Source: an uncultured Lachnospiraceae bacterium (GTDB lineage Bacteria > Bacillota > Clostridia > Lachnospirales > Lachnospiraceae). From it: a DNA stretch of 64,000 nt. Positions 1-64,000 of this stretch are shown one piece after another. The notes beneath the pieces are model-generated. The model saw only the letters and a list, made by a program, of their open reading frames with translations. It was not told where the DNA came from and made no database searches. Each line of letters starts with the position of its first letter. Position 1 is the stretch's first letter. The stretch is taken from positions 338,283-402,282 of the forward strand of contig CAMWQW010000001.1 of assembly GCA_947176505.1 (NCBI GenBank), written 5' to 3'. Made by a program: the position numbers and the translations under genes.

Positions 1-525
1 GAAATAATCGCACAATTTTGCAACTGCAAGTGTATGCTGCAGTAAACCTCCCACAAACCCGTGATGCACAGTCTTCGCTGCGGAAGACTGGCGAAATGCT
101 TTGCTAAATTCCTTATCTTCCACAAAAAAAGCGTGAAGAAGCTTTTTCAAATATGGATTCCCGACACTATCAATCAGCGCTAACAGTTCATGCATCATAT
201 CTTCAATCGGAAACTTACTAACCGGAAGATAATCGGCAGGTTCATACTCTCCTTCATGACATTTGCGGATACGCTTCACATTGACTTGAAATGCGCCCTG
301 AAAGCTTGTCACCTCGCCGTATACCTCTATGTAATCAAGCGTATCAAAATCTTCGATTCCCGCATTATTCGGATCCCATACTTTAGCGTCAACCGTTCCT
401 GTCTTATCCTGCAAGATAACATTATCATAGGGCTTACCGTTCTTCGTGACCGCCGACTGTTTATGCTTGCACAGATAAATATCAAATACTCTGTCGCCTT
501 CTTTGTAATCCTTAATATATTTCAT
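1..525 (-). CDS. yhaM: 3'-5' exoribonuclease YhaM family, N-terminal part (cut by window edge)
   Basis: This is the first 175 residues of a protein that runs off the left edge. Residues 1-90 form an OB-fold nucleic-acid-binding domain (VILQDKTGTVDAKVWDP at about 36-52), and an HD-type metal-dependent phosphohydrolase domain begins around residue 100, with the HHGFVGGLLQHT metal-ligand segment at 154-165. This order is typical of YhaM, which degrades RNA and single-stranded DNA from the 3' end in Firmicutes. The ATG at 525 is preceded by TAAAGGAG at good spacing. The gene lies just downstream of the HtrA-like gene on the same strand (59 bp gap) and may be cotranscribed with it. The remainder of the HD domain is outside the window. 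Confidence 0.88.
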   Translation of the reverse strand, partial: MKYIKDYKEGDRVFDIYLCKHKQSAVTKNGKPYDNVILQDKTGTVDAKVWDPNNAGIEDFDTLDYIEVYGEVTSFQGAFQVNVKRIRKCHEGEYEPADYLPVSKFPIEDMMHELLALIDSVGNPYLKKLLHAFFVEDKEFSKAFRQSSAAKTVHHGFVGGLLQHTLAVAKLCDYF

Positions 526-584
526 AACTGTTCTCCTTTACTGTATCACTCATTATTCAAATCTTCTCGCTCACTGTTGGTGGA

Positions 585-1946
585 CTACCATCTCCCTAGC
601 GTTACATCCGCACTCATTTCGCGTCCCTGCCTCATCAGCACAAAGGTCAAAACATCCTCCGGATTTGCATTGTACAGAACGTTCAATAATTCATTATAAG
701 TTGTAATCGGCGTTTCGTTAATCCGTATCACCACATCGCCACTCTGGATTCCTGCTTCCATTGCCGGGGAATCCATCTCTATTCCTTTGATATATGCTCC
801 CTGTGGTATGTTCAGTTCTTCCTCCGCCTCTTTCGGCACATCTGCTCCGTGAATACCCAGATAAGCTCTTTCCTTATCATTAGACATCTTCTCAATGGTT
901 CTCTTAAGCTCCGATATGCCGTAGGCTGTCAGCAGATTACCCATGTCATTGCTGGTGTTTACATTATCAATGATTCCAATAACCATACCTTTCAAATTGA
1001 CAATCACACCCGTCGCATTACGACTTCCGTAAATATCTGTCGCAATCGTCTTATAAGCGGAATCCGGCTGATCGATTACAGTTCCTACGGAAGTCACCAC
1101 CCCATAACACACTGAACCGCTCGTTCCCATCGGACTGCCAAGTGCAATCACAGGCGTGCCAAGCAAGCTGCTGTTATTGGAACTTCCAAGTGTCGCAATA
1201 TCTATCACGTCCATTGTTTCCTCATCTATAGATACAAGTGGCACGGACAGAATCGCCAGTCCCGTGGCAGTATCTTTCTGCACCAACTCTGCATTAACTT
1301 TCGTCTGATCACAGAAAGTCACAATAAGGCTCTCTTCTCCGCTTATCGTCCCTGCGCTGACCAAAATCAAAATGGATTTACCATTATTCGCCACGATAAT
1401 TCCGGAAGCAGACGCCTCATTCTCGTAGATATCATTAAACCAGTCCACATCCGAGATAACGCTCGTGACAGTGACTACGGATCGCCCCGCTGTCTGTGCC
1501 ATCTCTGCCAATTCTTCATAAAGCAGTTGATAGTCATTTAAGCCAAACTGTACCTGAGACAACAGCTCTTCAATCTGTTCGTCCTCTAATTCCGCCTGAA
1601 CAATTTCTACGACGGGCTCCGGCTCTTCCTCAACCAGCATGTCCTCCGGTTTCATCTCTTCTGTTACCGTCTCCTCCGGAAACTGTACTTCCTGCGCTTC
1701 TTCTTCAGGGTACAGACGGTTACTGATAACCGGCTCCAATACCAAAAAAGTAAAACATGCCACCAAACCAAAAACTACTGCCATTACCACGGTTATCACT
1801 GTTCTTCTGAGAAGCTTTTTCTTATTGACCGGTTTCTGTTTAATTGTCTCCCGCAAAAAGTCCGGCTGCACAGGCGGTGTATATTCCGCCTGCTCTTTAA
1901 CTGTTTCCTGAGATATGCTGTTTTGTTCTTTTTCGTGCTCTGCCAT
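585..1946 (-). CDS. Membrane-anchored HtrA/DegP-like PDZ protein with lost catalytic triad
   Basis: A 453-residue protein: acidic/basic cytoplasmic N-terminus (1-45), one transmembrane helix (about 48-72), an acidic linker (80-130), a trypsin-like S1C fold (about 145-355) and one PDZ domain (about 355-450). The layout is that of HtrA-family serine proteases. The active-site positions do not fit: the usual TNxHV segment reads LVSAGT (195-200), the DLAVL Asp is Gly (GLAIL, 229-233), and GNSGG reads NATG with Ala311 in place of Ser. It is therefore probably a non-proteolytic paralogue that binds substrates or partners at the envelope through PDZ. The start at 1946 was chosen because AGGAAGG lies upstream; longer in-frame extensions lack support. 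It is divergent from mutS2. Confidence 0.85.
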   Translation of the reverse strand: MAEHEKEQNSISQETVKEQAEYTPPVQPDFLRETIKQKPVNKKKLLRRTVITVVMAVVFGLVACFTFLVLEPVISNRLYPEEEAQEVQFPEETVTEEMKPEDMLVEEEPEPVVEIVQAELEDEQIEELLSQVQFGLNDYQLLYEELAEMAQTAGRSVVTVTSVISDVDWFNDIYENEASASGIIVANNGKSILILVSAGTISGEESLIVTFCDQTKVNAELVQKDTATGLAILSVPLVSIDEETMDVIDIATLGSSNNSSLLGTPVIALGSPMGTSGSVCYGVVTSVGTVIDQPDSAYKTIATDIYGSRNATGVIVNLKGMVIGIIDNVNTSNDMGNLLTAYGISELKRTIEKMSNDKERAYLGIHGADVPKEAEEELNIPQGAYIKGIEMDSPAMEAGIQSGDVVIRINETPITTYNELLNVLYNANPEDVLTFVLMRQGREMSADVTLGRW

Positions 1947-2157
1947 AAGGTATACAACCTTCCTGTTTCGCTGTATAAAGGATTCTTTCCTAACGTGTAC
2001 AAAATCTCTTCTGAATAGTATATCTTTTTTCCACGTCATTGTAAAGAAAAGCGATGGAAACCCCGTAGTAATTCCTTCTGTTTTATGATAGAATGCAATA
2101 TGTATGAGTATCGATATTAATGTCTTACAATGACACAGTGCAGAAACGGAGTTAATT

Positions 2158-4533
2158 ATGAACAGCAAAGTTTTACGTGTTTTAGAATATAACAAGATGA
2201 TTGCCCGCCTGACAGAGTTAGCCACCTCCGAGCAGGGTAAGAAACTGACATCTTCCCTTGTACCTATGACAGACCAGGAAGCTATCGCCACCGCGCAGAC
2301 GGAAACTTCCGATGCGCTGGGACATCTGTTCCGCAAAGGCTCCACATCCTTTGGCAGCAACAAAGACCTCGGCATGTGTATTAAGTCTCTCGAAGTGGGC
2401 AGTATTCTCTCCATACCCGAATTGCTTCGTATAGCTGCATTTCTGGAAAATGTCAACCGCATCAAAAGCTACGGCAGAAAAGAGCGGGAGGATATTCCCG
2501 GCGACTCGCTAGATGTATATTTTGACAGTCTGGAACCTCTTACGCCGCTCGCCAATGAGATTCGCAGATGTATCTTGTCGGAAGAAGAGATTGCCGACGA
2601 TGCCAGCCCCACGTTAAAACATATTCGGCGCAGTATGACAATCACTAACGACCGAATCCACTCGCAGCTGACGTCCATGATCAACGGTTCTTACCGCACC
2701 TATCTTCAGGACGCTGTCGTAACAATGCGAAACAACCGTTACTGCATCCCTGTCAAATCAGAATATAAAGGGCAGGTTCCCGGCATGGTGCATGACCAGT
2801 CATCCACCGGCTCTACTTTTTTCATAGAGCCTGCTGCCGTTGTAAGTCTGAATAATGAATTAAAAGAATTGGAAATAAAAGAGCAGGAAGAAATCGAAGT
2901 CATTCTCGCCGATTTGAGTGCGCAGGCAGGCGCCTATACGGAAGTTCTGGCAAATAACCAGAAGGCAATGACTACTCTTGATTTTATTTTTGCCAAAGCC
3001 TCTCTTGCCATGGAGCAAAACGCCACTATGCCTGTCTTTAATACAGAGCACCGGATTCGCATCCGTCAAGGACGACACCCCCTTCTGGACAAGAAAAAGG
3101 TGGTGCCTATCGATATTCGGCTGGGCGAAGATTTCGACCTCTTAGTCATCACGGGTCCCAATACAGGCGGTAAAACCGTCTCCTTAAAAACAGTGGGACT
3201 TTTGACGCTTATGGGGCAGTCAGGACTTCATATCCCGGCGGCAGACCGCTCCGAGCTGTCTGTTTTTAAAGAAGTGTACGCAGATATCGGTGATGAACAG
3301 AGTATTGAGCAGAGTCTCAGCACTTTTTCTTCACATATGACAAATATAGTGTCTATTCTTAAGACAGCGGACTCTGACTCTCTTTGTCTCTTCGACGAAT
3401 TAGGCGCAGGCACCGACCCTACGGAGGGTGCGGCGCTTGCCATTTCCGTGCTGGACTATCTGCATAACCGCGGCATTCGAACCATGGCAACTACTCACTA
3501 CAGCGAGTTGAAGGTCTATGCCTTATCTACCGGCTATGTAGAGAACGCCTGCTGTGAATTTAACGTGGAAACACTTCGCCCCACCTACCGTCTCTTAATC
3601 GGTATTCCGGGTAAAAGTAATGCTTTCGCTATCTCCTCTAAACTTGGCTTACCGGATTATATTATCGAAGACGCCAAGCGGCATATTGCTGAGGATCAAG
3701 AGAGCTTTGAAGATTTACTTGCAGATTTGGAGAACAGCCGTCTGACCATTGAGAAAGAGCGGACAGAAATTGCGTCCTACAAGAGCGAGATTAAAGCCTT
3801 GAAGCAGCAATTAGAATCGAAACAAGAGAAAATTGAACAATCCAAGGCACGGATTTTGCGCGAAGCAAATGAAGAAGCCCGCGAGATTCTGCAAAATGCC
3901 AAAGAAATTGCCGACGAAACCATCCGTACCTTTCAAAAAGCGGGCGCTGGTTCTTCGATAAAAGAATTGGAAAAATCCCGCCAAAAAGTGCGCGACAAGA
4001 TTTCCGAGAAAAATGACAAACTGGCTCTGAAAAATGACAAACCACATCACAAGACGTTAAAGCCAAACCAAATTAAATTGGGAGACAGTGTGAAAGTAAT
4101 TTCCATGGGACTCAAAGGTTCGGTCAACTCTCTTCCGGACAAAAACGGAAAGCTTTTTGTCCAATGCGGTATTATCCGCTCACAGGTGTCTTTGGACGAC
4201 TTAGTGTTGACGGAAGAGGAAACTATCAACACCGGAAAAATGCAGCGTTCCTCCTCCGGAAAGCTTAAGATGTCTAAATCTTACACTGTCTCGACTGAAA
4301 TTAATCTGCTCGGTCGAACAGTAGACGAAGCACTGTCGGAACTGGACAAATATTTGGATGATGCCTATCTGGCGCATCTGCCAAGCGTTCGCATCGTTCA
4401 CGGCAAAGGAACCGGCGCATTGCGAAATGCCGTGCACAACTATCTTCGCAAAAACAGGATCGTTAAAAGCTATCGTCTGGGAGAATTCGGGGAAGGTGAC
4501 GCAGGTGTCACAATTGCGGAGTTCAAGGAATAG
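2158..4533 (+). CDS. mutS2: Endonuclease MutS2
   Basis: 791 residues, the usual length for MutS2. The N-terminal and lever domains are followed by the ATPase with Walker A GPNTGGKTVS at about 333-342, Walker B CLFDELGAGTDP at about 413-424, a long coiled coil (about 520-640, EKERTEI...KQEKIEQ), a KOW-like segment and a C-terminal Smr nuclease domain (about 715-791) with the HGKGTGALR motif. MutS2 proteins lack the mismatch-recognition domain; they suppress homologous recombination and, in Bacillus, help resolve collided ribosomes. The ATG at 2158 follows ACGGAG. It is 20 bp upstream of a response regulator gene on the same strand, so the three + strand genes may share transcription. Confidence 0.97.
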   Translation: MNSKVLRVLEYNKMIARLTELATSEQGKKLTSSLVPMTDQEAIATAQTETSDALGHLFRKGSTSFGSNKDLGMCIKSLEVGSILSIPELLRIAAFLENVNRIKSYGRKEREDIPGDSLDVYFDSLEPLTPLANEIRRCILSEEEIADDASPTLKHIRRSMTITNDRIHSQLTSMINGSYRTYLQDAVVTMRNNRYCIPVKSEYKGQVPGMVHDQSSTGSTFFIEPAAVVSLNNELKELEIKEQEEIEVILADLSAQAGAYTEVLANNQKAMTTLDFIFAKASLAMEQNATMPVFNTEHRIRIRQGRHPLLDKKKVVPIDIRLGEDFDLLVITGPNTGGKTVSLKTVGLLTLMGQSGLHIPAADRSELSVFKEVYADIGDEQSIEQSLSTFSSHMTNIVSILKTADSDSLCLFDELGAGTDPTEGAALAISVLDYLHNRGIRTMATTHYSELKVYALSTGYVENACCEFNVETLRPTYRLLIGIPGKSNAFAISSKLGLPDYIIEDAKRHIAEDQESFEDLLADLENSRLTIEKERTEIASYKSEIKALKQQLESKQEKIEQSKARILREANEEAREILQNAKEIADETIRTFQKAGAGSSIKELEKSRQKVRDKISEKNDKLALKNDKPHHKTLKPNQIKLGDSVKVISMGLKGSVNSLPDKNGKLFVQCGIIRSQVSLDDLVLTEEETINTGKMQRSSSGKLKMSKSYTVSTEINLLGRTVDEALSELDKYLDDAYLAHLPSVRIVHGKGTGALRNAVHNYLRKNRIVKSYRLGEFGEGDAGVTIAEFKE

Positions 4534-4553
4534 CAGACAGAAAAGGAGTAAGC

Positions 4554-5252
4554 ATGGTAAACAAACAAAAAATTCTAATTGTAGATGATGATAACAATAT
4601 TGCAGAGTTAATTTCTCTTTATTTGACGAAGGAATGCTTTGAGACGATGATTGTCAACGACGGTGAGTCGGCGCTGACCGCAGTGGACAGCTTCGAACCT
4701 AACTTGATGCTTCTCGATTTAATGCTTCCGGGCATTGACGGATATCAGGTGTGCCGTGAAATCCGTTCCAAATCTTCTTTGCCAATTATTATGCTCTCCG
4801 CCAAAGGTGAAGTTTTTGACAAAGTATTAGGCTTAGAGCTCGGCGCGGACGACTACATGGAAAAACCTTTTGATTCCAAAGAATTGGTCGCCCGTGTTAA
4901 GGCAGTCCTGCGCCGTTATAAACCTGCTGCGGCGGAGGCAAAACCTTCCGACGTCAAGAGTGTAGAATATCCCGATTTGATTATCAACCAAACCAATTAT
5001 TCCGTAATCTATATGGGTAAAACAATCGAGATGCCTCCCAAGGAACTGGAACTGCTCTATTTCCTTGCTGCTTCACCGAACCATGTTTTCACGCGGGAAC
5101 AGCTTCTTGACCAAATTTGGGGATATGAATATATCGGGGATACGCGAACTGTAGACGTGCATATCAAACGTCTCCGTGAAAAGATTAACGACCATGAGAA
5201 ATGGCGCATTGCCACAATCTGGGGTATTGGCTACAAATTTGAATCCCGATAA
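4554..5252 (+). CDS. OmpR/PhoB-family response regulator
   Basis: 232 residues. The receiver domain is at 1-120, with the acidic pocket DDD at 11-13 and phospho-acceptor Asp55 in LLDLMLPG; a winged-helix DNA-binding domain is at about 135-230 (REQLLDQIWGYEYIGDTRTVDVHI). The start is preceded by AAAAGGAG. It lies between mutS2 and a membrane histidine kinase gene, so the pair is almost certainly cognate. The stimulus cannot be read from the sequence. Confidence 0.95.
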   Translation: MVNKQKILIVDDDNNIAELISLYLTKECFETMIVNDGESALTAVDSFEPNLMLLDLMLPGIDGYQVCREIRSKSSLPIIMLSAKGEVFDKVLGLELGADDYMEKPFDSKELVARVKAVLRRYKPAAAEAKPSDVKSVEYPDLIINQTNYSVIYMGKTIEMPPKELELLYFLAASPNHVFTREQLLDQIWGYEYIGDTRTVDVHIKRLREKINDHEKWRIATIWGIGYKFESR

Positions 5253-5270
5253 CATAAGAAAATTTGCTTC

Positions 5271-5307
5271 GCAAATTATCTTTGCGAGATTTGTCTACGA
5301 CAAACTC
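5271..5307 (+). repeat. Intergenic hairpin repeat, copy 1
   Basis: Between the response regulator and kinase genes lies a hairpin-rich stretch. TTTGC-TTC-GCAAA is followed by GAGATTTGTC-TAC-GACAAACTC. The segment GCAAATTAT...GAGATTTG...CAAACT recurs at 48718-48752 between rubrerythrin and rubredoxin genes, suggesting a small dispersed palindromic element. It could act as an RNA-processing or attenuation structure. It may also be chance similarity of AT-rich hairpins; two copies is little evidence. Confidence 0.4.
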
Positions 5308-5356
5308 AAAAATACGAAGCAATTTCCTATAATATAAAAAGAACGGAATATATTAT

Positions 5357-6781
5357 ATGAGAAAAACGCTCTATCTCAAATTAATACTTGCCTACATTAT
5401 TTTCGGTTTGTTTGGTTTCGTGGTAGTCGCTACTTTTGTGTCCAATATGACCATTGACCACTTGAAAAAAGAACATGCGGACGCTCTCTACCGGGAAGCC
5501 ACCTTAATTGCAAACACTTATGCCACCGATTTGTACAATAATGAAGCGTCTCTGGAAACGGTTAAAATGCAGTTAGATGCTCTGGATACTTATCTGGATG
5601 CTACATTATGGATTATCAATCCTTCAGGGCGTATGATATTGGATTCCTCCTCCCCTTTGGATGTGGAGAATGAAATCGTAATTGAGAATTTTGACCCGAC
5701 CATCACTGAGGGATCCTACTATACGATCGGTAATTTTTTCCAGACATTTGACGAAGACATGCTAAGCGTGTTTGCTCCCATTACTTCCGATTACAAAGTC
5801 AAGGGTTATGTTGTCATTCACAGTACTATGAGTAGCATTCAGTATGAGGCAAACAGCCTGCTCAACATTTCCTATATTATGCTCATTATCCTGTTTCTGC
5901 TGTCGCTTATCATCTTAATCTTTTTTACGGAAATCGTCTATATTCCGCTTCGCAAAATTACCGAGGCAACAGAACAGTATGCCAGCGGCAATATGCATTA
6001 TGAATTTAGCGTTGAAAGTGAAGATGAAATGGGATATCTGGCTGCCACCCTGTCATATATGGCAAGTGAAATCGCCCGTTCGGAAGATGATCAGAAGAAG
6101 TTTGTCGCCAATGTCTCTCACGACTTCCGCTCACCCCTAACTTCCATCAAAGGATATCTGGAAGCGATGATTGACGGCACAATTCCGCCTGAAATGTATG
6201 AAAAATACCTTACTATTCTACTAAATGAAACCGAGCGCCTGCGCAAACTGACCAACAGTCTTCTTACTCTGAACAATCTGAATACAAAAGGAATCATGCT
6301 CAATAAAACGGATTTCGATATCAACAGAACAATCCGTAATGTTGCCGCCACTTTTGAAGGCACATGCCGCGCCAAAACAATCGCCATCGAGCTGGTACTT
6401 ACCGGAGAAGAGATGTATGTGGTTGCAGATATAGATAAAATCCAACAAGTGCTCTATAACCTATTGGACAACGCTATTAAATTCAGCCACCATGACTCCG
6501 TGATTAAGCTGGAGACATCGGAGAAATATAACAAAGTTTTCATCAGCGTGAAAGATTCCGGCATCGGCATTCCGAAAGACGATTTAAAATTAATCTGGGA
6601 CCGTTTCTACAAATCCGATTTGTCCCGCGGTAAAGATAAGAAAGGAACGGGTCTTGGTTTATCCATCACCAAGGAAATCATCCGCTCCCACGGAGAGAAT
6701 ATTAATGTAATCAGCACGGAAGGCGTCGGCACCGAATTTATCTTCTCACTTCCGAAGTCCGACGTGGAAGACGACGACTGA
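5357..6781 (+). CDS. Sensor histidine kinase, partner of the 4554 regulator
   Basis: 474 residues. TM1 at about 8-30, an extracytoplasmic sensor of about 140 residues, TM2 at about 173-195 (IMLIILFLLSLIILIFF), HAMP, HisKA with His255 in FVANVSHDFRSPLTSIKG, and HATPase_c with the N box (LLDNAIKF), G1 (DSGIGIP) and G2 (GTGLGLS). This is a classical membrane kinase working with the OmpR-type regulator 104 bp upstream. Only a weak Shine-Dalgarno (CGGA) precedes the ATG, which suggests low translation or coupling across the intergenic hairpins. Confidence 0.95.
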   Translation: MRKTLYLKLILAYIIFGLFGFVVVATFVSNMTIDHLKKEHADALYREATLIANTYATDLYNNEASLETVKMQLDALDTYLDATLWIINPSGRMILDSSSPLDVENEIVIENFDPTITEGSYYTIGNFFQTFDEDMLSVFAPITSDYKVKGYVVIHSTMSSIQYEANSLLNISYIMLIILFLLSLIILIFFTEIVYIPLRKITEATEQYASGNMHYEFSVESEDEMGYLAATLSYMASEIARSEDDQKKFVANVSHDFRSPLTSIKGYLEAMIDGTIPPEMYEKYLTILLNETERLRKLTNSLLTLNNLNTKGIMLNKTDFDINRTIRNVAATFEGTCRAKTIAIELVLTGEEMYVVADIDKIQQVLYNLLDNAIKFSHHDSVIKLETSEKYNKVFISVKDSGIGIPKDDLKLIWDRFYKSDLSRGKDKKGTGLGLSITKEIIRSHGENINVISTEGVGTEFIFSLPKSDVEDDD

Positions 6782-6841
6782 TGCCACAACATTATCTTAC
6801 CCATCCAAAGTGATTATGCCAATACAGGCAATTTGTTGATA

Positions 6842-7336
6842 CTATTGCTGCCATCTTAAGCGATGCAGCTGCCCTTCCGTCTGCATACCGATAAAATCAT
6901 TCTGTCTGAGCGCTTCGTACAAGACAATCGCCACAGAATTAGACAAGTTCAAAGACCTGATCTGATCCATCATCGGAATGCGGATACAGGTCTCTTCATT
7001 TTCTACCAGAATCTCTTCCGGAATCCCGCCGCTTTCTTTGCCAAACATAATATAATCGTCAGGTGCAAAATTCACCTCCGTATAGACGCGCTTCGCTTTC
7101 GTTGTCGCCATCCATATTTTCGCGTCCGGATTCTTTTCTTTAAATTCAGTGTAATTCATGTATCTGGTAACATCAAGATGCTCCCAATAGTCCATGCCGG
7201 ATCGTTTGATAGATTTCTCATCCAACCTAAAACCCAACGGCTCGATCAAATGAAGGCTCGTGCCTGTGGCAACACAGGTACGTCCGATATTTCCTGTATT
7301 CGCCGGAATCTCCGGCTGATGCAGTATAATGTGCAT
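6842..7336 (-). CDS. trmL: tRNA (cytidine(34)-2'-O)-methyltransferase TrmL
   Basis: 164 residues, single-domain SPOUT methyltransferase. Signature segments are NTGNIGRT (13-20), FGKESGGIP (98-106) and LNLSNSVAI (129-137), which build the trefoil-knot S-adenosylmethionine site. TrmL 2'-O-methylates the wobble base of certain tRNA-Leu isoacceptors. The ATG at 7336 follows AGGAG. It is the last gene of a leftward run and converges on the histidine kinase gene, with 60 bp between the stop codons. Confidence 0.95.
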   Translation of the reverse strand: MHIILHQPEIPANTGNIGRTCVATGTSLHLIEPLGFRLDEKSIKRSGMDYWEHLDVTRYMNYTEFKEKNPDAKIWMATTKAKRVYTEVNFAPDDYIMFGKESGGIPEEILVENEETCIRIPMMDQIRSLNLSNSVAIVLYEALRQNDFIGMQTEGQLHRLRWQQ

Positions 7337-7362
7337 AATTAAATACTCCTATATGTATAATG

Positions 7363-7397
7363 ACCGCTCAGGCAGAATATTGTTCCGTCTGAGCGGT
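7363..7397 (-). terminator. Inverted repeat between aminotransferase and trmL
   Basis: Arms ACCGCTCAGgC and GtCTGAGCGGT flank a 13-nt loop in the gap between the two leftward genes. There is no U-tract, so it may be a weak terminator, a processing site or an mRNA-stabilising hairpin. Confidence 0.45.
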
Positions 7398-7432
7398 ACT
7401 ATAATTGAAATCCACTCAATTGCGAGCTTATA

Positions 7433-8605
7433 TTAATGCTGCGCATCGCGCAGTCTTTGCACGAAATCCGCCAGCTTACCTATCGCCAGTTTCAAATTAT
7501 CTAATGAGTATGCATAGGATATCCTAAGATATCCTTCCCCACAGTCGCCAAACGCCGTGCCCGGTACTACGGCTACTTTCTCCTGTTCCAACAGTCTACT
7601 GGCAAACTCCTCGCTCGTCATACCGAATTCTTTGATACACGGAAATACATAGAATGCACCGAAGGGTTCAAAACATTCCAGTCCCATCTCGCGGAAAGCG
7701 TTCATCAAATAGCGCCTTCTCTGATTGTAAGCCGTCTTCATCTCCATTACATCCTCATCGCCGTTGCGCAGCGCCTCCACTGCCGCATACTGGCTTGTTG
7801 TGGGTGCACACATAATGGCAAACTGGTGAAGCTTTAACATCTGTTCGATAATCGCTTTCGGTCCGCAGGCATAGCCTAATCTCCACCCGGTCATGGCAAA
7901 TGCCTTAGAAAAACCGTTGATAAGAATTGTCCTCTCCTGCATCCCCTCAATCTCAACAATAGACAGATGCTTCTCTTTATAAGTCAATTCCGCATAGATC
8001 TCGTCGGACATGACAAGTATGTCATGTTTTCTGATTACTTCTGCAACTTCTTCCAAATCCTTACGCTCCATAATCGCGCCGGTTGGATTGTTCGGGAACG
8101 GAAGCACGAGTAGTTTTGTCTTGTCCGTAATGGCATCTTCCAGCTCCTGTGCAGTCAGACGAAATTCATTCTCCGCCTTCAGCTCAATAATAACCGGTAC
8201 GCCGCCTGCCATAATCGCACAGGGCTCGTAAGATACAAAGCTCGGCTGGGGAATCAGCACCTCGTCGCCGGGATTAAGCAGCGCACGCATACCGATGTCA
8301 ATTGCCTCCGAACCGCCTACCGTCACAAGCACTTCATGAGTCGGATCATATGTAATGCCTTGTTTCCTCTTTGTGTAATTACAGATTTCCTCTTTCAGCT
8401 CTTTTAAACCGGCATTGGACGTATAGAATGTGCGTCCCTTTTCCAGCGAATAAATACCCTCGTCCCTGATATGCCACGGTGTATCGAAATCCGGCTCACC
8501 TACACCGAGGGAGATTGCATCATCCATTTCACTTACAATATCAAAAAATTTTCGTATACCGGACGGCTTCAGTTCAATTACTTTGTCTGATAACATATTT
8601 TTCAC
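7433..8605 (-). CDS. Pyridoxal-phosphate aminotransferase, class I/II
   Basis: 390 residues, fold-type I aminotransferase. Visible elements: NNPTGA (172-177), DEIYAEL (201-207) with the cofactor-contacting Asp/Tyr, and Schiff-base Lys234 in NGFSKAFAMTGWRLGY. Resembles the Bacillus PatA/aspartate aminotransferase-like group; the substrate cannot be fixed from sequence alone. The start overlaps the stop of the upstream Lrp-type regulator (ATGA), indicating translational coupling. An Lrp partner suggests a role in amino-acid metabolism. Confidence 0.93.
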   Translation of the reverse strand: MKNMLSDKVIELKPSGIRKFFDIVSEMDDAISLGVGEPDFDTPWHIRDEGIYSLEKGRTFYTSNAGLKELKEEICNYTKRKQGITYDPTHEVLVTVGGSEAIDIGMRALLNPGDEVLIPQPSFVSYEPCAIMAGGVPVIIELKAENEFRLTAQELEDAITDKTKLLVLPFPNNPTGAIMERKDLEEVAEVIRKHDILVMSDEIYAELTYKEKHLSIVEIEGMQERTILINGFSKAFAMTGWRLGYACGPKAIIEQMLKLHQFAIMCAPTTSQYAAVEALRNGDEDVMEMKTAYNQRRRYLMNAFREMGLECFEPFGAFYVFPCIKEFGMTSEEFASRLLEQEKVAVVPGTAFGDCGEGYLRISYAYSLDNLKLAIGKLADFVQRLRDAQH

Positions 8606-9084
8606 GGTGTCACCTTCTCTCTGGTATCTTCATATTTTTTCGCCAAGATTGTCCCATGGTCCTTATATTTTTTCAGAATAAAATGTGTCGCTGTGCTTAA
8701 GACGGAATCAAGCGTCGACAACTTATCGGATACAAAGCCGGATATCTCCTTTAACGATTTCCCTTCCAACGTAACTAACAAGTCATATCCGCCTGAAATC
8801 AAATACACAGAAGTCACTTCGGAATACTTATAGATTCTCTCGGCAATCTTATCAAATCCCTGCCCCCGCTGAGGTGTCACACGCACTTCTATGAGAGCGG
8901 AAACCTTCTCAATCGATGTCTTTTCCCAGTCAATCATCGTATGATATCCGCAGATAATGCCCTCTGCCTCCAATACAGCCAGTTCGTTGACGACATCTAT
9001 CTCCTCCACGCCCAAAATAACCGCCAGCTCTTTTAAATCTATACGGCTGTTACGCTCTACAATTGCTAATAGTTCTTCTCTCAT
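8602..9084 (-). CDS. Lrp/AsnC-family transcriptional regulator
   Basis: 160 residues. N-terminal helix-turn-helix (about 5-60, SRIDLKELAVILGVEEIDVVNELAVLEAEGII) and a C-terminal RAM (ligand-binding) domain at about 65-145. Lrp/AsnC proteins form octamers that respond to amino acids. The start is preceded by GGAGG. Coupling by ATGA to the aminotransferase suggests it senses a substrate or product of that enzyme or controls its own operon. Confidence 0.93.
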   Translation of the reverse strand: MREELLAIVERNSRIDLKELAVILGVEEIDVVNELAVLEAEGIICGYHTMIDWEKTSIEKVSALIEVRVTPQRGQGFDKIAERIYKYSEVTSVYLISGGYDLLVTLEGKSLKEISGFVSDKLSTLDSVLSTATHFILKKYKDHGTILAKKYEDTREKVTP

Positions 9085-9122
9085 GATAATCCTCCATTCC
9101 TGCTTACACGCAATAATATTAC

Positions 9123-10103
9123 TTATATATTATAAATCTGATCTGCCTTTGGTTTATCCAGATAACGCTTCTCATCCTCATTATAAATCACGCGGTCATT
9201 TCCGTCCGTTGTTCTTCCCACGATTACCGCCGGAATACCCTCGCGCTTTAATGCCGAAACCAAATCTTTTCCGTTATCTGCCATCATAATCAGGCATCCA
9301 CCCGACAACAGTTCATAAGGATTCAACTCGAAAAATTCGCAAATCTCTATGGTTTCCTGCTTCACAGGTATTTTTTTTAAGTCTATTTCCAGTCCAACGC
9401 CTGCCCCTTCCGCCAGCTCCCACAAAGCTCCGAAAACACCTCCGCGGGAAACGTCATGCATCCTGCAAACGCCGGACTTGATGGCGGTGGCAGCCTCCGG
9501 TATAACGGACAGATATCGGTCGTAGGCTGCAGCTTCTTCCACCATGCGTACCGGATACCGCGTACACAGCTCTTTTCTTCGCTCTCTGGCAATCCGGACA
9601 GTTCCTTCCAGTCCAATCCACTTACTTATTACAATATCCTGACCGGCTTTCGCTTTCTGCCGAAAGTCTGTCTCCCCACCGCATCGTTTGCCGACTCCTG
9701 TCACTGTCATAATCGGTTTCGTTATGCCCGGAAGAACTTCCGTATGTCCGCCGATTATCTCTACATTACTCACCCGGCACACTTCTTCCGCACACTCCAT
9801 CATCGTCTGAAGCTCTGTTTCCTCCGTCGTCTCAGGTAAGATAACCGTAATCATAACGCCTACCGGCTCTGCTCCTGCCGCCACAATATTGTTAAGCGCC
9901 ATATGTACCGCATATGTCCCAATGTCCTCCGTCGGCGCTGTCACGGGAGTTGCGCTGAGCACTGTATCATATCCTTTTCCAAGCGATAAAATGGCGCAGT
10001 CTGTCCCTATACCTGCGCCATTCGTTACTTCATCTCTATGTGTTTTAATCTTCTTTAACACGGAACGCTTCAACACGCTCTCGGATATTTTCCCTTTTCT
10101 CAT
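9123..10103 (-). CDS. AIR synthase-related (PurM/HypE/ThiL-fold) protein
   Basis: 326 residues with the PurM-like two-domain fold. It has GIGTDCAILSL near residue 31, DIGTYAVHMALNNIVAAGAEP (nucleotide-binding Asp and helix), EIIGGHTEV and a C-terminal GGVFGALWELAEGAGVGLEID segment. HypE, the closest well-known relative, works in hydrogenase maturation, but the C-terminal cysteine of HypE is not present (the protein ends ADQIYNI) and no hyp genes are nearby. Function is unassigned beyond ATP-dependent chemistry of this fold. It lies 24 bp downstream of the VanW-like gene. Confidence 0.85.
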   Translation of the reverse strand: MRKGKISESVLKRSVLKKIKTHRDEVTNGAGIGTDCAILSLGKGYDTVLSATPVTAPTEDIGTYAVHMALNNIVAAGAEPVGVMITVILPETTEETELQTMMECAEEVCRVSNVEIIGGHTEVLPGITKPIMTVTGVGKRCGGETDFRQKAKAGQDIVISKWIGLEGTVRIARERRKELCTRYPVRMVEEAAAYDRYLSVIPEAATAIKSGVCRMHDVSRGGVFGALWELAEGAGVGLEIDLKKIPVKQETIEICEFFELNPYELLSGGCLIMMADNGKDLVSALKREGIPAVIVGRTTDGNDRVIYNEDEKRYLDKPKADQIYNI

Positions 10104-10127
10104 GACTCTGCACCTAACTGTAGTGAT

Positions 10128-11660
10128 TTACTGTGCCGGTGGCGCTGGTTCCTCTGCCGGAGGTGCCGGCTGTGCTGCTGCTTCTGCTGCCGCCGCATCC
10201 GCTGCTGCCTGTGCTGCTGCCGCGTCCGCCGCTGCCTTATATGCACCTGCTACCGCTTTCACTTCATCCACACTGTTAGTTGCTACCGCTGCCATAATGG
10301 CATTATACGCCCCTTCATCCGTTGTTGCGATACCCACTGTCGCACTTCTCGGAGCTTTCATATAAGAGCTGCTGTTGACCTGCTCTCTGCTGATTTCCAC
10401 ACCATTCTCCCGTACAACCTTCCACAGCTGCGCTTTGTAACCGATATGCGCCGACTGTACAGAGCAATACCCCACAGGCATAGACTCATCCGTATAAATC
10501 ACTTCCGTATCGGGCACGGTCTTCTCTAAGACAACACTTTCAAAAGCAATCTCACGATTGCTGCTTCTCGTCTCTACCCCGTATATTGTAAACGTAATCT
10601 GTTTATCCGGCGTTGTAACTCCTTCAATATAAACCGGATACTCCGTATTATTCTTAAACTTAAAATCTTTGCCTGAAGATTCCGCTATGGCTGCATCTGC
10701 AGAAGGATTGACATATGTGACAATCATAGAATGATTATATCTCTCAGTCACCTCTAACTCAGAAAGCAGGACAGCATTATATAAAGTAGTGGATACTTGG
10801 CATATACCGCCTCCAAGACTGTCTACTACCTGCCCATTCAAATATGACCCTGCCATATAATAACCGTTTGCCTCGGTAAACGGAGCTACCGCCTCATATG
10901 CGGAAAATTCATCTCCCGGATACAATGTCGTACCGTTAATCAAAGCTGCACCGTTAGCCACATTCGCGCTTCTGGCGCCGCCCGACGTAGAATAACTTGT
11001 CGTAAACGTCCCCAACACATCCTTGACCTTGGCAAGATCCTCCGCACTGCCCGCCGGCTCTTCTACCGTAATCACCAGATCAATACTGCTGCTTGTACCA
11101 TCCCAGTCGCTCGTCAAGTAATCATATACCGCTTCGACGGATGCCGCCGTATCAACCTTAACGCCCGGCTGTCCTTCCGTAATCTCAAATCCCGTCTCGG
11201 ATTTCATCAACGATGCATTAACCGCTTCCTGATTGTACTGCTCTGCATTTTCCTCGATCAGCGTCCTGATCTTATTCTTGTCGAAGTCAAAGCTGACTGT
11301 GTATACTTTGTTCCGGCGCTCTAAGTCTTTCAGTTCCTTATAGCACTGCAGGATATCCCCGTCGCGCCCGAAGTTAGCTGCTTCATCCAAAATGGTTTCA
11401 TTACCCCATTTTAACCCCAGCTCGGAAGCGGTCGTCACAATTGTCCCGCCTTCGACTGCATTCAATGTAATCTCCGCATCGCCAAAAGAACTAACGTACT
11501 CTTCTATCATGCTTTTGGCTTCCGCAGTCGTCATTCCGGACAAATTCATGTCATTGGCATATATACCTGATTCAATTTTATCTTCTTTGGCATTGACCGG
11601 CATTGTAATAGCCATCATCGTAATTATCACAAGCGGAATTACCATAGACATCCTTTTCAT
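10128..11660 (-). CDS. Secreted VanW-domain protein with C-terminal G5-like domain and Ala/Pro-rich tail
   Basis: 510 residues. Signal peptide at 1-24, repeated peptidoglycan-binding-like N-terminal segments (about 30-210), a VanW domain (about 215-365, with GGGICQVSTTLYNA and NHSMIVTYVNPSADAAI), a G5-like beta region (about 370-440) and a low-complexity tail of AAADAAAA units ending in PAPPAEEPAPPAQ. VanW proteins were named from vancomycin-resistance clusters, but most are chromosomal envelope proteins of unknown role. The tail is probably a wall-spanning linker; there is no LPXTG motif. Confidence 0.9.
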   Translation of the reverse strand: MKRMSMVIPLVIITMMAITMPVNAKEDKIESGIYANDMNLSGMTTAEAKSMIEEYVSSFGDAEITLNAVEGGTIVTTASELGLKWGNETILDEAANFGRDGDILQCYKELKDLERRNKVYTVSFDFDKNKIRTLIEENAEQYNQEAVNASLMKSETGFEITEGQPGVKVDTAASVEAVYDYLTSDWDGTSSSIDLVITVEEPAGSAEDLAKVKDVLGTFTTSYSTSGGARSANVANGAALINGTTLYPGDEFSAYEAVAPFTEANGYYMAGSYLNGQVVDSLGGGICQVSTTLYNAVLLSELEVTERYNHSMIVTYVNPSADAAIAESSGKDFKFKNNTEYPVYIEGVTTPDKQITFTIYGVETRSSNREIAFESVVLEKTVPDTEVIYTDESMPVGYCSVQSAHIGYKAQLWKVVRENGVEISREQVNSSSYMKAPRSATVGIATTDEGAYNAIMAAVATNSVDEVKAVAGAYKAAADAAAAQAAADAAAAEAAAQPAPPAEEPAPPAQ

Positions 11661-11737
11661 GCTAATCGTACCTTTCTATACTCTAAATTGCCCACGTGAA
11701 AAAATTGTGTTAAAATGAACTAGTCTCTCGATTATCC

Positions 11738-11830
11738 TCAGACCATGAGTATAAGCGGAAGAACCATCGCAAGCACCACGATTATAATGATAATTGAAGA
11801 AATAATCTTCTTTTGTTTCCTATTAAGCAT
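11738..11830 (-). CDS. 30-residue single-span membrane peptide
   Basis: A 30-codon frame, MLNRKQKKIISS followed by a run of about 18 Ile/Val/Leu/Ala/Met residues and ending LILMV. It reads as a positively charged N-terminus plus one transmembrane helix. GGGGAGG stands 8-10 nt before the ATG, a strong ribosome site that argues against chance. Short peptides of this pattern in Firmicutes include Prli42 and DUF4044 proteins; I cannot say it is either. It is divergent from the 11869 gene, and its stop lies 77 bp upstream of the VanW gene start. Confidence 0.65.
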   Translation of the reverse strand: MLNRKQKKIISSIIIIIVVLAMVLPLILMV

Positions 11831-11868
11831 AGAGTAAAACCTCCCCACTTTCTGAAAGGATATTATAT

Positions 11869-12486
11869 ATGAATTTGATAATTAATGCAAGTGTTCTCAT
11901 AGGTTCTGCTATAATCGCTCTCTATCTTCTAAAGACAAAAAGGAACGATTCTATCCATAAAGAAGACTTCTGGGAACGGGAGCTTAAAGCAAACAGTACG
12001 AGGCGCCAGCCTTTGGATGATCTGGACTACATCAAACTGTCTTTGGAAGATTTTCCAATGACGCTTCTTAACGATGTTCCTAAGGCGGAAGATTACAAGC
12101 AGATTATCCAATCATTATGCGAACTTCCTATTGTCAATTTCACCGGAATCAGCAACACAGAACTCAAACTGCGTTATGGTGCTCCCAATCTCGACTTGTT
12201 AATGCATTACGACCAGAATTACACCTTGCTGGTACGCACGCTGCAACAATGGGCGCAAATGCTCTATGATGCCGGATATGTCGATGAAGCGCGCCGCATG
12301 TTAGAGCTTTCTGTCTCCACGGGCACTGACGTCAGTGCCACTTATCGCCTGCTGTGCCAAATATACAACGAACAGAATACTCCCGAAAAAATCGGTGAAC
12401 TCTATCCGATTGCAGAAATGCTAAATTCTGCCATGCAGAAAACTATCGTCCGTATTCTGCAAGAATCCGGTCAATCTTCCGACTAG
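11869..12486 (+). CDS. Membrane-anchored hypothetical protein with TPR-like C-terminus
   Basis: 205 residues: one N-terminal transmembrane helix (about 4-22), then a soluble helical part. The C-terminal third (AQMLYDAGYVDEARRMLELSVSTGTDVSATYRLLCQIYNEQN, around 135-178) looks like tetratricopeptide-type helical hairpins. I do not recognise a named family. GAAAGGA precedes the ATG. The 3' end overlaps the convergent exonuclease gene by 44 bp. Confidence 0.8.
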   Translation: MNLIINASVLIGSAIIALYLLKTKRNDSIHKEDFWERELKANSTRRQPLDDLDYIKLSLEDFPMTLLNDVPKAEDYKQIIQSLCELPIVNFTGISNTELKLRYGAPNLDLLMHYDQNYTLLVRTLQQWAQMLYDAGYVDEARRMLELSVSTGTDVSATYRLLCQIYNEQNTPEKIGELYPIAEMLNSAMQKTIVRILQESGQSSD

Positions 12487-13159
12487 CCTCGCTTCTGGAC
12501 AGCCTCTCAATATCATAATCTATTATCAGTTTATGCTTGTCTGCAAGTTTATATAACTGTTCTTTTTGCGGTATGGTAATAGGCGTTTCACGTTTTGCAT
12601 GATAACACAACTTTTTCGGGCGGAATAAGCTCCTGTTCCCTTCCGCGTCCTCCTGCTCATAAAACAATTCGGTCAGCTTCCGATATAGCTCTACGGTAGC
12701 CCTCGCATCGTTAAGCGCCCGATGCGCATTGTGGCATATCCCATAATACTTACACAAATATCCCAGACTGCGGCTCTCCAAATCCGATAAATACTTACGT
12801 GCAATCTTTAGCGTATCTAGCCCGTCTTTCTCAAATGTCATTTTTTGGTTAACCGCCGCTTTCTTGACAAAAGAATAGTCGAACATCACACCATGACCCA
12901 ATAAGGGATTGTCTCCCACTAATTCAAGCATTGTCGGAAGCACATTTTCAATCGTTGGCGCTGACAAAAGCTGCTCATCCTTAATTCCCGTCAGTTCTAT
13001 AATTCGTTCTTCCAGATTTCTCCCCGGATTCACGAGGGTTTCCCATTCTTTTACAACTTCATTATTCTGTACCTTGACGACACCAATTTCAATAATTCTG
13101 TCTGTCTTCGGATTTAAACCGGTAGTCTCTAGGTCAATGCATACATAAGAGTCTGTCAT
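12443..13159 (-). CDS. DEDDh 3'-5' exonuclease (DnaQ / PolC-exonuclease type)
   Basis: 238 residues. The exonuclease domain (about 5-165) carries the DEDDh residues Asp9 and Glu11 (CIDLETTGLNP), Asp94 (GVMFDYSF), His146 and Asp151 (AHRALNDA). A basic C-terminal extension (about 170-238) follows. Such stand-alone proteins act in proofreading or repair; the C-terminal part is not recognised. Its 3' end runs 44 bp into the convergent gene, so the two messages are antisense there. Confidence 0.92.
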   Translation of the reverse strand: MTDSYVCIDLETTGLNPKTDRIIEIGVVKVQNNEVVKEWETLVNPGRNLEERIIELTGIKDEQLLSAPTIENVLPTMLELVGDNPLLGHGVMFDYSFVKKAAVNQKMTFEKDGLDTLKIARKYLSDLESRSLGYLCKYYGICHNAHRALNDARATVELYRKLTELFYEQEDAEGNRSLFRPKKLCYHAKRETPITIPQKEQLYKLADKHKLIIDYDIERLSRSEASRKIDRILAEYGR

Positions 13160-13529
13160 CTTTTATCCATTCTGCTTTGAGTCAAAAGAATATATGATAC
13201 CCTGACACATATTCTTTTCTGATTAAAATAAGTGATGTTATCAGTATAACACATCTTTTCGACCTTGAACCGCCTTTTTCGTCCGCATGTACTCATGTAT
13301 TTTAGATTCCGTGTAATTTCCTTTCATTTTTTCATAAAAATTAACGAAAAGTATATTTTTCAATATATAGATTAAATCAAAAACACATATACAATATATT
13401 GTATTTGATGTTACTTTTTATTAGCTTCTTTTTTACGTTTAATTGGAATATTCTCTGGTGAATATTTCTATTAAAAATTGGAATATTTTTATATGGGAAA
13501 TAGCCTAAAATAACAAGAAGGATATACAG
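13160..13529. promoter_or_regulatory. AT-rich intergenic region with a 16-bp palindrome and a 12-bp direct repeat
   Basis: No gene is visible in these 370 bp between divergent genes. ATACAATATATTGTAT at 13389-13404 is a perfect 16-bp palindrome. AATTGGAATATT occurs at 13441-13452 and again at 13476-13487, 35 bp apart, just upstream of the XRE regulator gene. Both are plausible operators, the second possibly for self-regulation, but AT-richness raises the chance background. Confidence 0.45.
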
Positions 13530-13877
13530 ATGAAAACAAGAATCAAGGAACTTCGATTGGAAAAAAATTTAACACAACAGACTCTCGCTAAATACTTAGG
13601 TACCAATCAAACTACATTAAGCAAAATTGAGGGCGGGCTGGCTATTCCCGACGCATTGCTTTTAATCAGTTTATCAAATTATTTTCATGTCTCTACAGAT
13701 TATATTCTGTGTCTTTCCGAAGAGCGTCTGAGTGCAGATTCATTATTGGCAGACAACATGCATCGTCTCAAAAAATATCAGCATCTTATCTCCCTATACC
13801 AAAAAATGACTCCGGAACAGCAGAAGGACTTATATCATTTTCTTTGCAGCATACTGAACAGTAACGAAATACTTTAA
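13530..13877 (+). CDS. XRE-family helix-turn-helix regulator
   Basis: 115 residues. An N-terminal Cro/C1-type helix-turn-helix (about 4-60: LRLEKNLTQQTLAKYLGTNQTTLSKIEGG) is followed by a short helical tail with no known domain. AGAAGGA precedes the start. It stands alone between two intergenic regions. The target is unknown; repeats immediately upstream hint at autoregulation. Confidence 0.9.
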   Translation: MKTRIKELRLEKNLTQQTLAKYLGTNQTTLSKIEGGLAIPDALLLISLSNYFHVSTDYILCLSEERLSADSLLADNMHRLKKYQHLISLYQKMTPEQQKDLYHFLCSILNSNEIL

Positions 13878-14097
13878 TATTCCCGCTGTCACAAATATGC
13901 TGCCTGTATAAAGCTCTATGTACATATCCTATAAACGTCATATATTAATGTACTTATTTGTCAGCGTTTATCAGATTTTATTTTCAATATAATTGCATTT
14001 CTATCAGATTGACAGATCATCCCTACAGACAAAATGTTTTATCCTTCTGTCGTATCTGATCTACGCCGCTTCACCCTATGGTTGCGAGCGTCTTAAA

Positions 14098-14119
14098 GGC
14101 GGAATCTTTCGATTCCGCC
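14098..14119 (-). terminator. Hairpin between the XRE gene and galT (probable bidirectional terminator)
   Basis: GGCGGAATC and GATTCCGCC pair perfectly over a 4-nt loop. TTTAAG follows on the galT side and a U-rich CATTTCTTATC follows on the + side, so it may end both convergent transcripts. Otherwise I see nothing in the 280 bp between the two genes. Confidence 0.6.
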
Positions 14120-14157
14120 TCATTTCTTATCATGACTTCATAACTGTTTCGTTTATC

Positions 14158-15663
14158 TTAATCATTCAAGCTTGACACAAACTTATCAAACGCCGCCTGA
14201 CCATCCTCTGTCCTCTTATACACACCTGCGTCTTCCAACACCTGCATGAATACGTCCCCAATTTCTTTATGGAGAATATCCATAATATTGTCTTTTGTTA
14301 TATTTTCATATTTCGGGAGGAATTCTTCCACCCAATCAGCATGTTTCTCAAGTACCTCATCTTTACGAATATCCGCACCGGCAATAATCGCTTCTGCCAG
14401 ACGCTCCATCTCATCTTTTAATCTGGCTGGCAGTACCGCCAAACCCATTACCTCAATCAGACCGATATTCTCTTTCTTGATATGATGCAGCTTCGCATGA
14501 GGATGGTACACACCAAGCGGATGCTCATCCGTTGTAATGTTATTGCGCAGTACCAAATCCAGTTCAAATTTATCGCCCCTTTTTCTGGCAATGGGCGTAA
14601 TTGTATTATGAGGTTCTCCATCCGTCTCTGCATAAATAAATGCAGACTCATCCGTATAGCCTCTCCACGCAGCTAAAATCACATCCGCAAGCGCAATCAG
14701 CCTGTCTGAATCCTCTGACGCAATGCGGATAACGGACATGGGCCAATTCACAATCCCTGCTTCCACATCCTCAAAGCCTTTCACCGTAAAGGTTCTCTCC
14801 ACACCTGCTCTTGCCATGGCAAACTCATAGTGCCCGCCCTGAAAATGGTCATGGCTCAAAATAGAGCCGCCCACAATCGGCAAATCCGCATTAGAGCCGA
14901 CAAAATAATGCGGGAACTGCTTCACAAAATCAAACAGCTTACAGAATGTATCATGTTCAATCTTCATCGGAATGTGCTCTGAATTAAATACAATACAGTG
15001 CTCATTATAATATACATAAGGAGAATACTGGAATCCCCATCTGCTGCCGTTGATTGTCACCGGAATGATTCTGTGATTCTGCCTTGCCGGATGATTGACG
15101 CGCCCTGCATATCCCTCGTTTTCTATACACAGCAGACATTTCGGATAGCCGCTTTGTTTCGCGCTCTTTGCTGCGGCAATCGCTTTGGGATCCTTCTCGG
15201 GCTTTGACAGATTGATGGTAATATCCAAATCGCCGTATTTCGTTGATGCAATCCATTTCTGATCTTTCTTAATACGATATCTTCTGATATAGTCTGTGTC
15301 CTGACTGAGTTTATAGAAATAATCCGTAGCCTCTTTCGGATCATTCTTATATTTGTCTTCAAACACGGAAATCACTTCGCTTGGTCTGGGTACCAGCACA
15401 CTCATAATCTTCGTATCAAACAAATCCCTGTACACAATGCTGTTCTCTGTCATAATCCCATGTTCATAAGCGTAATCCATCATGCCGGAAAGTACATCTT
15501 CCAATTCGCTTTCGCTCATTGTGACATCTGTGTCACTTTCTTCCAACTCATCCAACTCAAAAAGCTCCAGCAATCGGTTAGTCGTATATATTTTATCTGC
15601 TTCCGTAATCAATCCGGTCTGTAATCCGTACTGTACCAGTTTCTTAATATTCTCCTGAATCAT
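14158..15663 (-). CDS. galT: UDP-glucose--hexose-1-phosphate uridylyltransferase (Firmicute type)
   Basis: 501 residues from the ATG at 15663, matching the large Firmicute GalT type rather than the shorter E. coli form. The motif SHDHFQGGHYEFAM carries the active-site histidines of the HIT-like nucleotidyltransferase fold. The enzyme exchanges UMP between UDP-glucose and galactose-1-phosphate in the Leloir pathway. Start choice is uncertain: AAGGAG is 13 nt before this ATG but 4 nt before an in-frame GTG at 15672. It lies 87 bp downstream of galK on the same strand. Confidence 0.95.
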   Translation of the reverse strand: MIQENIKKLVQYGLQTGLITEADKIYTTNRLLELFELDELEESDTDVTMSESELEDVLSGMMDYAYEHGIMTENSIVYRDLFDTKIMSVLVPRPSEVISVFEDKYKNDPKEATDYFYKLSQDTDYIRRYRIKKDQKWIASTKYGDLDITINLSKPEKDPKAIAAAKSAKQSGYPKCLLCIENEGYAGRVNHPARQNHRIIPVTINGSRWGFQYSPYVYYNEHCIVFNSEHIPMKIEHDTFCKLFDFVKQFPHYFVGSNADLPIVGGSILSHDHFQGGHYEFAMARAGVERTFTVKGFEDVEAGIVNWPMSVIRIASEDSDRLIALADVILAAWRGYTDESAFIYAETDGEPHNTITPIARKRGDKFELDLVLRNNITTDEHPLGVYHPHAKLHHIKKENIGLIEVMGLAVLPARLKDEMERLAEAIIAGADIRKDEVLEKHADWVEEFLPKYENITKDNIMDILHKEIGDVFMQVLEDAGVYKRTEDGQAAFDKFVSSLND

Positions 15664-15750
15664 GTCTGTCACTCTGCTCCTTCCCAAGCTGTATTTTGAT
15701 GCCGCTATTCTAATTACACCAGTGTATCGTTACATTCCCTTTCTGTTTCT

Positions 15751-16914
15751 TTAAAGCTTACTCGGTCCGTTACCAATCTCTACCACATAGAAATCGGCAG
15801 TTTTACCTACTCGCTCCTGATATGCTGCTCCCACTTTTTCTTTAAATGTATCTACTGCTTCGTCACGTACGATACTAACCGTACAACCACCAAAACCGCC
15901 GCCCGTGATTCTGGATCCGACCACTCCGTCAATCTTCCATGCTTCTTCTACCAGCACATCAATCTCCTCACAGGAAACTTCATAATCGTCCCGCAAAGAC
16001 ACATGGGATGCGTTCATCAATTCACCGAACAGCTCTAAATTGTTGTTCTTCAATGCTTCCACCGCACGTATTGTTCTCTGGTTCTCGTATACCGCATGTT
16101 TCGCTCTTTTGACACGTACTTCATTTTTGATGGCAGACTTATTTGCCTCAAACTGCTCCTCAGTAAGGTCGCCTAATCCTTTTATATCAACGACTGCCTG
16201 CAGCTCTTCCAGAGCTTTCTCACATTCGCTTCTTCTTTCGTTGTATGCTGAATTGACAAGAGAGTGCTTTACATTGCTGTTTGTCACTACTATCTTCGCA
16301 CCATCTAATATAAGCGGTGCATATTCATAAGATAAATCCGCCGTATCCAAGAAGATTGCATGATCCTTCTTACCCATAGCTGATGCAAACTGGTCCATAA
16401 TACCGCAGTTCATACCATTAAAGTTATTCTCGGAATACTGCCCGATTTTTGCCAGATCAACATTTGTCACATCAAACCCGTACAAATCCTTGAGTAAATA
16501 TCCTGTCACTACTTCTAAAGACGCCGAAGAAGACAGACCTGAACCATTAGGAATATTCCCGTTTAATACGATATCCAGACCGCAATCCATCTCCATGCCT
16601 CTGCCTGCAAAAGCCCACATAACGCCCTTCGGATAGTTCGTCCAGTCCGCTCCTTCGGATGGCGTCAAATCATCCAGACTGCTCTCAATCACACCCATTG
16701 ATTCAAAATTCATCGAATAGAAATTTAACTTTTTGTCTTCTCTTTTTCTGGCTGCAACATATGTGCCGATTGTCAGAGCGCAGGGAAAAACATGTCCCCC
16801 GTTATAATCCGTATGTTCGCCAATCAGATTGACCCTTCCCGGTGCAAAGTAAACGTTCACACCCTGTACATCCCCATAAAGTTCCTCAAATTTCTTCAAT
16901 ACAATTTCTTTCAT
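15751..16914 (-). CDS. galK: Galactokinase
   Basis: 387 residues, GHMP kinase family. The galactokinase signature GRVNLIGEHTDYNGG is at about 27-41, the ATP loop GSGLSSSASLEV at about 124-135 and the GGFGGCTVS motif near 340. It phosphorylates galactose at C1, feeding GalT. AAGGAGAAT precedes the ATG. No epimerase (galE) or mutarotase gene is in the window, so the rest of the pathway is elsewhere. Confidence 0.97.
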   Translation of the reverse strand: MKEIVLKKFEELYGDVQGVNVYFAPGRVNLIGEHTDYNGGHVFPCALTIGTYVAARKREDKKLNFYSMNFESMGVIESSLDDLTPSEGADWTNYPKGVMWAFAGRGMEMDCGLDIVLNGNIPNGSGLSSSASLEVVTGYLLKDLYGFDVTNVDLAKIGQYSENNFNGMNCGIMDQFASAMGKKDHAIFLDTADLSYEYAPLILDGAKIVVTNSNVKHSLVNSAYNERRSECEKALEELQAVVDIKGLGDLTEEQFEANKSAIKNEVRVKRAKHAVYENQRTIRAVEALKNNNLELFGELMNASHVSLRDDYEVSCEEIDVLVEEAWKIDGVVGSRITGGGFGGCTVSIVRDEAVDTFKEKVGAAYQERVGKTADFYVVEIGNGPSKL

Positions 16915-17016
16915 ACCCCATTCTCCTTCTTAAAAATTTACTCTTTGCTCACAATATGCGCACCCGGTTGTCCACTCCTGTTTACTGCTATCATATTAAA
17001 TATTTCTTTATTCTGA

Positions 17017-17045
17017 AATATCTCTTTGTTAAATAAATCTGTCAA
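17017..17045 (-). promoter_or_regulatory. Predicted sigma-A promoter of galK-galT
   Basis: TTGACA-N17-GATATT on the minus strand, about 100 bp upstream of galK. The -35 is perfect and the -10 matches 4 of 6 positions, as expected for an activated promoter. The AraC gene just upstream makes a regulated promoter plausible. Confidence 0.5.
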
Positions 17046-17094
17046 AATGTTATCTCATTACACTCACGCCCGCTATGCGGCTGCTCTTCCCGTC

Positions 17095-18003
17095 TCACAT
17101 ACCTTCACTCAGACTGTTAATTTGATTGATAAAATCCACCACTTGTTTCAAATGTTCTTTGTTCCGCCTCGTCTCGCCCTTCTGCATCTCCTTGCGGTAA
17201 CTCGAAGGCGACATTTTTTTCATCTGCTTAAATGCTTTGGTAAAAACCAGCGGATCATGATACCCGCACGACAACGCTATGCTTTCTACCGGCAGTTCTG
17301 TTAACTGCAAAAGCTCCGTTGCCTTCGTAATACGGAAAGTCGTCAAAAATTGCTGCGGCGACATGCCCATGGAATTCTGAAAAAGTGTATACAGATAACT
17401 TCGGTTAATGCAGACATAATTCGCTACATCCGTCACCTTAATCGGATTACAGTAATTACTTTGAATAAAAGAAACCGCTTTGCGCACATATGTGTTGGCT
17501 CTATCCACTTCATTTCTTTCGGCAACCTTAGTTCCCTCCGCTATCACTGACAGAAAAACTCCCAGCTGTCCATTGCGCCGCAAATCGTTAGACAGCCCGA
17601 AAGTATTGTGCTCCATCATATCTTTTACAATCTGGTACAACTCTTCCGAAGCCTCTGATTTGAAAACAGGCTGTCTGACAGACAGCCCGATATTACTTAC
17701 ATACTCCGCAGCCTGCATACCACTGAATCCAACCCAGACATAAGTCCATGGGTCATTCTCATCCGCTTGGTAAAACGCCAGTTCATCCGGTGTAATCAGG
17801 AAACCGTATCCCGCCTCCAGCGGATATTCTTTACCCCCGATAGAAAATCTTCCTTTGCCGCTTAATATATAGTGTACCAAATAATGTGGTTTTAATGCCG
17901 GTCCGAAACTATGCAGTCCTTCTGTCCGTGAAAGTCCACAGCAGTTTACATACAAACTCCCCGTCTGTTCCCCGGCAAATTCTAATTTATAAGCTTTTTC
18001 CAT
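17095..18003 (-). CDS. AraC-family transcriptional regulator
   Basis: 302 residues. An N-terminal cupin-type sensing domain (about 30-110, HYILSGKGRFSIGGKEYPLEAGYGFLITP) and a C-terminal double helix-turn-helix (about 190-285, VTDVANYVCINRSYLYTLFQ and ESIALSCGYHDPLVFTKAFKQ). This is the architecture of sugar-responsive activators such as those for raffinose or melibiose. It sits 3 bp after the hybrid kinase gene and 180 bp before galK, so galactose or an alpha-galactoside is a reasonable guess for its ligand. Confidence 0.93.
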   Translation of the reverse strand: MEKAYKLEFAGEQTGSLYVNCCGLSRTEGLHSFGPALKPHYLVHYILSGKGRFSIGGKEYPLEAGYGFLITPDELAFYQADENDPWTYVWVGFSGMQAAEYVSNIGLSVRQPVFKSEASEELYQIVKDMMEHNTFGLSNDLRRNGQLGVFLSVIAEGTKVAERNEVDRANTYVRKAVSFIQSNYCNPIKVTDVANYVCINRSYLYTLFQNSMGMSPQQFLTTFRITKATELLQLTELPVESIALSCGYHDPLVFTKAFKQMKKMSPSSYRKEMQKGETRRNKEHLKQVVDFINQINSLSEGM

Positions 18004-18006
18004 ATG

Positions 18007-20454
18007 CTATTCGTCTGTTTTCTCCCGCATTTTCTCTTTCAATTCCCTGCGCCACATAGCTGTTTCACTTTTACAAACGTCATAGTCAAATCGTCCCATT
18101 GACTCCGCCACAATCCTCATATGCTCCTCCCAGCTGTCCGTGAAGTCAAACTCGCTCAACCGGTCAATTACTTCCTCCGCACGAATGGAATCATACATAT
18201 TGACACTGTCCAATAACTGCCCTAACAGCTCCATCAGCTCTCCGTCAGCAAATGCTTTCTTCTCTTGAACTTCTTCTTCCTTCACCGTATGGTAAGGCAT
18301 AATGATGTGATACAGACCTCTATACATGGATAACAATGCCGGCGTTCTTGCGATAATCGGTCCCCATTCCTTATTCTTGCCGTTATTCTCCAAATCCTTA
18401 GCTAATTCCGACAATTCCATCGCACCTATGGACTTGGATGTACTCTTTAACGAATGTACTTCTATCGTATACGTTTCAAGATCGCCACGTTCGACGGCTT
18501 TTTCTATAATATCCGCCTTTTCCTCTATGGTATCCATATAATCAGACAAGACTTCTCTGTACAGACTGGCATCCTCTCCGGAATATTTCATTCCTACAAC
18601 CACATCTATTCCTTCCATCTGCCATAGAAGCGGATTAACCGTAGGATTCATTTCTGCATCGGATGCCTGCTCCTCTTTCAACATCGTCTCAGCGGCATTC
18701 TTATTTGATATAATCTTATCCGCGGACAGCCATTTGCGCAGCGTCCTGTCCATAATACGCATCTCGATAGGCTTTGCAACAAAATCATTCATACCTGCCT
18801 CGAGAAACAATTCTCTCGCTCCCCGCACGGCATTCGCCGAAAGAGCTATGATCGGCATTTCGCGAAACCGCTCTCCGTCCATACCGCGAATAATCTTCGT
18901 TGCTTCCACACCGTCCATCTGCGGCATCATGTGGTCCATAAAAACCAAGTCATAGACACGGTTCTGTATCATCTCTATCGCCTGCTGTCCACTGTCTGCC
19001 ATCTCTATGCACATCTTATACGGACGTAATAGTCCTTCCGCCACCTTTAGATTTACCTTGTTATCATCCACAAGCAGGATTCTGGTATTAGGCGCCGTAA
19101 AAGTTGTCTGCCGTCCTTTTTGCTTACGATTCTCCCTATGTACCGCATTATCTTCTTTCTGGACTACCGGCTGCTGCACTATCTGCGGATCGGTCTCGAT
19201 ACATGGTCTGGCATCAATCACTTCCTGTCTGACCGTAAACACAAACTCCGATCCCTTGCCAATCTCGCTCTTCGCATGAAGCGAACCCTGCATCAGCTCA
19301 ATCAGTCTCTTAGAAATAGCTAAGCCCAATCCGCTTCCGCCTTTAGCGCGATTGCTGTTACCGTCCGCCTGCTTAAACTTCGTAAACAAATCTTCCAGCT
19401 GCTTTTCCGACATACCAATACCGGTATCCGTCACGCAGACCTTAAGGTCAATCCTGCCTTCCTCACCGTCAACCGGTATCGATTCCACTTCCATACGAAT
19501 CGTACCTTTTTCGGTATATTTAGCCGCATTGCTTAACAGATTCAATATAATCTGTTTGATGCGCACTCCATCTCCCCGCAGGCGGGCAGGAATATCCGGA
19601 CTCACATTCACCATTAATACAACCGGCTTATCTCCAAGCATAACCTGAACCACATTCACTGCGTCATGTACCAGTGACGTTATCTCATAGTCTTCTTCTG
19701 TAATCTCCAGATTACCGGAATCTATCTTCGTAATATCCAGAATATCATCGATGATAGATACCAAATCTTCTCCCGCCGCACGAATATTGTACAGATACTC
19801 TTTATCCTGATCCTGCAGCATGTCGTTGCGCAGTGCCAGTTCCACCATACCTGTAATCGCATTCATCGGCGTTCTGATCTCGTGACTCATATTTGCCAGA
19901 AAATCCTGTTTTGCCTGCGCAGCCGCTTCCGCTTCACATGCTTTCTGTTCCGCCAGCCCTTGTATGCTCTGCTGCCTCTTAATCAGCATAATCATCAGAA
20001 ACTGTACTAAGTATACGCTGAATATACGAATCGTAACAGCAATTGAATTATCGCGCGACATAAAATTATGCCACTCTCCCTGCCAGACCAACTCGTATAT
20101 TATAAAGAAAGTGCTCAATCCCAGCATTACATAATTTGCTTTTAGTATATGATAAAAAGAAATCAGGCAGACCGCCGCACAAAAAACAGTGAAGACCTCC
20201 GTAAACTCATGAAGCATCACACCATACGAAAAAATATTAATGAAAGTCAAAACAGAAACCGTGTACGCTTGAACCTCTACATTGTTGCCATAGAACCTCA
20301 AGACAAACAGGCTTATGACAAAACTTATGACCGGCACACTCAGCCATCGCATGTCCGTATCCAAATAAAAAATAATCGACGCAAAATATAACAAATAGAA
20401 ACAAAAAGCTCCAAATAAATATCTTGGAACTTTGTTTTTTACACTTTCCGACAT
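18007..20454 (-). CDS. Hybrid histidine kinase with receiver and HPt domains
   Basis: 815 residues. Five or six transmembrane helices occupy 12-160, followed by a short coiled coil, HisKA with His191 (FLANMSHEIRTPMN), HATPase_c (NLLSNAAKYTEKG, GGSGLGLAISKRL), a receiver (about 438-560, phospho-acceptor in DLVFMDHMMPQMDG) and a C-terminal HPt domain with EVHSLKSTSKSIGA. This is a complete phosphorelay in one chain, with no DNA-binding output. The small receiver protein encoded just upstream may be its partner. The membrane sensor resembles no domain I can name. Confidence 0.93.
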   Translation of the reverse strand: MSESVKNKVPRYLFGAFCFYLLYFASIIFYLDTDMRWLSVPVISFVISLFVLRFYGNNVEVQAYTVSVLTFINIFSYGVMLHEFTEVFTVFCAAVCLISFYHILKANYVMLGLSTFFIIYELVWQGEWHNFMSRDNSIAVTIRIFSVYLVQFLMIMLIKRQQSIQGLAEQKACEAEAAAQAKQDFLANMSHEIRTPMNAITGMVELALRNDMLQDQDKEYLYNIRAAGEDLVSIIDDILDITKIDSGNLEITEEDYEITSLVHDAVNVVQVMLGDKPVVLMVNVSPDIPARLRGDGVRIKQIILNLLSNAAKYTEKGTIRMEVESIPVDGEEGRIDLKVCVTDTGIGMSEKQLEDLFTKFKQADGNSNRAKGGSGLGLAISKRLIELMQGSLHAKSEIGKGSEFVFTVRQEVIDARPCIETDPQIVQQPVVQKEDNAVHRENRKQKGRQTTFTAPNTRILLVDDNKVNLKVAEGLLRPYKMCIEMADSGQQAIEMIQNRVYDLVFMDHMMPQMDGVEATKIIRGMDGERFREMPIIALSANAVRGARELFLEAGMNDFVAKPIEMRIMDRTLRKWLSADKIISNKNAAETMLKEEQASDAEMNPTVNPLLWQMEGIDVVVGMKYSGEDASLYREVLSDYMDTIEEKADIIEKAVERGDLETYTIEVHSLKSTSKSIGAMELSELAKDLENNGKNKEWGPIIARTPALLSMYRGLYHIIMPYHTVKEEEVQEKKAFADGELMELLGQLLDSVNMYDSIRAEEVIDRLSEFDFTDSWEEHMRIVAESMGRFDYDVCKSETAMWRRELKEKMREKTDE

Positions 20455-20547
20455 ATAGCAATCCCTCTTAGTACTTCTTTACGCTTTTACTTACTGTAAT
20501 TGTTCGTTCTTCCATCCCCATAAAGCACAAACTTACAGCCTGTTGTC

Positions 20548-20961
20548 CTATTTAGCAAACGCCTCCTTCATCTTTGCAAGCAGTGCATCTTTTGCCACCG
20601 GTTTAATAATATAACCAGCCGGTTTCAGAGAAAGACATTCCATGACCGTGGTTTTGTCAGTCTGACCCGTCAGGAAATAAACCGGAATATCCTTTGTTGC
20701 TTCCCTGCTCTTAATAATCTTTAGAACTGCAGCACCGTTAAACATGGGCATCATATAATCTAAGAGAATCAAATCTGGTGTAAATTTCAGCAGGAAATCC
20801 ACTGCCACCTTACCCGAATTTATCACGGTGACTTTATATTGATCCTGTAAATAATAGCGCAATGTCTTTAGCATATTCAAATCATCATCTATGACTAAAA
20901 TATGCTTTTTGTTCGATGAGTCCCCTGTCTGCTCTAATATAACTTTTTGCTTCTCTTCCAT
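20548..20961 (-). CDS. Stand-alone response regulator receiver protein
   Basis: 137 residues, a single receiver domain with the acidic pocket DDD (25-27), phospho-acceptor Asp68 in LILLDYMMP, switch Thr in YFLTGQTD and conserved Lys in IIKPVAK. There is no output domain, so it probably acts by protein contact, like CheY or Spo0F. It is encoded 93 bp upstream of the hybrid kinase on the same strand and could receive phosphate from that kinase's HPt domain. Confidence 0.92.
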   Translation of the reverse strand: MEEKQKVILEQTGDSSNKKHILVIDDDLNMLKTLRYYLQDQYKVTVINSGKVAVDFLLKFTPDLILLDYMMPMFNGAAVLKIIKSREATKDIPVYFLTGQTDKTTVMECLSLKPAGYIIKPVAKDALLAKMKEAFAK

Positions 20962-21103
20962 GCTTTCACCGTCCTCTCAAGATACATCCTAATACTATAT
21001 ATGGTTATTTTATATTGTATCATTAAACGTAAATTGTTTCCATGACTTTTTTATTGGCTTATCGTGTCGAAAAAACTGCATTACGTTAAAAATGGACTAC
21101 GTA

Positions 21104-21147
21104 ATAAAAAACCCTGCAATCACCACGAATGTAGTAATTGCAAGGTT
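21104..21147 (-). terminator. Terminator after tRNA-Phe
   Basis: On the minus strand AACCTTGCAATTAC pairs with GTGATTGCAGGGTT (two mismatches), and a TTTTTATT tract follows. It begins 12 nt after the tRNA 3' end. Confidence 0.75.
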
Positions 21148-21158
21148 TTTCTCTTTAA

Positions 21159-21231
<73 letters not shown>

Positions 21232-21314
21232 ACAATAACTGCACAGTACTGCCTGCAAAATAAAGTGTACTGTGCAGCCGCACAAAAGTCAAGAATTTTC
21301 TTATTTAAACACCT

Positions 21315-22505
21315 TTACACATCTCCTGCTTCTTTATAAGCCGCCACATCCTGTAACAGCTGCTGCCATGCGTCTTCATGCTCCACATAGTAGATCGGAC
21401 ATTTCTTACCGCCACAATCATAATGCCGCAGAATATCATCCGTCGACAAGTCGTATTTATCTGTCAGCCATGCAAGCGTTTGTATGAGCGTATCATAGGT
21501 CGCTGGCGTAAAAGAACCGTCCTCTGCTGTATAGCAGCACTCAATGGATATGGAGTCTTCATTCCTTGTCATCACGGCATAAGCCTGCTCTTCAAGCGGA
21601 ATGCACTGCACAAGCTCTCCTTCATAGCCAATAATGAGATGCGCGCTTGCCGACCGCTCCTGCGTAAGTGCAAGATTTGCGAAATAACTCCTGTTCTGCG
21701 CCGCCGATGTACCGGGATTCGCTGTATAGTGAACAAAAATACTATTCACACGGTCAAGCCGTGTACCCGGGCGGGAATAATCATTGACTTCCAGATAGTC
21801 TTCTATGATTTCCGGCGGTGCAATCCCCGTATTCTCAATCTTCTCCGATGTCGTCTCGACAACTTTCGGCTCGATGTCATTATGCGCCAATTCAGTATGT
21901 ACCAGCCGATAAATCTCTCCTGTCATAAAGTAAATCAAAACCAGACACAGTACAACAAGTGTTGCCGCAGTCATTCTGGCAAAAAGTACTTTCCTCTTTC
22001 TCGCCTTGCGCCTCTTAATGGATTGCACCGGACGAGCATTTCCTCTGTACACCTGCCTCTCGGCTGTACTCACACGTACCTCTGCCCGATTCCGATTCCC
22101 CTGATATCTTCTGATATCCTGAACCTGTAGCTCTCTGGCAGGTCTCTGGCTGACTGTCCGGTTGCCTCTGCGGCTCCCCGCCTGATTCTGACCGGCGCTC
22201 CGCTGTCTCTGTTCGTAAGGTCTGATGTTCTGATTGTTTCTGCTTACCTGCCTGCTTTCATTCGCTGCGCGCCGCCTGCCGTCATTTCCCACACGGTTTC
22301 TGTTGCTTGCCTGCCTATTGTCACCGCTGCGGCGCCTGCTGTCCCCCTGTCTGCTGTTTCCACTCCGGCTGCCGCCGCTTCTTCTGCCTCGGATGCCATC
22401 ATCGCCGTCCAGTTCCCAAAGTTCCAATTCTACATCTGCATACTGAATGCTCCGCTGTCTGTTACTCTGCGCATGTCCCACTTGTCTTCCCCTCTTTTGT
22501 GTCAT
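21315..22505 (-). CDS. N-acetylmuramoyl-L-alanine amidase (Amidase_2) with basic disordered N-terminus
   Basis: 396 residues. The first 170 or so residues are Arg/Gln/Ser/Asn-rich and disordered, followed by one transmembrane helix (about 178-197) and a C-terminal type-2 amidase domain (about 245-390). Zinc and catalytic residues are visible in FVHYTANPG, SASAHLIIGYEG and LRHYDCGGKKCP. The enzyme cleaves the amide between muramic acid and the stem peptide. The very basic cytoplasmic tail is unusual for such enzymes and may bind nucleic acid, anionic lipid or another protein. Confidence 0.9.
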   Translation of the reverse strand: MTQKRGRQVGHAQSNRQRSIQYADVELELWELDGDDGIRGRRSGGSRSGNSRQGDSRRRSGDNRQASNRNRVGNDGRRRAANESRQVSRNNQNIRPYEQRQRSAGQNQAGSRRGNRTVSQRPARELQVQDIRRYQGNRNRAEVRVSTAERQVYRGNARPVQSIKRRKARKRKVLFARMTAATLVVLCLVLIYFMTGEIYRLVHTELAHNDIEPKVVETTSEKIENTGIAPPEIIEDYLEVNDYSRPGTRLDRVNSIFVHYTANPGTSAAQNRSYFANLALTQERSASAHLIIGYEGELVQCIPLEEQAYAVMTRNEDSISIECCYTAEDGSFTPATYDTLIQTLAWLTDKYDLSTDDILRHYDCGGKKCPIYYVEHEDAWQQLLQDVAAYKEAGDV

Positions 22506-22639
22506 TTTCGCGTACTAATACAGCTAGTACACCCTTTTATATATTAGAGTCGCCAAGTTAAGAAAAAGTTTCATTAATCCTTAATATTTTTTTAATTTTC
22601 ACTAAATTTATCTCTAATTCATAGATTTCCCTTACAAAT

Positions 22640-25027
22640 CTACGGTAAATAAGCCGCAATTCTTACATAAAGGTCCTCTAACCATTGAATATAACTCTCA
22701 TCACTCTTGTGCGCTTCATCCGACCACGTAATTCCGACCGCCTCCTCCAAATCGGCTCTGTTATACGTCACTTTGATATATTCATCAACTATCTCCATTT
22801 CATTTCCGTCGTCAAGATAATCCGCTCTGTAATCTGTTGCCGTTTCGCTCTGATCAAGGATAAAATTGCATTCATCCAGATTTCTGATTGTCGCAAAAAG
22901 CATCGCAGCATTAAAAAACAAAATATCGGCATCCGCATCCGTCATGTTCTGTGTCGTCATCTCATACCGGACATCCAGTGATAGCGCCGTTTCCGGCTCT
23001 GTTTCCAGTGTGTGAAGCGCAATACTTCTATATTGCAAGCCATCCGTCTGCGGCAATGCACTTACAAGCGCGCCTGTTTTGGATGCATCTCCCAGATACT
23101 CGGTTCTGTTTTGTGCCAATAAGGAAAATATCTCATCACGAATCGCCCGATTGATACTCACCACGACTACGCGTCCCGCCACGCTCTCCAATTCACTGTT
23201 GATATATTCCATCTCTTCAATATTCTTCTCTTTGACATTAGAGTAATCCGCCTTCACATAAACATAACATTTATCCGATGAATCCGCCGATGAATAATAG
23301 TGCTCTGTTACGGATTCAGACTCTGAAGGAGTATATGTTACCGTAATCTCTTCATTAGGCAGATAGTCTATTGATTCTTCCTCAGCATATGCCGCATTGC
23401 TGCTATCATCTATAATATAGGTTGTTTCATCATTGATATCCGTACCCGGTATGCCGTCGACATTATCCATTTCCTCCGTATAGAACATGTCTTCATGTGC
23501 GATTATACCCTCTGTCTGCCCTTCGATCGCCTCATCCAGCGCTACCACATCCCAGTCTTTATCCAGCATCGGATTTTCGCTGCCTGACTCCGTCGATTCT
23601 TCCTCCGTTGTATCAGGTCTGTAAATATGTGTGGTGAGCCCTGTAGGTCTATATCCGAGTGATGAATACATATATGACTTAAGGCTCGGATTCATTCCAT
23701 AGTCTCCAAACGGGACAATCTCTCTACCCTCATCCAGCAATGACAGTGCTTCTTCATAAGACAATACACTGAATCTGCCTGCCTCTTTGCCGGAAGCGAC
23801 CTGATATATAATAACACTGTTACCCTCTTCTGCCGTATCATAACCGCTAATCCCCGCTATGGTTTCCGGCAGATCGATCCTCATATCCCCCACGGTAAGT
23901 GTAATCTCTCCTTCCCATGTTTTTCCATTAAACAAAGGATTTTTTGTAAATGCCGCCACTGATACGAGCATAACAAAAATGAGAACCGCCACAACTGCCA
24001 CGCCTAAAACTTTCGGCTTATCGGCAATGAATTTAATCCTCTCTTTTACGCTTTTACCGCTCCCGTTCATTGTTGTCGCCGTACACGCAATATCTGACAA
24101 CTTACTTTTTCCTGTAATGATGGAAAGCAATGTCTCCCCGTATGGAATCCTCTCCTCTTCGCCTAATATCAAAAGCGCCTCCTCGTCGCAGGCAAGCTCA
24201 CAGTCTCTCTTGGATAGCACTGCTGCTACCCATACAAGCGGGTTTATCCAATAGACACAAAGGAGTATGCTGCGAAGAAGCGACCAAAAACTGTCACCGT
24301 GTTTTCTGTGGCATAACTCATGCGTCACCACATGTCGGAGTTTACTCTGATCCTGCACGATATCCGGCGTCAGATAAACAGCTTCTCTCCCCGGCATCCC
24401 ATACAAGCATGATGAGGTCAAATAATCCGTCGTGTAAAATTTGATTTTTCCTGCTTTTCCGGCACGCGCATAACACCCTTTCTCCGATGATTTTCTGTAG
24501 CATATACTCTCCAATTCCTTGGGCAGCGCAAACTCCTTACGTCCCTTATGCAGTCTGCGGAAAAAAATAATATTCGTGATAATCATCCATAGAGCAACGG
24601 TAACCACGCCGCCAATCCATATTCCACGCAGTATATCCAGCCAACTGAGTCCAATTCTTCCCGCCACAAAAACACTCGTCGGTCCGTCTGCCGAAGTCGG
24701 AATATCCAAATCTTCTCCCAGCATAAATTCTGCTGCCTGTCCGGCAATCGGATTGTTAAGCGACATGGTAAACTGCGCAGGCTTCTCCAACTGTTCTGTT
24801 ACATCACCGAATCTTTCTTCCAATGCCTCCACTAAATCCATAATACGGAATTCCTCTATAGAACCGATTGCCATATAAATCTGCGCTGATGACGGAATGA
24901 TAAGCCTGAGCGCAACCAAAAGCCATAGAGCATACTGCAGTCTGCCGCTGATCTTTCCCTTAAAAATAATCCGTATCAGCATAATACAAAGTGTTAAAAC
25001 CGAAGATGTTATGATAATCTCTTTCAT
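22640..25027 (-). CDS. M56-family (BlaR1-like) membrane metallopeptidase with DUF4825-like domain
   Basis: 795 residues. Transmembrane helices lie at about 3-22, 33-50 and 135-157. The zinc protease motif HELCH is at 236-240 with a third ligand Glu277 in CELACDE, followed by another helix at about 335-355. The large extracytoplasmic part ends in a DUF4825-like segment (LLAQNRTEYLGDASKTGALVSALP). BlaR1/MecR1 proteins sense an external signal and trigger cleavage of a BlaI repressor; this one has no penicillin-binding domain, so the signal is not obviously a beta-lactam. Its start overlaps the repressor stop by 4 bp. Confidence 0.93.
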   Translation of the reverse strand: MKEIIITSSVLTLCIMLIRIIFKGKISGRLQYALWLLVALRLIIPSSAQIYMAIGSIEEFRIMDLVEALEERFGDVTEQLEKPAQFTMSLNNPIAGQAAEFMLGEDLDIPTSADGPTSVFVAGRIGLSWLDILRGIWIGGVVTVALWMIITNIIFFRRLHKGRKEFALPKELESICYRKSSEKGCYARAGKAGKIKFYTTDYLTSSCLYGMPGREAVYLTPDIVQDQSKLRHVVTHELCHRKHGDSFWSLLRSILLCVYWINPLVWVAAVLSKRDCELACDEEALLILGEEERIPYGETLLSIITGKSKLSDIACTATTMNGSGKSVKERIKFIADKPKVLGVAVVAVLIFVMLVSVAAFTKNPLFNGKTWEGEITLTVGDMRIDLPETIAGISGYDTAEEGNSVIIYQVASGKEAGRFSVLSYEEALSLLDEGREIVPFGDYGMNPSLKSYMYSSLGYRPTGLTTHIYRPDTTEEESTESGSENPMLDKDWDVVALDEAIEGQTEGIIAHEDMFYTEEMDNVDGIPGTDINDETTYIIDDSSNAAYAEEESIDYLPNEEITVTYTPSESESVTEHYYSSADSSDKCYVYVKADYSNVKEKNIEEMEYINSELESVAGRVVVVSINRAIRDEIFSLLAQNRTEYLGDASKTGALVSALPQTDGLQYRSIALHTLETEPETALSLDVRYEMTTQNMTDADADILFFNAAMLFATIRNLDECNFILDQSETATDYRADYLDDGNEMEIVDEYIKVTYNRADLEEAVGITWSDEAHKSDESYIQWLEDLYVRIAAYLP

Positions 25028-25410
25028 TTGCTGTCCATGCCCCTCCTGCGCTTCGCCTGCTCTAAAATATCATATAACTCCTGTATCTCGTCTCCGGACA
25101 ATTCCTGATCTTCCACCATGGCATTGACCATCATGCCAAGACTCCCTCTGTATACTTTCTGCAAAAAGCCTCGTGTCTCCTGCATAGACACTTCCCCGCG
25201 CGGTACAATCGGATAAAATAGCTTCGCCCGTCCATCTTTACGGTGCGCAATCGCCTCCTTCTTTTCCATACGGTTAAGCATAGTGATAATAATGTGTTTA
25301 TCCCATCCGGTCTCTTCGTGCAATGCCGCCGTAAGCTCTGTGATAGTGCTCCCTTCGCTCTCCCAAAGCCGATTCATGATCTTCCATTCCCCATCCGATA
25401 AGCTGACCAT
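25024..25410 (-). CDS. BlaI/MecI-family repressor
   Basis: 128 residues. A winged helix-turn-helix (about 4-75, LSDGEWKIMNRLWESEGSTITELTAAL) and a C-terminal dimerisation helix region (about 80-125) that is the usual cleavage target. Coupled by a 4-bp overlap to the M56 gene, as in blaI-blaR1 operons. It probably represses its own operon through the repeats described just upstream. Confidence 0.95.
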   Translation of the reverse strand: MVSLSDGEWKIMNRLWESEGSTITELTAALHEETGWDKHIIITMLNRMEKKEAIAHRKDGRAKLFYPIVPRGEVSMQETRGFLQKVYRGSLGMMVNAMVEDQELSGDEIQELYDILEQAKRRRGMDSK

Positions 25411-25441
25411 ATATGATATCCGTCCTTTCCTGCTATGTATT

Positions 25442-25509
25442 GGTATATTTTGGTATACAATCGTTTACCTTTATGTGATTATGATATACTTAAGGTATAC
25501 GTTTGTCAA
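25442..25509 (-). promoter_or_regulatory. Promoter and paired operator of the first BlaI/M56 operon
   Basis: Minus-strand TTGACA-N17-TATCAT (25481-25509) fits the sigma-A consensus. On the + strand GGTATAC occurs at 25494-25500, inside the spacer, and again at 25452-25458 downstream of the start point, 42 bp apart. Each has a related half-site 10-11 bp away (GATATAC at 25483-25489, GGTATAT at 25442-25448). Placement over the promoter fits BlaI-type repression. Confidence 0.7.
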
Positions 25510-25696
25510 CCTTTTCTAACTATATCAATATAAATTTATCTTTATCGGCTTCTATGGAAAATGATACGGATATTATTTGTGATAACATTATCTTATTTAA
25601 AGCAGCAACCGAGAGTTGCAAAAAAGAACTTTGAAATTGATAGAAATGGCTGTTTTCATTTTATATAATATTATCATCGCTAGAGGAGACGCTGTA

Positions 25697-26314
25697 ATGA
25701 AGTTATCGGAGAAGATTATAGAATTAAGAAAAGCAAATGGAATGACTCAGGAGGAACTTGCGGAAATATGTAAGGTAAGCAGGCAGTCCATATCTAAATG
25801 GGAAGCGGACATTGCCTTGCCGGAGACAGAAAAACTTCTGATAATCGGAGATACTTTTCATGTGTCTATGGACGTGCTCTTAAAAGATGAGCTGACATTA
25901 AATGAAGCCAAGAGCGTTCATACCTGTGGTAATAATGCCATTCAAGGGAAAAAGCAGGAAATATATGAGGGAATTTTGATCAAGGAAAGTATATCAGATG
26001 ACACAATCATTGATTTGCTCCATGTTCATAAAATTGAATTATGGGATACCGGTGGAAAACCCAAGTATTGGACTGTTCTATTTTTTACATGTAACAGAAA
26101 AGATTTTCCGGAGCAAATATCCAAGGTAATACTATCAAATCCTGATAATAAAGAGAATTGGTTTGTTGACTTTAAAGCTGAGAATGTAAAATATATTGTG
26201 TTTAAAAATAAAATTTTAAAATACCAAATCGGACATCAGGCAGAAAAAGATTATGTATGTTCTGAGTGCCGAAAAATGGGTATTGCGGATGAACAAATGA
26301 ATTGGTCAGAATAG
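25697..26314 (+). CDS. XRE-family regulator with unassigned C-terminal domain
   Basis: 205 residues from the ATG at 25697, chosen because AGAGGAG precedes it. The first 65 residues are a Cro/C1-type helix-turn-helix ([21 protein letters not shown]). The remaining 140 residues hold a compact alpha/beta region and a C-terminal CSECRKMG segment; the domain is unrecognised. It is 8 bp upstream of the S51-type peptidase gene and likely cotranscribed with it. Confidence 0.88.
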
Positions 26315-26322
26315 GAGCATGT

Positions 26323-26883
26323 ATGAGAGTACTATTAACATCAGCAGGATTAGAAACGGAAGAAATCAAGAAATATTTTATAGATATAGCAGGCAAGGAT
26401 ATGTCTTTGATTCAGGCGCTATTTATTCCTACGGCTGCAAACAATGCAGGCGCAATCGAAGTACTTCCGAAGTGCATGAACGATTTGTTAAAATGTGGTA
26501 TCCCGGATGAAAACATCAGAGTATACGATTTACATATTGGAATGGATATTGACGAACTGCGACAGTACGATGTAGTGTATCTGTGCGGCGGAGATACTCA
26601 TTACCTGCTCGAAAGAATTAATGAAACCGGATTTAACAAAACTCTCATGGAGTATATCCGGTCGGATGGTCTGGTAGTTGGCGTCAGTGCAGGAAGTCTG
26701 ATTTTCTCAAATAATTTATCAGGTAATTTAGGGCTGATAGATATAAAATTAGATGTTCATTGCCCCGAAGGAGAAAAGCGCGGCAAAGTAGATTATCCTT
26801 TAAAGGATAATTTACGTCTTACAAATACGTGTGCGCTCATAGTGCGGAGCTTTCCGGATGGGTTGGAGATTATCTCATCCTGA
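26323..26883 (+). CDS. Peptidase S51 / dipeptidase E-like protein
   Basis: 186 residues from the ATG at 26323 (AGGAG upstream). The class I glutamine-amidotransferase-like fold shows LCGGDTHYLL (88-97) and nucleophile Ser122 in GVSAGSLIF, with LDVHCPEG supplying a candidate His. PepE proteins cleave Asp-X dipeptides; many paralogues are uncharacterised, and this one is shorter than E. coli PepE (229). It ends 5 bp from the convergent GNAT gene. Confidence 0.82.
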   Translation: MRVLLTSAGLETEEIKKYFIDIAGKDMSLIQALFIPTAANNAGAIEVLPKCMNDLLKCGIPDENIRVYDLHIGMDIDELRQYDVVYLCGGDTHYLLERINETGFNKTLMEYIRSDGLVVGVSAGSLIFSNNLSGNLGLIDIKLDVHCPEGEKRGKVDYPLKDNLRLTNTCALIVRSFPDGLEIISS

Positions 26884-26888
26884 AATTG

Positions 26889-27380
26889 CTAGAGCGAATT
26901 ATCAAATGTAAATCCCACTTCATTTTTTTCCTTTACAGTAAACGTACTATATTTCCCACTTGTATACTCTGCAACAACCTTATTCCAAAAATTCTGGGCA
27001 GGCAAATTGTTAGTCCACTGGGATATTTCCCAGCCACCCGGAAACATATCAAAAATCCTCATGGCAACTGTTTCACCAACTCCTTTTCTTCTATATTTTT
27101 TCATCACAAAAAATTCAGCAATATTGTGAGGATTTGATAAATTATTATACTCACAACAAGACCTTATTAAAACTAACCCTGCAAGTTTTCCGTCCACTCT
27201 GATAAAGAAAGGATATCTTCCTTCTTCATTCCAATAATCATCAATACGCGGATATCCAAAATAGCCATATTCATTTATATCATTATCAGAAAAAACAGAA
27301 AAATCATAATTATATAATTCCATCATTTGAACAAAAACAGATTTTTGTTCGATTACTATAGGTTCTATACTAATATTCAT
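26889..27380 (-). CDS. GNAT-family N-acetyltransferase
   Basis: 163 residues from the ATG at 27380, which follows GAGGGAGG. The acetyl-CoA loop is visible as MKKYRRKGVGETVAMRIFD (about 88-106), then WTNNLPAQNFWNKVV. The substrate cannot be predicted. It is 26 bp downstream of the radical SAM gene, so the two may act on the same compound. Confidence 0.85.
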   Translation of the reverse strand: MNISIEPIVIEQKSVFVQMMELYNYDFSVFSDNDINEYGYFGYPRIDDYWNEEGRYPFFIRVDGKLAGLVLIRSCCEYNNLSNPHNIAEFFVMKKYRRKGVGETVAMRIFDMFPGGWEISQWTNNLPAQNFWNKVVAEYTSGKYSTFTVKEKNEVGFTFDNSL

Positions 27381-27406
27381 AAATTTTGAATCCTCCCTCA
27401 TCTGCA

Positions 27407-28747
27407 CTATAAATACCGTGACAGTCTTTCCGCAATAATACCGACATTTTTATATGTGATTATTTTGCATACCAAGTCAGTAAATCTACCATATTTGCGA
27501 TAAAAAAAATTAAACAAAAAATAAGCAGTCCGTTGACTTTTATCCTCGGGCATTCTCTTTAAAATATTTTTTAAACTGTATATTTGTTTGTATATCCATA
27601 TGTATCCGTCATACAGTTCCTGTTCTGACATTTGCGCTGGGCGAAATACAACATGGGCTGTGTTATATTTAGATAAATCATCAGATATAATCCTGTCTTC
27701 TGCTTTTAACCTGTTATACAATTCCGTACCGGGATAGGGAGTTAATATATGGGATGTGACCGTTTCAATTTTATTTTTTACAATCCAGTCAAGTGTTGTT
27801 CTGAATGTTTCCGGTGTATCACCATCCAGCCCGAAGACAAAGCTGGCATTAATCATAATTCCTCTGTCATGCGCCATTTTAACTGCTTTCTCATATATCT
27901 CTATGTCATTTTGTATTTTGTGGACATTATGAATCGAATCTGTCTGTATACTTTCAAACCCAACAAACAGTCCCTGACACCCGCTGCGTTTCATTAAATC
28001 AAGCAAATCAGCATCACATAAAGCGTTTAGCGAAACTGCAGCGTTCCACTTGATATTCAAGGGTATCAGTCTGTTTAAAAAAACCTTAATCCACACCGGA
28101 TTCCCGGCAAAATTGTCATCTATAAACATAATATGTCTTGATTTAACCGCTTTTATATCCTGCAAGACATCCCCTATTTCACGATTCGCATACATTCGTT
28201 CATCGGCACTGTTATAACAAAAATCACATCGAAACGGACAACCTCTGCTTGTATGGATAACGTTGCAATATAAATACTCATCTTTCGACAGATAATCATA
28301 TGCCGGCGATACGATATCTTTCCCATTAAAATCTTTATGACACTTATATATTCTCTTTAATGCTCCTCGTTCAAAGTCTTTGATAATATCGGTCCACGTT
28401 CCTTCTGCCGCTCCGATGCACAATACGTCAAAGGCATCCCTCGGAATCGTATCATACGCAGTGGTTACATGTATTCCGCCTGCCACGACAACGATGCCCT
28501 TATCACGAAATATCTTCGCAATTCTTATCGCACCCGGCAAGGTATCAACGGTAACGGATATTCCGACTATATCAGGAGAATCCGTGTAATCGATGCTTTG
28601 TATGTTTTCGTTTTCCAATGAAACGGTATGTTCCTTCCGAAGCAGACTCACGATTGTGAGTAATCCCAGCGGAGGCGCCATATGAAGTTTTAGGTCTGTG
28701 TCCATCGGACGTTTTATCATTTTGGGCTGTATCAATTTGATATACAT
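27407..28747 (-). CDS. Radical SAM protein with N-terminal cobalamin-binding domain
   Basis: 446 residues. The N-terminal B12-binding-like Rossmann domain (about 1-135) has PPLGLLTIVSLL and AGGIHVT; the radical SAM core (about 160-380) carries Cys170, Cys174 and Cys177 in RGCPFRCDFC for the 4Fe-4S cluster, and a DUF4070-like C-terminal part follows. Relatives are methyltransferases or ring-forming enzymes in lipid, hopanoid or natural-product pathways. The substrate is unknown. GGAG precedes the ATG. A GNAT gene follows. Confidence 0.92.
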   Translation of the reverse strand: MYIKLIQPKMIKRPMDTDLKLHMAPPLGLLTIVSLLRKEHTVSLENENIQSIDYTDSPDIVGISVTVDTLPGAIRIAKIFRDKGIVVVAGGIHVTTAYDTIPRDAFDVLCIGAAEGTWTDIIKDFERGALKRIYKCHKDFNGKDIVSPAYDYLSKDEYLYCNVIHTSRGCPFRCDFCYNSADERMYANREIGDVLQDIKAVKSRHIMFIDDNFAGNPVWIKVFLNRLIPLNIKWNAAVSLNALCDADLLDLMKRSGCQGLFVGFESIQTDSIHNVHKIQNDIEIYEKAVKMAHDRGIMINASFVFGLDGDTPETFRTTLDWIVKNKIETVTSHILTPYPGTELYNRLKAEDRIISDDLSKYNTAHVVFRPAQMSEQELYDGYIWIYKQIYSLKNILKRMPEDKSQRTAYFLFNFFYRKYGRFTDLVCKIITYKNVGIIAERLSRYL

Positions 28748-28815
28748 ACAAATCTCCGTTCTATAAACTTAGCTGGTTTCCGTCTTGTATTCTCCGCATC
28801 TATTCCTCTTTCTTG

Positions 28816-30639
28816 CTATTTTATCACGATACTTCTAATAGATTCCTCTGTCATGGGATGATAAATAATATCCATCACATACCCCTCCGGAAGTGTGGAC
28901 TTCACCCAATCATCATACTCTTGCCGATTCATCGGCTGTACATCGGTATCCTCTGTTGTCTTGCCATCTTCCAAAATATAATACAAAAGCCCGTCGCCGT
29001 CTGTATCCATTTCACTAGGAAAATCCTCGCTGTTAATCTGTCCGTCCCATGATGTTATATGATACTTTAATTGATAACTGTCTGTACCTACGTCATACTG
29101 ATATAAAGTATAGGGCCATATCCCTTTTTCCTCAGGGTCTTTCCCGTGATTATGGGAGTCTGACACTTTAATCAGTCCATTATTATAATAAGTGGTATCC
29201 ACCCATGCCGTCAATTCCTCCCGCAGTGTGTCTTTTTCTGCATCATAGTCATAGACCACCTCGCACATACTCGCCATGTTACCTGTGCTAAAACTAAAAA
29301 TTAGTTCTTGTCTTCCATCCCCGTCCACATCCAATATTGCAAATGCGTTATTCTCAAATCCCCACCTCTCATCAACATTATATTCTCTACCGTTTGGATC
29401 TGTATGTTCCGTCATAATCTGCTCCAGTACTTCCGCATATTTGGCATAGGATTGCAGCAATTTTTCCTGAAAATCCTGATATCCCACATATAAATACCGC
29501 ACCGGCGCAATCGCTTCATTCTCCGGACAAAATACGGATACGCTGTAACCTGAGAAATAATATTCTTCCGCCGATGGCATCCTGCTTTCACCTTTGTAAT
29601 TCAGATAACGTATCCCTTCCGGACCCTGCCATTCACGCGTCCCATAATACAAAATGCCGAAGCTTTCCTGCCCGCTCCATTCTGCTACCGCCTCCTGTAA
29701 CGGCATTACGGAAACTGCCTCAACAAGCGGTCTGAAATCTTTATCAATATCAAAAACTGCTCCTCCCGCACCACGCAGATAAATATCTATTTCCCTTGAG
29801 CGGGCGGCATTGTATGTAATTAAATAACTGTCTGTAAAATCACCGTTTTTATCAAATCCGTACAGCATTGTATCAAACGTCTGAATCGTTCCGTCCTGCA
29901 CAAAATACAGGTTAAAACTCGTTGCAAGACATAGTTTCTCCGGAAGATTGACTTTATCTCTGATATCTTCCAGAATACCCTCTATGCCTGACTCATAAAT
30001 ATTATTGTGCATCAGTACAACGCTTTTCTTATTCTTCAAATCATCCAGATACCATGACAGCTTTCCATTATAAGGCACTGCACTTTTAGCAACAAGAAAA
30101 CTTCCATACAATGTAACTGCTGCCATAATAATGCCTGCTGCCAGCCTGTATTTTCTTTTCCCCGAAGCATTGACCGCCGATAATTTTAAATCCAGAAAAT
30201 CCTCCTCATCCCGGTTAAGTCCCTGTATATTTACAGTAATTACAGACTTATCTTTTAAGAAAAACTGGCAATAACTTTTTCTCTTGATATACCACTTCAC
30301 ATCTTCCGCCTTAATCTCAGAAATGGCATTCCATGATTCACTTGGCAGCTTCTTTCTGCTATAACATATCCACAGATAAAAGCCGTAGACCGTAATGCCT
30401 ATCCACCACACCAGACAGAGAAGCAAAACCGGTATATTCCTATACAGCCTGCCAAACTGACACAGAGAATACAGGTGGAACCAGCTGATACAATAAAAAA
30501 TCAGATTGACCGGTCTTGTCCCCACATACCATATAGTTTTCCAGAAAAACTGCGCCCTGCTATTTCCGTATGACAAGTCCTTTATATTCCCATGTTCTTC
30601 CTTCATCGGCTGACTCATATTTTGCTTTGGTTCCGCCAT
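28816..30639 (-). CDS. Large membrane protein with extracytoplasmic FG-GAP-like segment, overlapping the M56-BNR gene
   Basis: 607 residues. Predicted transmembrane helices lie at about 40-58, 67-92 and 165-185, then a long extracytoplasmic region. DVDGDGRQELIFSFS (around 460) and MDTDGDGLLYYILEDG (around 560) look like calcium-binding FG-GAP-type loops. I do not recognise a family for the whole protein. Its 5' end overlaps the M56-BNR gene by 80 bp in another frame, a strong sign of coupled expression. A later ATG at 30606 is possible but lacks a ribosome site; a GGAGG is 12 nt before 30639. Confidence 0.8.
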   Translation of the reverse strand: MAEPKQNMSQPMKEEHGNIKDLSYGNSRAQFFWKTIWYVGTRPVNLIFYCISWFHLYSLCQFGRLYRNIPVLLLCLVWWIGITVYGFYLWICYSRKKLPSESWNAISEIKAEDVKWYIKRKSYCQFFLKDKSVITVNIQGLNRDEEDFLDLKLSAVNASGKRKYRLAAGIIMAAVTLYGSFLVAKSAVPYNGKLSWYLDDLKNKKSVVLMHNNIYESGIEGILEDIRDKVNLPEKLCLATSFNLYFVQDGTIQTFDTMLYGFDKNGDFTDSYLITYNAARSREIDIYLRGAGGAVFDIDKDFRPLVEAVSVMPLQEAVAEWSGQESFGILYYGTREWQGPEGIRYLNYKGESRMPSAEEYYFSGYSVSVFCPENEAIAPVRYLYVGYQDFQEKLLQSYAKYAEVLEQIMTEHTDPNGREYNVDERWGFENNAFAILDVDGDGRQELIFSFSTGNMASMCEVVYDYDAEKDTLREELTAWVDTTYYNNGLIKVSDSHNHGKDPEEKGIWPYTLYQYDVGTDSYQLKYHITSWDGQINSEDFPSEMDTDGDGLLYYILEDGKTTEDTDVQPMNRQEYDDWVKSTLPEGYVMDIIYHPMTEESIRSIVIK

Positions 30640-32881
30640 ATTCCGAATATTCCTCCATTCCTATATACAGGTATAAAATACCATCCTGCATCTCCGGCGC
30701 ATAAGCCATAGTGTAATACTGTGGCACATCTGTAAGGTCCTGCTTTTCCCATGTTTTCCCGCCATCCTGTGTCCGCCAGATATCCGGTGTCTCTGAATCA
30801 CGAAAGGTTACGAAGCCTACGTTGTTATTAATGAAAACAGCACCTGACATCAAAGAATACCCCTTCGTCATCATATGCGGTCCCGCAGTTCCCACATACT
30901 GCCACGACTCCCCGCCGTCTTCTGTGTGAAATAAGATTGACGTTTCCCGCCAGACAACACGTTCTCCCGTAAAAATCAAGAACCCTTCCTGTCCGTTTTC
31001 CGGAAAATCCACATAAATTTTCCTGCTTCCAAATAACTTATTTCTTACAACAGATTTCTTAAAACTCTGACTTTCCTCGTCATAAAAAACAACGGAAAAC
31101 GGCACTACACTGTCTCCGCCATATGCAAATATAATCTTATTTTCATCTATCTGATAACTGCCGGGCTGCAAAGAGGTCAGTTTCCCATCCATTTCGTCCC
31201 CTCTCCCAAAGAGTACTTCCAACGTGACCGGCACCTCTTTCCACACCCCGTCTGCACCACTTACCAGCAAAACGCCCGTGCTGGTATCAACCTGATACGC
31301 ATTTTCAATCACATCTAACGTCAAAGAGGCATCTTCCCCGGCATCTGTTTCTGAAAGTGCTGTTTTCATCCCATACACTAAATCAAGCTTTGGAATATCG
31401 GAAAAGTCCGCCTGCGCATACTGCTCCATATATGCCCGAATAACATCTTCCGTTTCCGCGACTCCCTCCAGTTCAAAGACGTAATCCTTCACCATGCGAA
31501 TCCGCAGCGTCCAGTCAAAATATGCATAATAACCGTCTTTTTCATGCGCTATCTGTGCCCTGTCTTTTATCTTCTGCGGAAACTCTGCAAGTTCACTCTC
31601 CTCATGCCCGATATAATATTTGCAGATTACCGAAAAAACAGCCTCATTCTTATCTCCCGCAAGCAATCTGCTGTATACAGACTCGGCTATTGCATACCAC
31701 GAGTCTTCCGAATCCCACTCCGATGCCCTGCTCTGATCATCAAAATACGAAGCATATCGCTGCAATAACAGAAGAACTGCATCGCCATAGTTATCTGCAT
31801 CGTGCACCCGAACCTGCCAAGGTCCTTCCGCCTCATAGGGAAGTTCTGCATACTCTTTCCATTCATAAATATCTTTCCTATTCCGCTCGATATAATAAGC
31901 ATCCTCAGAAACAGGTTCCAGTTTTATCATCTCATCGATTGCCGTCTGTGTGAACCCGTCCGGCAGATCATATTCTTCATAAAAAAAATGTTCCGCGCGC
32001 TCCACTTCTTTTCTTATCTTATAACTCTCATATATACCGCCGCCAATACGATAAAGGTTAAACGTCACATCCAGCAATAAAATCCCAATCGTGCAATATG
32101 CCAGAAAATCCCACCTTTTCTCCTCCCTCATAATCGCAGAGATTCTGGCTTTCATCATCCGTTTTCCATGATAAAAATACGTTGAATACGCCTGTCCTTT
32201 CACCCGCTCCATTTTTAAGCATTCCAGCAGCGCATATCCGTACTCTTTTCTCGCAGATATGTCTTTGCCTTCCACTACCGCCTCATCGCAGGCTACCTCC
32301 ATATCCTGATAACTGATTGCTTTTATCAGATAAATAAGCGGCTGAAACCATAAAAGCGACTGTATGAACAGCATAAATAACTTGTAGAGCATATCCCTAT
32401 GCCGCATGTGATTACATTCATGTAAAAAAATGAAATGCAGAACCTGTCCGCTGTATTCTCTGTCCGGCAATATCAGAACCGGATCCTTAAAGCCAATTAG
32501 AAACGGTTCCCTGACTTCTTTGCTCCGATAAAGAAAAGACCTGCCGCTTCTCCTTTCATGCAATCCCGTTTCCAGAACTGCCGCCTCCAGACTCTCCCTG
32601 ATATCCGGCTCCGACACAATACTTAGCCGGTTGATGCAGCTTCTGCGGAACCGCACATAATTCCAATAATGCAATGCCATCACAAGTACTGCCGATACAA
32701 ACCAAATCAGTACTGCCAGTTTCTTCCATTGAGGATACAGCAGATAAGGCAGACCGAAATGATTTACGACCCGGTTTACGAAATAATCCAGCCACATATT
32801 CTTTCCCAGAAAAAGAAAATGCCACAATAAAAGCTGTAGTGCCAGAATCGCCCATATCACCTTTCTCCATTTTGCCCTCAT
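30560..32881 (-). CDS. M56-family (BlaR1-like) metallopeptidase fused to C-terminal BNR/Asp-box repeats
   Basis: 773 residues from the ATG at 32881. Transmembrane helices lie at about 8-26, 53-72 and 165-190. The zinc motif HECNH is at 154-158 with Glu195 in MEVACDE, and another helix is near 250-270. The C-terminal 120 residues contain three Asp-box-like units, HTEDGGESW, RTQDGGKTW and ESADEGRTW, typical of sialidase, VPS10 and photosystem-assembly beta-propellers. Known BlaR1 relatives carry a penicillin-binding sensor there, so this may be a sensor for a glycan or protein ligand. The BlaI-type repressor gene lies 54 bp upstream. Confidence 0.9.
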   Translation of the reverse strand: MRAKWRKVIWAILALQLLLWHFLFLGKNMWLDYFVNRVVNHFGLPYLLYPQWKKLAVLIWFVSAVLVMALHYWNYVRFRRSCINRLSIVSEPDIRESLEAAVLETGLHERRSGRSFLYRSKEVREPFLIGFKDPVLILPDREYSGQVLHFIFLHECNHMRHRDMLYKLFMLFIQSLLWFQPLIYLIKAISYQDMEVACDEAVVEGKDISARKEYGYALLECLKMERVKGQAYSTYFYHGKRMMKARISAIMREEKRWDFLAYCTIGILLLDVTFNLYRIGGGIYESYKIRKEVERAEHFFYEEYDLPDGFTQTAIDEMIKLEPVSEDAYYIERNRKDIYEWKEYAELPYEAEGPWQVRVHDADNYGDAVLLLLQRYASYFDDQSRASEWDSEDSWYAIAESVYSRLLAGDKNEAVFSVICKYYIGHEESELAEFPQKIKDRAQIAHEKDGYYAYFDWTLRIRMVKDYVFELEGVAETEDVIRAYMEQYAQADFSDIPKLDLVYGMKTALSETDAGEDASLTLDVIENAYQVDTSTGVLLVSGADGVWKEVPVTLEVLFGRGDEMDGKLTSLQPGSYQIDENKIIFAYGGDSVVPFSVVFYDEESQSFKKSVVRNKLFGSRKIYVDFPENGQEGFLIFTGERVVWRETSILFHTEDGGESWQYVGTAGPHMMTKGYSLMSGAVFINNNVGFVTFRDSETPDIWRTQDGGKTWEKQDLTDVPQYYTMAYAPEMQDGILYLYIGMEEYSEYGGTKAKYESADEGRTWEYKGLVIRK

Positions 32882-32935
32882 AACAATCAAAATCCTTCCT
32901 TTATGCTCACCTGCACCTTTACTTAATCTACACTT

Positions 32936-33313
32936 CTACTTAGTCTGCGTATCCTTACTCTTTTCTTCAATAAATTCTTTTAGTTCTTCTATATCCTGAG
33001 ATGTGAGTCCATCGCCGTCATATAGTGCCGTCACAAAATTTTTTAACGAATTTTGGTACATCTTTCGCAAAATATTTCTGCTTTCTTTTTGCAGATATTC
33101 CTCTTCTTTTACCAAAGGAGTATACCAGTTGATTTTCCCAATCTTCTCCACGCTGACAAAACCTTTCGCCTCCAAGCGGTTTAGAAAAGATAAAATAGTC
33201 GGCGCGGCTACATCCTTTTTTAGATGTTGCTCAATTTCCATTCTGTTGACTGGTCTGTTATATTCCCATATAATCATCATAATTTCCAGCTCAGATTCCG
33301 GTAGTCTTTTCAT
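32936..33313 (-). CDS. BlaI/MecI-family repressor
   Basis: 125 residues. Winged helix-turn-helix (about 3-75, LPESELEIMMIIWEYNRPVNRMEIEQHL) plus a C-terminal dimerisation part with the MYQNSLKNFVTALYDGDG segment common to the family. It heads the operon with the M56-BNR gene. The promoter upstream has two copies of a 12-bp operator-like repeat unlike that of the first BlaI module in the window, suggesting separate regulons. Confidence 0.95.
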   Translation of the reverse strand: MKRLPESELEIMMIIWEYNRPVNRMEIEQHLKKDVAAPTILSFLNRLEAKGFVSVEKIGKINWYTPLVKEEEYLQKESRNILRKMYQNSLKNFVTALYDGDGLTSQDIEELKEFIEEKSKDTQTK

Positions 33314-33342
33314 GTCTGCTCTTCTTTCTCCTATATTTTTTG

Positions 33343-33397
33343 CATTTGCCTAAATTGAATTTATACTTATTCTACATTTGCCTAAAATATATGTCAA
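33343..33397 (-). promoter_or_regulatory. Promoter with two operator copies for the second BlaI/M56 operon
   Basis: Minus-strand TTGACA-N17-TAGAAT (33369-33397) is a near-consensus sigma-A promoter. CATTTGCCTAAA (+ strand) occurs at 33375-33386, inside the -35/-10 spacer, and at 33343-33354 just downstream of the start, 32 bp or about three helical turns apart. Both copies would block polymerase when bound. Confidence 0.75.
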
Positions 33398-33634
33398 TAT
33401 GAGATTTGTCTGCTATAAATATTGAAATATTTTTATACTACATATATAATAAATACAATACGGAGTATAAGTTACGCATTTTATTGTAGTTATCCACATG
33501 AAATCCACTAGATTATCCACATTTTTTATTTTTATTTATTGACAGGTGGGAACAATCATGTTAGACTAAATACACTTTATGAAATGTTTTTCAAAAAGTG
33601 CATATAATATTTTGGTATGAAATACTCAAACAAA

Positions 33635-33658
33635 GGAGCCTCAACCTCGTGAGGCTCC
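33635..33658 (-). terminator. Terminator after the 33667 gene
   Basis: GGAGCCTC and GAGGCTCC pair over an 8-nt loop and are followed on the minus strand by TTTGTTTG. The AT-rich stretch from about 33400 to 33634 holds no gene that I can see. Confidence 0.7.
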
Positions 33659-33666
33659 TTCTGACT

Positions 33667-34113
33667 TCAATTTATCTCATCTTTATACTTCTCATACAAT
33701 TCCTGCAATTTATCTATATCCTCATCGGACACAGTATTTTGCAAATACTGCTCAACTTGGGAGATTGACTCACTGTTGACACCGTCTCCAACAATATCCA
33801 TGACATCGGACAGCGTATCGCTGTCAGCATATTTCTCAATAATTTTCGTGGCTTCCTTCTTATCCGATTCATCCATGTTATTGACAATTTCCTTCGCCTT
33901 AGCAGCTGCCTGCGGATCACCCACACTCTCCAATGCTTTCTGGAACGCTTGCTCCATAACCTGTTCCGTCACCTTCTCAGCCACTGCAGATTTGATCCCA
34001 TCTACCAGATTCCCTCGAACCAGTCCAATTAGAACTACCACACACACTACTATCACAAGGCTTAAGAAAATGACCATTCCCGTGCCTTTTTTCTTCTTTC
34101 TACGCTTACTCAT
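33667..34113 (-). CDS. Hypothetical single-span membrane protein, acidic helical C-terminus
   Basis: 148 residues from the ATG at 34113 (GGAG with 5-nt spacing). A Lys/Arg-rich N-terminus (SKRRKKKKG), one transmembrane helix (about 12-34), then a negatively charged, mostly helical exterior part with possible coiled coil (VAEKVTEQVMEQAFQKALESV). Family unknown. It is flanked by terminators on both sides and is probably monocistronic. Confidence 0.8.
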   Translation of the reverse strand: MSKRRKKKKGTGMVIFLSLVIVVCVVVLIGLVRGNLVDGIKSAVAEKVTEQVMEQAFQKALESVGDPQAAAKAKEIVNNMDESDKKEATKIIEKYADSDTLSDVMDIVGDGVNSESISQVEQYLQNTVSDEDIDKLQELYEKYKDEIN

Positions 34114-34226
34114 AATGTCTCCTTTAATCAAAATCTACGTTCTTTTCCTTAAAATCCATCGCATTTCAAAATGAAATATCGGGAAACAGCCCAATGTCAT
34201 TCAAGCTGCCTCTTTTGCTGTCAAGT

Positions 34227-34261
34227 AAAGCCCGCGGTACAGTGATTGTACCGTGGGCTTT
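34227..34261 (-). terminator. Terminator after the Sel1-repeat gene
   Basis: AAAGCCCgCGGTACA pairs with TGTACCGtGGGCTTT over a 5-nt loop. The arms begin and end in A and T runs, so it may work in both directions. Confidence 0.7.
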
Positions 34262-34298
34262 ACCCGCAATATTTGCACCACAAATTGTTCTCATGCTG

Positions 34299-35495
34299 TT
34301 AAAGCTTAAAAGCCGCCTCACGATATCCCCGATCCAACGCCTCGCCAAAATATTGTTTCGCCATGCGGATATCTTGTGCCACACCAAGTCCCTGCTCGTA
34401 TAAGAGCCCAAGTCGATAGAACGCCAGTCCTAATCCCTGTTTTACGGACAGTTCATAGAAATAACGCGCTTTTTCATAATCAACAGCGGTTCCATAGCCG
34501 TACTGATAGCACATACCAAGAGAGCATTCCGCCGCTGCATTACCCGATAAATCTGCCGCCTTCTTATACCATGCAAATGCTTTGTCGTAGTCCTTTCCGG
34601 TACCCTTTCCATGCAGATAAAAATTGCCGATATTGTTCATCGCTCCGGTAGAACCATTTTCTGCAGCCATGAAATAATAGTCCAATGCCTTTTTATCATT
34701 CTGTTCGACAAGTTTTCCTTCTTCGTATAAGATTCCCATGCTTACCTGTGCGCGGGAATTATTTCCATTATGCGCAAGTTCCGTAAGTTGTAAAAGTGCC
34801 CTTTTCCTCTCTTCCATCGGGCAGCTTTCATTCCCTATCAGCTCCACGCAGGAAACAGATTCACAATGTTTTCGCTTGTCGTCCACATCCTGCAATAACG
34901 ATTCATAATAGTTCCTGTCCGCTTCCGATAATTCCTGTTTCAACCATAACCGACAGCTCTGCTCCGCTCGCGCCAGCCACTCCAGCGGTTTCTCATAATC
35001 GATAGCCACACCTTTTCCGTTTTCATACTGATAGGCAATCAGCACCATAGCTTCCGGATTGTTCTGACTTGCTGCCGATTCAAAAAAATGCATGGATTTC
35101 TGGTAATCTACAGGAACACCGATGCCGTTTAAATATGCACGCCCAACTTTAACAATACCATCCGTATCTCCAAGCGCCGCCGCTTTTTCATAATAGGAGA
35201 AAGCTTTTCTCTCATTTCTATCCGTTCCAACTCCGTAACGGTACATTTCTCCTACCCATATTAGCCAGTAGGGACTGTTATGCCTAGCGCCGAGCAGTGC
35301 CGCCTTCAAAGCTTTTTGGCGAATTTTAGATGCTTCTTTAGGCGTTTTCGCTTCCGTTACGCATTTTTCATAATACGTATTCAAAGCCTCCAACGCCTGT
35401 AGGTCTCCTTTTTTAGCTAATTTATAAAGTTGTTTTTCTGCCTTCGCCGGATTATCGGATAAAAGGATCCGGTATTCTTGTATGGATTCGTTCAC
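34299..35495 (-). CDS. Sel1-like repeat (SLR) protein
   Basis: About 398 residues, nearly all tandem Sel1/TPR-like units of about 36 residues, for example YYEKAAALGDTDGIVKVGRAYLNGIGV, WYKKAADLSGNAAAECSLGMCYQYGYGT and YFYELSVKQGLGLAFYRLGLLYEQGLGV. These form alpha-solenoids for protein contacts. No signal peptide, so it is probably cytoplasmic. The GTG at 35495 was chosen because AGAAGAAGGA stands before it; the frame extends 22 codons further upstream without a ribosome site. The partner is unknown. Confidence 0.85.
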   Translation of the reverse strand: MNESIQEYRILLSDNPAKAEKQLYKLAKKGDLQALEALNTYYEKCVTEAKTPKEASKIRQKALKAALLGARHNSPYWLIWVGEMYRYGVGTDRNERKAFSYYEKAAALGDTDGIVKVGRAYLNGIGVPVDYQKSMHFFESAASQNNPEAMVLIAYQYENGKGVAIDYEKPLEWLARAEQSCRLWLKQELSEADRNYYESLLQDVDDKRKHCESVSCVELIGNESCPMEERKRALLQLTELAHNGNNSRAQVSMGILYEEGKLVEQNDKKALDYYFMAAENGSTGAMNNIGNFYLHGKGTGKDYDKAFAWYKKAADLSGNAAAECSLGMCYQYGYGTAVDYEKARYFYELSVKQGLGLAFYRLGLLYEQGLGVAQDIRMAKQYFGEALDRGYREAAFKL

Positions 35496-35569
35496 GATGT
35501 GAATTCCTTCTTCTTTTTCTGTGGTCATTTTACGATAAGCTATGTGAAATGTCATGAACACCGAAACCT

Positions 35570-36769
35570 CTACGCTCTCACCAACCTCACAGTCTCTCTT
35601 GCAATAGCAAGCTCCTCATTGGTAGGAATCACCATCGTAGTAACTTTTGCGCCCTCGTCAGAAAGAATGACTTCTTCTCCGCGGAGTTTATTCTTCTCTG
35701 AATCGATATTGGTTCCAAGATAACCAAGATAATCTCCTATCTCCGCTCTTGCCTCGGCGTTGTTCTCGCCCACGCCTGCAGTAAATACAATAACGTCCAC
35801 ACCGTTCATTGCCGCCGCATATGCACCGATATATTTTGCCACACGGTATGCGTAAGTCTCTAACGCCGTCTTCGCCGCTTCATTTCCCTGCGCCTTAGCC
35901 TCCGCCAAATCACGGAAATCACTGGAAACGCCGCCGGACAAACCGAGTACACCGGATTTCTTATTACAGATATTTATCACTTCCTCCGCACTGATACCTT
36001 CTTTCTCGGCAATAAAAGTAATAATCGCCGGATCCAAATCGCCCGAACGCGTTCCCATAATCAAGCCTTCCAACGGAGTCAATCCCATAGAAGTATCAAC
36101 AGACTCCCCATATTTTACTGCGGACACCGAAGCACCGTTGCCAAGATGGCACACGATAATCTTCAAGTCTTTTATATCTTTTCCTAAAATCTGTGCAGCA
36201 CGTTTGGAAACGAAATCATGGCTTGTGCCGTGGAAACCATAGCGGCGCACTTTATAATTCTCATAATAGGACAACGGAAGTCCGTACAGATACGCCTTCT
36301 TCGGCATCGTCTGGTGAAAAGCCGTATCAAACACACCGACCATTGGCACATTCGGCATAATCTCTCTGCATGAATTAATCCCGATTAGATTTGCCGGATT
36401 ATGGAGCGGCGCCAAATCATTACACTGCTCAATCACAGCAAGCACTTCATCATCCAACACAACAGACGTTGCAAACTTCTCTCCGCCATGTACGATACGA
36501 TGCCCAACCGCGTCAATCTCATCAAGTGTCTTAATCACACCTACTTCCGGATCGGTCAGCTTCTCAATCACCAGTTGTACAGCCGCCGTATGATTCGGCA
36601 TATCCGCTTCTGTTGTGATTTTGTCTTTTCCTGCCGGCTGGTGAACGATAGCGCTGCCATCGATTCCGATTCTTTCACATAAACCTTTTGCCAATACTTC
36701 TTCCGACTCGCTGTTGATCAACTGATATTTCAGCGAAGAAGAACCACAATTAATAACCAGTACGTTCAT
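35570..36769 (-). CDS. ackA: Acetate kinase
   Basis: 399 residues, full length. Family signatures are NVLVINCGSSSLKY (2-15), the phosphate-binding VCHLGNGASVSAVK segment (about 205-218) and VFTAGVGENNAEAR (about 322-335). It converts acetyl phosphate and ADP to acetate and ATP, the main energy-yielding step of acetogenic fermentation. Phosphotransacetylase (pta), often adjacent, is not in the window. It lies 110 bp downstream of proS on the same strand. Confidence 0.98.
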   Translation of the reverse strand: MNVLVINCGSSSLKYQLINSESEEVLAKGLCERIGIDGSAIVHQPAGKDKITTEADMPNHTAAVQLVIEKLTDPEVGVIKTLDEIDAVGHRIVHGGEKFATSVVLDDEVLAVIEQCNDLAPLHNPANLIGINSCREIMPNVPMVGVFDTAFHQTMPKKAYLYGLPLSYYENYKVRRYGFHGTSHDFVSKRAAQILGKDIKDLKIIVCHLGNGASVSAVKYGESVDTSMGLTPLEGLIMGTRSGDLDPAIITFIAEKEGISAEEVINICNKKSGVLGLSGGVSSDFRDLAEAKAQGNEAAKTALETYAYRVAKYIGAYAAAMNGVDVIVFTAGVGENNAEARAEIGDYLGYLGTNIDSEKNKLRGEEVILSDEGAKVTTMVIPTNEELAIARETVRLVRA

Positions 36770-36879
36770 TGTTGCAATTCCCTCTTTTCTTCTCTAAGAT
36801 ATACGGTTTCCTGCAATAACCGCCTCATGTCTTAATCATAGCACCTTTACGCGAAGAATACATAGTATATTTTATTTTT

Positions 36880-38310
36880 TTAATATGCTCTTCCCCAATA
36901 AACCATTTTCTTAGCGGGTTTACCGCAGCACACGCATGTATCGCCAATGTTCTCCTGTTCAAACGGCATACAACGGCTTGTCACGGCAAGCTCTTCTTTA
37001 ATCTTATCCTCACAATCCTGTTCTCCGCACCACATAGCCTTAACAAACCCGGAATTTTCCGTAAATAATCTGCGGAATTCGTCCATATTTTCCGCCTCAT
37101 ATGTGTGTGCATCTCTATGGGTTCTTGCCCTCTCTAACATCTCCGTCTGCATTCTGTCAAGAATCTCTCCTGCCTTTACCTCCAGCTCATCCAGAGATAC
37201 TTCTATCTTCTCCCTCGTATCCCGTCGGCAGATTACACACTTGTTCGCCTCGATATCTTTCGGTCCGATTTCCACGCGGATAGGAATACCCCTCATCTCC
37301 TGTTCTGAGAATTTCCAGCCGGGGCTCTTGTCGGTATCATCTACTTTTACACGGAAATTGCTCAGCTTATCTCTTAACTCGTATGCCTTATCCAGTACGC
37401 CTTCCTTCTTCTGCTGAATCGGAATAATCATAATCTGTGTAGGTGCAATTCTTGGAGGCAGCACGAGTCCGGAATTGTCTCCATGCACCATAATCACCGC
37501 ACCGATTAAACGTGTGGTCGTACCCCATGAAGTCTGATGCACATGTTTGAGCGTATTGTCTTTATCCGTAAACTGAATGCCGAATGCTTTGGCAAAACCG
37601 TCTCCGAAATTGTGGCTCGTACCGGACTGTAATGCCTTACCGTCATGCATCAGCGCTTCTATCGTGTAGGTTGCTATGGCTCCCGCAAATTTCTCTTTGT
37701 CCGTCTTGCGTCCTTTGATTACCGGAATCGCAAGTACATTCTCACAGAAATCCGCATACACGTTTAACATCTGGATTGTTCTCTCCTCAGCTTCCTCGGC
37801 TGTGGCATGTGCAGTGTGTCCTTCCTGCCATAAGAACTCACGGCTTCTAAGGAAGGGTCTTGTCTCTTTCTCCCAACGAACCACGGAACACCACTGATTG
37901 CATAACTGAGGCAGATCGCGGTAAGACTGCACCACATTTTTATAATAATCACAGAACAATGTCTCGGAAGTCGGTCTGACACACAGTCTTTCCTGTAAAG
38001 GCTGCTGCCCGCCGTGAGTTACCCATGCTACCTCCGGCGCAAATCCTTCCACATGGTCTTTTTCCTTATTCAAAAGGCTTTCGGGAATAAACATAGGCAG
38101 ATATACGTTCTGCACTCCCGTCGCCTTAAACATTGCATCCATCTGCTGTTGAATCAGCTCCCAGATTGCATAGCCAGCGGGTTTGAATACCATGCATCCT
38201 TTAATACTCGTGTAGTCTAACAATTCCGCTTTCTTTACTACGTCTGTGTACCACTGCGCAAAATCATCTTCCATGGAAGTGATTGCTTCTACTAATTTCT
38301 TGTCAGCCAT
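36880..38310 (-). CDS. proS: Prolyl-tRNA synthetase, archaeal/eukaryal-like short form
   Basis: 476 residues from the ATG at 38310, which follows AAGGAGGAG; the frame extends nine codons upstream. Class II motifs are visible: motif 2 [28 protein letters not shown] and motif 3 near LVLPPRIAP. It lacks the editing insertion of the E. coli type and ends in the characteristic MVYWGRAY, with CVICRR and CVCCGK zinc-like cysteine pairs. It charges tRNA-Pro. Expression is under a T-box leader. Confidence 0.97.
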
Positions 38311-38383
38311 TTTCGTCTCCTCCTTCTTGCTAAACATATTTTACTGTAATTAATCTGTGAATCCATTTACGAGCCCAAAACCA

Positions 38384-38674
38384 AAAAACGCCGAAACTTC
38401 CGTCCCGTAAGGGACCGAAATCTCGGCGGTACCACCCTAATTAACATGACTATACATGCTCTGCTTCTCATACCGTTATCGCCGGTGCTACGCTGCGCTT
38501 ATCACGCAGGACTCCAAGTTCGGTTCCGGACACTTCCCGTAAGGATCTTCCACCAGTAATCCTCTCTCTGCAACGTTTCCTATCCGTACTATTCTCTTCT
38601 TCGCCACGTCTTATTTCGAGCTCACCAAGATGCGCAGCATCTCATAACCTCGCAAACGATCTTTGCTCGTTTTT
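38384..38674 (-). promoter_or_regulatory. T-box leader of proS
   Basis: The T-box core AGGGTGGTACCGC lies at 38426-38438, followed by an intrinsic terminator (GCCGA...TCGGC stem, T-run near 38384). Upstream are AGAGAG and GGTGGAAG elements typical of the region after stem I. Uncharged tRNA should stabilise the antiterminator through the TGGT bulge. I could not find a CCN proline triplet in the first 125 nt of the leader, where the specifier should be. Confidence 0.88.
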
Positions 38675-38680
38675 TTATCC

Positions 38681-38709
38681 ATTCTAGCCGTATGATTGTA
38701 CTTTGTCAA
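38681..38709 (-). promoter_or_regulatory. Sigma-A promoter of the proS leader
   Basis: TTGACA-N17-TAGAAT on the minus strand, placing the start near 38674 and giving a leader of about 360 nt before the proS ATG. Confidence 0.75.
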
Positions 38710-38726
38710 CCGCAATTTCTATAAAT

Positions 38727-39803
38727 CTATAGCTGCATCTGTTCCCACTTACGTTCCATATCCGCCACAAGCGCTAGCTGCGTACGGCAGCGGTCCAGAT
38801 TCTGTCCCTCGCGCTCAGTGTGGTAGTATGTGTCCCCTTGCAGGTAATCCGTAAGGAATCTGATGCCCTGTTCCAGCGTAATCGTTTTGGCGCCCATAGG
38901 AAGCGTCTCAACCTCCTTAGGAGTAAGCTGTTCGCCGCAACCTTCCAGAAATCCTTTTGCATACGCCTGATATAGTTCCAGCGAAAGCGATACTTTGTTT
39001 GAATCCGGCTCATCCTCCGCCGCCGTGTTTGCGCCGAAGCGAATCGCATCACCAAAATCATATGCACACAATCCCGGCATAATCGTATCCAAATCCACAA
39101 TACAGACGGCTTCATGTGTATCGGCATCCAGTAGAATATTATTAAGCTTCGTGTCATTGTGAGTAATGCGCAGAGGCAGTTCCCCCTTCTGCAATAAATC
39201 TGTCAGAACAGAAATATCCTCCTTACGCGCCCTGATAAACGCAATCTCCTGTGCCACGGCTTCCGCTCTATGGCAGACATCTTCCTCCACGGCTTGTTCA
39301 AAAGCCAGATACCTCTTAGGTGTATTATGGAAATCAGGAATTGTCTCATGCAGCGTCTTTGCCGGATAATCCGCAAGCTGTGCTTGAAATCTGCCGAAAG
39401 CAAGACCGCTTGCATAGAACTCCTCTGCATTCTCCGCATGATCCAAAGAAACAGTATGCTCTATCAGCAAATAAACTCTCCAGTCACACCCATCCGTATC
39501 GGTATAATAATAGTCTCCTTCTTTTGTCGGTATGACCGTCATTGTCTCCCGCTCAGGATGCCCTCCCGCCTGCACAATTCTCTCCCGCAGATACGATGTC
39601 ACATTCACAATATTTTCCATCAGCCCGTCTGTATCATGGAAAATATCCGTATTGATTTTCTGCAAAATATATTTCTTCGTCCCGCTGGTCGTCACCAGAA
39701 ACGTATGGTTAATATGTCCGCTGCCGTGAGGCTTTACGTCCACTACCTCTCCTTCCAGCCTAAAATGATTCAAAAGCTCTTTCTTATCCGTGCCTGTCCC
39801 CAT
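38727..39803 (-). CDS. Sugar kinase of the aminoglycoside-phosphotransferase fold, NahK-like
   Basis: 358 residues from the ATG at 39803 (GGAGG at 5-nt spacing). Protein-kinase-like fold with catalytic THNDTKLNNILLD (about 215-227) and metal-binding VDLDTIMPG. The overall pattern resembles N-acetylhexosamine 1-kinase (NahK), which phosphorylates GlcNAc/GalNAc in host-glycan use. The usual lacto-N-biose phosphorylase and transporter genes are absent, so substrate assignment stays tentative. It follows two O-antigen-ligase-like genes by 14 bp and may instead provide sugar phosphate for a surface glycan. Confidence 0.75.
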   Translation of the reverse strand: MGTGTDKKELLNHFRLEGEVVDVKPHGSGHINHTFLVTTSGTKKYILQKINTDIFHDTDGLMENIVNVTSYLRERIVQAGGHPERETMTVIPTKEGDYYYTDTDGCDWRVYLLIEHTVSLDHAENAEEFYASGLAFGRFQAQLADYPAKTLHETIPDFHNTPKRYLAFEQAVEEDVCHRAEAVAQEIAFIRARKEDISVLTDLLQKGELPLRITHNDTKLNNILLDADTHEAVCIVDLDTIMPGLCAYDFGDAIRFGANTAAEDEPDSNKVSLSLELYQAYAKGFLEGCGEQLTPKEVETLPMGAKTITLEQGIRFLTDYLQGDTYYHTEREGQNLDRCRTQLALVADMERKWEQMQL

Positions 39804-39817
39804 TCTTACCTCCATTC

Positions 39818-41428
39818 TCACCTTCGTTCAGACCTCTGTCTGACGATATACTCGCCAACTCCCATCAGAATAAAGATAAAGGGAGTGCAGAGCACTTGTT
39901 GATAGCAGAAAAAATTATAACACATATAGGAAATGCAAGACGCTGCGACTCCCGCTAGAAGAATATCCTTCCGGTGGTTTCGCATAAATCTCCCGATTGC
40001 CGTCACATAGATTCCTATATACGCCGCCGCCCCCACAACACCACCATTAATCAGGATATTCAGCCATTCATTATGAGCATTTGTCAACTGCTTCTCACCC
40101 CACAGCAACGCCTCCTCCTCTCTGTAGTAGGCGTTCAAATAACTGCTGAAACAATCCGGTCCGACACCGAACAGCTTATGCCCTAGATTCTCCTCAGAAA
40201 ATATCTTCACACTAAACTGCCATATTCTTCCTCTGCCGTTCCCCCAATTGTCATTCCAGTTAAAATAAGAAACATCTTTCAGTCTGCCCGATATCCTCTC
40301 CGGTAACAGTCCTCGTGTCTGCAGCACAATCAGTACAACAATTCCTGCAATTGCCATCACCATTAACAGTGGTATGATTTTGCGCATTTTTCCCATTAAA
40401 GCTGCCGGATATACAAGTCCTCTCTCTTTGTTTCCCATAAGGTGGAGCACAATTGTCATTGCCAGACACATAATTAAAAGCGCCCATGTTACGCCCGAGG
40501 TCCACATAATCTTCGTTACGAAGTCCGGTTCCAGTTTGGGATTAGGATTAATCTGCATAAGATAGTACATAATCTTCCCCGATGCAAACAAAAGTGTGAG
40601 CACCCCTGTAAAACGACACATCGTTTCTCGTTCTCCCGCCGATATTATAAAAAAAACGAGAAGTGCGCCTGCCAGCCCGAAATACGCACTGTCGCTGTTC
40701 TGCGTCACCAGAGTACAAAACCCAAGCACTGTGTATATACAGCCAAGCACTCTCCATATCTTTTCGTGGGTATACAAAACCACTCCAATGCCTATGGGCA
40801 ATGTCACTGTCAGAAAACTGCCATACCATGACGCCTGCCCCAGTGTGGACAAAAACTGCGCTTTTTGAGAATATTCCAACCCGTCATAGAAGCCAATCGG
40901 ATCAATCATAAGCCGGTGTAATATTCCTATCGCGTATACAATGCATGACGTACCACATAATATTGTAAGTATCATACGATAATATTTTGCGAACCTCGAC
41001 AGAAAGAAATAAAGAAACACAAAGCTGACCTGAGACATCAGTCCCATATTCCACCCGTAATATCCCCATAAAGCGTCCTGATAAAAACCGCCGGACAACA
41101 CTGACACGCATGTCATGATTAAATAAGCAATCACACAGCCATCCGTAACGGATAAGCGCATTTTCCTATGCGCTCTTACCTCAAAAAACCCGTAAATTAC
41201 CGATGTAGCAAGAAGCACCGGACATCCGGCTATCATGATTCCCCTATAGATTTCAAATTTGGCATTTCCTATTTGATTATAACCGTCCTTCGCATATAAT
41301 GGCACAATAAAGCATAAAGCTGCCGCCAGAATCGCAACAAAATATTGCGACAAACATCTCGTTATTTCTGCACCAATATGGGGAAAAACGCCTTTTTTCT
41401 CATGAATCCTTCCTATCTTGTTACTCAT
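39818..41428 (-). CDS. O-antigen ligase / polymerase-like membrane protein (second of tandem pair)
   Basis: 536 residues with about 11-12 predicted transmembrane helices and the large loop containing FFSEENLGHKLFGVGPDCFSSYLNAYY and LTNAHNEWLNILINGGVVG, the Wzy_C-type motif with conserved His. Such enzymes join or polymerise undecaprenol-linked glycans, or glycosylate proteins. Start at the ATG 41428, 8 bp inside the preceding gene and after AAGGA. It is clearly homologous to the upstream neighbour. Confidence 0.88.
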   Translation of the reverse strand: MSNKIGRIHEKKGVFPHIGAEITRCLSQYFVAILAAALCFIVPLYAKDGYNQIGNAKFEIYRGIMIAGCPVLLATSVIYGFFEVRAHRKMRLSVTDGCVIAYLIMTCVSVLSGGFYQDALWGYYGWNMGLMSQVSFVFLYFFLSRFAKYYRMILTILCGTSCIVYAIGILHRLMIDPIGFYDGLEYSQKAQFLSTLGQASWYGSFLTVTLPIGIGVVLYTHEKIWRVLGCIYTVLGFCTLVTQNSDSAYFGLAGALLVFFIISAGERETMCRFTGVLTLLFASGKIMYYLMQINPNPKLEPDFVTKIMWTSGVTWALLIMCLAMTIVLHLMGNKERGLVYPAALMGKMRKIIPLLMVMAIAGIVVLIVLQTRGLLPERISGRLKDVSYFNWNDNWGNGRGRIWQFSVKIFSEENLGHKLFGVGPDCFSSYLNAYYREEEALLWGEKQLTNAHNEWLNILINGGVVGAAAYIGIYVTAIGRFMRNHRKDILLAGVAASCISYMCYNFFCYQQVLCTPFIFILMGVGEYIVRQRSERR

Positions 41429-43061
41429 CACATGTTCCTTCTGCCGTTATTCTCTGCATCGCACCTGCATAATATTTTTCACCTATTCCAAGTATGATAA
41501 AAATAAAAGGAGTATTCAATACTTGTTGAAAACTGACCATATTATGTACTGTGTATGCCAGTATACTGACGGCACACAGATACAGAACCGGCTCTTCTTC
41601 GGCTCTTCTTATATACCGCACAAATGCAGTCGCCAATATCCCCATATAACATACAAATCCCAGCACGCCGACATTTACAAGAAGCGTAATCGATTCGCTG
41701 TGCGCATTGGTCAGTCTCAGATTTCCAAACCGCTCTATCAATTTGTCTGCCGATTCAGGCACACTATACACATAATCGGCGAAACAGTCCGGTCCTATCC
41801 CTACAGCCTTATGTAAGATATCCATACTCCGATATGCCTCCATGCCGCAGTTCCATGCAGCGCCCCTTCCATTACCCCAATCCTCGTCAAAAAAAATCCC
41901 GAAGCTAGTGTCTTCATCCGGCGTCCGCGGCGGTATATCACATAAACCCAACACACCATTGTCAAACAGCCAAAAAAATGCAGCAGCAGCAACAACCAGA
42001 GCCACCGCAGCCGTCAGGATTCCCCACAGCCACTTATGCTTCTCTATATGGAATAGCCCTCTTTTGTCCAAAACGCGGAACAATATGTAACATCCCAGCA
42101 GAATCGCAAATACCCACACGGTACTGTTGCTGTCCAGCAATACAAAGGAAACCATTGATTCTGTGGAATCATATATTTTATAATTATATTCCAATCCCGG
42201 CAAATACTTTATAGCCCTTCCAAGCTGACAGCTTACGGTAAACATCATACACACTTCAAGGAAACCATACAATTTCCTATTGCTGTTAAGGGATAGGAGA
42301 AACAGAAGCAAAAGCATCGCTATAAACACCAGATATGCACTGCTGCTACCTTGTGTTATTCCGGAAAGTATCGCTATAACACTGTATATTCCTGCCAAAA
42401 TCCGAATATAGGTTTTATCACTGCACCAGTATAATATGATTCCTATAGGTGCTGTCACGGACCAATATCCACAAAACCAATTGATATTACCGAGCGTAGA
42501 TATAAAGCCTTCCGCCTGCCCTTGCATCGCAATCGGATAAATAGAATACCGGTTGCATATCCCCAACAGAAAAACAACCGTCGTTGACAGCATCCATATC
42601 CCCAGCCATCTTAAATCACAATGAAAGTAGCGGGAAAATAAGAAATATATCAACACAAAAATCATCTGAGTAATGACTCCCATGTGCCATCCTTCGACTC
42701 CCCACAACGCGTCCTTCTTATATGCGGAGCATAAATATGAGAGCATCACAGCCACCAGATATCCGTAGGCAAACCAATCCGTCACTGACATCTGTCTATA
42801 ATTTCTGACCAGCCAGCCTTTGTCTCCACGAATCAAAAGCGAAACCGGGATAGCCGTCAAGGCTAATGCCAACATTGCCAGACTCACATTGCGAAAAAAC
42901 TCATACTTAATCTCACCAATATGCATATATCCGCCCGGCGCATACAAAGGATACACCACCGACATCACAAGGAAATAGAGCATAACAACACATTGACAAA
43001 TCTTTGTATGATTTAATTTATCTTTGATTAGGTTCTTTTGTCCCAATTTTCTTATATCCAA
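41421..43061 (-). CDS. O-antigen ligase / polymerase-like membrane protein (first of tandem pair)
   Basis: 546 residues, about 12 transmembrane helices, with VGIGPDCFADYVYSVPESADKLIERFGNLRLTNAHSESITLLVNVGVLG as the Wzy_C-like loop; the text LWGxxGWxMGxxxQ also occurs in the neighbour. The two are tandem paralogues. The start is uncertain: the frame opens with TTG at 43061, no clear ribosome site is seen, and ATG codons in frame fall inside the first helix. No glycosyltransferase genes accompany the pair. Confidence 0.85.
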   Translation of the reverse strand: MDIRKLGQKNLIKDKLNHTKICQCVVMLYFLVMSVVYPLYAPGGYMHIGEIKYEFFRNVSLAMLALALTAIPVSLLIRGDKGWLVRNYRQMSVTDWFAYGYLVAVMLSYLCSAYKKDALWGVEGWHMGVITQMIFVLIYFLFSRYFHCDLRWLGIWMLSTTVVFLLGICNRYSIYPIAMQGQAEGFISTLGNINWFCGYWSVTAPIGIILYWCSDKTYIRILAGIYSVIAILSGITQGSSSAYLVFIAMLLLLFLLSLNSNRKLYGFLEVCMMFTVSCQLGRAIKYLPGLEYNYKIYDSTESMVSFVLLDSNSTVWVFAILLGCYILFRVLDKRGLFHIEKHKWLWGILTAAVALVVAAAAFFWLFDNGVLGLCDIPPRTPDEDTSFGIFFDEDWGNGRGAAWNCGMEAYRSMDILHKAVGIGPDCFADYVYSVPESADKLIERFGNLRLTNAHSESITLLVNVGVLGFVCYMGILATAFVRYIRRAEEEPVLYLCAVSILAYTVHNMVSFQQVLNTPFIFIILGIGEKYYAGAMQRITAEGTCDE

Positions 43062-43146
43062 TCCGACTTCTGTCTTTCATCATCATACTCTTCTATACCA
43101 AACATTTCACATACCCTTTTCATCATAATCTACGGATTCTTTTTCG

Positions 43147-44232
43147 TCAAACAATCTCTGCTTCCTTTTGCTTTTCTTTGTTGTTTTGCCCGCCATCCTC
43201 TGTATCTAACACCTTGAATATCTCCATAATTACAATCAGTGCCAACGGTCCCTTAATAATACCGCCGACACTAAATAACTTCACACCTGCGTAGACCGAC
43301 AGCAGCATAAGGACGGGCGCCACTCCAATTTTTTGACCAATCAGTTTCGGCTCCAGCAACTCTCTGGTCAGAATACAGGCTCCATATAAAATTAAGCACA
43401 CCACCATCCGCACATACTGACCGTTTAACAACTGCCAGATTGATAAAGGCACCAACACGATACCTGTTCCGATAAAAGGTAATACATCCAAAACTCCCGC
43501 TAAAATACCAAACAGGATTCCACCGGACACTCCTGCTACACTCAATGTTACGCAGCATACAATGCTAATAATTAACATGATGACACCCTGCGCCTTTATG
43601 AAAGTTATAATATATGATAAAACACCTTCTACCACCAGCCATACTAAATGTAATTCTTCTGATTGTTTCAGTCCTCCGACAATATGTGCATATTCTTTTT
43701 CCAGCAAAAAGGCAGCAATACACGTTATGGCAAGAAACCCGACTGCCGCAAAAATCCCTTTAAAGCAGCTGTAGGACGATGATAAGATTCTTGGCACCAC
43801 CTGCACCTGTACGTTTTCCATAATAACCGTCATCCGTTCAATAACAAAGTTTTCTATTTGCCGACCATTCCATCCGAATTTGCCGTCCAATCCACAGCAG
43901 CATTGATGGAAAAAAAGCTGGAATTGTTCCCCTACCTCTGCAAAAAATGCCGGTAATGTCTCCAACTGCCTGCCTCCGAACATCATGACAATCCATAGAA
44001 TACCCGCAATAAATAATATAACCGGCAGGATAATTCCCACCGCCAAAAATTTCTTCTTGACGGGAATTCTCTTCTGCAAACGTTCCAGTAGCGGATAACA
44101 CAGCGTAATGAATAGAAATGCCAGAATGAACGGAGCAACCAATGTAAACAAATATCGGAAGAAAAACCAGACTCCGGCTAATACCAGACATATCTTTATC
44201 AGTTTGTAATTCCGAATCGTTTTTGAGTTCAT
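43147..44232 (-). CDS. AI-2E/PerM-family permease, YtvI-like
   Basis: 361 residues with about eight transmembrane helices: two near 12-50, one near 62-85, then a cytoplasmic/exterior segment and the C-terminal bundle (IIVCCVTLSVAGVSGGILFGILAGVLDVLPFIGTG, LILYGACILTRELLEPKLIG). The DVLPFIGTG and EPKLIG motifs define the family. In Clostridia this form is usually named sporulation protein YtvI. The transported substrate is unknown. It is separated from upstream genes by a terminator. Confidence 0.88.
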   Translation of the reverse strand: MNSKTIRNYKLIKICLVLAGVWFFFRYLFTLVAPFILAFLFITLCYPLLERLQKRIPVKKKFLAVGIILPVILFIAGILWIVMMFGGRQLETLPAFFAEVGEQFQLFFHQCCCGLDGKFGWNGRQIENFVIERMTVIMENVQVQVVPRILSSSYSCFKGIFAAVGFLAITCIAAFLLEKEYAHIVGGLKQSEELHLVWLVVEGVLSYIITFIKAQGVIMLIISIVCCVTLSVAGVSGGILFGILAGVLDVLPFIGTGIVLVPLSIWQLLNGQYVRMVVCLILYGACILTRELLEPKLIGQKIGVAPVLMLLSVYAGVKLFSVGGIIKGPLALIVIMEIFKVLDTEDGGQNNKEKQKEAEIV

Positions 44233-44277
44233 GGTAGCGTGCCTTTCTGAATGAGTAAAATTTCATGATGATATAAA

Positions 44278-44308
44278 AAGAAGCAGGAGTCTGTATTCTC
44301 TGCTTCTT
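44278..44308 (-). terminator. Terminator after the RluA gene
   Basis: AAGAAGCAG and CTGCTTCTT pair perfectly over a 13-nt loop, followed on the minus strand by a TTTTATAT tract. It closes the kinase-regulator-rluA transcript. Confidence 0.8.
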
Positions 44309-44370
44309 CTCTAGCTTACCTTATGTTTTTATGTTATCTTCAATCTCTATTATACAATATTTACTGTCTG

Positions 44371-45102
44371 TTATACGATTTGCTGTCCTATATATTTCTG
44401 GAAGTTCTTGCCTTCGGGCTTAATCAGGAACTGTACCTTCTTCCCAGTCTTCGGGTGGCTGAAAGACAGGCGATAGGCACACAGTGCAATTTCTTTCACA
44501 TGCATTTTTTCTGATATCTTCACGGTCTCCGCATCGGCATATTTATAGTCCCCCAGAAGGCTCATTCCTGCATGGCTCATCTGGACACGAATCTGGTGAT
44601 GCCTTCCGGTATGCAGACCAATCCTTGCAAGCCCAATCCGTAACGGATATTCCTCTTCCGCCGTCACAAAAGCTTCATCAAGAATTTCATAGTCAAGTAC
44701 CGCCTTCTTGGCATTCTTAACTTCTGCCGGTACAATACGGGAAGTATTGGTTCTTCCGTCCTTTAATAAATAGTCCGTCAGTTCACCGCTCTTTTCAAAC
44801 TTGCGCCCACACACAACAGCATAGTAATACTTCTCCATTCTGTTCTCTGTCATCTGCCTGCTCAGCCCGGCAGCCGCCTTCTTATTCTTGGCAAACACCA
44901 GCACGCCTTCCACCGGTTGGTCAAGGCGGTGGACTACTCCCACATACGGAATGTTCCGACCTCTTTCGGCATGCCTTAAATAATTCGTAACTTCGCTCAC
45001 CATGTCCGCCTGTCCGACTCTGGCAGTCTGTGTTGCGATGCCGGAAGCCTTATGACATACAATGATGTCCTCATCTTCATATAGTATTCTTTCTATACTC
45101 AT
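44371..45102 (-). CDS. RluA-family pseudouridine synthase
   Basis: 243 residues. The catalytic motif VHRLDQPVEGVLVFAK (about 57-72) contains the conserved Asp, and TGRHHQIRVQMSHAG is typical of the family. No S4 domain is present. It isomerises uridine in rRNA or tRNA; the exact target is not predictable. It lies 14 bp after the response regulator gene and so belongs to the same transcript. Confidence 0.92.
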   Translation of the reverse strand: MSIERILYEDEDIIVCHKASGIATQTARVGQADMVSEVTNYLRHAERGRNIPYVGVVHRLDQPVEGVLVFAKNKKAAAGLSRQMTENRMEKYYYAVVCGRKFEKSGELTDYLLKDGRTNTSRIVPAEVKNAKKAVLDYEILDEAFVTAEEEYPLRIGLARIGLHTGRHHQIRVQMSHAGMSLLGDYKYADAETVKISEKMHVKEIALCAYRLSFSHPKTGKKVQFLIKPEGKNFQKYIGQQIV

Positions 45103-45116
45103 GCTATTTCTGCCTT

Positions 45117-45806
45117 CTATATCTTAAACCGATATCCCACGCCCCAGATTGTCTCAATATACTGCGGTTTGGCAGTATCGAACTCAATCTTCTCTCTAAT
45201 CTTCTTGATATGCACAGTGACTGTAGCGATATCACCGATGGAGTCCATGTCCCAGATTTCACGGAACAGTTCTTCCTTCGAATACACATGATTCGGGTTT
45301 TCTGCGAGGAAAGTTAACAGATCAAATTCCTTTGTCGTAAAAACTCTCTCTTCTCCGTCCACGTAAACCCTTCTAGCCGTCTTATCAATCTTTAGTCCCC
45401 GGATTTCTATTATATCATTCATTTTTTGATTACTGCCCACCAGTCTGTCATAGCGCGCCATATGCGCCTTAACTCTTGCCACCAGCTCAGAAGGGCTGAA
45501 CGGCTTTGTCATATAGTCATCAGCTCCCAAGCCTAAACCTCTGATCTTATCAATATCGTCTTTCTTGGCAGACACCATGATAATCGGTATATTTTTCTCT
45601 TCTCGGATTTTCTTACACACTTCAAACCCGTCCATACCCGGCAGCATCAAATCCAGAATCACAAGATCAAAATCACCCTCCATGGCAGTTTCCAGCCCTT
45701 TATCTCCTGTGTTCTCAATCATCACCTCGAAATCACTCAGCTCCAGATAATCCTTCTCTAAGTCAGCAATTGCCTCTTCATCTTCTATAATCAATATTTT
45801 GCTCAT
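45117..45806 (-). CDS. OmpR/PhoB-family response regulator
   Basis: 229 residues. Receiver (1-115) with the acidic pocket DEEA and phospho-acceptor in LVILDLMLPGMDG, and a winged-helix output (about 130-227, SKEELFREIWDMDSIGDIATVTVHI). It follows its likely cognate kinase gene by 104 bp. AGGATAGAGG precedes the ATG. Confidence 0.95.
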   Translation of the reverse strand: MSKILIIEDEEAIADLEKDYLELSDFEVMIENTGDKGLETAMEGDFDLVILDLMLPGMDGFEVCKKIREEKNIPIIMVSAKKDDIDKIRGLGLGADDYMTKPFSPSELVARVKAHMARYDRLVGSNQKMNDIIEIRGLKIDKTARRVYVDGEERVFTTKEFDLLTFLAENPNHVYSKEELFREIWDMDSIGDIATVTVHIKKIREKIEFDTAKPQYIETIWGVGYRFKI

Positions 45807-45910
45807 ACCCTCTATCCTTTCTTAGTCCTATCGTAGTTTTTTATTATCTCTTCTGCCAATCCTTATATCAGTCCATCATCCTTTAAAAGAATCGTCATGC
45901 CATCCGCCTG

Positions 45911-47389
45911 CTATCCTTCCTGCGGCGCCTGATACTTCCGAATGACAAAATGCATACAGGTTCCTTCATTCTCCTTGCTGGTCGCCCAGATATACCCACC
46001 GTGATCTTCTATGATTTTTTTAACAATAGATAATCCTATTCCGCTGCCTCCCTTGGATGAATTGCGAGATGCGTCCGTACGATAAAATCTCTCAAAAATG
46101 TTTGGCAGGTCTTTTGCCGCAACGCCCATACCGTTATCCTCGATTTCTACACGTATAGAATCGATTTCATCCAATATACGGATATCAATCACTCCCTTTT
46201 CTTTGTTCATATATTTTACACTGTTACTTATGATATTATTGATTACCCGCTTGAGCTGCTCCGGGTCTGCAATAATCTGTGTAGACGGTTCAATCAACGC
46301 ATCATAATTCAACTGAATATTCTTGGATTCCAAGTCAAGTCCGACCTCTTCCACACAATCCCCGAAGTAATCGGCTACGTTGATGCGGCGGAAGGCGTAA
46401 GGAATCCTGTTATTGTCGATTCCGGAATAAGTAGTCAGCTCATTGATTAACCTGTCCATATCATTCGCCTTATCGTATATGGTTCTGATGTATTTGTTCA
46501 TCTTCTCCGGTGTGTCCGCAACACCGTCCATAATGCCCTCGACATATCCCTTGATTGACGTAATCGGCGTCTTCAGATCATGTGAAATGTTGCTTACCAG
46601 CTCTTTGTTTTTCTGCTCGTGCTCAAACTTTTCATCTAAAGACTCTTTCAATCGGAGCCGCATGTCTTCATAATTGCGATAAAGTTCTCCGATCTCTCCC
46701 TTTTCCTCCGTTGTCAGCATATACTCCAGATTCCCTTCTGCAATATTCTGCATAGCGGTATTCAACTGATTAATCGGAGTAAAAATACCTTTTTGAATCC
46801 CTCGTGTCAATAGGATACTGGTCAGACATAATACGACGATAAAAGCTATAATCATGCGCTGCAGCATATTTTTGGAAATGAGCGAATGTACGCTTGTCAC
46901 AATAAAAAAGCTGCCCTCACTTCCGTCCGAAAAAGAAAAGTCAATCTGTTTAACAAGCTTTTTCATATCGTCATAATATAACCCAGCTTCAGAATCCGGC
47001 ATTTCGTTGCCATACTCCGGAAGCATATCAAAAATTTTTGCCGCGGCTTTCTCATTCCCTGCATAATACAGGCTATCGCCCTTTCTCACGACAATATAGG
47101 CAAACCTCCTATTCAGCTCACTGTTTATTTGCGCTAAATACTCCTTATTCTCAAGGCTTAACGGGGTTTGTGTTATCTGTTCTTTGACTTTCTGTAATAC
47201 TTCTTCCGTAATGTGACTGTAATTCTCTATCGTATAGGATAAAGGAAGGTTATGCTTATCTAAAATACCGAACTCATTCTCTGCATCTTCGACATAACCT
47301 CCTATTACAAGAAAAGAAATGCATGTCAATAAGAGCGGTACAACCACGATAGTGATTGATGTGACCAGAAGCCTTGTTCTGAATTTCAC
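45911..47389 (-). CDS. Sensor histidine kinase
   Basis: 492 residues starting at GTG 47389, chosen because AAGGAGG precedes it at 8 nt. TM1 at about 8-30, an extracytoplasmic domain of about 150 residues, TM2 at about 182-200, HAMP, HisKA (LVSNISHDLKTPITSIKGYVEG), HATPase_c (NIISNSVKY, DNGMGV, GGSGIGLSIV). It is paired with the regulator downstream; the resemblance to envelope-stress kinases of Firmicutes is general only. The stimulus is unknown. Confidence 0.94.
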   Translation of the reverse strand: MKFRTRLLVTSITIVVVPLLLTCISFLVIGGYVEDAENEFGILDKHNLPLSYTIENYSHITEEVLQKVKEQITQTPLSLENKEYLAQINSELNRRFAYIVVRKGDSLYYAGNEKAAAKIFDMLPEYGNEMPDSEAGLYYDDMKKLVKQIDFSFSDGSEGSFFIVTSVHSLISKNMLQRMIIAFIVVLCLTSILLTRGIQKGIFTPINQLNTAMQNIAEGNLEYMLTTEEKGEIGELYRNYEDMRLRLKESLDEKFEHEQKNKELVSNISHDLKTPITSIKGYVEGIMDGVADTPEKMNKYIRTIYDKANDMDRLINELTTYSGIDNNRIPYAFRRINVADYFGDCVEEVGLDLESKNIQLNYDALIEPSTQIIADPEQLKRVINNIISNSVKYMNKEKGVIDIRILDEIDSIRVEIEDNGMGVAAKDLPNIFERFYRTDASRNSSKGGSGIGLSIVKKIIEDHGGYIWATSKENEGTCMHFVIRKYQAPQEG

Positions 47390-47570
47390 AGGACTTTCCT
47401 CCTTCTATAGTGTTCCTTACTTCCCAATTCGCATAGTAAATTTCTCAGGCAAGTCTGTTCGCTTTTTAATTAATATACCACACTTTCAGTCAGTAAATAT
47501 AAAACATATCCGATAAACTTATAAAATCTTTATTAAAAATTAAACCATAACAGGATTGGAAAAAATATAG

Positions 47571-47599
47571 TTGACATGCCTATTGTAGTCTGGTATATT
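47571..47599 (+). promoter_or_regulatory. Sigma-A promoter of the perR-like gene
   Basis: TTGACA-N17-TATATT on the + strand. The predicted start falls at the edge of the palindrome at 47607-47629. Confidence 0.8.
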
Positions 47600-47606
47600 A
47601 GCTTTA

Positions 47607-47629
47607 AAAATAGTAATCATTACTATTTT
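47607..47629 (+). promoter_or_regulatory. PerR/Fur-type operator, perfect 23-bp palindrome
   Basis: AAAATAGTAAT-C-ATTACTATTTT reads as a perfect inverted repeat around a central C, covering roughly +1 to +25 and ending before the ribosome site. This form and position match Fur/PerR boxes and imply autoregulation. Confidence 0.82.
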
Positions 47630-47642
47630 GAGGGGAATGAAT

Positions 47643-48035
47643 ATGGCTCTTAAATACAGCAGACAAAGACAAGTCATCAAAGAGTTTCTGATGACGCGCA
47701 AGGATCATCCCACTGCTGATGTGGTATATATGAATGTGAGACAGGACTATCCTAATATAAGCCTCGGCACAGTGTATCGCAACTTATCGCTACTGGCGGA
47801 CTTAGGAGAGATTCAACGGCTGCGGGTCGGCGATGGCGTTGACCACTTTGATGCCGATACCTCCGCGCACTACCATTGTGTTTGCACACACTGCGGCAAA
47901 GTCGTTGATTTGAAAATGGACAACATCGACCATATTACAGATATTGCTAATAAGGGGTTCGACGGTGAAATTCAAGGACACACAACATATTTTCACGGTG
48001 TCTGCGGAGATTGTCATCGAAAAACTTTATCATAG
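47643..48035 (+). CDS. PerR-like Fur-family peroxide/metal-responsive repressor
   Basis: 130 residues from the ATG at 47643 (GAGGGG upstream). An N-terminal winged helix (SRQRQVIKEFLMTRKDHPTAD...TVYRNLSLLADLGEI) and a C-terminal metal-binding domain with FDADTSAHYHCVC and two CxxC pairs (CTHCG, CGDCH) for structural zinc. The position that separates PerR from Fur is Asp (CGKVVD), as in PerR. Its neighbours, rubrerythrin and rubredoxin, are typical PerR targets in anaerobes. Confidence 0.9.
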   Translation: MALKYSRQRQVIKEFLMTRKDHPTADVVYMNVRQDYPNISLGTVYRNLSLLADLGEIQRLRVGDGVDHFDADTSAHYHCVCTHCGKVVDLKMDNIDHITDIANKGFDGEIQGHTTYFHGVCGDCHRKTLS

Positions 48036-48159
48036 GTATCTTTCATGTTATATGTTGTTTTATCTGCACCACAAACTTTTCATTGAGTGATAAGATACAC
48101 ATATTATTCTATGTTGTGTCTTATAATATAATTTTAAAAAAGAAAAGGAGACTACGATT

Positions 48160-48699
48160 ATGAAATTTGTATGTCAGGTATGCGGCTATGTTCACGAAGG
48201 AGATTCCGCACCGGAAAAATGTCCGGTATGTAATGCACCGGCTGAGAAATTCACAGCACAGGGCGGCGAAAAAGAATGGGCTGCTGAGCATGTTGTAGGC
48301 GTTGCTAAAGGTGTCAGCGAAGACATCATGGCTGACCTTAGAGCTAACTTCAACGGAGAGTGTACGGAAGTAGGCATGTATCTTGCTATGGCTAGAGTTG
48401 CTCACAGAGAAGGCTATCCTGAAATCGGTTTGTACTGGGAGAAGGCTGCTTGGGAAGAAGCTGAGCACGCTGCAAAATTTGCCGAGTTATTAGGCGAAGT
48501 TGTGACCGATTCCACCAAGAAAAATCTGGAAATGAGAGTAGATGCAGAGAACGGCGCTACAGCAGGTAAGTTTGATCTCGCAAAACGTGCGAAGGCTGCT
48601 AATCTTGATGCAATCCATGATACTGTTCATGAGATGGCACGCGATGAGGCAAGACACGGCAAGGCATTTGAAGGACTTCTTAAGAGATACTTCGGTTAA
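48160..48699 (+). CDS. rbr: Reverse rubrerythrin
   Basis: 179 residues. The rubredoxin-like domain is N-terminal (CQVCG at 5-9, CPVCN at 21-25), followed by a four-helix diiron domain with paired ExxH-type motifs ([42 protein letters not shown]). This reversed order defines the clostridial reverse rubrerythrin, a peroxide and oxygen reductase. AAAAGGAG precedes the ATG. The regulator gene is 124 bp upstream and the rubredoxin gene, its likely electron donor, lies downstream. Confidence 0.95.
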
Positions 48700-48717
48700 A
48701 AAGATATAATCTACAAG

Positions 48718-48752
48718 GCAAATTATATCATGAGATTTGCTTTGCAAACTTG
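48718..48752 (+). repeat. Intergenic hairpin repeat, copy 2
   Basis: GCAAATTATATCATGAGATT then TGCTTTGCAAACTTG, related to 5271-5307. It contains TTTGC-TTT-GCAAA. It lies between rubrerythrin and rubredoxin genes and could tune the relative expression of the two. Confidence 0.4.
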
Positions 48753-48817
48753 AAAAAATGAGGCATTTGTTTTACAAAGTTAAAATACAATTAAGATAAA
48801 AAAGGAGACTGAAGATT

Positions 48818-48991
48818 ATGCAGAAATATTTTTGTAACCCTTGCGGATATACTTATGACCCTGAAAAAGGAGACCCGGAACATGGCATTAAGCCCGGTAC
48901 TGCATTTGAAGATTTACCGGCTGACTGGTGCTGCCCTCTCTGTGGCGTGACCAAGGATATGTTCCAGCCTTGTATCGAGAATTACAACTAA
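48818..48991 (+). CDS. Rubredoxin
   Basis: 57 residues, [14 protein letters not shown] at the N-terminus and [13 protein letters not shown] near the C-terminus. The four cysteines in two CxxCG pairs bind one iron, the standard rubredoxin site. It is normal length for the family. AAAAAGGAG precedes the ATG. It passes electrons to the rubrerythrin encoded upstream. Confidence 0.96.
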
Positions 48992-49032
48992 AACAGAAAC
49001 TATACAAAATATATTGTTTCTTACAGAAATAA

Positions 49033-49060
49033 ATAAGGTGGAGCCGCGGCTCCATCTTAT
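49033..49060 (+). terminator. Terminator after rubredoxin
   Basis: ATAAGgTGGAGCC and GGCTCCAtCTTAT form a strong stem over a 2-nt turn, followed by a T-run. It also abuts the end of the convergent nucleotidyltransferase gene. Confidence 0.85.
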
Positions 49061-49062
49061 TT

Positions 49063-49827
49063 TTATAATTTACGGCAATCATGAATCTTTCGAAGCATTT
49101 TCTCCGCAAATCCTATGGCAGCATCTTGCTCTACTGCCATATCTTTACCCCTCGTATAACATTCCAATGCGTCGGCAATTAATATACTCTCGTCCATATC
49201 CAATTTCTTCATCGCCCATTTTCCGCCCGCCTCTTTTGAAAGATAAAGCCCCTCTGTCAAAAAAGCTAACACCCTGCACAAATTTAATATGATATAAACC
49301 GGATTCCCTATAATATCCTCTCCCGCGTTTTCCACATCGGCGCATATACTGTCGATGTAGTTCTGCCGCGGTACTTTATCGAATACTTTATCAACCGCTT
49401 CCCCATACAACACAATTCCGTAATGATTGATTATAGAAAAATGTGCTGCTAAATCTATGTCCGTGCCTTTCATCCCTGCTATATAATCCTGTGGATTTTC
49501 ACAAAACCACTGTAAATGCGCTGATGAGAAATGCAGCTCAAAGGGGGTCGGGTATACAAACGGATTGCTGTACTCTCTTTTTACAATACTTAACTCCAAT
49601 CCCTTTACGGGTGCCTGCTCATTCAAACGCACAACCTGTTCCATAAACTGCAATTTTTGTTTATCTGAAATATCTTCTTCCACAATCACGATTAAGTCAA
49701 TGTCACTTTTATCCGGATGAAAACATCCCATCGCCAGAGAACCGTGAAGATAAATTCCCGTCAGCTTTCCGCCAATAATCTGTCTTGTAAAATCTACGAA
49801 TTCGTCCAGTATATTTTGATATAGCAT
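49063..49827 (-). CDS. Nucleotidyltransferase with aminoglycoside-adenylyltransferase (DUF4111) architecture
   Basis: 254 residues. The N-terminal Pol-beta-like nucleotidyltransferase motif GSLAMGCFHPDKSDIDLIVIV (about 29-49) supplies the metal-binding Asp pair, and the C-terminal helical domain (about 150-245, NPVYIILNLCRVLAFLTEGLYLSKEAGGKWA) is that of ANT(9)/AadA proteins. It may adenylylate an aminoglycoside such as spectinomycin or streptomycin, but many chromosomal relatives have no known resistance role. It lies 20 bp after a GNAT gene on the same strand. Confidence 0.85.
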   Translation of the reverse strand: MLYQNILDEFVDFTRQIIGGKLTGIYLHGSLAMGCFHPDKSDIDLIVIVEEDISDKQKLQFMEQVVRLNEQAPVKGLELSIVKREYSNPFVYPTPFELHFSSAHLQWFCENPQDYIAGMKGTDIDLAAHFSIINHYGIVLYGEAVDKVFDKVPRQNYIDSICADVENAGEDIIGNPVYIILNLCRVLAFLTEGLYLSKEAGGKWAMKKLDMDESILIADALECYTRGKDMAVEQDAAIGFAEKMLRKIHDCRKL

Positions 49828-49847
49828 TTCTGTGCTCCTTTAAAATA

Positions 49848-50876
49848 TCAGTAGTCCTCTAACCGAAGCGTTTCCTGCGGTATATATTTTATCAAATCAC
49901 AAACACCATATTTTTCTTTGATTTTATCGGGAAGATTTGGATAAAAGGTTCTGGACGCATACTCAGAAATCTTGTTCCCCCAAAGATTATCCGTCATGAG
50001 CAGATACCCATAATAGTCTTCATCGTAGTGAATATGCCATGATAATTCTCTAATCAAACGCAAGCTGAGTATTGCTTCCGATGTCAGCTTCCCTTTCTGT
50101 AAAATCACATTATATTCCGTATCAAGTATAAGAGCCGCCACTTCCGGAGGCTGTCCGTCTATGATTAATTCCATGGCTAAATCCAAAAAACCCTTTATCG
50201 GTTCTTTATAAAAATGCACCAACGGCAGATTCTCAATCCCGCTCTTTTGCAAGTGCAGAATCGTCCGCATAAAATATAAAATAATTTCGTCAGACATACT
50301 GCTATGATACCGCTGTTTGATACTTTTTGACAAATCATCTTTTAGAATAGCGTAACAAACCTTGTCACCTATCCCCTGATTGTTTCTGACCGCTGCCCGT
50401 AAAGTTCCTTCATATTTCATTCCGGCTTTTTCCATTACCCTGCCTGATTTCGCATTATTACGGTCATGTGTTGCAGCTACACGGCTCAGTCCGACTTCCT
50501 CTATGAGATACACAATGACTGCGCGCAGTGCCTCCGGCATAATCCCCTGCCCCCACCATGTTCTCGACATACAGTAACCAACTTCTGCCGCCTCAATACT
50601 TTTATCCTGTTTCTCTGCCGAAATATTGCCAATGACCTCTCCTGTTTCTTTCCATTCAATGATCCAATTATAATACGAAGAATCCGAATATTTATCAATC
50701 CATTCGGCAACCAGCTTTCTTGTATAGTCAACATCAGGATGGGGCATCCATGGCATGAACCTCGTAACTTCCACATCAGAAGCCCAGTTATGAAACATCT
50801 GCTCTGCATCGTCTATCCGAAACTTTCTGAGTATCAATCTGTCTGTTTCCAGTATCTTTGTTCCCTTATGCTGCAT
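49848..50876 (-). CDS. RimJ/RimL-type GNAT acetyltransferase fused to an unassigned C-terminal domain
   Basis: 342 residues from the ATG at 50876 (GGAGG upstream). Residues 1-180 are a GNAT domain of the ribosomal-protein/aminoglycoside group (ETDRLILRKFRIDDAEQMF, WWGQGIMPEALRAVIVYLIEE). Residues 183-342 form a separate domain with MSDEIILYFMRTIL and GFLDLAMELIIDGQPPEVAALILDTEY; the last phrase weakly resembles a segment in MotA-type proteins. I cannot name this domain. An in-frame Met at its start could mean a fusion of two former genes. Confidence 0.85.
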   Translation of the reverse strand: MQHKGTKILETDRLILRKFRIDDAEQMFHNWASDVEVTRFMPWMPHPDVDYTRKLVAEWIDKYSDSSYYNWIIEWKETGEVIGNISAEKQDKSIEAAEVGYCMSRTWWGQGIMPEALRAVIVYLIEEVGLSRVAATHDRNNAKSGRVMEKAGMKYEGTLRAAVRNNQGIGDKVCYAILKDDLSKSIKQRYHSSMSDEIILYFMRTILHLQKSGIENLPLVHFYKEPIKGFLDLAMELIIDGQPPEVAALILDTEYNVILQKGKLTSEAILSLRLIRELSWHIHYDEDYYGYLLMTDNLWGNKISEYASRTFYPNLPDKIKEKYGVCDLIKYIPQETLRLEDY

Positions 50877-51084
50877 GTCGTGTCCTCCAAGTGTGCTCCT
50901 AATTGCATAGCCTTTATTATATTCCTCTTGCGTAACTCTCTCAACTGTTTTATAAGAAATTTGTATTGCCTCATTTCCGGTAAAAATATAATTGCAAATT
51001 ATGCCTAAAAAGTGGCGAACTGTGCCAAAGTCACATTTATAAATAAATTTTTTGATATGATAGAACTGCCCATGCGGACGCGGC

Positions 51085-51207
51085 ATGGTGGAATCCGTTT
51101 GCAGGATTGCCGGAAATCTGAACAACGGTGTGAAGAAGCTGCAAAAGGGATCGCTGATCAGAGATATTAAGGAGCATGAGAAAATTTATGGAAAAAGTGC
51201 ATTTTGA
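51085..51207 (+). other. 40-codon reading frame overlapping the GGDEF gene start
   Basis: Reads MVESVCRIAGNLNNGVKKLQ, then a second 20-residue half ending KIYGKSAF. It lies out of frame with the GGDEF gene and has no clear ribosome site. It could be a small gene, the tail of a lost gene or chance. The rest of 50877-51175 shows no gene. Confidence 0.2.
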
Positions 51208-52546
51208 AGAAATACGGAAGATCTGGGAGTTTTATGAGGAATTAAATGAAATTGTGTACGTTGCGGATATGGACAGTCATGAACTGGTCTATATGAACCG
51301 GCTGGCAAGAGAGTTATATGGGCTGCAATCCATGGAGGAAATAAAAGGGAAAAAATGTCATGAGGTTATTTCCGATAGTTCAAATCCCTGTGCAGCGTGT
51401 AATAACAAACGTCTGGAGACGGGATGTTTTCTGGAAGAAGCATGTTACAGACCGGTCATCGGGAAAAAGCTGCTGCTAAAGAATACTGTACTGGAAGCGG
51501 ACGGCAGAAAATACCGCTTTGAGCTTGCCGTAAATATCGGGGAATGGAGCGGACTGGAAAAGAAATATGAATTAAACGAAGGTATGATCAATGAAGGACT
51601 GCGGATTGCGCTGGCGGCGCCGACACCGGAAAAATCCATCGAAGTGCTGATGGAATATATCGGGCAGTATTTTGAGAGCGAGAGAGCTTACATTTTTGAG
51701 GAACTGGAAAACGGAATCTGCCGGAATACCTACGAGTGGTGCGCAGGAGGCGTTGCGTCGCAAAAGGAGAAACTGCAGAATGTACCTGTGGAGGTAGTGT
51801 CTTTGTGGTATAAGAGATTTTTGAACGGGGAAAGCGTCATTGTCAGCAATGTGGAAAAAATCCGTGAAAAAGATCCCGACGTCTATGAATATTTAAAGCC
51901 GCAGAATATAAAATCGCTGGTGGTAAGTCCTCTGATCAGTGAGAAGGAAATTATCGGTTTTTATGGTGTTGACAATCCCCCTGAAAAATTTTTAAGCCAT
52001 ATTACGCATATGCTTCAGATTCTGGGGTATTTTCTGGTTTCCGTCCTTCGGCGCCGGAATCTGGTCAGGAGGCTGGAGGAATTGTGCTTTCAGGATCAGC
52101 TTACGGGAATCGGAAACCGCCACGCCATGGATGACGCCGCTTCAAAGGCAGACCCTGAGAAGAGCCTTGGAATTCTGTACTGCGATGTGATGGGTCTGAA
52201 AAGAGAAAACGATTCCATGGGGCATGGAGCGGGGGATGCGCTTTTGATCCGCGCAAGCGAATGTCTGCAGAGAGCGTTTGGCGACTATGCCCTGTTTCGT
52301 GTAGGCGGAGACGAATTTCTCGTTCTGTGTGAAGGAATTTCCCGGGAGGAGCTGCAGGAAAAAGTAGAAACGATGAAAGCGGATATGTACAGGTCAAATG
52401 CGCTTATGGCGCTCGGCTTTGTATGGCGCAGGGACGGGAAAGAAAATATGGATACTCTGATTGCCGAAGCGGACAGGCAGATGTATGCGGATAAAACGGA
52501 ATGGTATACAAAGAGATCCGATATTTTGCTGGGAAAGGAGATATAA
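51176..52546 (+). CDS. Diguanylate cyclase with PAS and GAF-like sensor domains
   Basis: 456 residues. A PAS domain (about 20-125, with CHEVISDSSNPCAACNNKRL, a cysteine cluster), a GAF-like domain (about 140-285) and a GGDEF domain (about 300-450) with intact GGDEF in FRVGGDEFLVL and metal-binding YCDVMGLKREND. The RxxD inhibitory site is not visible, so product inhibition may be absent. It should make cyclic di-GMP. Start is unsure: GGAG is 1 nt before this ATG and 13 nt before the next in-frame ATG (51188). It is followed after 4 bp by a GHKL kinase gene. Confidence 0.9.
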   Translation: MRKFMEKVHFEEIRKIWEFYEELNEIVYVADMDSHELVYMNRLARELYGLQSMEEIKGKKCHEVISDSSNPCAACNNKRLETGCFLEEACYRPVIGKKLLLKNTVLEADGRKYRFELAVNIGEWSGLEKKYELNEGMINEGLRIALAAPTPEKSIEVLMEYIGQYFESERAYIFEELENGICRNTYEWCAGGVASQKEKLQNVPVEVVSLWYKRFLNGESVIVSNVEKIREKDPDVYEYLKPQNIKSLVVSPLISEKEIIGFYGVDNPPEKFLSHITHMLQILGYFLVSVLRRRNLVRRLEELCFQDQLTGIGNRHAMDDAASKADPEKSLGILYCDVMGLKRENDSMGHGAGDALLIRASECLQRAFGDYALFRVGGDEFLVLCEGISREELQEKVETMKADMYRSNALMALGFVWRRDGKENMDTLIAEADRQMYADKTEWYTKRSDILLGKEI

Positions 52547-52550
52547 TTGT

Positions 52551-53864
52551 ATGTTGGGGGGATCGGTTTATGTAGCGTTGATTCGGTTTGCGGTCAGCCT
52601 TGCAGGAGTGATTTTATTGTTTTCCAGAATGAGTGAATCACGGTTTGGGAGGAAAAGAACCATTGTCTTTTATGCAGGATTCAGTGCAATTTTGATTACT
52701 TTGGCATGTTTCTGGTATGTGGTGGATTGGGAAAGCTGTGTGCGGATTGTGGCTTTTGGAATGTATGTGTGTTTTGGGTTTTTTGCCATTTTCATAAGCA
52801 GAGATTCCGTTTATCTGTCTATTTATAAGCTGGCGTTGACTTTTTACCTGTTGGCTGTATTTCTGATCGGCGGACTGGAGGTTGCCATTTTATTTTTTCA
52901 CAGGAATGTATGGGCAGACGTTATTACGCGTATACTACTCATTCTGATAATGACATTTTTTATAGAAAAGAAGCTAAAAAGCTCCATTAAGGATTTTAGC
53001 GATTATGTGGAGAAAGAGGTAGATAAGTTCAGCGTCGCTGTTATGATTGTCAGCATTCTTTTTGGAATCGGATATATCCTGAATCCGAGTATTAACGTAA
53101 ATACTCCATATCGCCTTTATCAGATCATTACAAATTTTGTCCTGACAGGCACTTTGCAGCTTCTTATGTTCCGGTTCTATCTGCATATTGGTAAAGAAAA
53201 GGAATATGAGAGAGAAAATCAGCTGATACAGATGAACCACAGGCTTTTGGAACGCCAGATTGAGATTCTGGAAGAATCTGTGGAATCCGGAAGAAGGATT
53301 CGTCATGATGTAAGACATCACAACGCCGTGATTGCGGAGTATGTGCGCAGAGGGCAGAAGGATGAGCTGCTGCAATTTTTAAAGGAGTATGATAGGGAAA
53401 CAAATCAGGGCGCGGCGGAGACCATATGCGCCAATTCCGCAGTCAATAATATTCTTTCAGCCTATACCAGAAAGGCGGAAAATGAGCAGATCAGGGTCAG
53501 GCTTGACATTGAGATTGGAAAGAATCTGGCGATACCGAATATTGATCTGGTTACAATTCTTGCAAATGCTTATGAGAATGCAATTTACGCCTGCATGGAA
53601 GTGAAGAAGCATACGGACGAGAGGGAATGCATGATTCATTTAATGGTCAGAAAAAGAAAAAAGAAACTGATTATCTTCTGCAGCAATACATGCAGAATGG
53701 AAACCGAGTTAAAGAACGGGCAGCCGAAAGCGGAATTTACGGGAGGCATCGGAGTTTCAAGCATTATCAAGACGGCAGAAAAGTATGACGGGGAATACGA
53801 TTTTAAAAATGATAACGGGGTGTTCATTTTCAGACTGGTTATGAACATTCCATCGGATCTATAG
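52551..53864 (+). CDS. AgrC-like GHKL sensor histidine kinase
   Basis: 437 residues from the ATG at 52551 (AAAGGAG upstream). Six or seven transmembrane helices occupy about 5-210, then a coiled coil, RIRHDVRHHNAVI with the phospho-accepting His, an N box (NAYENAIYAC) and a degenerate G box (GGIGVSSI). This is the HPK10 (AgrC/ComD) type that often senses peptides. No AgrB/AgrD genes are nearby. Pairs with the LytTR regulator downstream. Confidence 0.92.
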   Translation: MLGGSVYVALIRFAVSLAGVILLFSRMSESRFGRKRTIVFYAGFSAILITLACFWYVVDWESCVRIVAFGMYVCFGFFAIFISRDSVYLSIYKLALTFYLLAVFLIGGLEVAILFFHRNVWADVITRILLILIMTFFIEKKLKSSIKDFSDYVEKEVDKFSVAVMIVSILFGIGYILNPSINVNTPYRLYQIITNFVLTGTLQLLMFRFYLHIGKEKEYERENQLIQMNHRLLERQIEILEESVESGRRIRHDVRHHNAVIAEYVRRGQKDELLQFLKEYDRETNQGAAETICANSAVNNILSAYTRKAENEQIRVRLDIEIGKNLAIPNIDLVTILANAYENAIYACMEVKKHTDERECMIHLMVRKRKKKLIIFCSNTCRMETELKNGQPKAEFTGGIGVSSIIKTAEKYDGEYDFKNDNGVFIFRLVMNIPSDL

Positions 53865-53886
53865 CCGGACAGAAAGGAGGAAAACG

Positions 53887-54639
53887 ATGTATTTGATAGC
53901 GCTTTGTGACGATGAGCCGGCAGAGTTGGAAAAAACAGAAAAATTGTTGGGCGACTATGAGAAAAAATTTCCCGGTTTGGAATTTATGACCCGATGCTTT
54001 GAAAGCGCCGAGGAACTGCTCTGTCTGGTCAGAGAGAAGAATTATATCCCCGATCTGATATTTATGGATATCTATATGCCGGATAAAAAAAGCAATTCCA
54101 ATCCTTTGGGAATAGAAGCTGCAAAGGAGCTTCGCAATATGAATTATAAAGGAAAGATTGTCTTCCTCACTACATCCAAAGAGTATGCGCTTGAAGCGTT
54201 CGATGTGGACGCATTGCAATATATGGTAAAGCCGGTTTCAAAAGAAAAATTATTTTCGGTACTTAACCGCTTCCTGAACGATATAGAAGAGGAACGAAAG
54301 AAATATATTCTGTTACGAATTGAGGGAAAGCTTGTAAGAGTGTCATTAAATGACATTGTATACTGCGAAGCGCAGGGAAAAAGACAATGCCTTTATCTTG
54401 CGGATGGCACGCAGCATATTCTGCGAATGACCATGACAGAGCTTTACGAACAGCTTTCCAAATGTCAGGAGTTTGCAAAAATCGGAGCCGCTTTTATTGT
54501 TAATATCGGATGTATCAGGACTCTGAACGCAAAGGAAATCTGTATGGATAGCGGAAGAAAAATTTATCTGCCGCGAGGTACTTATAAGGGGTTAAGGGAG
54601 CAGTATTTTAACTATTATTGCAGGGAAGTGAACCGGTAG
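53887..54639 (+). CDS. LytTR-family response regulator
   Basis: 250 residues. Receiver (1-125) with acidic CDDE and the Asp in LIFMDIYMPD, and a LytTR DNA-binding domain (about 140-245, IVYCEAQGKRQCLYL...IGAAFIVNIGCIRTLNAKEI). AAAGGAGG precedes the ATG. It is the cognate regulator of the AgrC-like kinase 22 bp upstream. Possible targets include its own operon; I found no repeat set before 51176. Confidence 0.94.
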   Translation: MYLIALCDDEPAELEKTEKLLGDYEKKFPGLEFMTRCFESAEELLCLVREKNYIPDLIFMDIYMPDKKSNSNPLGIEAAKELRNMNYKGKIVFLTTSKEYALEAFDVDALQYMVKPVSKEKLFSVLNRFLNDIEEERKKYILLRIEGKLVRVSLNDIVYCEAQGKRQCLYLADGTQHILRMTMTELYEQLSKCQEFAKIGAAFIVNIGCIRTLNAKEICMDSGRKIYLPRGTYKGLREQYFNYYCREVNR

Positions 54640-54714
54640 GGGAGTTTTGATAATCCACAATCTGATGAAAATACCGCATCCATAATTAAACACACGTATT
54701 ATTACCAAAATCAC

Positions 54715-54756
54715 AATCGGAACTTACCTGTATGGTCTATTTGGTAAGTTCCGATT
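54715..54756. terminator. Convergent terminator hairpin
   Basis: AATCGGAACTTACC and GGTAAGTTCCGATT are a perfect 14-bp inverted repeat over a 14-nt loop, between the convergent LytTR regulator and ABC permease genes. T content is modest on both sides. Confidence 0.7.
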
Positions 54757-54783
54757 GGTTATAGTATATATCACAGTACGCGG

Positions 54784-56895
54784 CTATATTCCCAGCTGCC
54801 TCTTAATCGTCTTAACCGACACACGGTATACCGCATAAACAATCACGGCAAGCAGCCCCAATATTCCAAGGCAGACAAGCAGAGCGAGCATCTCTGCCCA
54901 AAGCATCCTGCCGTCATTCGCGTACAAAATCATAATAAAAAACATATAGATTGCAGTCATGCCGATGATTGTCGGAACCTTGAAGACATTTTTGCACTGA
55001 CTGCGCACTTCTTTAGATAGGAATTCCGGTGAAGCTCCCAGTTTCTTAAGGTCATCGAAAATATAACTGTTATTCAGCGCAATCGTCTGACAGCGTGTAT
55101 AACATACCACCAGCGCCGTAAGCATACACACAATGCAGATAAAGAGGAACATCATAAACAGTACCGCCACGCTGCGCAGAAAATCATTCTGGCTTAAAAT
55201 CCTAAATTGAGGCTGATATACCCAGAAAACCCTAAAGCTAAAGGAATCCAATTTTTCAAAGCTGACTTCCGTCATATCCTCTGTGTCCCCCCAGTAAACC
55301 TCTCCCGCTTCATTATCGCGAATCTTCTGTACCCTGTCATAATAGTACGGAAGCTCACAGCTTTTGTCGAAGGAATTCACAAATAGATAATAAAACTCGT
55401 TTGCAAACTGATAGTTATCCTTCCCGTCAATATTGAACTGTACAAACCTCCCTTTCCAATCATCTGTCAGTCCTTCAGAAATAAGAGCATAGTCTTCATT
55501 AGAAAGTACGGAGCATCCCACCTGATCACTCAGAAGATTATTATGCAGATATCCGGCAAACTCGGTGTCAAGCTGTTTGCGGGTAACCATATTGGTAAAT
55601 TCCCTCGCATTATTATTGGTATACAATGACGTTTCATCTGTGTCGGTTATATTCATATAAGTGCCGGGTTCCACGTCTGCATCCTGTCCGGTCAGCACAC
55701 GGTATGCATCCTCGGAAAGTACTTTTTCTTCCTTATTCATCACAACATACTCTTTAGTATAGTGATTGCTGTCTTCTTCCTGTATGATACTTACCTGTCC
55801 CATTCCCAGCGTAATGTATTCGCATTCATTCCAGTCCTTGAGTGCAAGACCATATTTACCGGCAAGCGCTTCTACCGCCTCTTGGTCCGGAACATTCTGG
55901 TCCGCCCGGTAATGGTAGAAATAATCATAAGCCTGATTTGCATAGCGTACCATTGCGGAAACACCGTTTGCGGGAAGATAGAAGATACCGAAGCAAGCTC
56001 CTGCAATCAGCAGCGTAACTACAATCAGGTTATTAACTGTCTGCCTCCCTTGAAATTTCATCATGCTTCTGGAAACAATATTCTTGTAAGGGTTCTTTCT
56101 GTGGCTCCTCCATCCGTGCACCACCGTATGCAGCATAACCATATAAAGCCCGACCAATACCGGCGCATAGAAGATACTCAGCCATGACGGCGGATACATG
56201 TGGAACCATTCATCGCATAAAAAAGGCGTTCCATAACCCATCACCGCACCAATCAATATCAGAACCAGTCCGACCGGGCCGCACCATCTCCCTAACTCTT
56301 TGACCGGTTCATTGATATGTTCTTCCCGAATAACCTCCATGATATTGGTTTTTCTCAGATAACGCCATGCCATCAGACATGCAAATCCCACTACCAGCAG
56401 GAAAAACAAAACCGATACAAACAGACACTTCAAATCGAACGAAAGAACCATTTCCGAGCTGTCCACCAGAATCAGCCGGAATCCCTGCCAGATTATCCAC
56501 ACAAAAGGAAATCCCGCAACAATACCCGCCACGGCGGACGTGCTGCTTAAAACCAACACCTCCCTAAATAATCCCGGTGCCAGCCGTCTTCTCGATGCGC
56601 CAAGCGCCATCAAAATACCAAGCTGTCCCGATTTATGTCGGAAAAACAGCCCAAGCGCATAGATTGTAAAGACAACGCAGCCAATTAAAGTCATGACAAA
56701 TATCATATACATCTGCTTTGCACTGTCTCCTCCTTCCGGAAAAATCGTCTGTACTGTCGGTGAAAACATCAGCGCAGAATATGCCGAAATAATCATGAGC
56801 GCCATAAAATTACAGAACAGATAAAGGAGTGATTGCTTTCGGTCTGCCTTCTGCAGCTTCTGTTCCATTTGTTTCATATTCATTACATGTGTCAT
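54784..56895 (-). CDS. FtsX-type ABC permease with BceB-like topology
   Basis: 703 residues from the ATG at 56895 (AGGAG 9 nt upstream; three in-frame ATGs precede). Predicted layout: about seven transmembrane helices up to residue 310, an extracytoplasmic domain of about 250 residues (315-565), then three helices. GILMALGASRRRL and FDDLKKLGASPEFL are the two FtsX-domain motifs. This ten-helix, one-big-loop layout is that of BceB permeases, which give resistance to cell-wall-active peptides. The ATPase gene lies 12 bp upstream. Confidence 0.9.
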   Translation of the reverse strand: MTHVMNMKQMEQKLQKADRKQSLLYLFCNFMALMIISAYSALMFSPTVQTIFPEGGDSAKQMYMIFVMTLIGCVVFTIYALGLFFRHKSGQLGILMALGASRRRLAPGLFREVLVLSSTSAVAGIVAGFPFVWIIWQGFRLILVDSSEMVLSFDLKCLFVSVLFFLLVVGFACLMAWRYLRKTNIMEVIREEHINEPVKELGRWCGPVGLVLILIGAVMGYGTPFLCDEWFHMYPPSWLSIFYAPVLVGLYMVMLHTVVHGWRSHRKNPYKNIVSRSMMKFQGRQTVNNLIVVTLLIAGACFGIFYLPANGVSAMVRYANQAYDYFYHYRADQNVPDQEAVEALAGKYGLALKDWNECEYITLGMGQVSIIQEEDSNHYTKEYVVMNKEEKVLSEDAYRVLTGQDADVEPGTYMNITDTDETSLYTNNNAREFTNMVTRKQLDTEFAGYLHNNLLSDQVGCSVLSNEDYALISEGLTDDWKGRFVQFNIDGKDNYQFANEFYYLFVNSFDKSCELPYYYDRVQKIRDNEAGEVYWGDTEDMTEVSFEKLDSFSFRVFWVYQPQFRILSQNDFLRSVAVLFMMFLFICIVCMLTALVVCYTRCQTIALNNSYIFDDLKKLGASPEFLSKEVRSQCKNVFKVPTIIGMTAIYMFFIMILYANDGRMLWAEMLALLVCLGILGLLAVIVYAVYRVSVKTIKRQLGI

Positions 56896-56907
56896 AATCA
56901 TCATCTC

Positions 56908-57645
56908 CTATTCGCTCATTTCTTTGAGTGCGTCCAGCAGTTCATCCTGAAATTCGCTACGATTGCCACTCTTCTCCAACTGCCGGTATATATTTCCGTC
57001 TTTTAACAGAACTACGCGGTCACAGAAAGAGGCTGCGAAGCTGTCATGCGTTACCATGAAAATTGTCGCGTTCATTTTCGCCTTGGCATTGCCAAATGTC
57101 TCGATGACGGTGCGGCTGGACTTGGAATCCAGATTGCCGGTCGGTTCATCCGCCAGAATAATGAGCGGATTGTTGATTAGGCTTCTCGCTACCGCTGCTC
57201 TCTGTTTCTCACCGCCGGATATCTCAGCCGGATATTTATTCAGGATATGGCTTATTCCGAACATCGTCGCGAGTTGATCGGCAAGCTGTTCCGCCTCTTT
57301 ATTTACCTCCCCTTGTACGATGCGCGGAATCAAAATATTTTCACGGATTGTCAACCCATCTAAGAGCATGAAATCCTGAAATACAAATCCGAGCTTTGTA
57401 TTTCTGATATTGGCTAGCGTCTCCTCATTCTGCCCCGCAAGCTTGACGCCGCCTACCGTTATGCTTCCTTTCTCAAAAGGAATATAGCAGGAGATACAGT
57501 TTAAGAGTGTCGTCTTACCAGAGCCGGACGGTCCCATTACAGCAACAAACTCTCCCTGTTCCACATGGAAATCAATCCCTTTTAAAACCGGATATTTGTT
57601 TTTACCCACTTCATAAGATTTGTAGAGGTCTTTTACATATAACAT
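56908..57645 (-). CDS. ABC transporter ATP-binding protein, MacB/BceA type
   Basis: 245 residues from the ATG at 57645 (GGAG at 8 nt). Walker A GPSGSGKTT (38-46), signature ISGGEKQRAAVARSL, Walker B PLIILADEPTGNLDS and the H loop MVTHDSFA. Members of this group energise FtsX-type permeases for efflux or removal of peptides from lipid targets. It forms an operon with the permease and is divergent from the LytTR regulator gene. Confidence 0.95.
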   Translation of the reverse strand: MLYVKDLYKSYEVGKNKYPVLKGIDFHVEQGEFVAVMGPSGSGKTTLLNCISCYIPFEKGSITVGGVKLAGQNEETLANIRNTKLGFVFQDFMLLDGLTIRENILIPRIVQGEVNKEAEQLADQLATMFGISHILNKYPAEISGGEKQRAAVARSLINNPLIILADEPTGNLDSKSSRTVIETFGNAKAKMNATIFMVTHDSFAASFCDRVVLLKDGNIYRQLEKSGNRSEFQDELLDALKEMSE

Positions 57646-57721
57646 AATTTTCACTCCATTTCCGCGCCACCTCGCCTTGATTGTCTAAGGCGGCGCTCAA
57701 CTTTCTTTTTTGAATTACTGT

Positions 57722-57845
57722 ATGATAACCCTATCACACAAAAAATATTTTATTTTTGCGCATGTCATAACCGACAGCTCTGTTGTAAAGTTTGCCGCCG
57801 TCATACAGACTTTGTAAAGTTTGACCGAACAAAATGTAAAGTTTG
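57722..57845. promoter_or_regulatory. Divergent regulatory region with three 11-bp direct repeats (likely LytTR operator)
   Basis: TGTAAAGTTTG occurs at 57784-57794, 57813-57823 and 57835-57845. Copies 2 and 3 are 22 bp apart, two helical turns, the usual spacing for LytTR-domain sites; copies 1 and 2 are 29 bp apart. They lie between the ABC operon and the LytTR/GHKL operon. A weak minus-strand -10 (TATCAT at 57722-57727) fits an activated ABC promoter. Confidence 0.72.
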
Positions 57846-57981
57846 GTTTTTGTTATGAGAAATGAAAATACTATTACAAGAAAAATATGGTACACTAAGA
57901 TAAATTCCTTGAAAGATTAATAAGTCAAACAGGACAGATTACATTTTGAGACAATACAATAACCTGAAAGGCGGAACTAAA

Positions 57982-58698
57982 ATGCTTAGAATAGCACTCT
58001 GTGATGATGAGACAGAATCAAGAGACGCACTCCGATTCCAACTGGAGAAAATCCTAGTAGAAGATACTGAGGAGATCGTGTATGAATTTTCTTCCGGAAT
58101 CAATGCTGCATCATGGCTCGCAAAACATCCGGGAGAACTGGATCTGCTTTTTCTGGATGTAGAAATGAAGGGATTAAACGGCATGGAAACTGCCGAAAAA
58201 ATTAGGGAATTTGACACCAATCTGATAATCGTATTTGTGACCGGATATGCCGACTATGTTTTCGACGGTTATCGGATAGGCGCCTTGGATTATCTGATGA
58301 AACCCGTCACTGTAACAAAACTTCAAGACCTGCTTCACCGGATACGTGTAAAACTTATGTCGGAAGAATCACAGACTTTTACGATAAAAACCATGGACGG
58401 CACATGGCGATTCCGGCTGCATGACATTTTGTATTTCTATTCAGACAAGAGAAAAGTAACTCTTGTCACCGCCAAAGGAGAATACCCTTTTTATGCGAAA
58501 TTGGATGATATTGAGAAAGAACTTGCTTCTTCATTTGTCAGGATACACCAGCGTTATCTGATCAATCCGGCGGCAGTCGATTATCTTAAAGCTGATTCCG
58601 TCACATTAGGCGCCGCTGAGCTGCCATGCAGCAGAAAATACAAGGAAGCTGCCACTGCCAGAATTGCCAGAACTATGATGGGAGGTATGAAACAATGA
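57982..58698 (+). CDS. LytTR-family response regulator
   Basis: 238 residues from the ATG at 57982 (GGCGG upstream). Receiver (1-120) with CDDE and LLFLDVEMKGLNG, then a LytTR domain (about 133-232, ILYFYSDKRKVTLVT...FVRIHQRYLINPAAVDYL). The stop overlaps the start of the GHKL kinase gene (ATGA). It probably binds the repeats 140 bp upstream and controls the divergent transporter. Confidence 0.94.
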   Translation: MLRIALCDDETESRDALRFQLEKILVEDTEEIVYEFSSGINAASWLAKHPGELDLLFLDVEMKGLNGMETAEKIREFDTNLIIVFVTGYADYVFDGYRIGALDYLMKPVTVTKLQDLLHRIRVKLMSEESQTFTIKTMDGTWRFRLHDILYFYSDKRKVTLVTAKGEYPFYAKLDDIEKELASSFVRIHQRYLINPAAVDYLKADSVTLGAAELPCSRKYKEAATARIARTMMGGMKQ

Positions 58699-60053
58699 AA
58701 CCCTTTTTATCTCAGCTACTCTGGCTCTGTATCTCATTATGCAGTGCGTGGCTGATTATGCATTCGATGGAATATCTAATCAGCCTTAAGCAGAATAATC
58801 GGCGTTTGAAACGATGCGCCATGCTTATCGGCTGCTGGATTCTTAGCAATACGGTTATCTTTATCGGCGATCCTTTTAATATTTTAGCAGTAACTCTTCT
58901 TTTTATGGCAATGGTTTTGATTAGCTGCGAGGGCAGTTTCTGGAAAAAGCTTACGCTGGGAGCAATGTATGCCAGCACGATTCTTTCCTTTAATGTCTTA
59001 CGGGATAACTATTTAAAACCCCTGTTTGAACGATTGGAAATCTTCTTATTTCCGGAACGTCGACTACTCTATGATGAATATGTAATAGAACAATTATCTT
59101 TGGATTTTATACAGATTGTATCGATATTCACAAGTTTTTTTTTCAGCCTGCTTCTATATATCTGTACCAAAAAATCTGCTCCGGACAAAGATTATACTCT
59201 TTCCGACCATCTGTGGAAACTAATGCTGCTGCTCACAGCAGCACCCTTTAGTATTGTGCTTTCTCTTGGCGCTCTATTTGATATAGGCGACTCCCTGTAT
59301 CTGCTTCCGCCGCATTATTTGCTTACGCCTGTTAAGTATCTGCCTATTTTACTTATTGCTATTTTTACTTTTGTCATTTTGCTTAGATGCATAATCATTC
59401 TGGCAAGACAACAGAAGCTGGAACAGCAGGTTATGTTTACGGAAATCAACCGGAAATATTATGAAAGCATGGAGCTGCATCACTTTGAAATACGGCGCTT
59501 AAAGCACGATCTCGCCAATCATCTGCAGATATTGTCCAACCTTCCCGAAGAAAAGCGGAACGCTTATTTGTCTGAGTTGACGGAAAACACTGCAATCACG
59601 CAATCCATGTCCTACTGTGAAGATACCACCATCAATGCGGTATTGACCGTGAAAAAGAATCTGATGGAGCTATATGGTATCAGCATGGAATTAACAATAG
59701 ATATTTGCACTGAGCTTCCATTTGACAAAACAGATATCTGCGCCCTCTATGCCAATGCCTTAGATAATGCGATAGAAGCATGTATGAAGCTTCCGGAAAC
59801 CGAACGTCGAATTACCCTAAAGAGTAAGGCTCAGAAAGGATTATTCTGTCTGGAAGTCAGTAATCCGATTACATCTGCAACGGAAAGCATCTCTGAAAAT
59901 GACATGATTCCGCCAACCTCCAAGGCAGATAAATCAAACCACGGATTTGGTCTAAAGAGCATCAAAGAGATTGTCGGACGGTATCACGGTTCTCTGGAAT
60001 TAGAGACTTCAAATGGCACTTTTAACCTATTTTTGTATATTCCGCTACTATAG
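58695..60053 (+). CDS. AgrC-like GHKL sensor histidine kinase
   Basis: 452 residues from the ATG at 58695 (GGAGG upstream, overlapping the regulator stop). Six or so transmembrane helices occupy about 5-245, then a coiled coil, IRRLKHDLANHLQIL with the phospho-accepting His, the N box NALDNAIEAC and G box GFGLKSIKEIV. It is the cognate kinase of the LytTR regulator. Location beside a BceAB-like transporter suggests it senses an antimicrobial peptide or transporter activity. Confidence 0.94.
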   Translation: MKPFLSQLLWLCISLCSAWLIMHSMEYLISLKQNNRRLKRCAMLIGCWILSNTVIFIGDPFNILAVTLLFMAMVLISCEGSFWKKLTLGAMYASTILSFNVLRDNYLKPLFERLEIFLFPERRLLYDEYVIEQLSLDFIQIVSIFTSFFFSLLLYICTKKSAPDKDYTLSDHLWKLMLLLTAAPFSIVLSLGALFDIGDSLYLLPPHYLLTPVKYLPILLIAIFTFVILLRCIIILARQQKLEQQVMFTEINRKYYESMELHHFEIRRLKHDLANHLQILSNLPEEKRNAYLSELTENTAITQSMSYCEDTTINAVLTVKKNLMELYGISMELTIDICTELPFDKTDICALYANALDNAIEACMKLPETERRITLKSKAQKGLFCLEVSNPITSATESISENDMIPPTSKADKSNHGFGLKSIKEIVGRYHGSLELETSNGTFNLFLYIPLL

Positions 60054-60385
60054 ATACGAAACATTTGGCAATTTGAAACTAATAAGCTCAAGGACACAGA
60101 AATTATCACAACACTCTGAACAAAAAAATCCTGAAAGTTTATTTATTATGCCTATTTACATTTTGTACAGTGACAGATATTATATTGTCACGATAAGAGC
60201 ATTACTATATACAGGCTGGAAGGAGGGGCGCGCAACACCATAACGAAAGAATTTTTCAAACAACTGACTAAAGCTTGTGTTTTTGGGAAACCTGCGTATA
60301 GGGGAATTGCAATAAATCTGGAATTGACTGGTAGAATATTATATTTTTCATAATGTCAATGACGATTAAAGGAGGAAATGATTTT
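60054..60385 (+). promoter_or_regulatory. Intergenic region with promoter and inverted repeat before the HPr-like gene
   Basis: TTTACA-N17-TATTAT at 60155-60183 is a good sigma-A promoter. GTGACA-N10-TGTCAC at 60170-60191 overlaps its -10 and may be an operator. The resulting leader to the HPr-like gene would be about 195 nt. It contains AGGAGGGG near 60221 without a start codon behind it. No gene is visible. Confidence 0.5.
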
Positions 60386-60610
60386 ATGCAGCAGGTAAAT
60401 GTCAAGTTTAACAGTGTTAATCAGATTCGACAGTTTGTGGATATAATTGATAAGTTTGATTCAACTTTCGATTTGGGCGAAGGACGCCGGACTGTTGATG
60501 CCAAATCCATACTGGGAGTAATGGCATTAGATTTAACCAGACCGCTCAGACTCAGATATGATTCAGAGGATGCGGCAATTAGGGAGAAACTTGCTCCCTT
60601 TATATATTAA
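60386..60610 (+). CDS. HPr-family protein lacking the phosphorylatable histidine
   Basis: 74 residues from the ATG at 60386 (AAAGGAGG upstream). The overall pattern is HPr: MQQVNVKFNS, then RRTVDAKSILGVMALDL, which keeps the regulatory Ser equivalent to Ser46. The usual GLHARPA segment with His15 is replaced by FNSVNQIRQFV, so it cannot pass phosphate in the PTS. A regulatory role through Ser, as for Crh, is possible. It stands alone, ending at a strong terminator. Confidence 0.82.
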   Translation: MQQVNVKFNSVNQIRQFVDIIDKFDSTFDLGEGRRTVDAKSILGVMALDLTRPLRLRYDSEDAAIREKLAPFIY

Positions 60611-60619
60611 TAGGAATTG

Positions 60620-60652
60620 ACGGAGGCGAAAGATTTTGCGCCTCCGTTTTTT
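60620..60652 (+). terminator. Strong intrinsic terminator after the HPr-like gene
   Basis: ACGGAGGCG and CGCCTCCGT pair perfectly over a 10-nt loop and are followed by TTTTTATTTT. Confidence 0.92.
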
Positions 60653-60672
60653 ATTTTATTATGTTTGTACAC

Positions 60673-60695
60673 AAGCATGGCTTATAGCCATGCTT
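60673..60695 (-). terminator. Second hairpin, between the convergent HPr-like and epimerase-like genes
   Basis: AAGCATGGC and GCCATGCTT are a perfect 9-bp stem with a 5-nt loop, 11 bp beyond the stop of the leftward gene. It may serve that gene. Confidence 0.6.
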
Positions 60696-60705
60696 GGTCT
60701 TTCTT

Positions 60706-61497
60706 TTAACGCCATTCTCCCGAATCCCGCAGCCACTTTACCGATTCGCGAAGCGCTGCGATCGTCTTCGTCTCCACCACGCATCGACAGCCGCATTCTC
60801 TTGCAATACCAATCCTCTGATGCAAATCAATGTCACCCGTCCCTAACGTCTGGTGATTTTTACTGTCCCGCCCGTCATGGATATGGAAATGATATAGCCT
60901 GTTCTTGCGCTCTATCAGAAATTCTTCATCCACATTACCGCATGTATGAGAATGCCCGATGTCCCATGTGAGAGCAAACATATCTCTTTGCAGTAAATAG
61001 TTAATCGCTTCCTTCTCAAAACTCTGATAGCCATCCGTATTCTCAATACAAATTTTGATTCCTGTACCGCCGGCTACCCTTTCGCACATATCCCGAAAGC
61101 GCCTAAACGCTGACAGATATTCATCAAAATATTCTCCGAACAGCCTCACCTTTTTATCCGGAAGGGTAATGTAAATTCCATGATTCATGTGCATATTAAG
61201 AAGCGGAGCATGAATCTTCTGCGCTACCTTAAGAGTCCTCTCGACTGTCTCCATATATGCGTCCGCAACAAATCGGTTAAAATCGCATACGTTAAGGTTT
61301 TCATCAAGATGAATTGTGAAATAAATATCATTCTTCTGTGCCAATTCATTCAGGTAGTCCGTCTCTTCCAAATAAGGAACCTGATACATCGGAAAGTTCA
61401 TGTTTAACTCTATGAACTGCAATCCCAACTCTTTACATAGAGCCACAGTTTCCTCCAAATTTTTATTTTCAATTAAAGTCGGCATTCCAAAATCCAT
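60706..61497 (-). CDS. Sugar phosphate isomerase/epimerase-like TIM-barrel protein
   Basis: 263 residues of the xylose-isomerase-like / AP endonuclease 2 fold. Metal-binding residues are seen in KICIENTDGYQSFE, LTWDIGHSHTCG and YHFHIHDGRDSKNHQTLGTGDID. The family includes sugar epimerases, inosose dehydratases and endonuclease IV; the SLGTGDID-type ending fits the sugar group. GGGAG precedes the ATG. No pathway partner is adjacent. Confidence 0.85.
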   Translation of the reverse strand: MDFGMPTLIENKNLEETVALCKELGLQFIELNMNFPMYQVPYLEETDYLNELAQKNDIYFTIHLDENLNVCDFNRFVADAYMETVERTLKVAQKIHAPLLNMHMNHGIYITLPDKKVRLFGEYFDEYLSAFRRFRDMCERVAGGTGIKICIENTDGYQSFEKEAINYLLQRDMFALTWDIGHSHTCGNVDEEFLIERKNRLYHFHIHDGRDSKNHQTLGTGDIDLHQRIGIARECGCRCVVETKTIAALRESVKWLRDSGEWR

Positions 61498-61711
61498 ATT
61501 AATCTCCCTTCCGAGGCGTTTACATGCCGCAAGATTGCAAATTTCGTATTTGATAGTCTCTCTTTCATAATAAGAAGTATAGCATAACAGTACAATGTCT
61601 TCTATATACGTATGTTCTGCTCATGTTCTATTGGAAACATATTTGAGCTATACAACGCGATATTTTCATAATATTATATTCTTATATTTTCACCTGTCTG
61701 GAGGAATTAAC

Positions 61712-62584
61712 ATGAAGAATACAATTATCAAAAACTATCTCAATGAAGACAGTCTCCGCCACAGTTTTAATATCCTTGCCAAAAAAACTTTTGATGGGCT
61801 TAACTTTGAACCATGGTATCAGAACGGATATTGGAGCGACCGTTACAACCCTTATTCTATCGTTATTGACGGGGAAATCGCAGCCAACGTGTCCGTAAAT
61901 CTCATGGATTTCATGTGGAACGGCGAAAGAAAGCATTTTATCCAGCTCGGCACGGTCATGACAGACGAGCGTTTCCGCAATCAGGGACTAATCAGACAGA
62001 TTATGAATGAAATTGATAAAGATTACGGACAAAATGCGGATGGCTTCTATCTATTCGCAAATGACAGTGTGTTAGACTTTTACCCGAAATTCGATTTTCA
62101 TAAAGCGATGGAATATCGCTACGCAAAACCTTTTTCTACTTCACTGGAAAGCCGCATGATTCAGATTCCGATGCTAGACAAGAAGGATTGGCACAAGTTA
62201 GAAAGCGCCATGCGCCAAAGCGTACCTTACAGCCGGCTGAATATGATGGATAACGATAATCTGATTATGTTCTATGTCTCTGGATTTATGCAGGAGAATG
62301 TATACTATAGTCAGGAATATGACACGTATGTCATTGCAGATATGGAGGAAGATATTCTTACGGTTCACAATATTTTCAGCAAAAAGAAATATCCCATGGA
62401 CGATATTCTCGCAGCATTCGGTTCCGACGTACAACAGGTGATTCTCGGATTCACTCCACTAAATGCAGAAGGTTATACAGCCTCGGCATATAGGGAAGAT
62501 GACTGTACTCTCTTTGTAAAAGGTAAGTGCTTTGACGCTTTTGAACGGGATAAAGTTATTTTTCCTACGCTGTCGCATGCGTAA
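61712..62584 (+). CDS. GNAT-family acetyltransferase, two-domain
   Basis: 290 residues from the ATG at 61712 (GGAGG upstream). The GNAT core is at about 1-150 with LGTVMTDERFRNQGLIRQIMNEI as the acetyl-CoA loop. The C-terminal 140 residues form a second region (DEDILTVHNIFSKKKYPMDDILAAF) that resembles a degenerate second GNAT fold. Substrate unknown. The stretch 62585-62739 downstream shows no gene. Confidence 0.85.
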   Translation: MKNTIIKNYLNEDSLRHSFNILAKKTFDGLNFEPWYQNGYWSDRYNPYSIVIDGEIAANVSVNLMDFMWNGERKHFIQLGTVMTDERFRNQGLIRQIMNEIDKDYGQNADGFYLFANDSVLDFYPKFDFHKAMEYRYAKPFSTSLESRMIQIPMLDKKDWHKLESAMRQSVPYSRLNMMDNDNLIMFYVSGFMQENVYYSQEYDTYVIADMEEDILTVHNIFSKKKYPMDDILAAFGSDVQQVILGFTPLNAEGYTASAYREDDCTLFVKGKCFDAFERDKVIFPTLSHA

Positions 62585-62739
62585 GGGAGACTGAGGCGTA
62601 AAGTGCTTCTGGCAATAACCGCACATGGTATTCATCAAAGGTACGGAATCCACAAAATGCTGGAGATTGTATGCGGACTTTAACTGCCCCGTTCTCCCAC
62701 ATAGGGCATTGCATGGTTGATGATTATAACTATAATGAT

Positions 62740-64000
62740 TTAATAACCTTTATTAAGTTTGTTATCGACAAGCCACTGAATATCATCTTCATATATGGTT
62801 TTGTATTTTAATGCAAATCTCATATCTGACGGGTCGGTTCCATTGGTAATATACGCAAAGGAAATTATATACCGCCATTCTCCCGGATATACAGCTAATT
62901 CTGTATCTATGTCAACTGCATCTTGTATTTCTGCTCCCTCTTTATAAAAAGAATAGGCAACTTTGCCCGACGGGTCATATACTTCAAAACTTACAAAGGA
63001 ATCCGGTGTCCATATGCGCCCAGTTCCGTCTATAAGATTTTTTAAAGTGATTGAAATATCTATCGTATTATCATGATTCACATAAAAGCTGACGCCTCCC
63101 CCGCCTGTTACCGTAGGCATAGCCTGCTCGGAAAAAGAAGTCCCCGTATTTACGATATAACCGTTTTGGATATCTGCTTTCGTTTGCTCATAAGTTCTGT
63201 AAGAATCATACATCTGAGCGGACAGTGGAGAATCATCGGCAATTTGTTCCTCCGCACTTTCATCAGAAGGAGTATCCGTATCGGTTGCAAATTCCCACAC
63301 AAACGGGTCAATCAGTTTTGCCGTTACAGACGTTTCTTCTGCTGGCGTTTGGTCTGTACTTAACCGCACATACCAAGTGCCGGGATACACAATATCTGTT
63401 ACCATAATCATATCCTTTCCATAAAGATACTCTTGACTTCCAGATACAAACCTATCTTGATTAAAGGTATATGTTCGTACCACCTCGCCATTTGGGTCGA
63501 TTACTTCAATCGTTCTATGGCTATCTCCATCGGCGACTGCATTTAACTGAATTTTAACATCATCTTCTGTGATACTTATTGCAACCTCCTTAGTTGTTGT
63601 CTGTTCACCTTGTGTAAAACCAATAATTCCAGCCGAATTTGTACGCAAAGAAACGGTGTCCGTTTTGACATTAGGATTTGTCTGTTTATGCCTATTAGCT
63701 ACATATGCTCCCGAAACGGTAAACCCACAAACAAGCATAGCCGTAAGCAGCAAGGATATAAAAATTCCCCATTTGGTTTTTTTCTTAAAATTCATAATCG
63801 CACCTAACCTTTCTTTTAATTGTTCTGCTCCCTCCGTTAAAGTGACGGAAGCCAAAGAACTTTTGTAGGGACTATTTGACTTCATAAAAGAAATTAACGT
63901 GTCCCCGTACTCACGTTTCGCTTTATCATCAAGTACGGATATGATTTTTTCATCACATGACAATTCACAAGATTTGTTCACTTCTTTTTCCAACAGGTAT
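62740..64000 (-). CDS. M56-family (BlaR1-like) protein, C-terminal part (cut by window edge)
   Basis: 420 residues are visible and the frame stays open to the edge (Tyr-Leu before the first TTG). KSCELSCDEKIISVL holds the third zinc-ligand Glu of M56 proteases; HExxH must lie outside the window. A transmembrane helix follows (about 35 residues further on: WGIFISLLLTAMLVCGFTVSG), then an exterior part of about 300 residues with two similar beta-rich units (DPNGEVVRTYTFN...YPGTWYVRLS and DPSGKVAYSFYKE...YPGEWRYIIS). This duplicated sensor is not a penicillin-binding domain. It is the third M56 protein in the window. Confidence 0.88.
   Translation of the reverse strand, partial: YLLEKEVNKSCELSCDEKIISVLDDKAKREYGDTLISFMKSNSPYKSSLASVTLTEGAEQLKERLGAIMNFKKKTKWGIFISLLLTAMLVCGFTVSGAYVANRHKQTNPNVKTDTVSLRTNSAGIIGFTQGEQTTTKEVAISITEDDVKIQLNAVADGDSHRTIEVIDPNGEVVRTYTFNQDRFVSGSQEYLYGKDMIMVTDIVYPGTWYVRLSTDQTPAEETSVTAKLIDPFVWEFATDTDTPSDESAEEQIADDSPLSAQMYDSYRTYEQTKADIQNGYIVNTGTSFSEQAMPTVTGGGGVSFYVNHDNTIDISITLKNLIDGTGRIWTPDSFVSFEVYDPSGKVAYSFYKEGAEIQDAVDIDTELAVYPGEWRYIISFAYITNGTDPSDMRFALKYKTIYEDDIQWLVDNKLNKGY

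Follow-up and report, generated by a model that had tools for sequence, protein, structure and literature searches.

A BlaR1-like M56 protease carrying Asp-box repeats, in a BlaI-type operon of a gut Lachnospiraceae bacterium, seems to be a rewired drug-alarm switch

Results

Operon and promoter

The window, i.e., the whole stretch of 64,000 nucleotides from an uncultured Lachnospiraceae bacterium that was analysed, contains a reverse-strand operon in which a BlaI-type repressor is followed by an M56 protease fused to Asp-box repeats and then by a membrane partner, the same order being found in the loci examined. The fusion gene (30560..32881; all features described here lie on the reverse strand) encodes 773 aa from an ATG at 32881. 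Since MRAKWRK or a close variant recurs at this ATG in orthologues, the TTG start listed at 32890 is unlikely. The partner gene (28816..30639) encodes a 607-aa membrane protein, and its listed start overlaps the fusion gene by 80 bases.

The 125-aa product of the first gene (32936..33313) was assigned to the BlaI/MecI repressors by PF03965 (92.6 bits versus 22.6) and matches MecI (1okr) at 2e-12 in phmmer. The BlaI pairing proposed in the initial annotation recurs in every one of the 12 loci whose sequence extends over the upstream side. By alignment, the scissile position of the repressor is Ala-Leu; the Asn-Phe of KNFV had been considered as the cleavage site and was rejected, as the aligned cleavage position falls on the Ala-Leu four residues on. 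PADLOC gave zero matches for the fusion protein and for the partner; the first 57-67 residues of the repressor match three of its CARF3/Csa3 models (9.9e-6, 0.0048, and 0.006), which is taken as a shared HTH.

A sigma-70-like promoter, TTGACA-17-TAGAAT (33369..33397), contains the first of two presumed operators, box 1 (TTAGGCAAATGTAGAAT, 33369..33385), while box 2 (TTAGGCAAATGCAAAAA, 33337..33353) lies 32 bp downstream of it. Paired repressor-like boxes at this 32-bp distance are present in the window and in the orthologous loci L180-L183; the promoter or the box pattern differs in L179, L078, and L072. A box search allowing two mismatches returned 19 matches versus 12 for the reversed control, and therefore weight is placed only on tandem, near-exact boxes. 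A single two-mismatch box on contig C8 was rejected as an operator, as it sits within an ORF.

Protease core, membrane helices, and middle region

Residues 53-250 of the fusion protein (32132..32725) form a BlaR1-type peptidase domain of family M56 (Pfam Peptidase_M56, PF05569, E 9.3e-36, 123.9 bits versus a cut-off of 31). The zinc-protease motif HECNH and Glu195, both noted at the outset as BlaR1/MecR1-like, are borne out: HECNH occupies residues 154-158 (32408..32422), HECxH is kept by each of the five A2 alignment members spanning the protease region, and Glu195 (32297..32299), the presumed third zinc ligand, aligns with BlaR1 Glu242. In the alignment with BlaR1, which was read by hand, residues 154, 155, 158, 195, 199, 214, 218, and 246 match zinc-site or active-site positions of BlaR1, and Phe236 stands opposite or beside the autocleavage residue Phe284; the roles of the aligned BlaR1 residues are those given in sections of PMC9834060.

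Hydropathy places the last transmembrane helix at about residues 258-277 (32051..32110) and shows two peaks ahead of the protease domain. BlaR1 has three membrane helices ahead of its protease domain, and therefore its Nout topology is not transferable to the present protein. Between the last helix and the repeats lies a middle region (about residues 300-525, 31307..31984), which is missing from orthologue L008 and matches the middle region of an Asp-box lipoprotein, L039 (E 5e-11). hhalign did not link it to the N-terminal parts of five single-helix Asp-box proteins (E 0.27; for L039 and the same five, 0.17).

Asp-box repeat domain

The C-terminal part (residues 530-773, 30563..31294) is an Asp-box repeat domain. 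The initial annotation had reported three Asp-box units in place of a penicillin-binding domain, and three strict boxes (pattern [ST]xDxGx[ST][WF]) are indeed found, namely, TEDGGESW (653-660, 30902..30925), TQDGGKTW (704-711, 30749..30772), and SADEGRTW (757-764, 30590..30613). A fourth unit, YDEESQSF (600-607, 31061..31084), is degenerate here and strict in L039. Among Pfam matches listed at E up to 1, a range in which HMMER filters discard most matches above about 0.1, there was no penicillin-binding protein (PBP) or transpeptidase model, and the full-length BlaR1 model of NCBIfam (NF000326) scored 85.3 bits versus a cut-off of 400. When residues 281-773 were shuffled 20,000 times, at least one strict box appeared in 62 shuffles and at least two in none, versus three in the real protein.

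Relatives of the domain have four blade repeats preceded by an N-terminal Asp-box hairpin, with blade 2 degenerate in the window copy. A blade model scored three blades of this copy at 36.5-38.0, against 4.2 for the best of 200 shuffles, and blade 2 at 4.5, i.e., shuffle level. Five complete blades, as suggested by the five strict boxes of L039, were rejected, as the blade model backs only four full blades and the hairpin. Self-comparison of the domain gave E 4e-22 and a repeat period of about 50 residues; repeated Asp-box units in blade-like repeats are a feature that it shares with the Asp-box beta-propellers. At E up to 1, a profile of the domain matched 37 sequences in the PDB, with Ycf48/HCF136 at the top and xyloglucanases, sialidases, sortilins, and arabinofuranosidases among the others. 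The Pfam models BNR (PF02012, 21.7 versus 27 bits) and Sortilin-Vps10 (PF15902, 26.1 versus 33 bits) stayed below cut-off in the fusion protein; both exceed it in four of nine scanned domain-bearing relatives (L080, L082, L072, and L075). AlphaFold, run on shallow alignments, reached a pLDDT of 33 for the full protein with one homologue and of 37 for residues 527-773 with four homologue rows. Scanning viral contigs with the domain alignment gave 21 pattern matches and zero confirmed relatives.

Distribution

Four further genomes contain M56-Asp-box fusions next to BlaI-type genes. Because these sit elsewhere in the M56 tree, propeller sensors have probably been recruited more than once. In the window genome, 14 M56 loci were counted after split matches were merged (two being truncated at contig ends), and every one of the 12 BlaI matches is near an M56 gene. 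The other M56 proteins of this genome carry variable C-terminal domains, e.g., M23 or DUF4825, and the sole match to the Asp-box domain is the fusion gene itself.

Discussion

The preferred reading, to which we assign a probability of roughly 60%, is a BlaR1/BlaI-like proteolytic derepression switch in which a small Asp-box beta-propeller-type domain replaces the penicillin-binding sensor. The original proposal of a protease that reads a glycan or protein ligand and inactivates its BlaI partner is partly supported: the M56 core, the BlaI pairing, and the Asp-boxes standing where a PBP domain would be expected are upheld and conserved, while a closed propeller fold, ligand reading, and repressor inactivation stay predictions. 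The third operon gene, the promoter boxes, and the occurrence of similar fusions elsewhere go beyond that proposal. Motifs, repeats, operon, and boxes can be read directly in the sequence; the topology and fold of the protein, binding and cleavage of the repressor, and the signal and output may be proposed as follows. At rest, a BlaI-type dimer would occupy the two promoter boxes, with repressor, protease, and partner kept low. The M56 protein would reside in the membrane, its protease on the cytoplasmic side and its middle region and Asp-box domain outside. An outside signal, perhaps presented by the partner or the cell wall, would be bound by the Asp-box domain, so that perception would lie with the repeats, with or without the partner. 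The last membrane helix would then shift and free the active site, activation probably being accompanied by self-cleavage near Tyr235-Phe236. Once active, the protease would cut the repressor, the probable site being the aligned Ala-Leu, and the whole operon, partner included, would be induced.

A broader form of this reading is tentative, with odds somewhat short of even. It holds that M56-BlaI is a general plug-in chassis that acquired small Asp-box propellers on at least three separate occasions. In the present clade, propeller, middle region, and co-transcribed membrane partner would together make up a surface receptor controlling repressor proteolysis, the domain would be unusually small for an Asp-box propeller, and the signal bound by it would reach transcription via direct repressor cleavage.

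The place of the partner leads to another explanation, in which the Asp-box domain mainly docks the partner, the latter, some orthologues of which contain LysM, is the actual cell-wall sensor, and M56-BlaI reports its state. A partner homologue adjoins the M56 gene on its downstream side in 13 of 13 clade loci examined, one protein of genome G660 fuses three Asp-boxes to a part resembling the partner (34% identity over residues 41-382), an Asp-box lipoprotein in genome G133 adjoins a partner homologue, and LysM exceeds its cut-off in two of four scanned partner homologues (L003 and L076). However, profile scanning revealed LysM neither in the window partner nor in that of G133, and the M56-Asp-box fusions of G603, G339, G198, and G700 have no partner homologue (1e-4) beside them in the fetched stretch. 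We consider this docking role rather unlikely.

Far less credible is a surface-tethered glycosidase or lyase for which the protease is a side issue: sialidases, xyloglucanases, and arabinofuranosidases do occur among the PDB relatives of the profile, and an NCBIfam glycosylhydrolase model matches weakly (20.8 of 175 bits), but the domain has just four blades and a hairpin, and zero glycosidase models exceed their cut-off in Pfam or NCBIfam. It is similarly improbable that the fusion is real yet the system decaying or functionless. Its occurrence is patchy: among 60 genomes of the genus, 7 have a close orthologue (E below 1e-60), the G1102 copy being interrupted, and L003 lacks an internal stretch. 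Against decay, the two of six orthologue comparisons with dS < 1 give dN/dS values of about 0.16 and 0.19 over the whole gene, and of about 0.18 and 0.19 when the Asp-box part is taken alone, and the motifs are intact in distant orthologues. Retained beta-lactam sensing is the least probable of all, as the M56-BlaI pairing resembles that of bla operons but neither PBP/transpeptidase models at E up to 1 nor the NCBIfam BlaR1 score speak for it.

BlaR1 has been known chiefly as a sensor in drug resistance. To judge from its sequence, this relative from a gut bacterium seems to be such a drug-alarm switch rewired to sense something else. If the core indeed reads other surface signals via swapped outer domains, the many uncharacterised BlaI-M56 operons of bacteria like this one would become a testable receptor class, the 12 BlaI genes of the window genome giving an idea of its scale, and the conserved operon with its promoter boxes would offer a ready reporter for a ligand search.

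Comparison with known systems

With BlaR1/MecR1 and BlaI/MecI of Staphylococcus and Bacillus, the window system shares an M56 zinc-protease core whose active-site positions match, a C-terminal domain placed behind a last membrane helix, an adjoining BlaI-type repressor gene, and repeated boxes in its own promoter. It differs in that the C-terminal domain consists of Asp-box repeats and a PBP domain was not detected, the protease is preceded by two hydropathy peaks rather than three helices, and the third operon gene encodes a membrane partner. The repressor also has Leu at P1', whereas a passage of PMC9834060 calls the P1' Phe of the BlaI scissile site almost invariant.

BlaI regulons that are small, regulate themselves, and have paired sites have been described in Clostridium thermocellum (PMC8457756). 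Its BlaI_1845 and BlaI_0696 operons likewise combine BlaI, BlaR1-like, and hypothetical genes under self-regulation from paired sites, although the site sequence differs from that of the window. The other M56-BlaI pairs of the window genome are paired in the same way, but only the present gene has an Asp-box domain. Among Asp-box beta-propellers (Ycf48/HCF136, sialidases, GH74, sortilin/Vps10), the period near 50 residues is shared and the profile matches solved propellers. Propellers with Asp-boxes in table 2 of PMC2716378 include ones with 6, 7, or 10 blades, and 5-bladed ones there bear only short Asp-boxes; the window domain, in contrast, has four blades and a hairpin and is fused to an M56 protease.

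Domain architecture of the M56-Asp-box protein

The M56-Asp-box gene, located on the minus strand, extends from its ATG at 32881 to 30560 and encodes a product of 773 residues, in which Pfam Peptidase_M56 covers residues 53-250 (123.9 bits against a cut-off of 31). In a phmmer alignment with S. aureus BlaR1 (8exp; E 5.5e-7), read by hand, H154, E155, H158, and E195 stand opposite H201, E202, H205, and E242, which bears out the initial annotation of a zinc-protease motif and Glu195 as in BlaR1; further pairs are D199/D246, Y214/Y261, L218/I265, and R246/R294. In the available part of PMC9834060, the BlaR1 counterparts are described as zinc ligands, general base, or conserved active-site residues. 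The BlaR1 autocleavage residue Phe284 falls opposite Tyr237 (ungapped), or opposite Phe236 given one inserted residue; Phe236 and R246 are invariant across the six rows of the orthologue alignment (A2). Hydropathy peaks lie near residues 6-29, 51-76, 168-189, and 258-277, and because positive residues are located ahead of helix 1, behind helix 2, and ahead of the last helix, we infer that the N-terminus is inside, the protease cytoplasmic, and the C-terminus outside.

For the exterior end, Asp-boxes instead of a penicillin-binding domain had been proposed, and indeed no PBP model matched the protein at E up to 1 (Pfam). The three named boxes are strict Asp-boxes (residues 653, 704, and 757), and two or more such boxes occurred in 0 of 20,000 shuffles of residues 281-773. 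In the Pfam search, the last 130 residues match Sortilin-Vps10 (26.1, cut-off 33) and BNR (21.7, cut-off 27), and also BNR_2 and PSII_BNR, but all below cut-off. Sortilin-Vps10 and BNR have E values of at most 0.05 in all six A2 members, and of nine domain-bearing relatives scanned, four (L072, L075, L080, and L082) exceed both cut-offs and five (L073, L074, L079, L081, and L083) do not. A profile of 234 positions, derived from a 261-column alignment of the domain in six relatives, matched 37 PDB sequences (E no higher than 1). Ycf48/HCF136 ranked first (8e-9), and the others included xyloglucanases, cellulases, arabinofuranosidases, dispase autolysis-inducing protein, sialidases, and sortilins; the final entry, DREN-APAZ (E 0.63), bears a name of a different kind.

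Compared against themselves, 19 related domains showed off-diagonal matches (E values of 4e-22, 1.5e-9, and 9.5e-5). With a blade model built from 62 blades of other proteins, blades 3-5 of the window protein scored 37.7, 38.0, and 36.5 bits (best of 200 shuffles, 4.2). The score of blade 2 in the window protein (4.5) is no better than noise, whereas its counterparts in L008 and L039 reach 32.9 and 40.5; these two relatives belonged to the training set, so that their scores are not independent. The first unit is a hairpin only (10.0 in L039, -2.6 in the window protein). Based on these scores, the fair count for the domain is four blades plus a hairpin, with a putative closed ring; both AlphaFold predictions were too shallow to inform on the fold. 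The middle region (about residues 300-525) is missing from orthologue L008, so the Asp-box domain can sit almost directly behind the last helix.

Operon structure and presumed operators

The gene is preceded by a BlaI-type repressor gene (32936..33313, minus strand) and followed by a partner membrane protein gene (28816..30639, minus strand). When these three genes were compared by tblastn with 19 chosen loci, a partner homologue was found downstream of the M56-Asp-box gene at all 13 clade loci (the window, L001, L002, L003, L076-L079, and L179-L183), among which same-genome pairs may occur, e.g., L001 may lie in G1072, also the source of L182. In L078 the two genes are separated by a gap of about 0.7 kb. 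The claimed BlaI partner was confirmed as a neighbour, with the repressor gene upstream in all 12 loci covering that side; L001 starts within the gene and was therefore left out. L003 has an interrupted gene body and L183 an incomplete one; at L003:4001-5230, from a metagenome assembly, a close relative of the gene lacks an internal stretch. dN/dS was 0.16 and 0.19 for L182 and L183, the two of six orthologues with dS below 1, dS being saturated in the other four comparisons.

The partner is tied to Asp-boxes by fusion and by gene neighbourhood: a single protein of genome G660 joins three Asp-boxes to a partner-like part (34% identity), and a partner homologue of G133 is adjoined by an Asp-box lipoprotein. 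LysM was above cut-off in two of four partner homologues scanned (L003 and L076), and the cut-off was not reached in the window's partner or the G133 homologue. The latter (L080:6265-7488) matches YcxB-like (PF14317, 5.5e-9), which hints at the nature of the partner's inner domain.

The promoter, TTGACA-17-TAGAAT, contains presumed operator box 1 (33369..33385, minus strand) within its spacer and -10 region; box 2 (33337..33353, minus strand) lies 32 bp downstream. Both boxes, with this spacing, occur in the window, L180, L181, L182, and L183. Script patterns matched only the second box, without promoter, in L179; L002, L003, L076, L077, and L079, judged by eye, have this promoter together with a related box; in L072 the promoter is present but the box deviates, and in L078 a related box accompanies a different promoter pattern. 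The single exact match of the box pattern in the window's own genome (G000) is at the window operon. A match with one mismatch precedes a BlaI gene on contig C20, with a second box 29 bp on, and tandem boxes were found only at these two operons among own-genome matches with up to two mismatches. Such matches numbered 19, against 12 for a reversed control, so single weak matches mean little. The C20 operon (L103:6461-10914) has the order BlaI, lipoprotein, M56, and given the shared tandem box type, cross-talk with the window operon is possible.

Other M56 genes were observed in this genome. A second BlaI-M56 pair is located at 22643-25464 of the window, its M56 protein (809-aa frame) carrying a DUF4825 domain, and the C-terminal part of a further M56-like gene lies at the contig end (63796-63999). 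On contig C8 (L141:1696-3972), an M56 protein adjoining a BlaI gene has a C-terminal M23 (LytM-type) peptidase domain, by prediction another unusual outer domain.

Distribution and origin of the fusion

The suggested search for M56 and BNR-type pairs across the family yielded fusions in six of 299 genomes: the Asp-box domain was present at 1e-5 in 14, and by reading it was carried by an M56 protein with HExxH in G000, G022, G037, G264, G223, and G198, and by lipoproteins, single-helix, or partner-like proteins in the remaining eight. In the class sample, 21 of 391 genomes matched the profile at 1e-6, five with an M56 protein with HExxH (G000, G022, G198, G603, and G339); L067 and L070, which yielded no reading frame in the script, were outside this reading. 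In G554 the M56-like part (55.5 bits) lacks HExxH; this protein (L075:5076-7337), encoded beside an ordinary BlaI-M56 pair, is perhaps a protease-dead receptor. In the phylum sample 35 of 398 genomes matched, many through general Asp-box proteins, and the 28 new loci read (matches with a locus; the three samples overlap) included one new M56-HExxH fusion, in G700. In the Asp-box proteins of L147 and L148 (G701 and G955), the N-termini look similar by eye to the final M56 helix of the fusions, and these proteins are perhaps receptors whose protease part was lost. Within the genus, a close orthologue (E below 1e-60) was found in 7 of 60 genomes, and the gene is therefore accessory.

A BlaI-type gene adjoins the fusion in G603, G339, G198, and G700 (in G198 found by reading and alignment, tblastn at 1e-4 not reporting it), and tblastn found no partner homologue in the fetched stretches of these four. 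In a FastTree phylogeny of 37 M56 cores (215 columns; partial sampling, 16 further loci of 30 used), the window clade had a support of 0.999, G198 and G339 fell within a clade of 0.923, and G603 and G700 within one of 0.935; several inner nodes were weak (0.05-0.53). The simplest reading of this tree is that Asp-box domains were recruited onto M56 at least three times, with intermediate loss as a possible alternative.

Literature searches, which did not extend to subscription papers and domain databases, returned no paper combining M56, BlaR1, and sortilin, or 'M56 family' and BNR, and no title among the matches listed in broader searches pointed to the pairing. In the parts available, the sole paper with both BlaR1 and propeller is a Chryseobacterium genome description, and PMC2716378 contains neither BlaR nor M56. 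The pair may already be known in the sources outside the search; in G603 the Pfam models of both domains exceed their cut-offs, so it is visible from Pfam alone.

Proposed mechanism and comparison with known systems

On the BlaR1 model, the outer domain would govern the cytoplasmic protease via the last helix; the activated protease would cleave the repressor, and the operon would be released once the repressor is cut. The S. aureus repressor is cut at an Asn-Phe bond, and at this position 9 of 11 aligned repressors (clade, L072, and L103) have Ala-Leu and those of L073 and L074 have Ala-Phe. The P1' residue is hydrophobic throughout, and thermolysin-like proteases accept hydrophobic P1' residues. 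The LysM domains of some partners point weakly to the cell wall as the sensed signal. A self-contained regulon would fit the box search as well as the small BlaI regulons reported for C. thermocellum in the available part of PMC8457756. The putative topology differs from the known system: BlaR1 is described as Nout, Cout in the accessible part of PMC9834060, whereas the window protein would be N-in, C-out.
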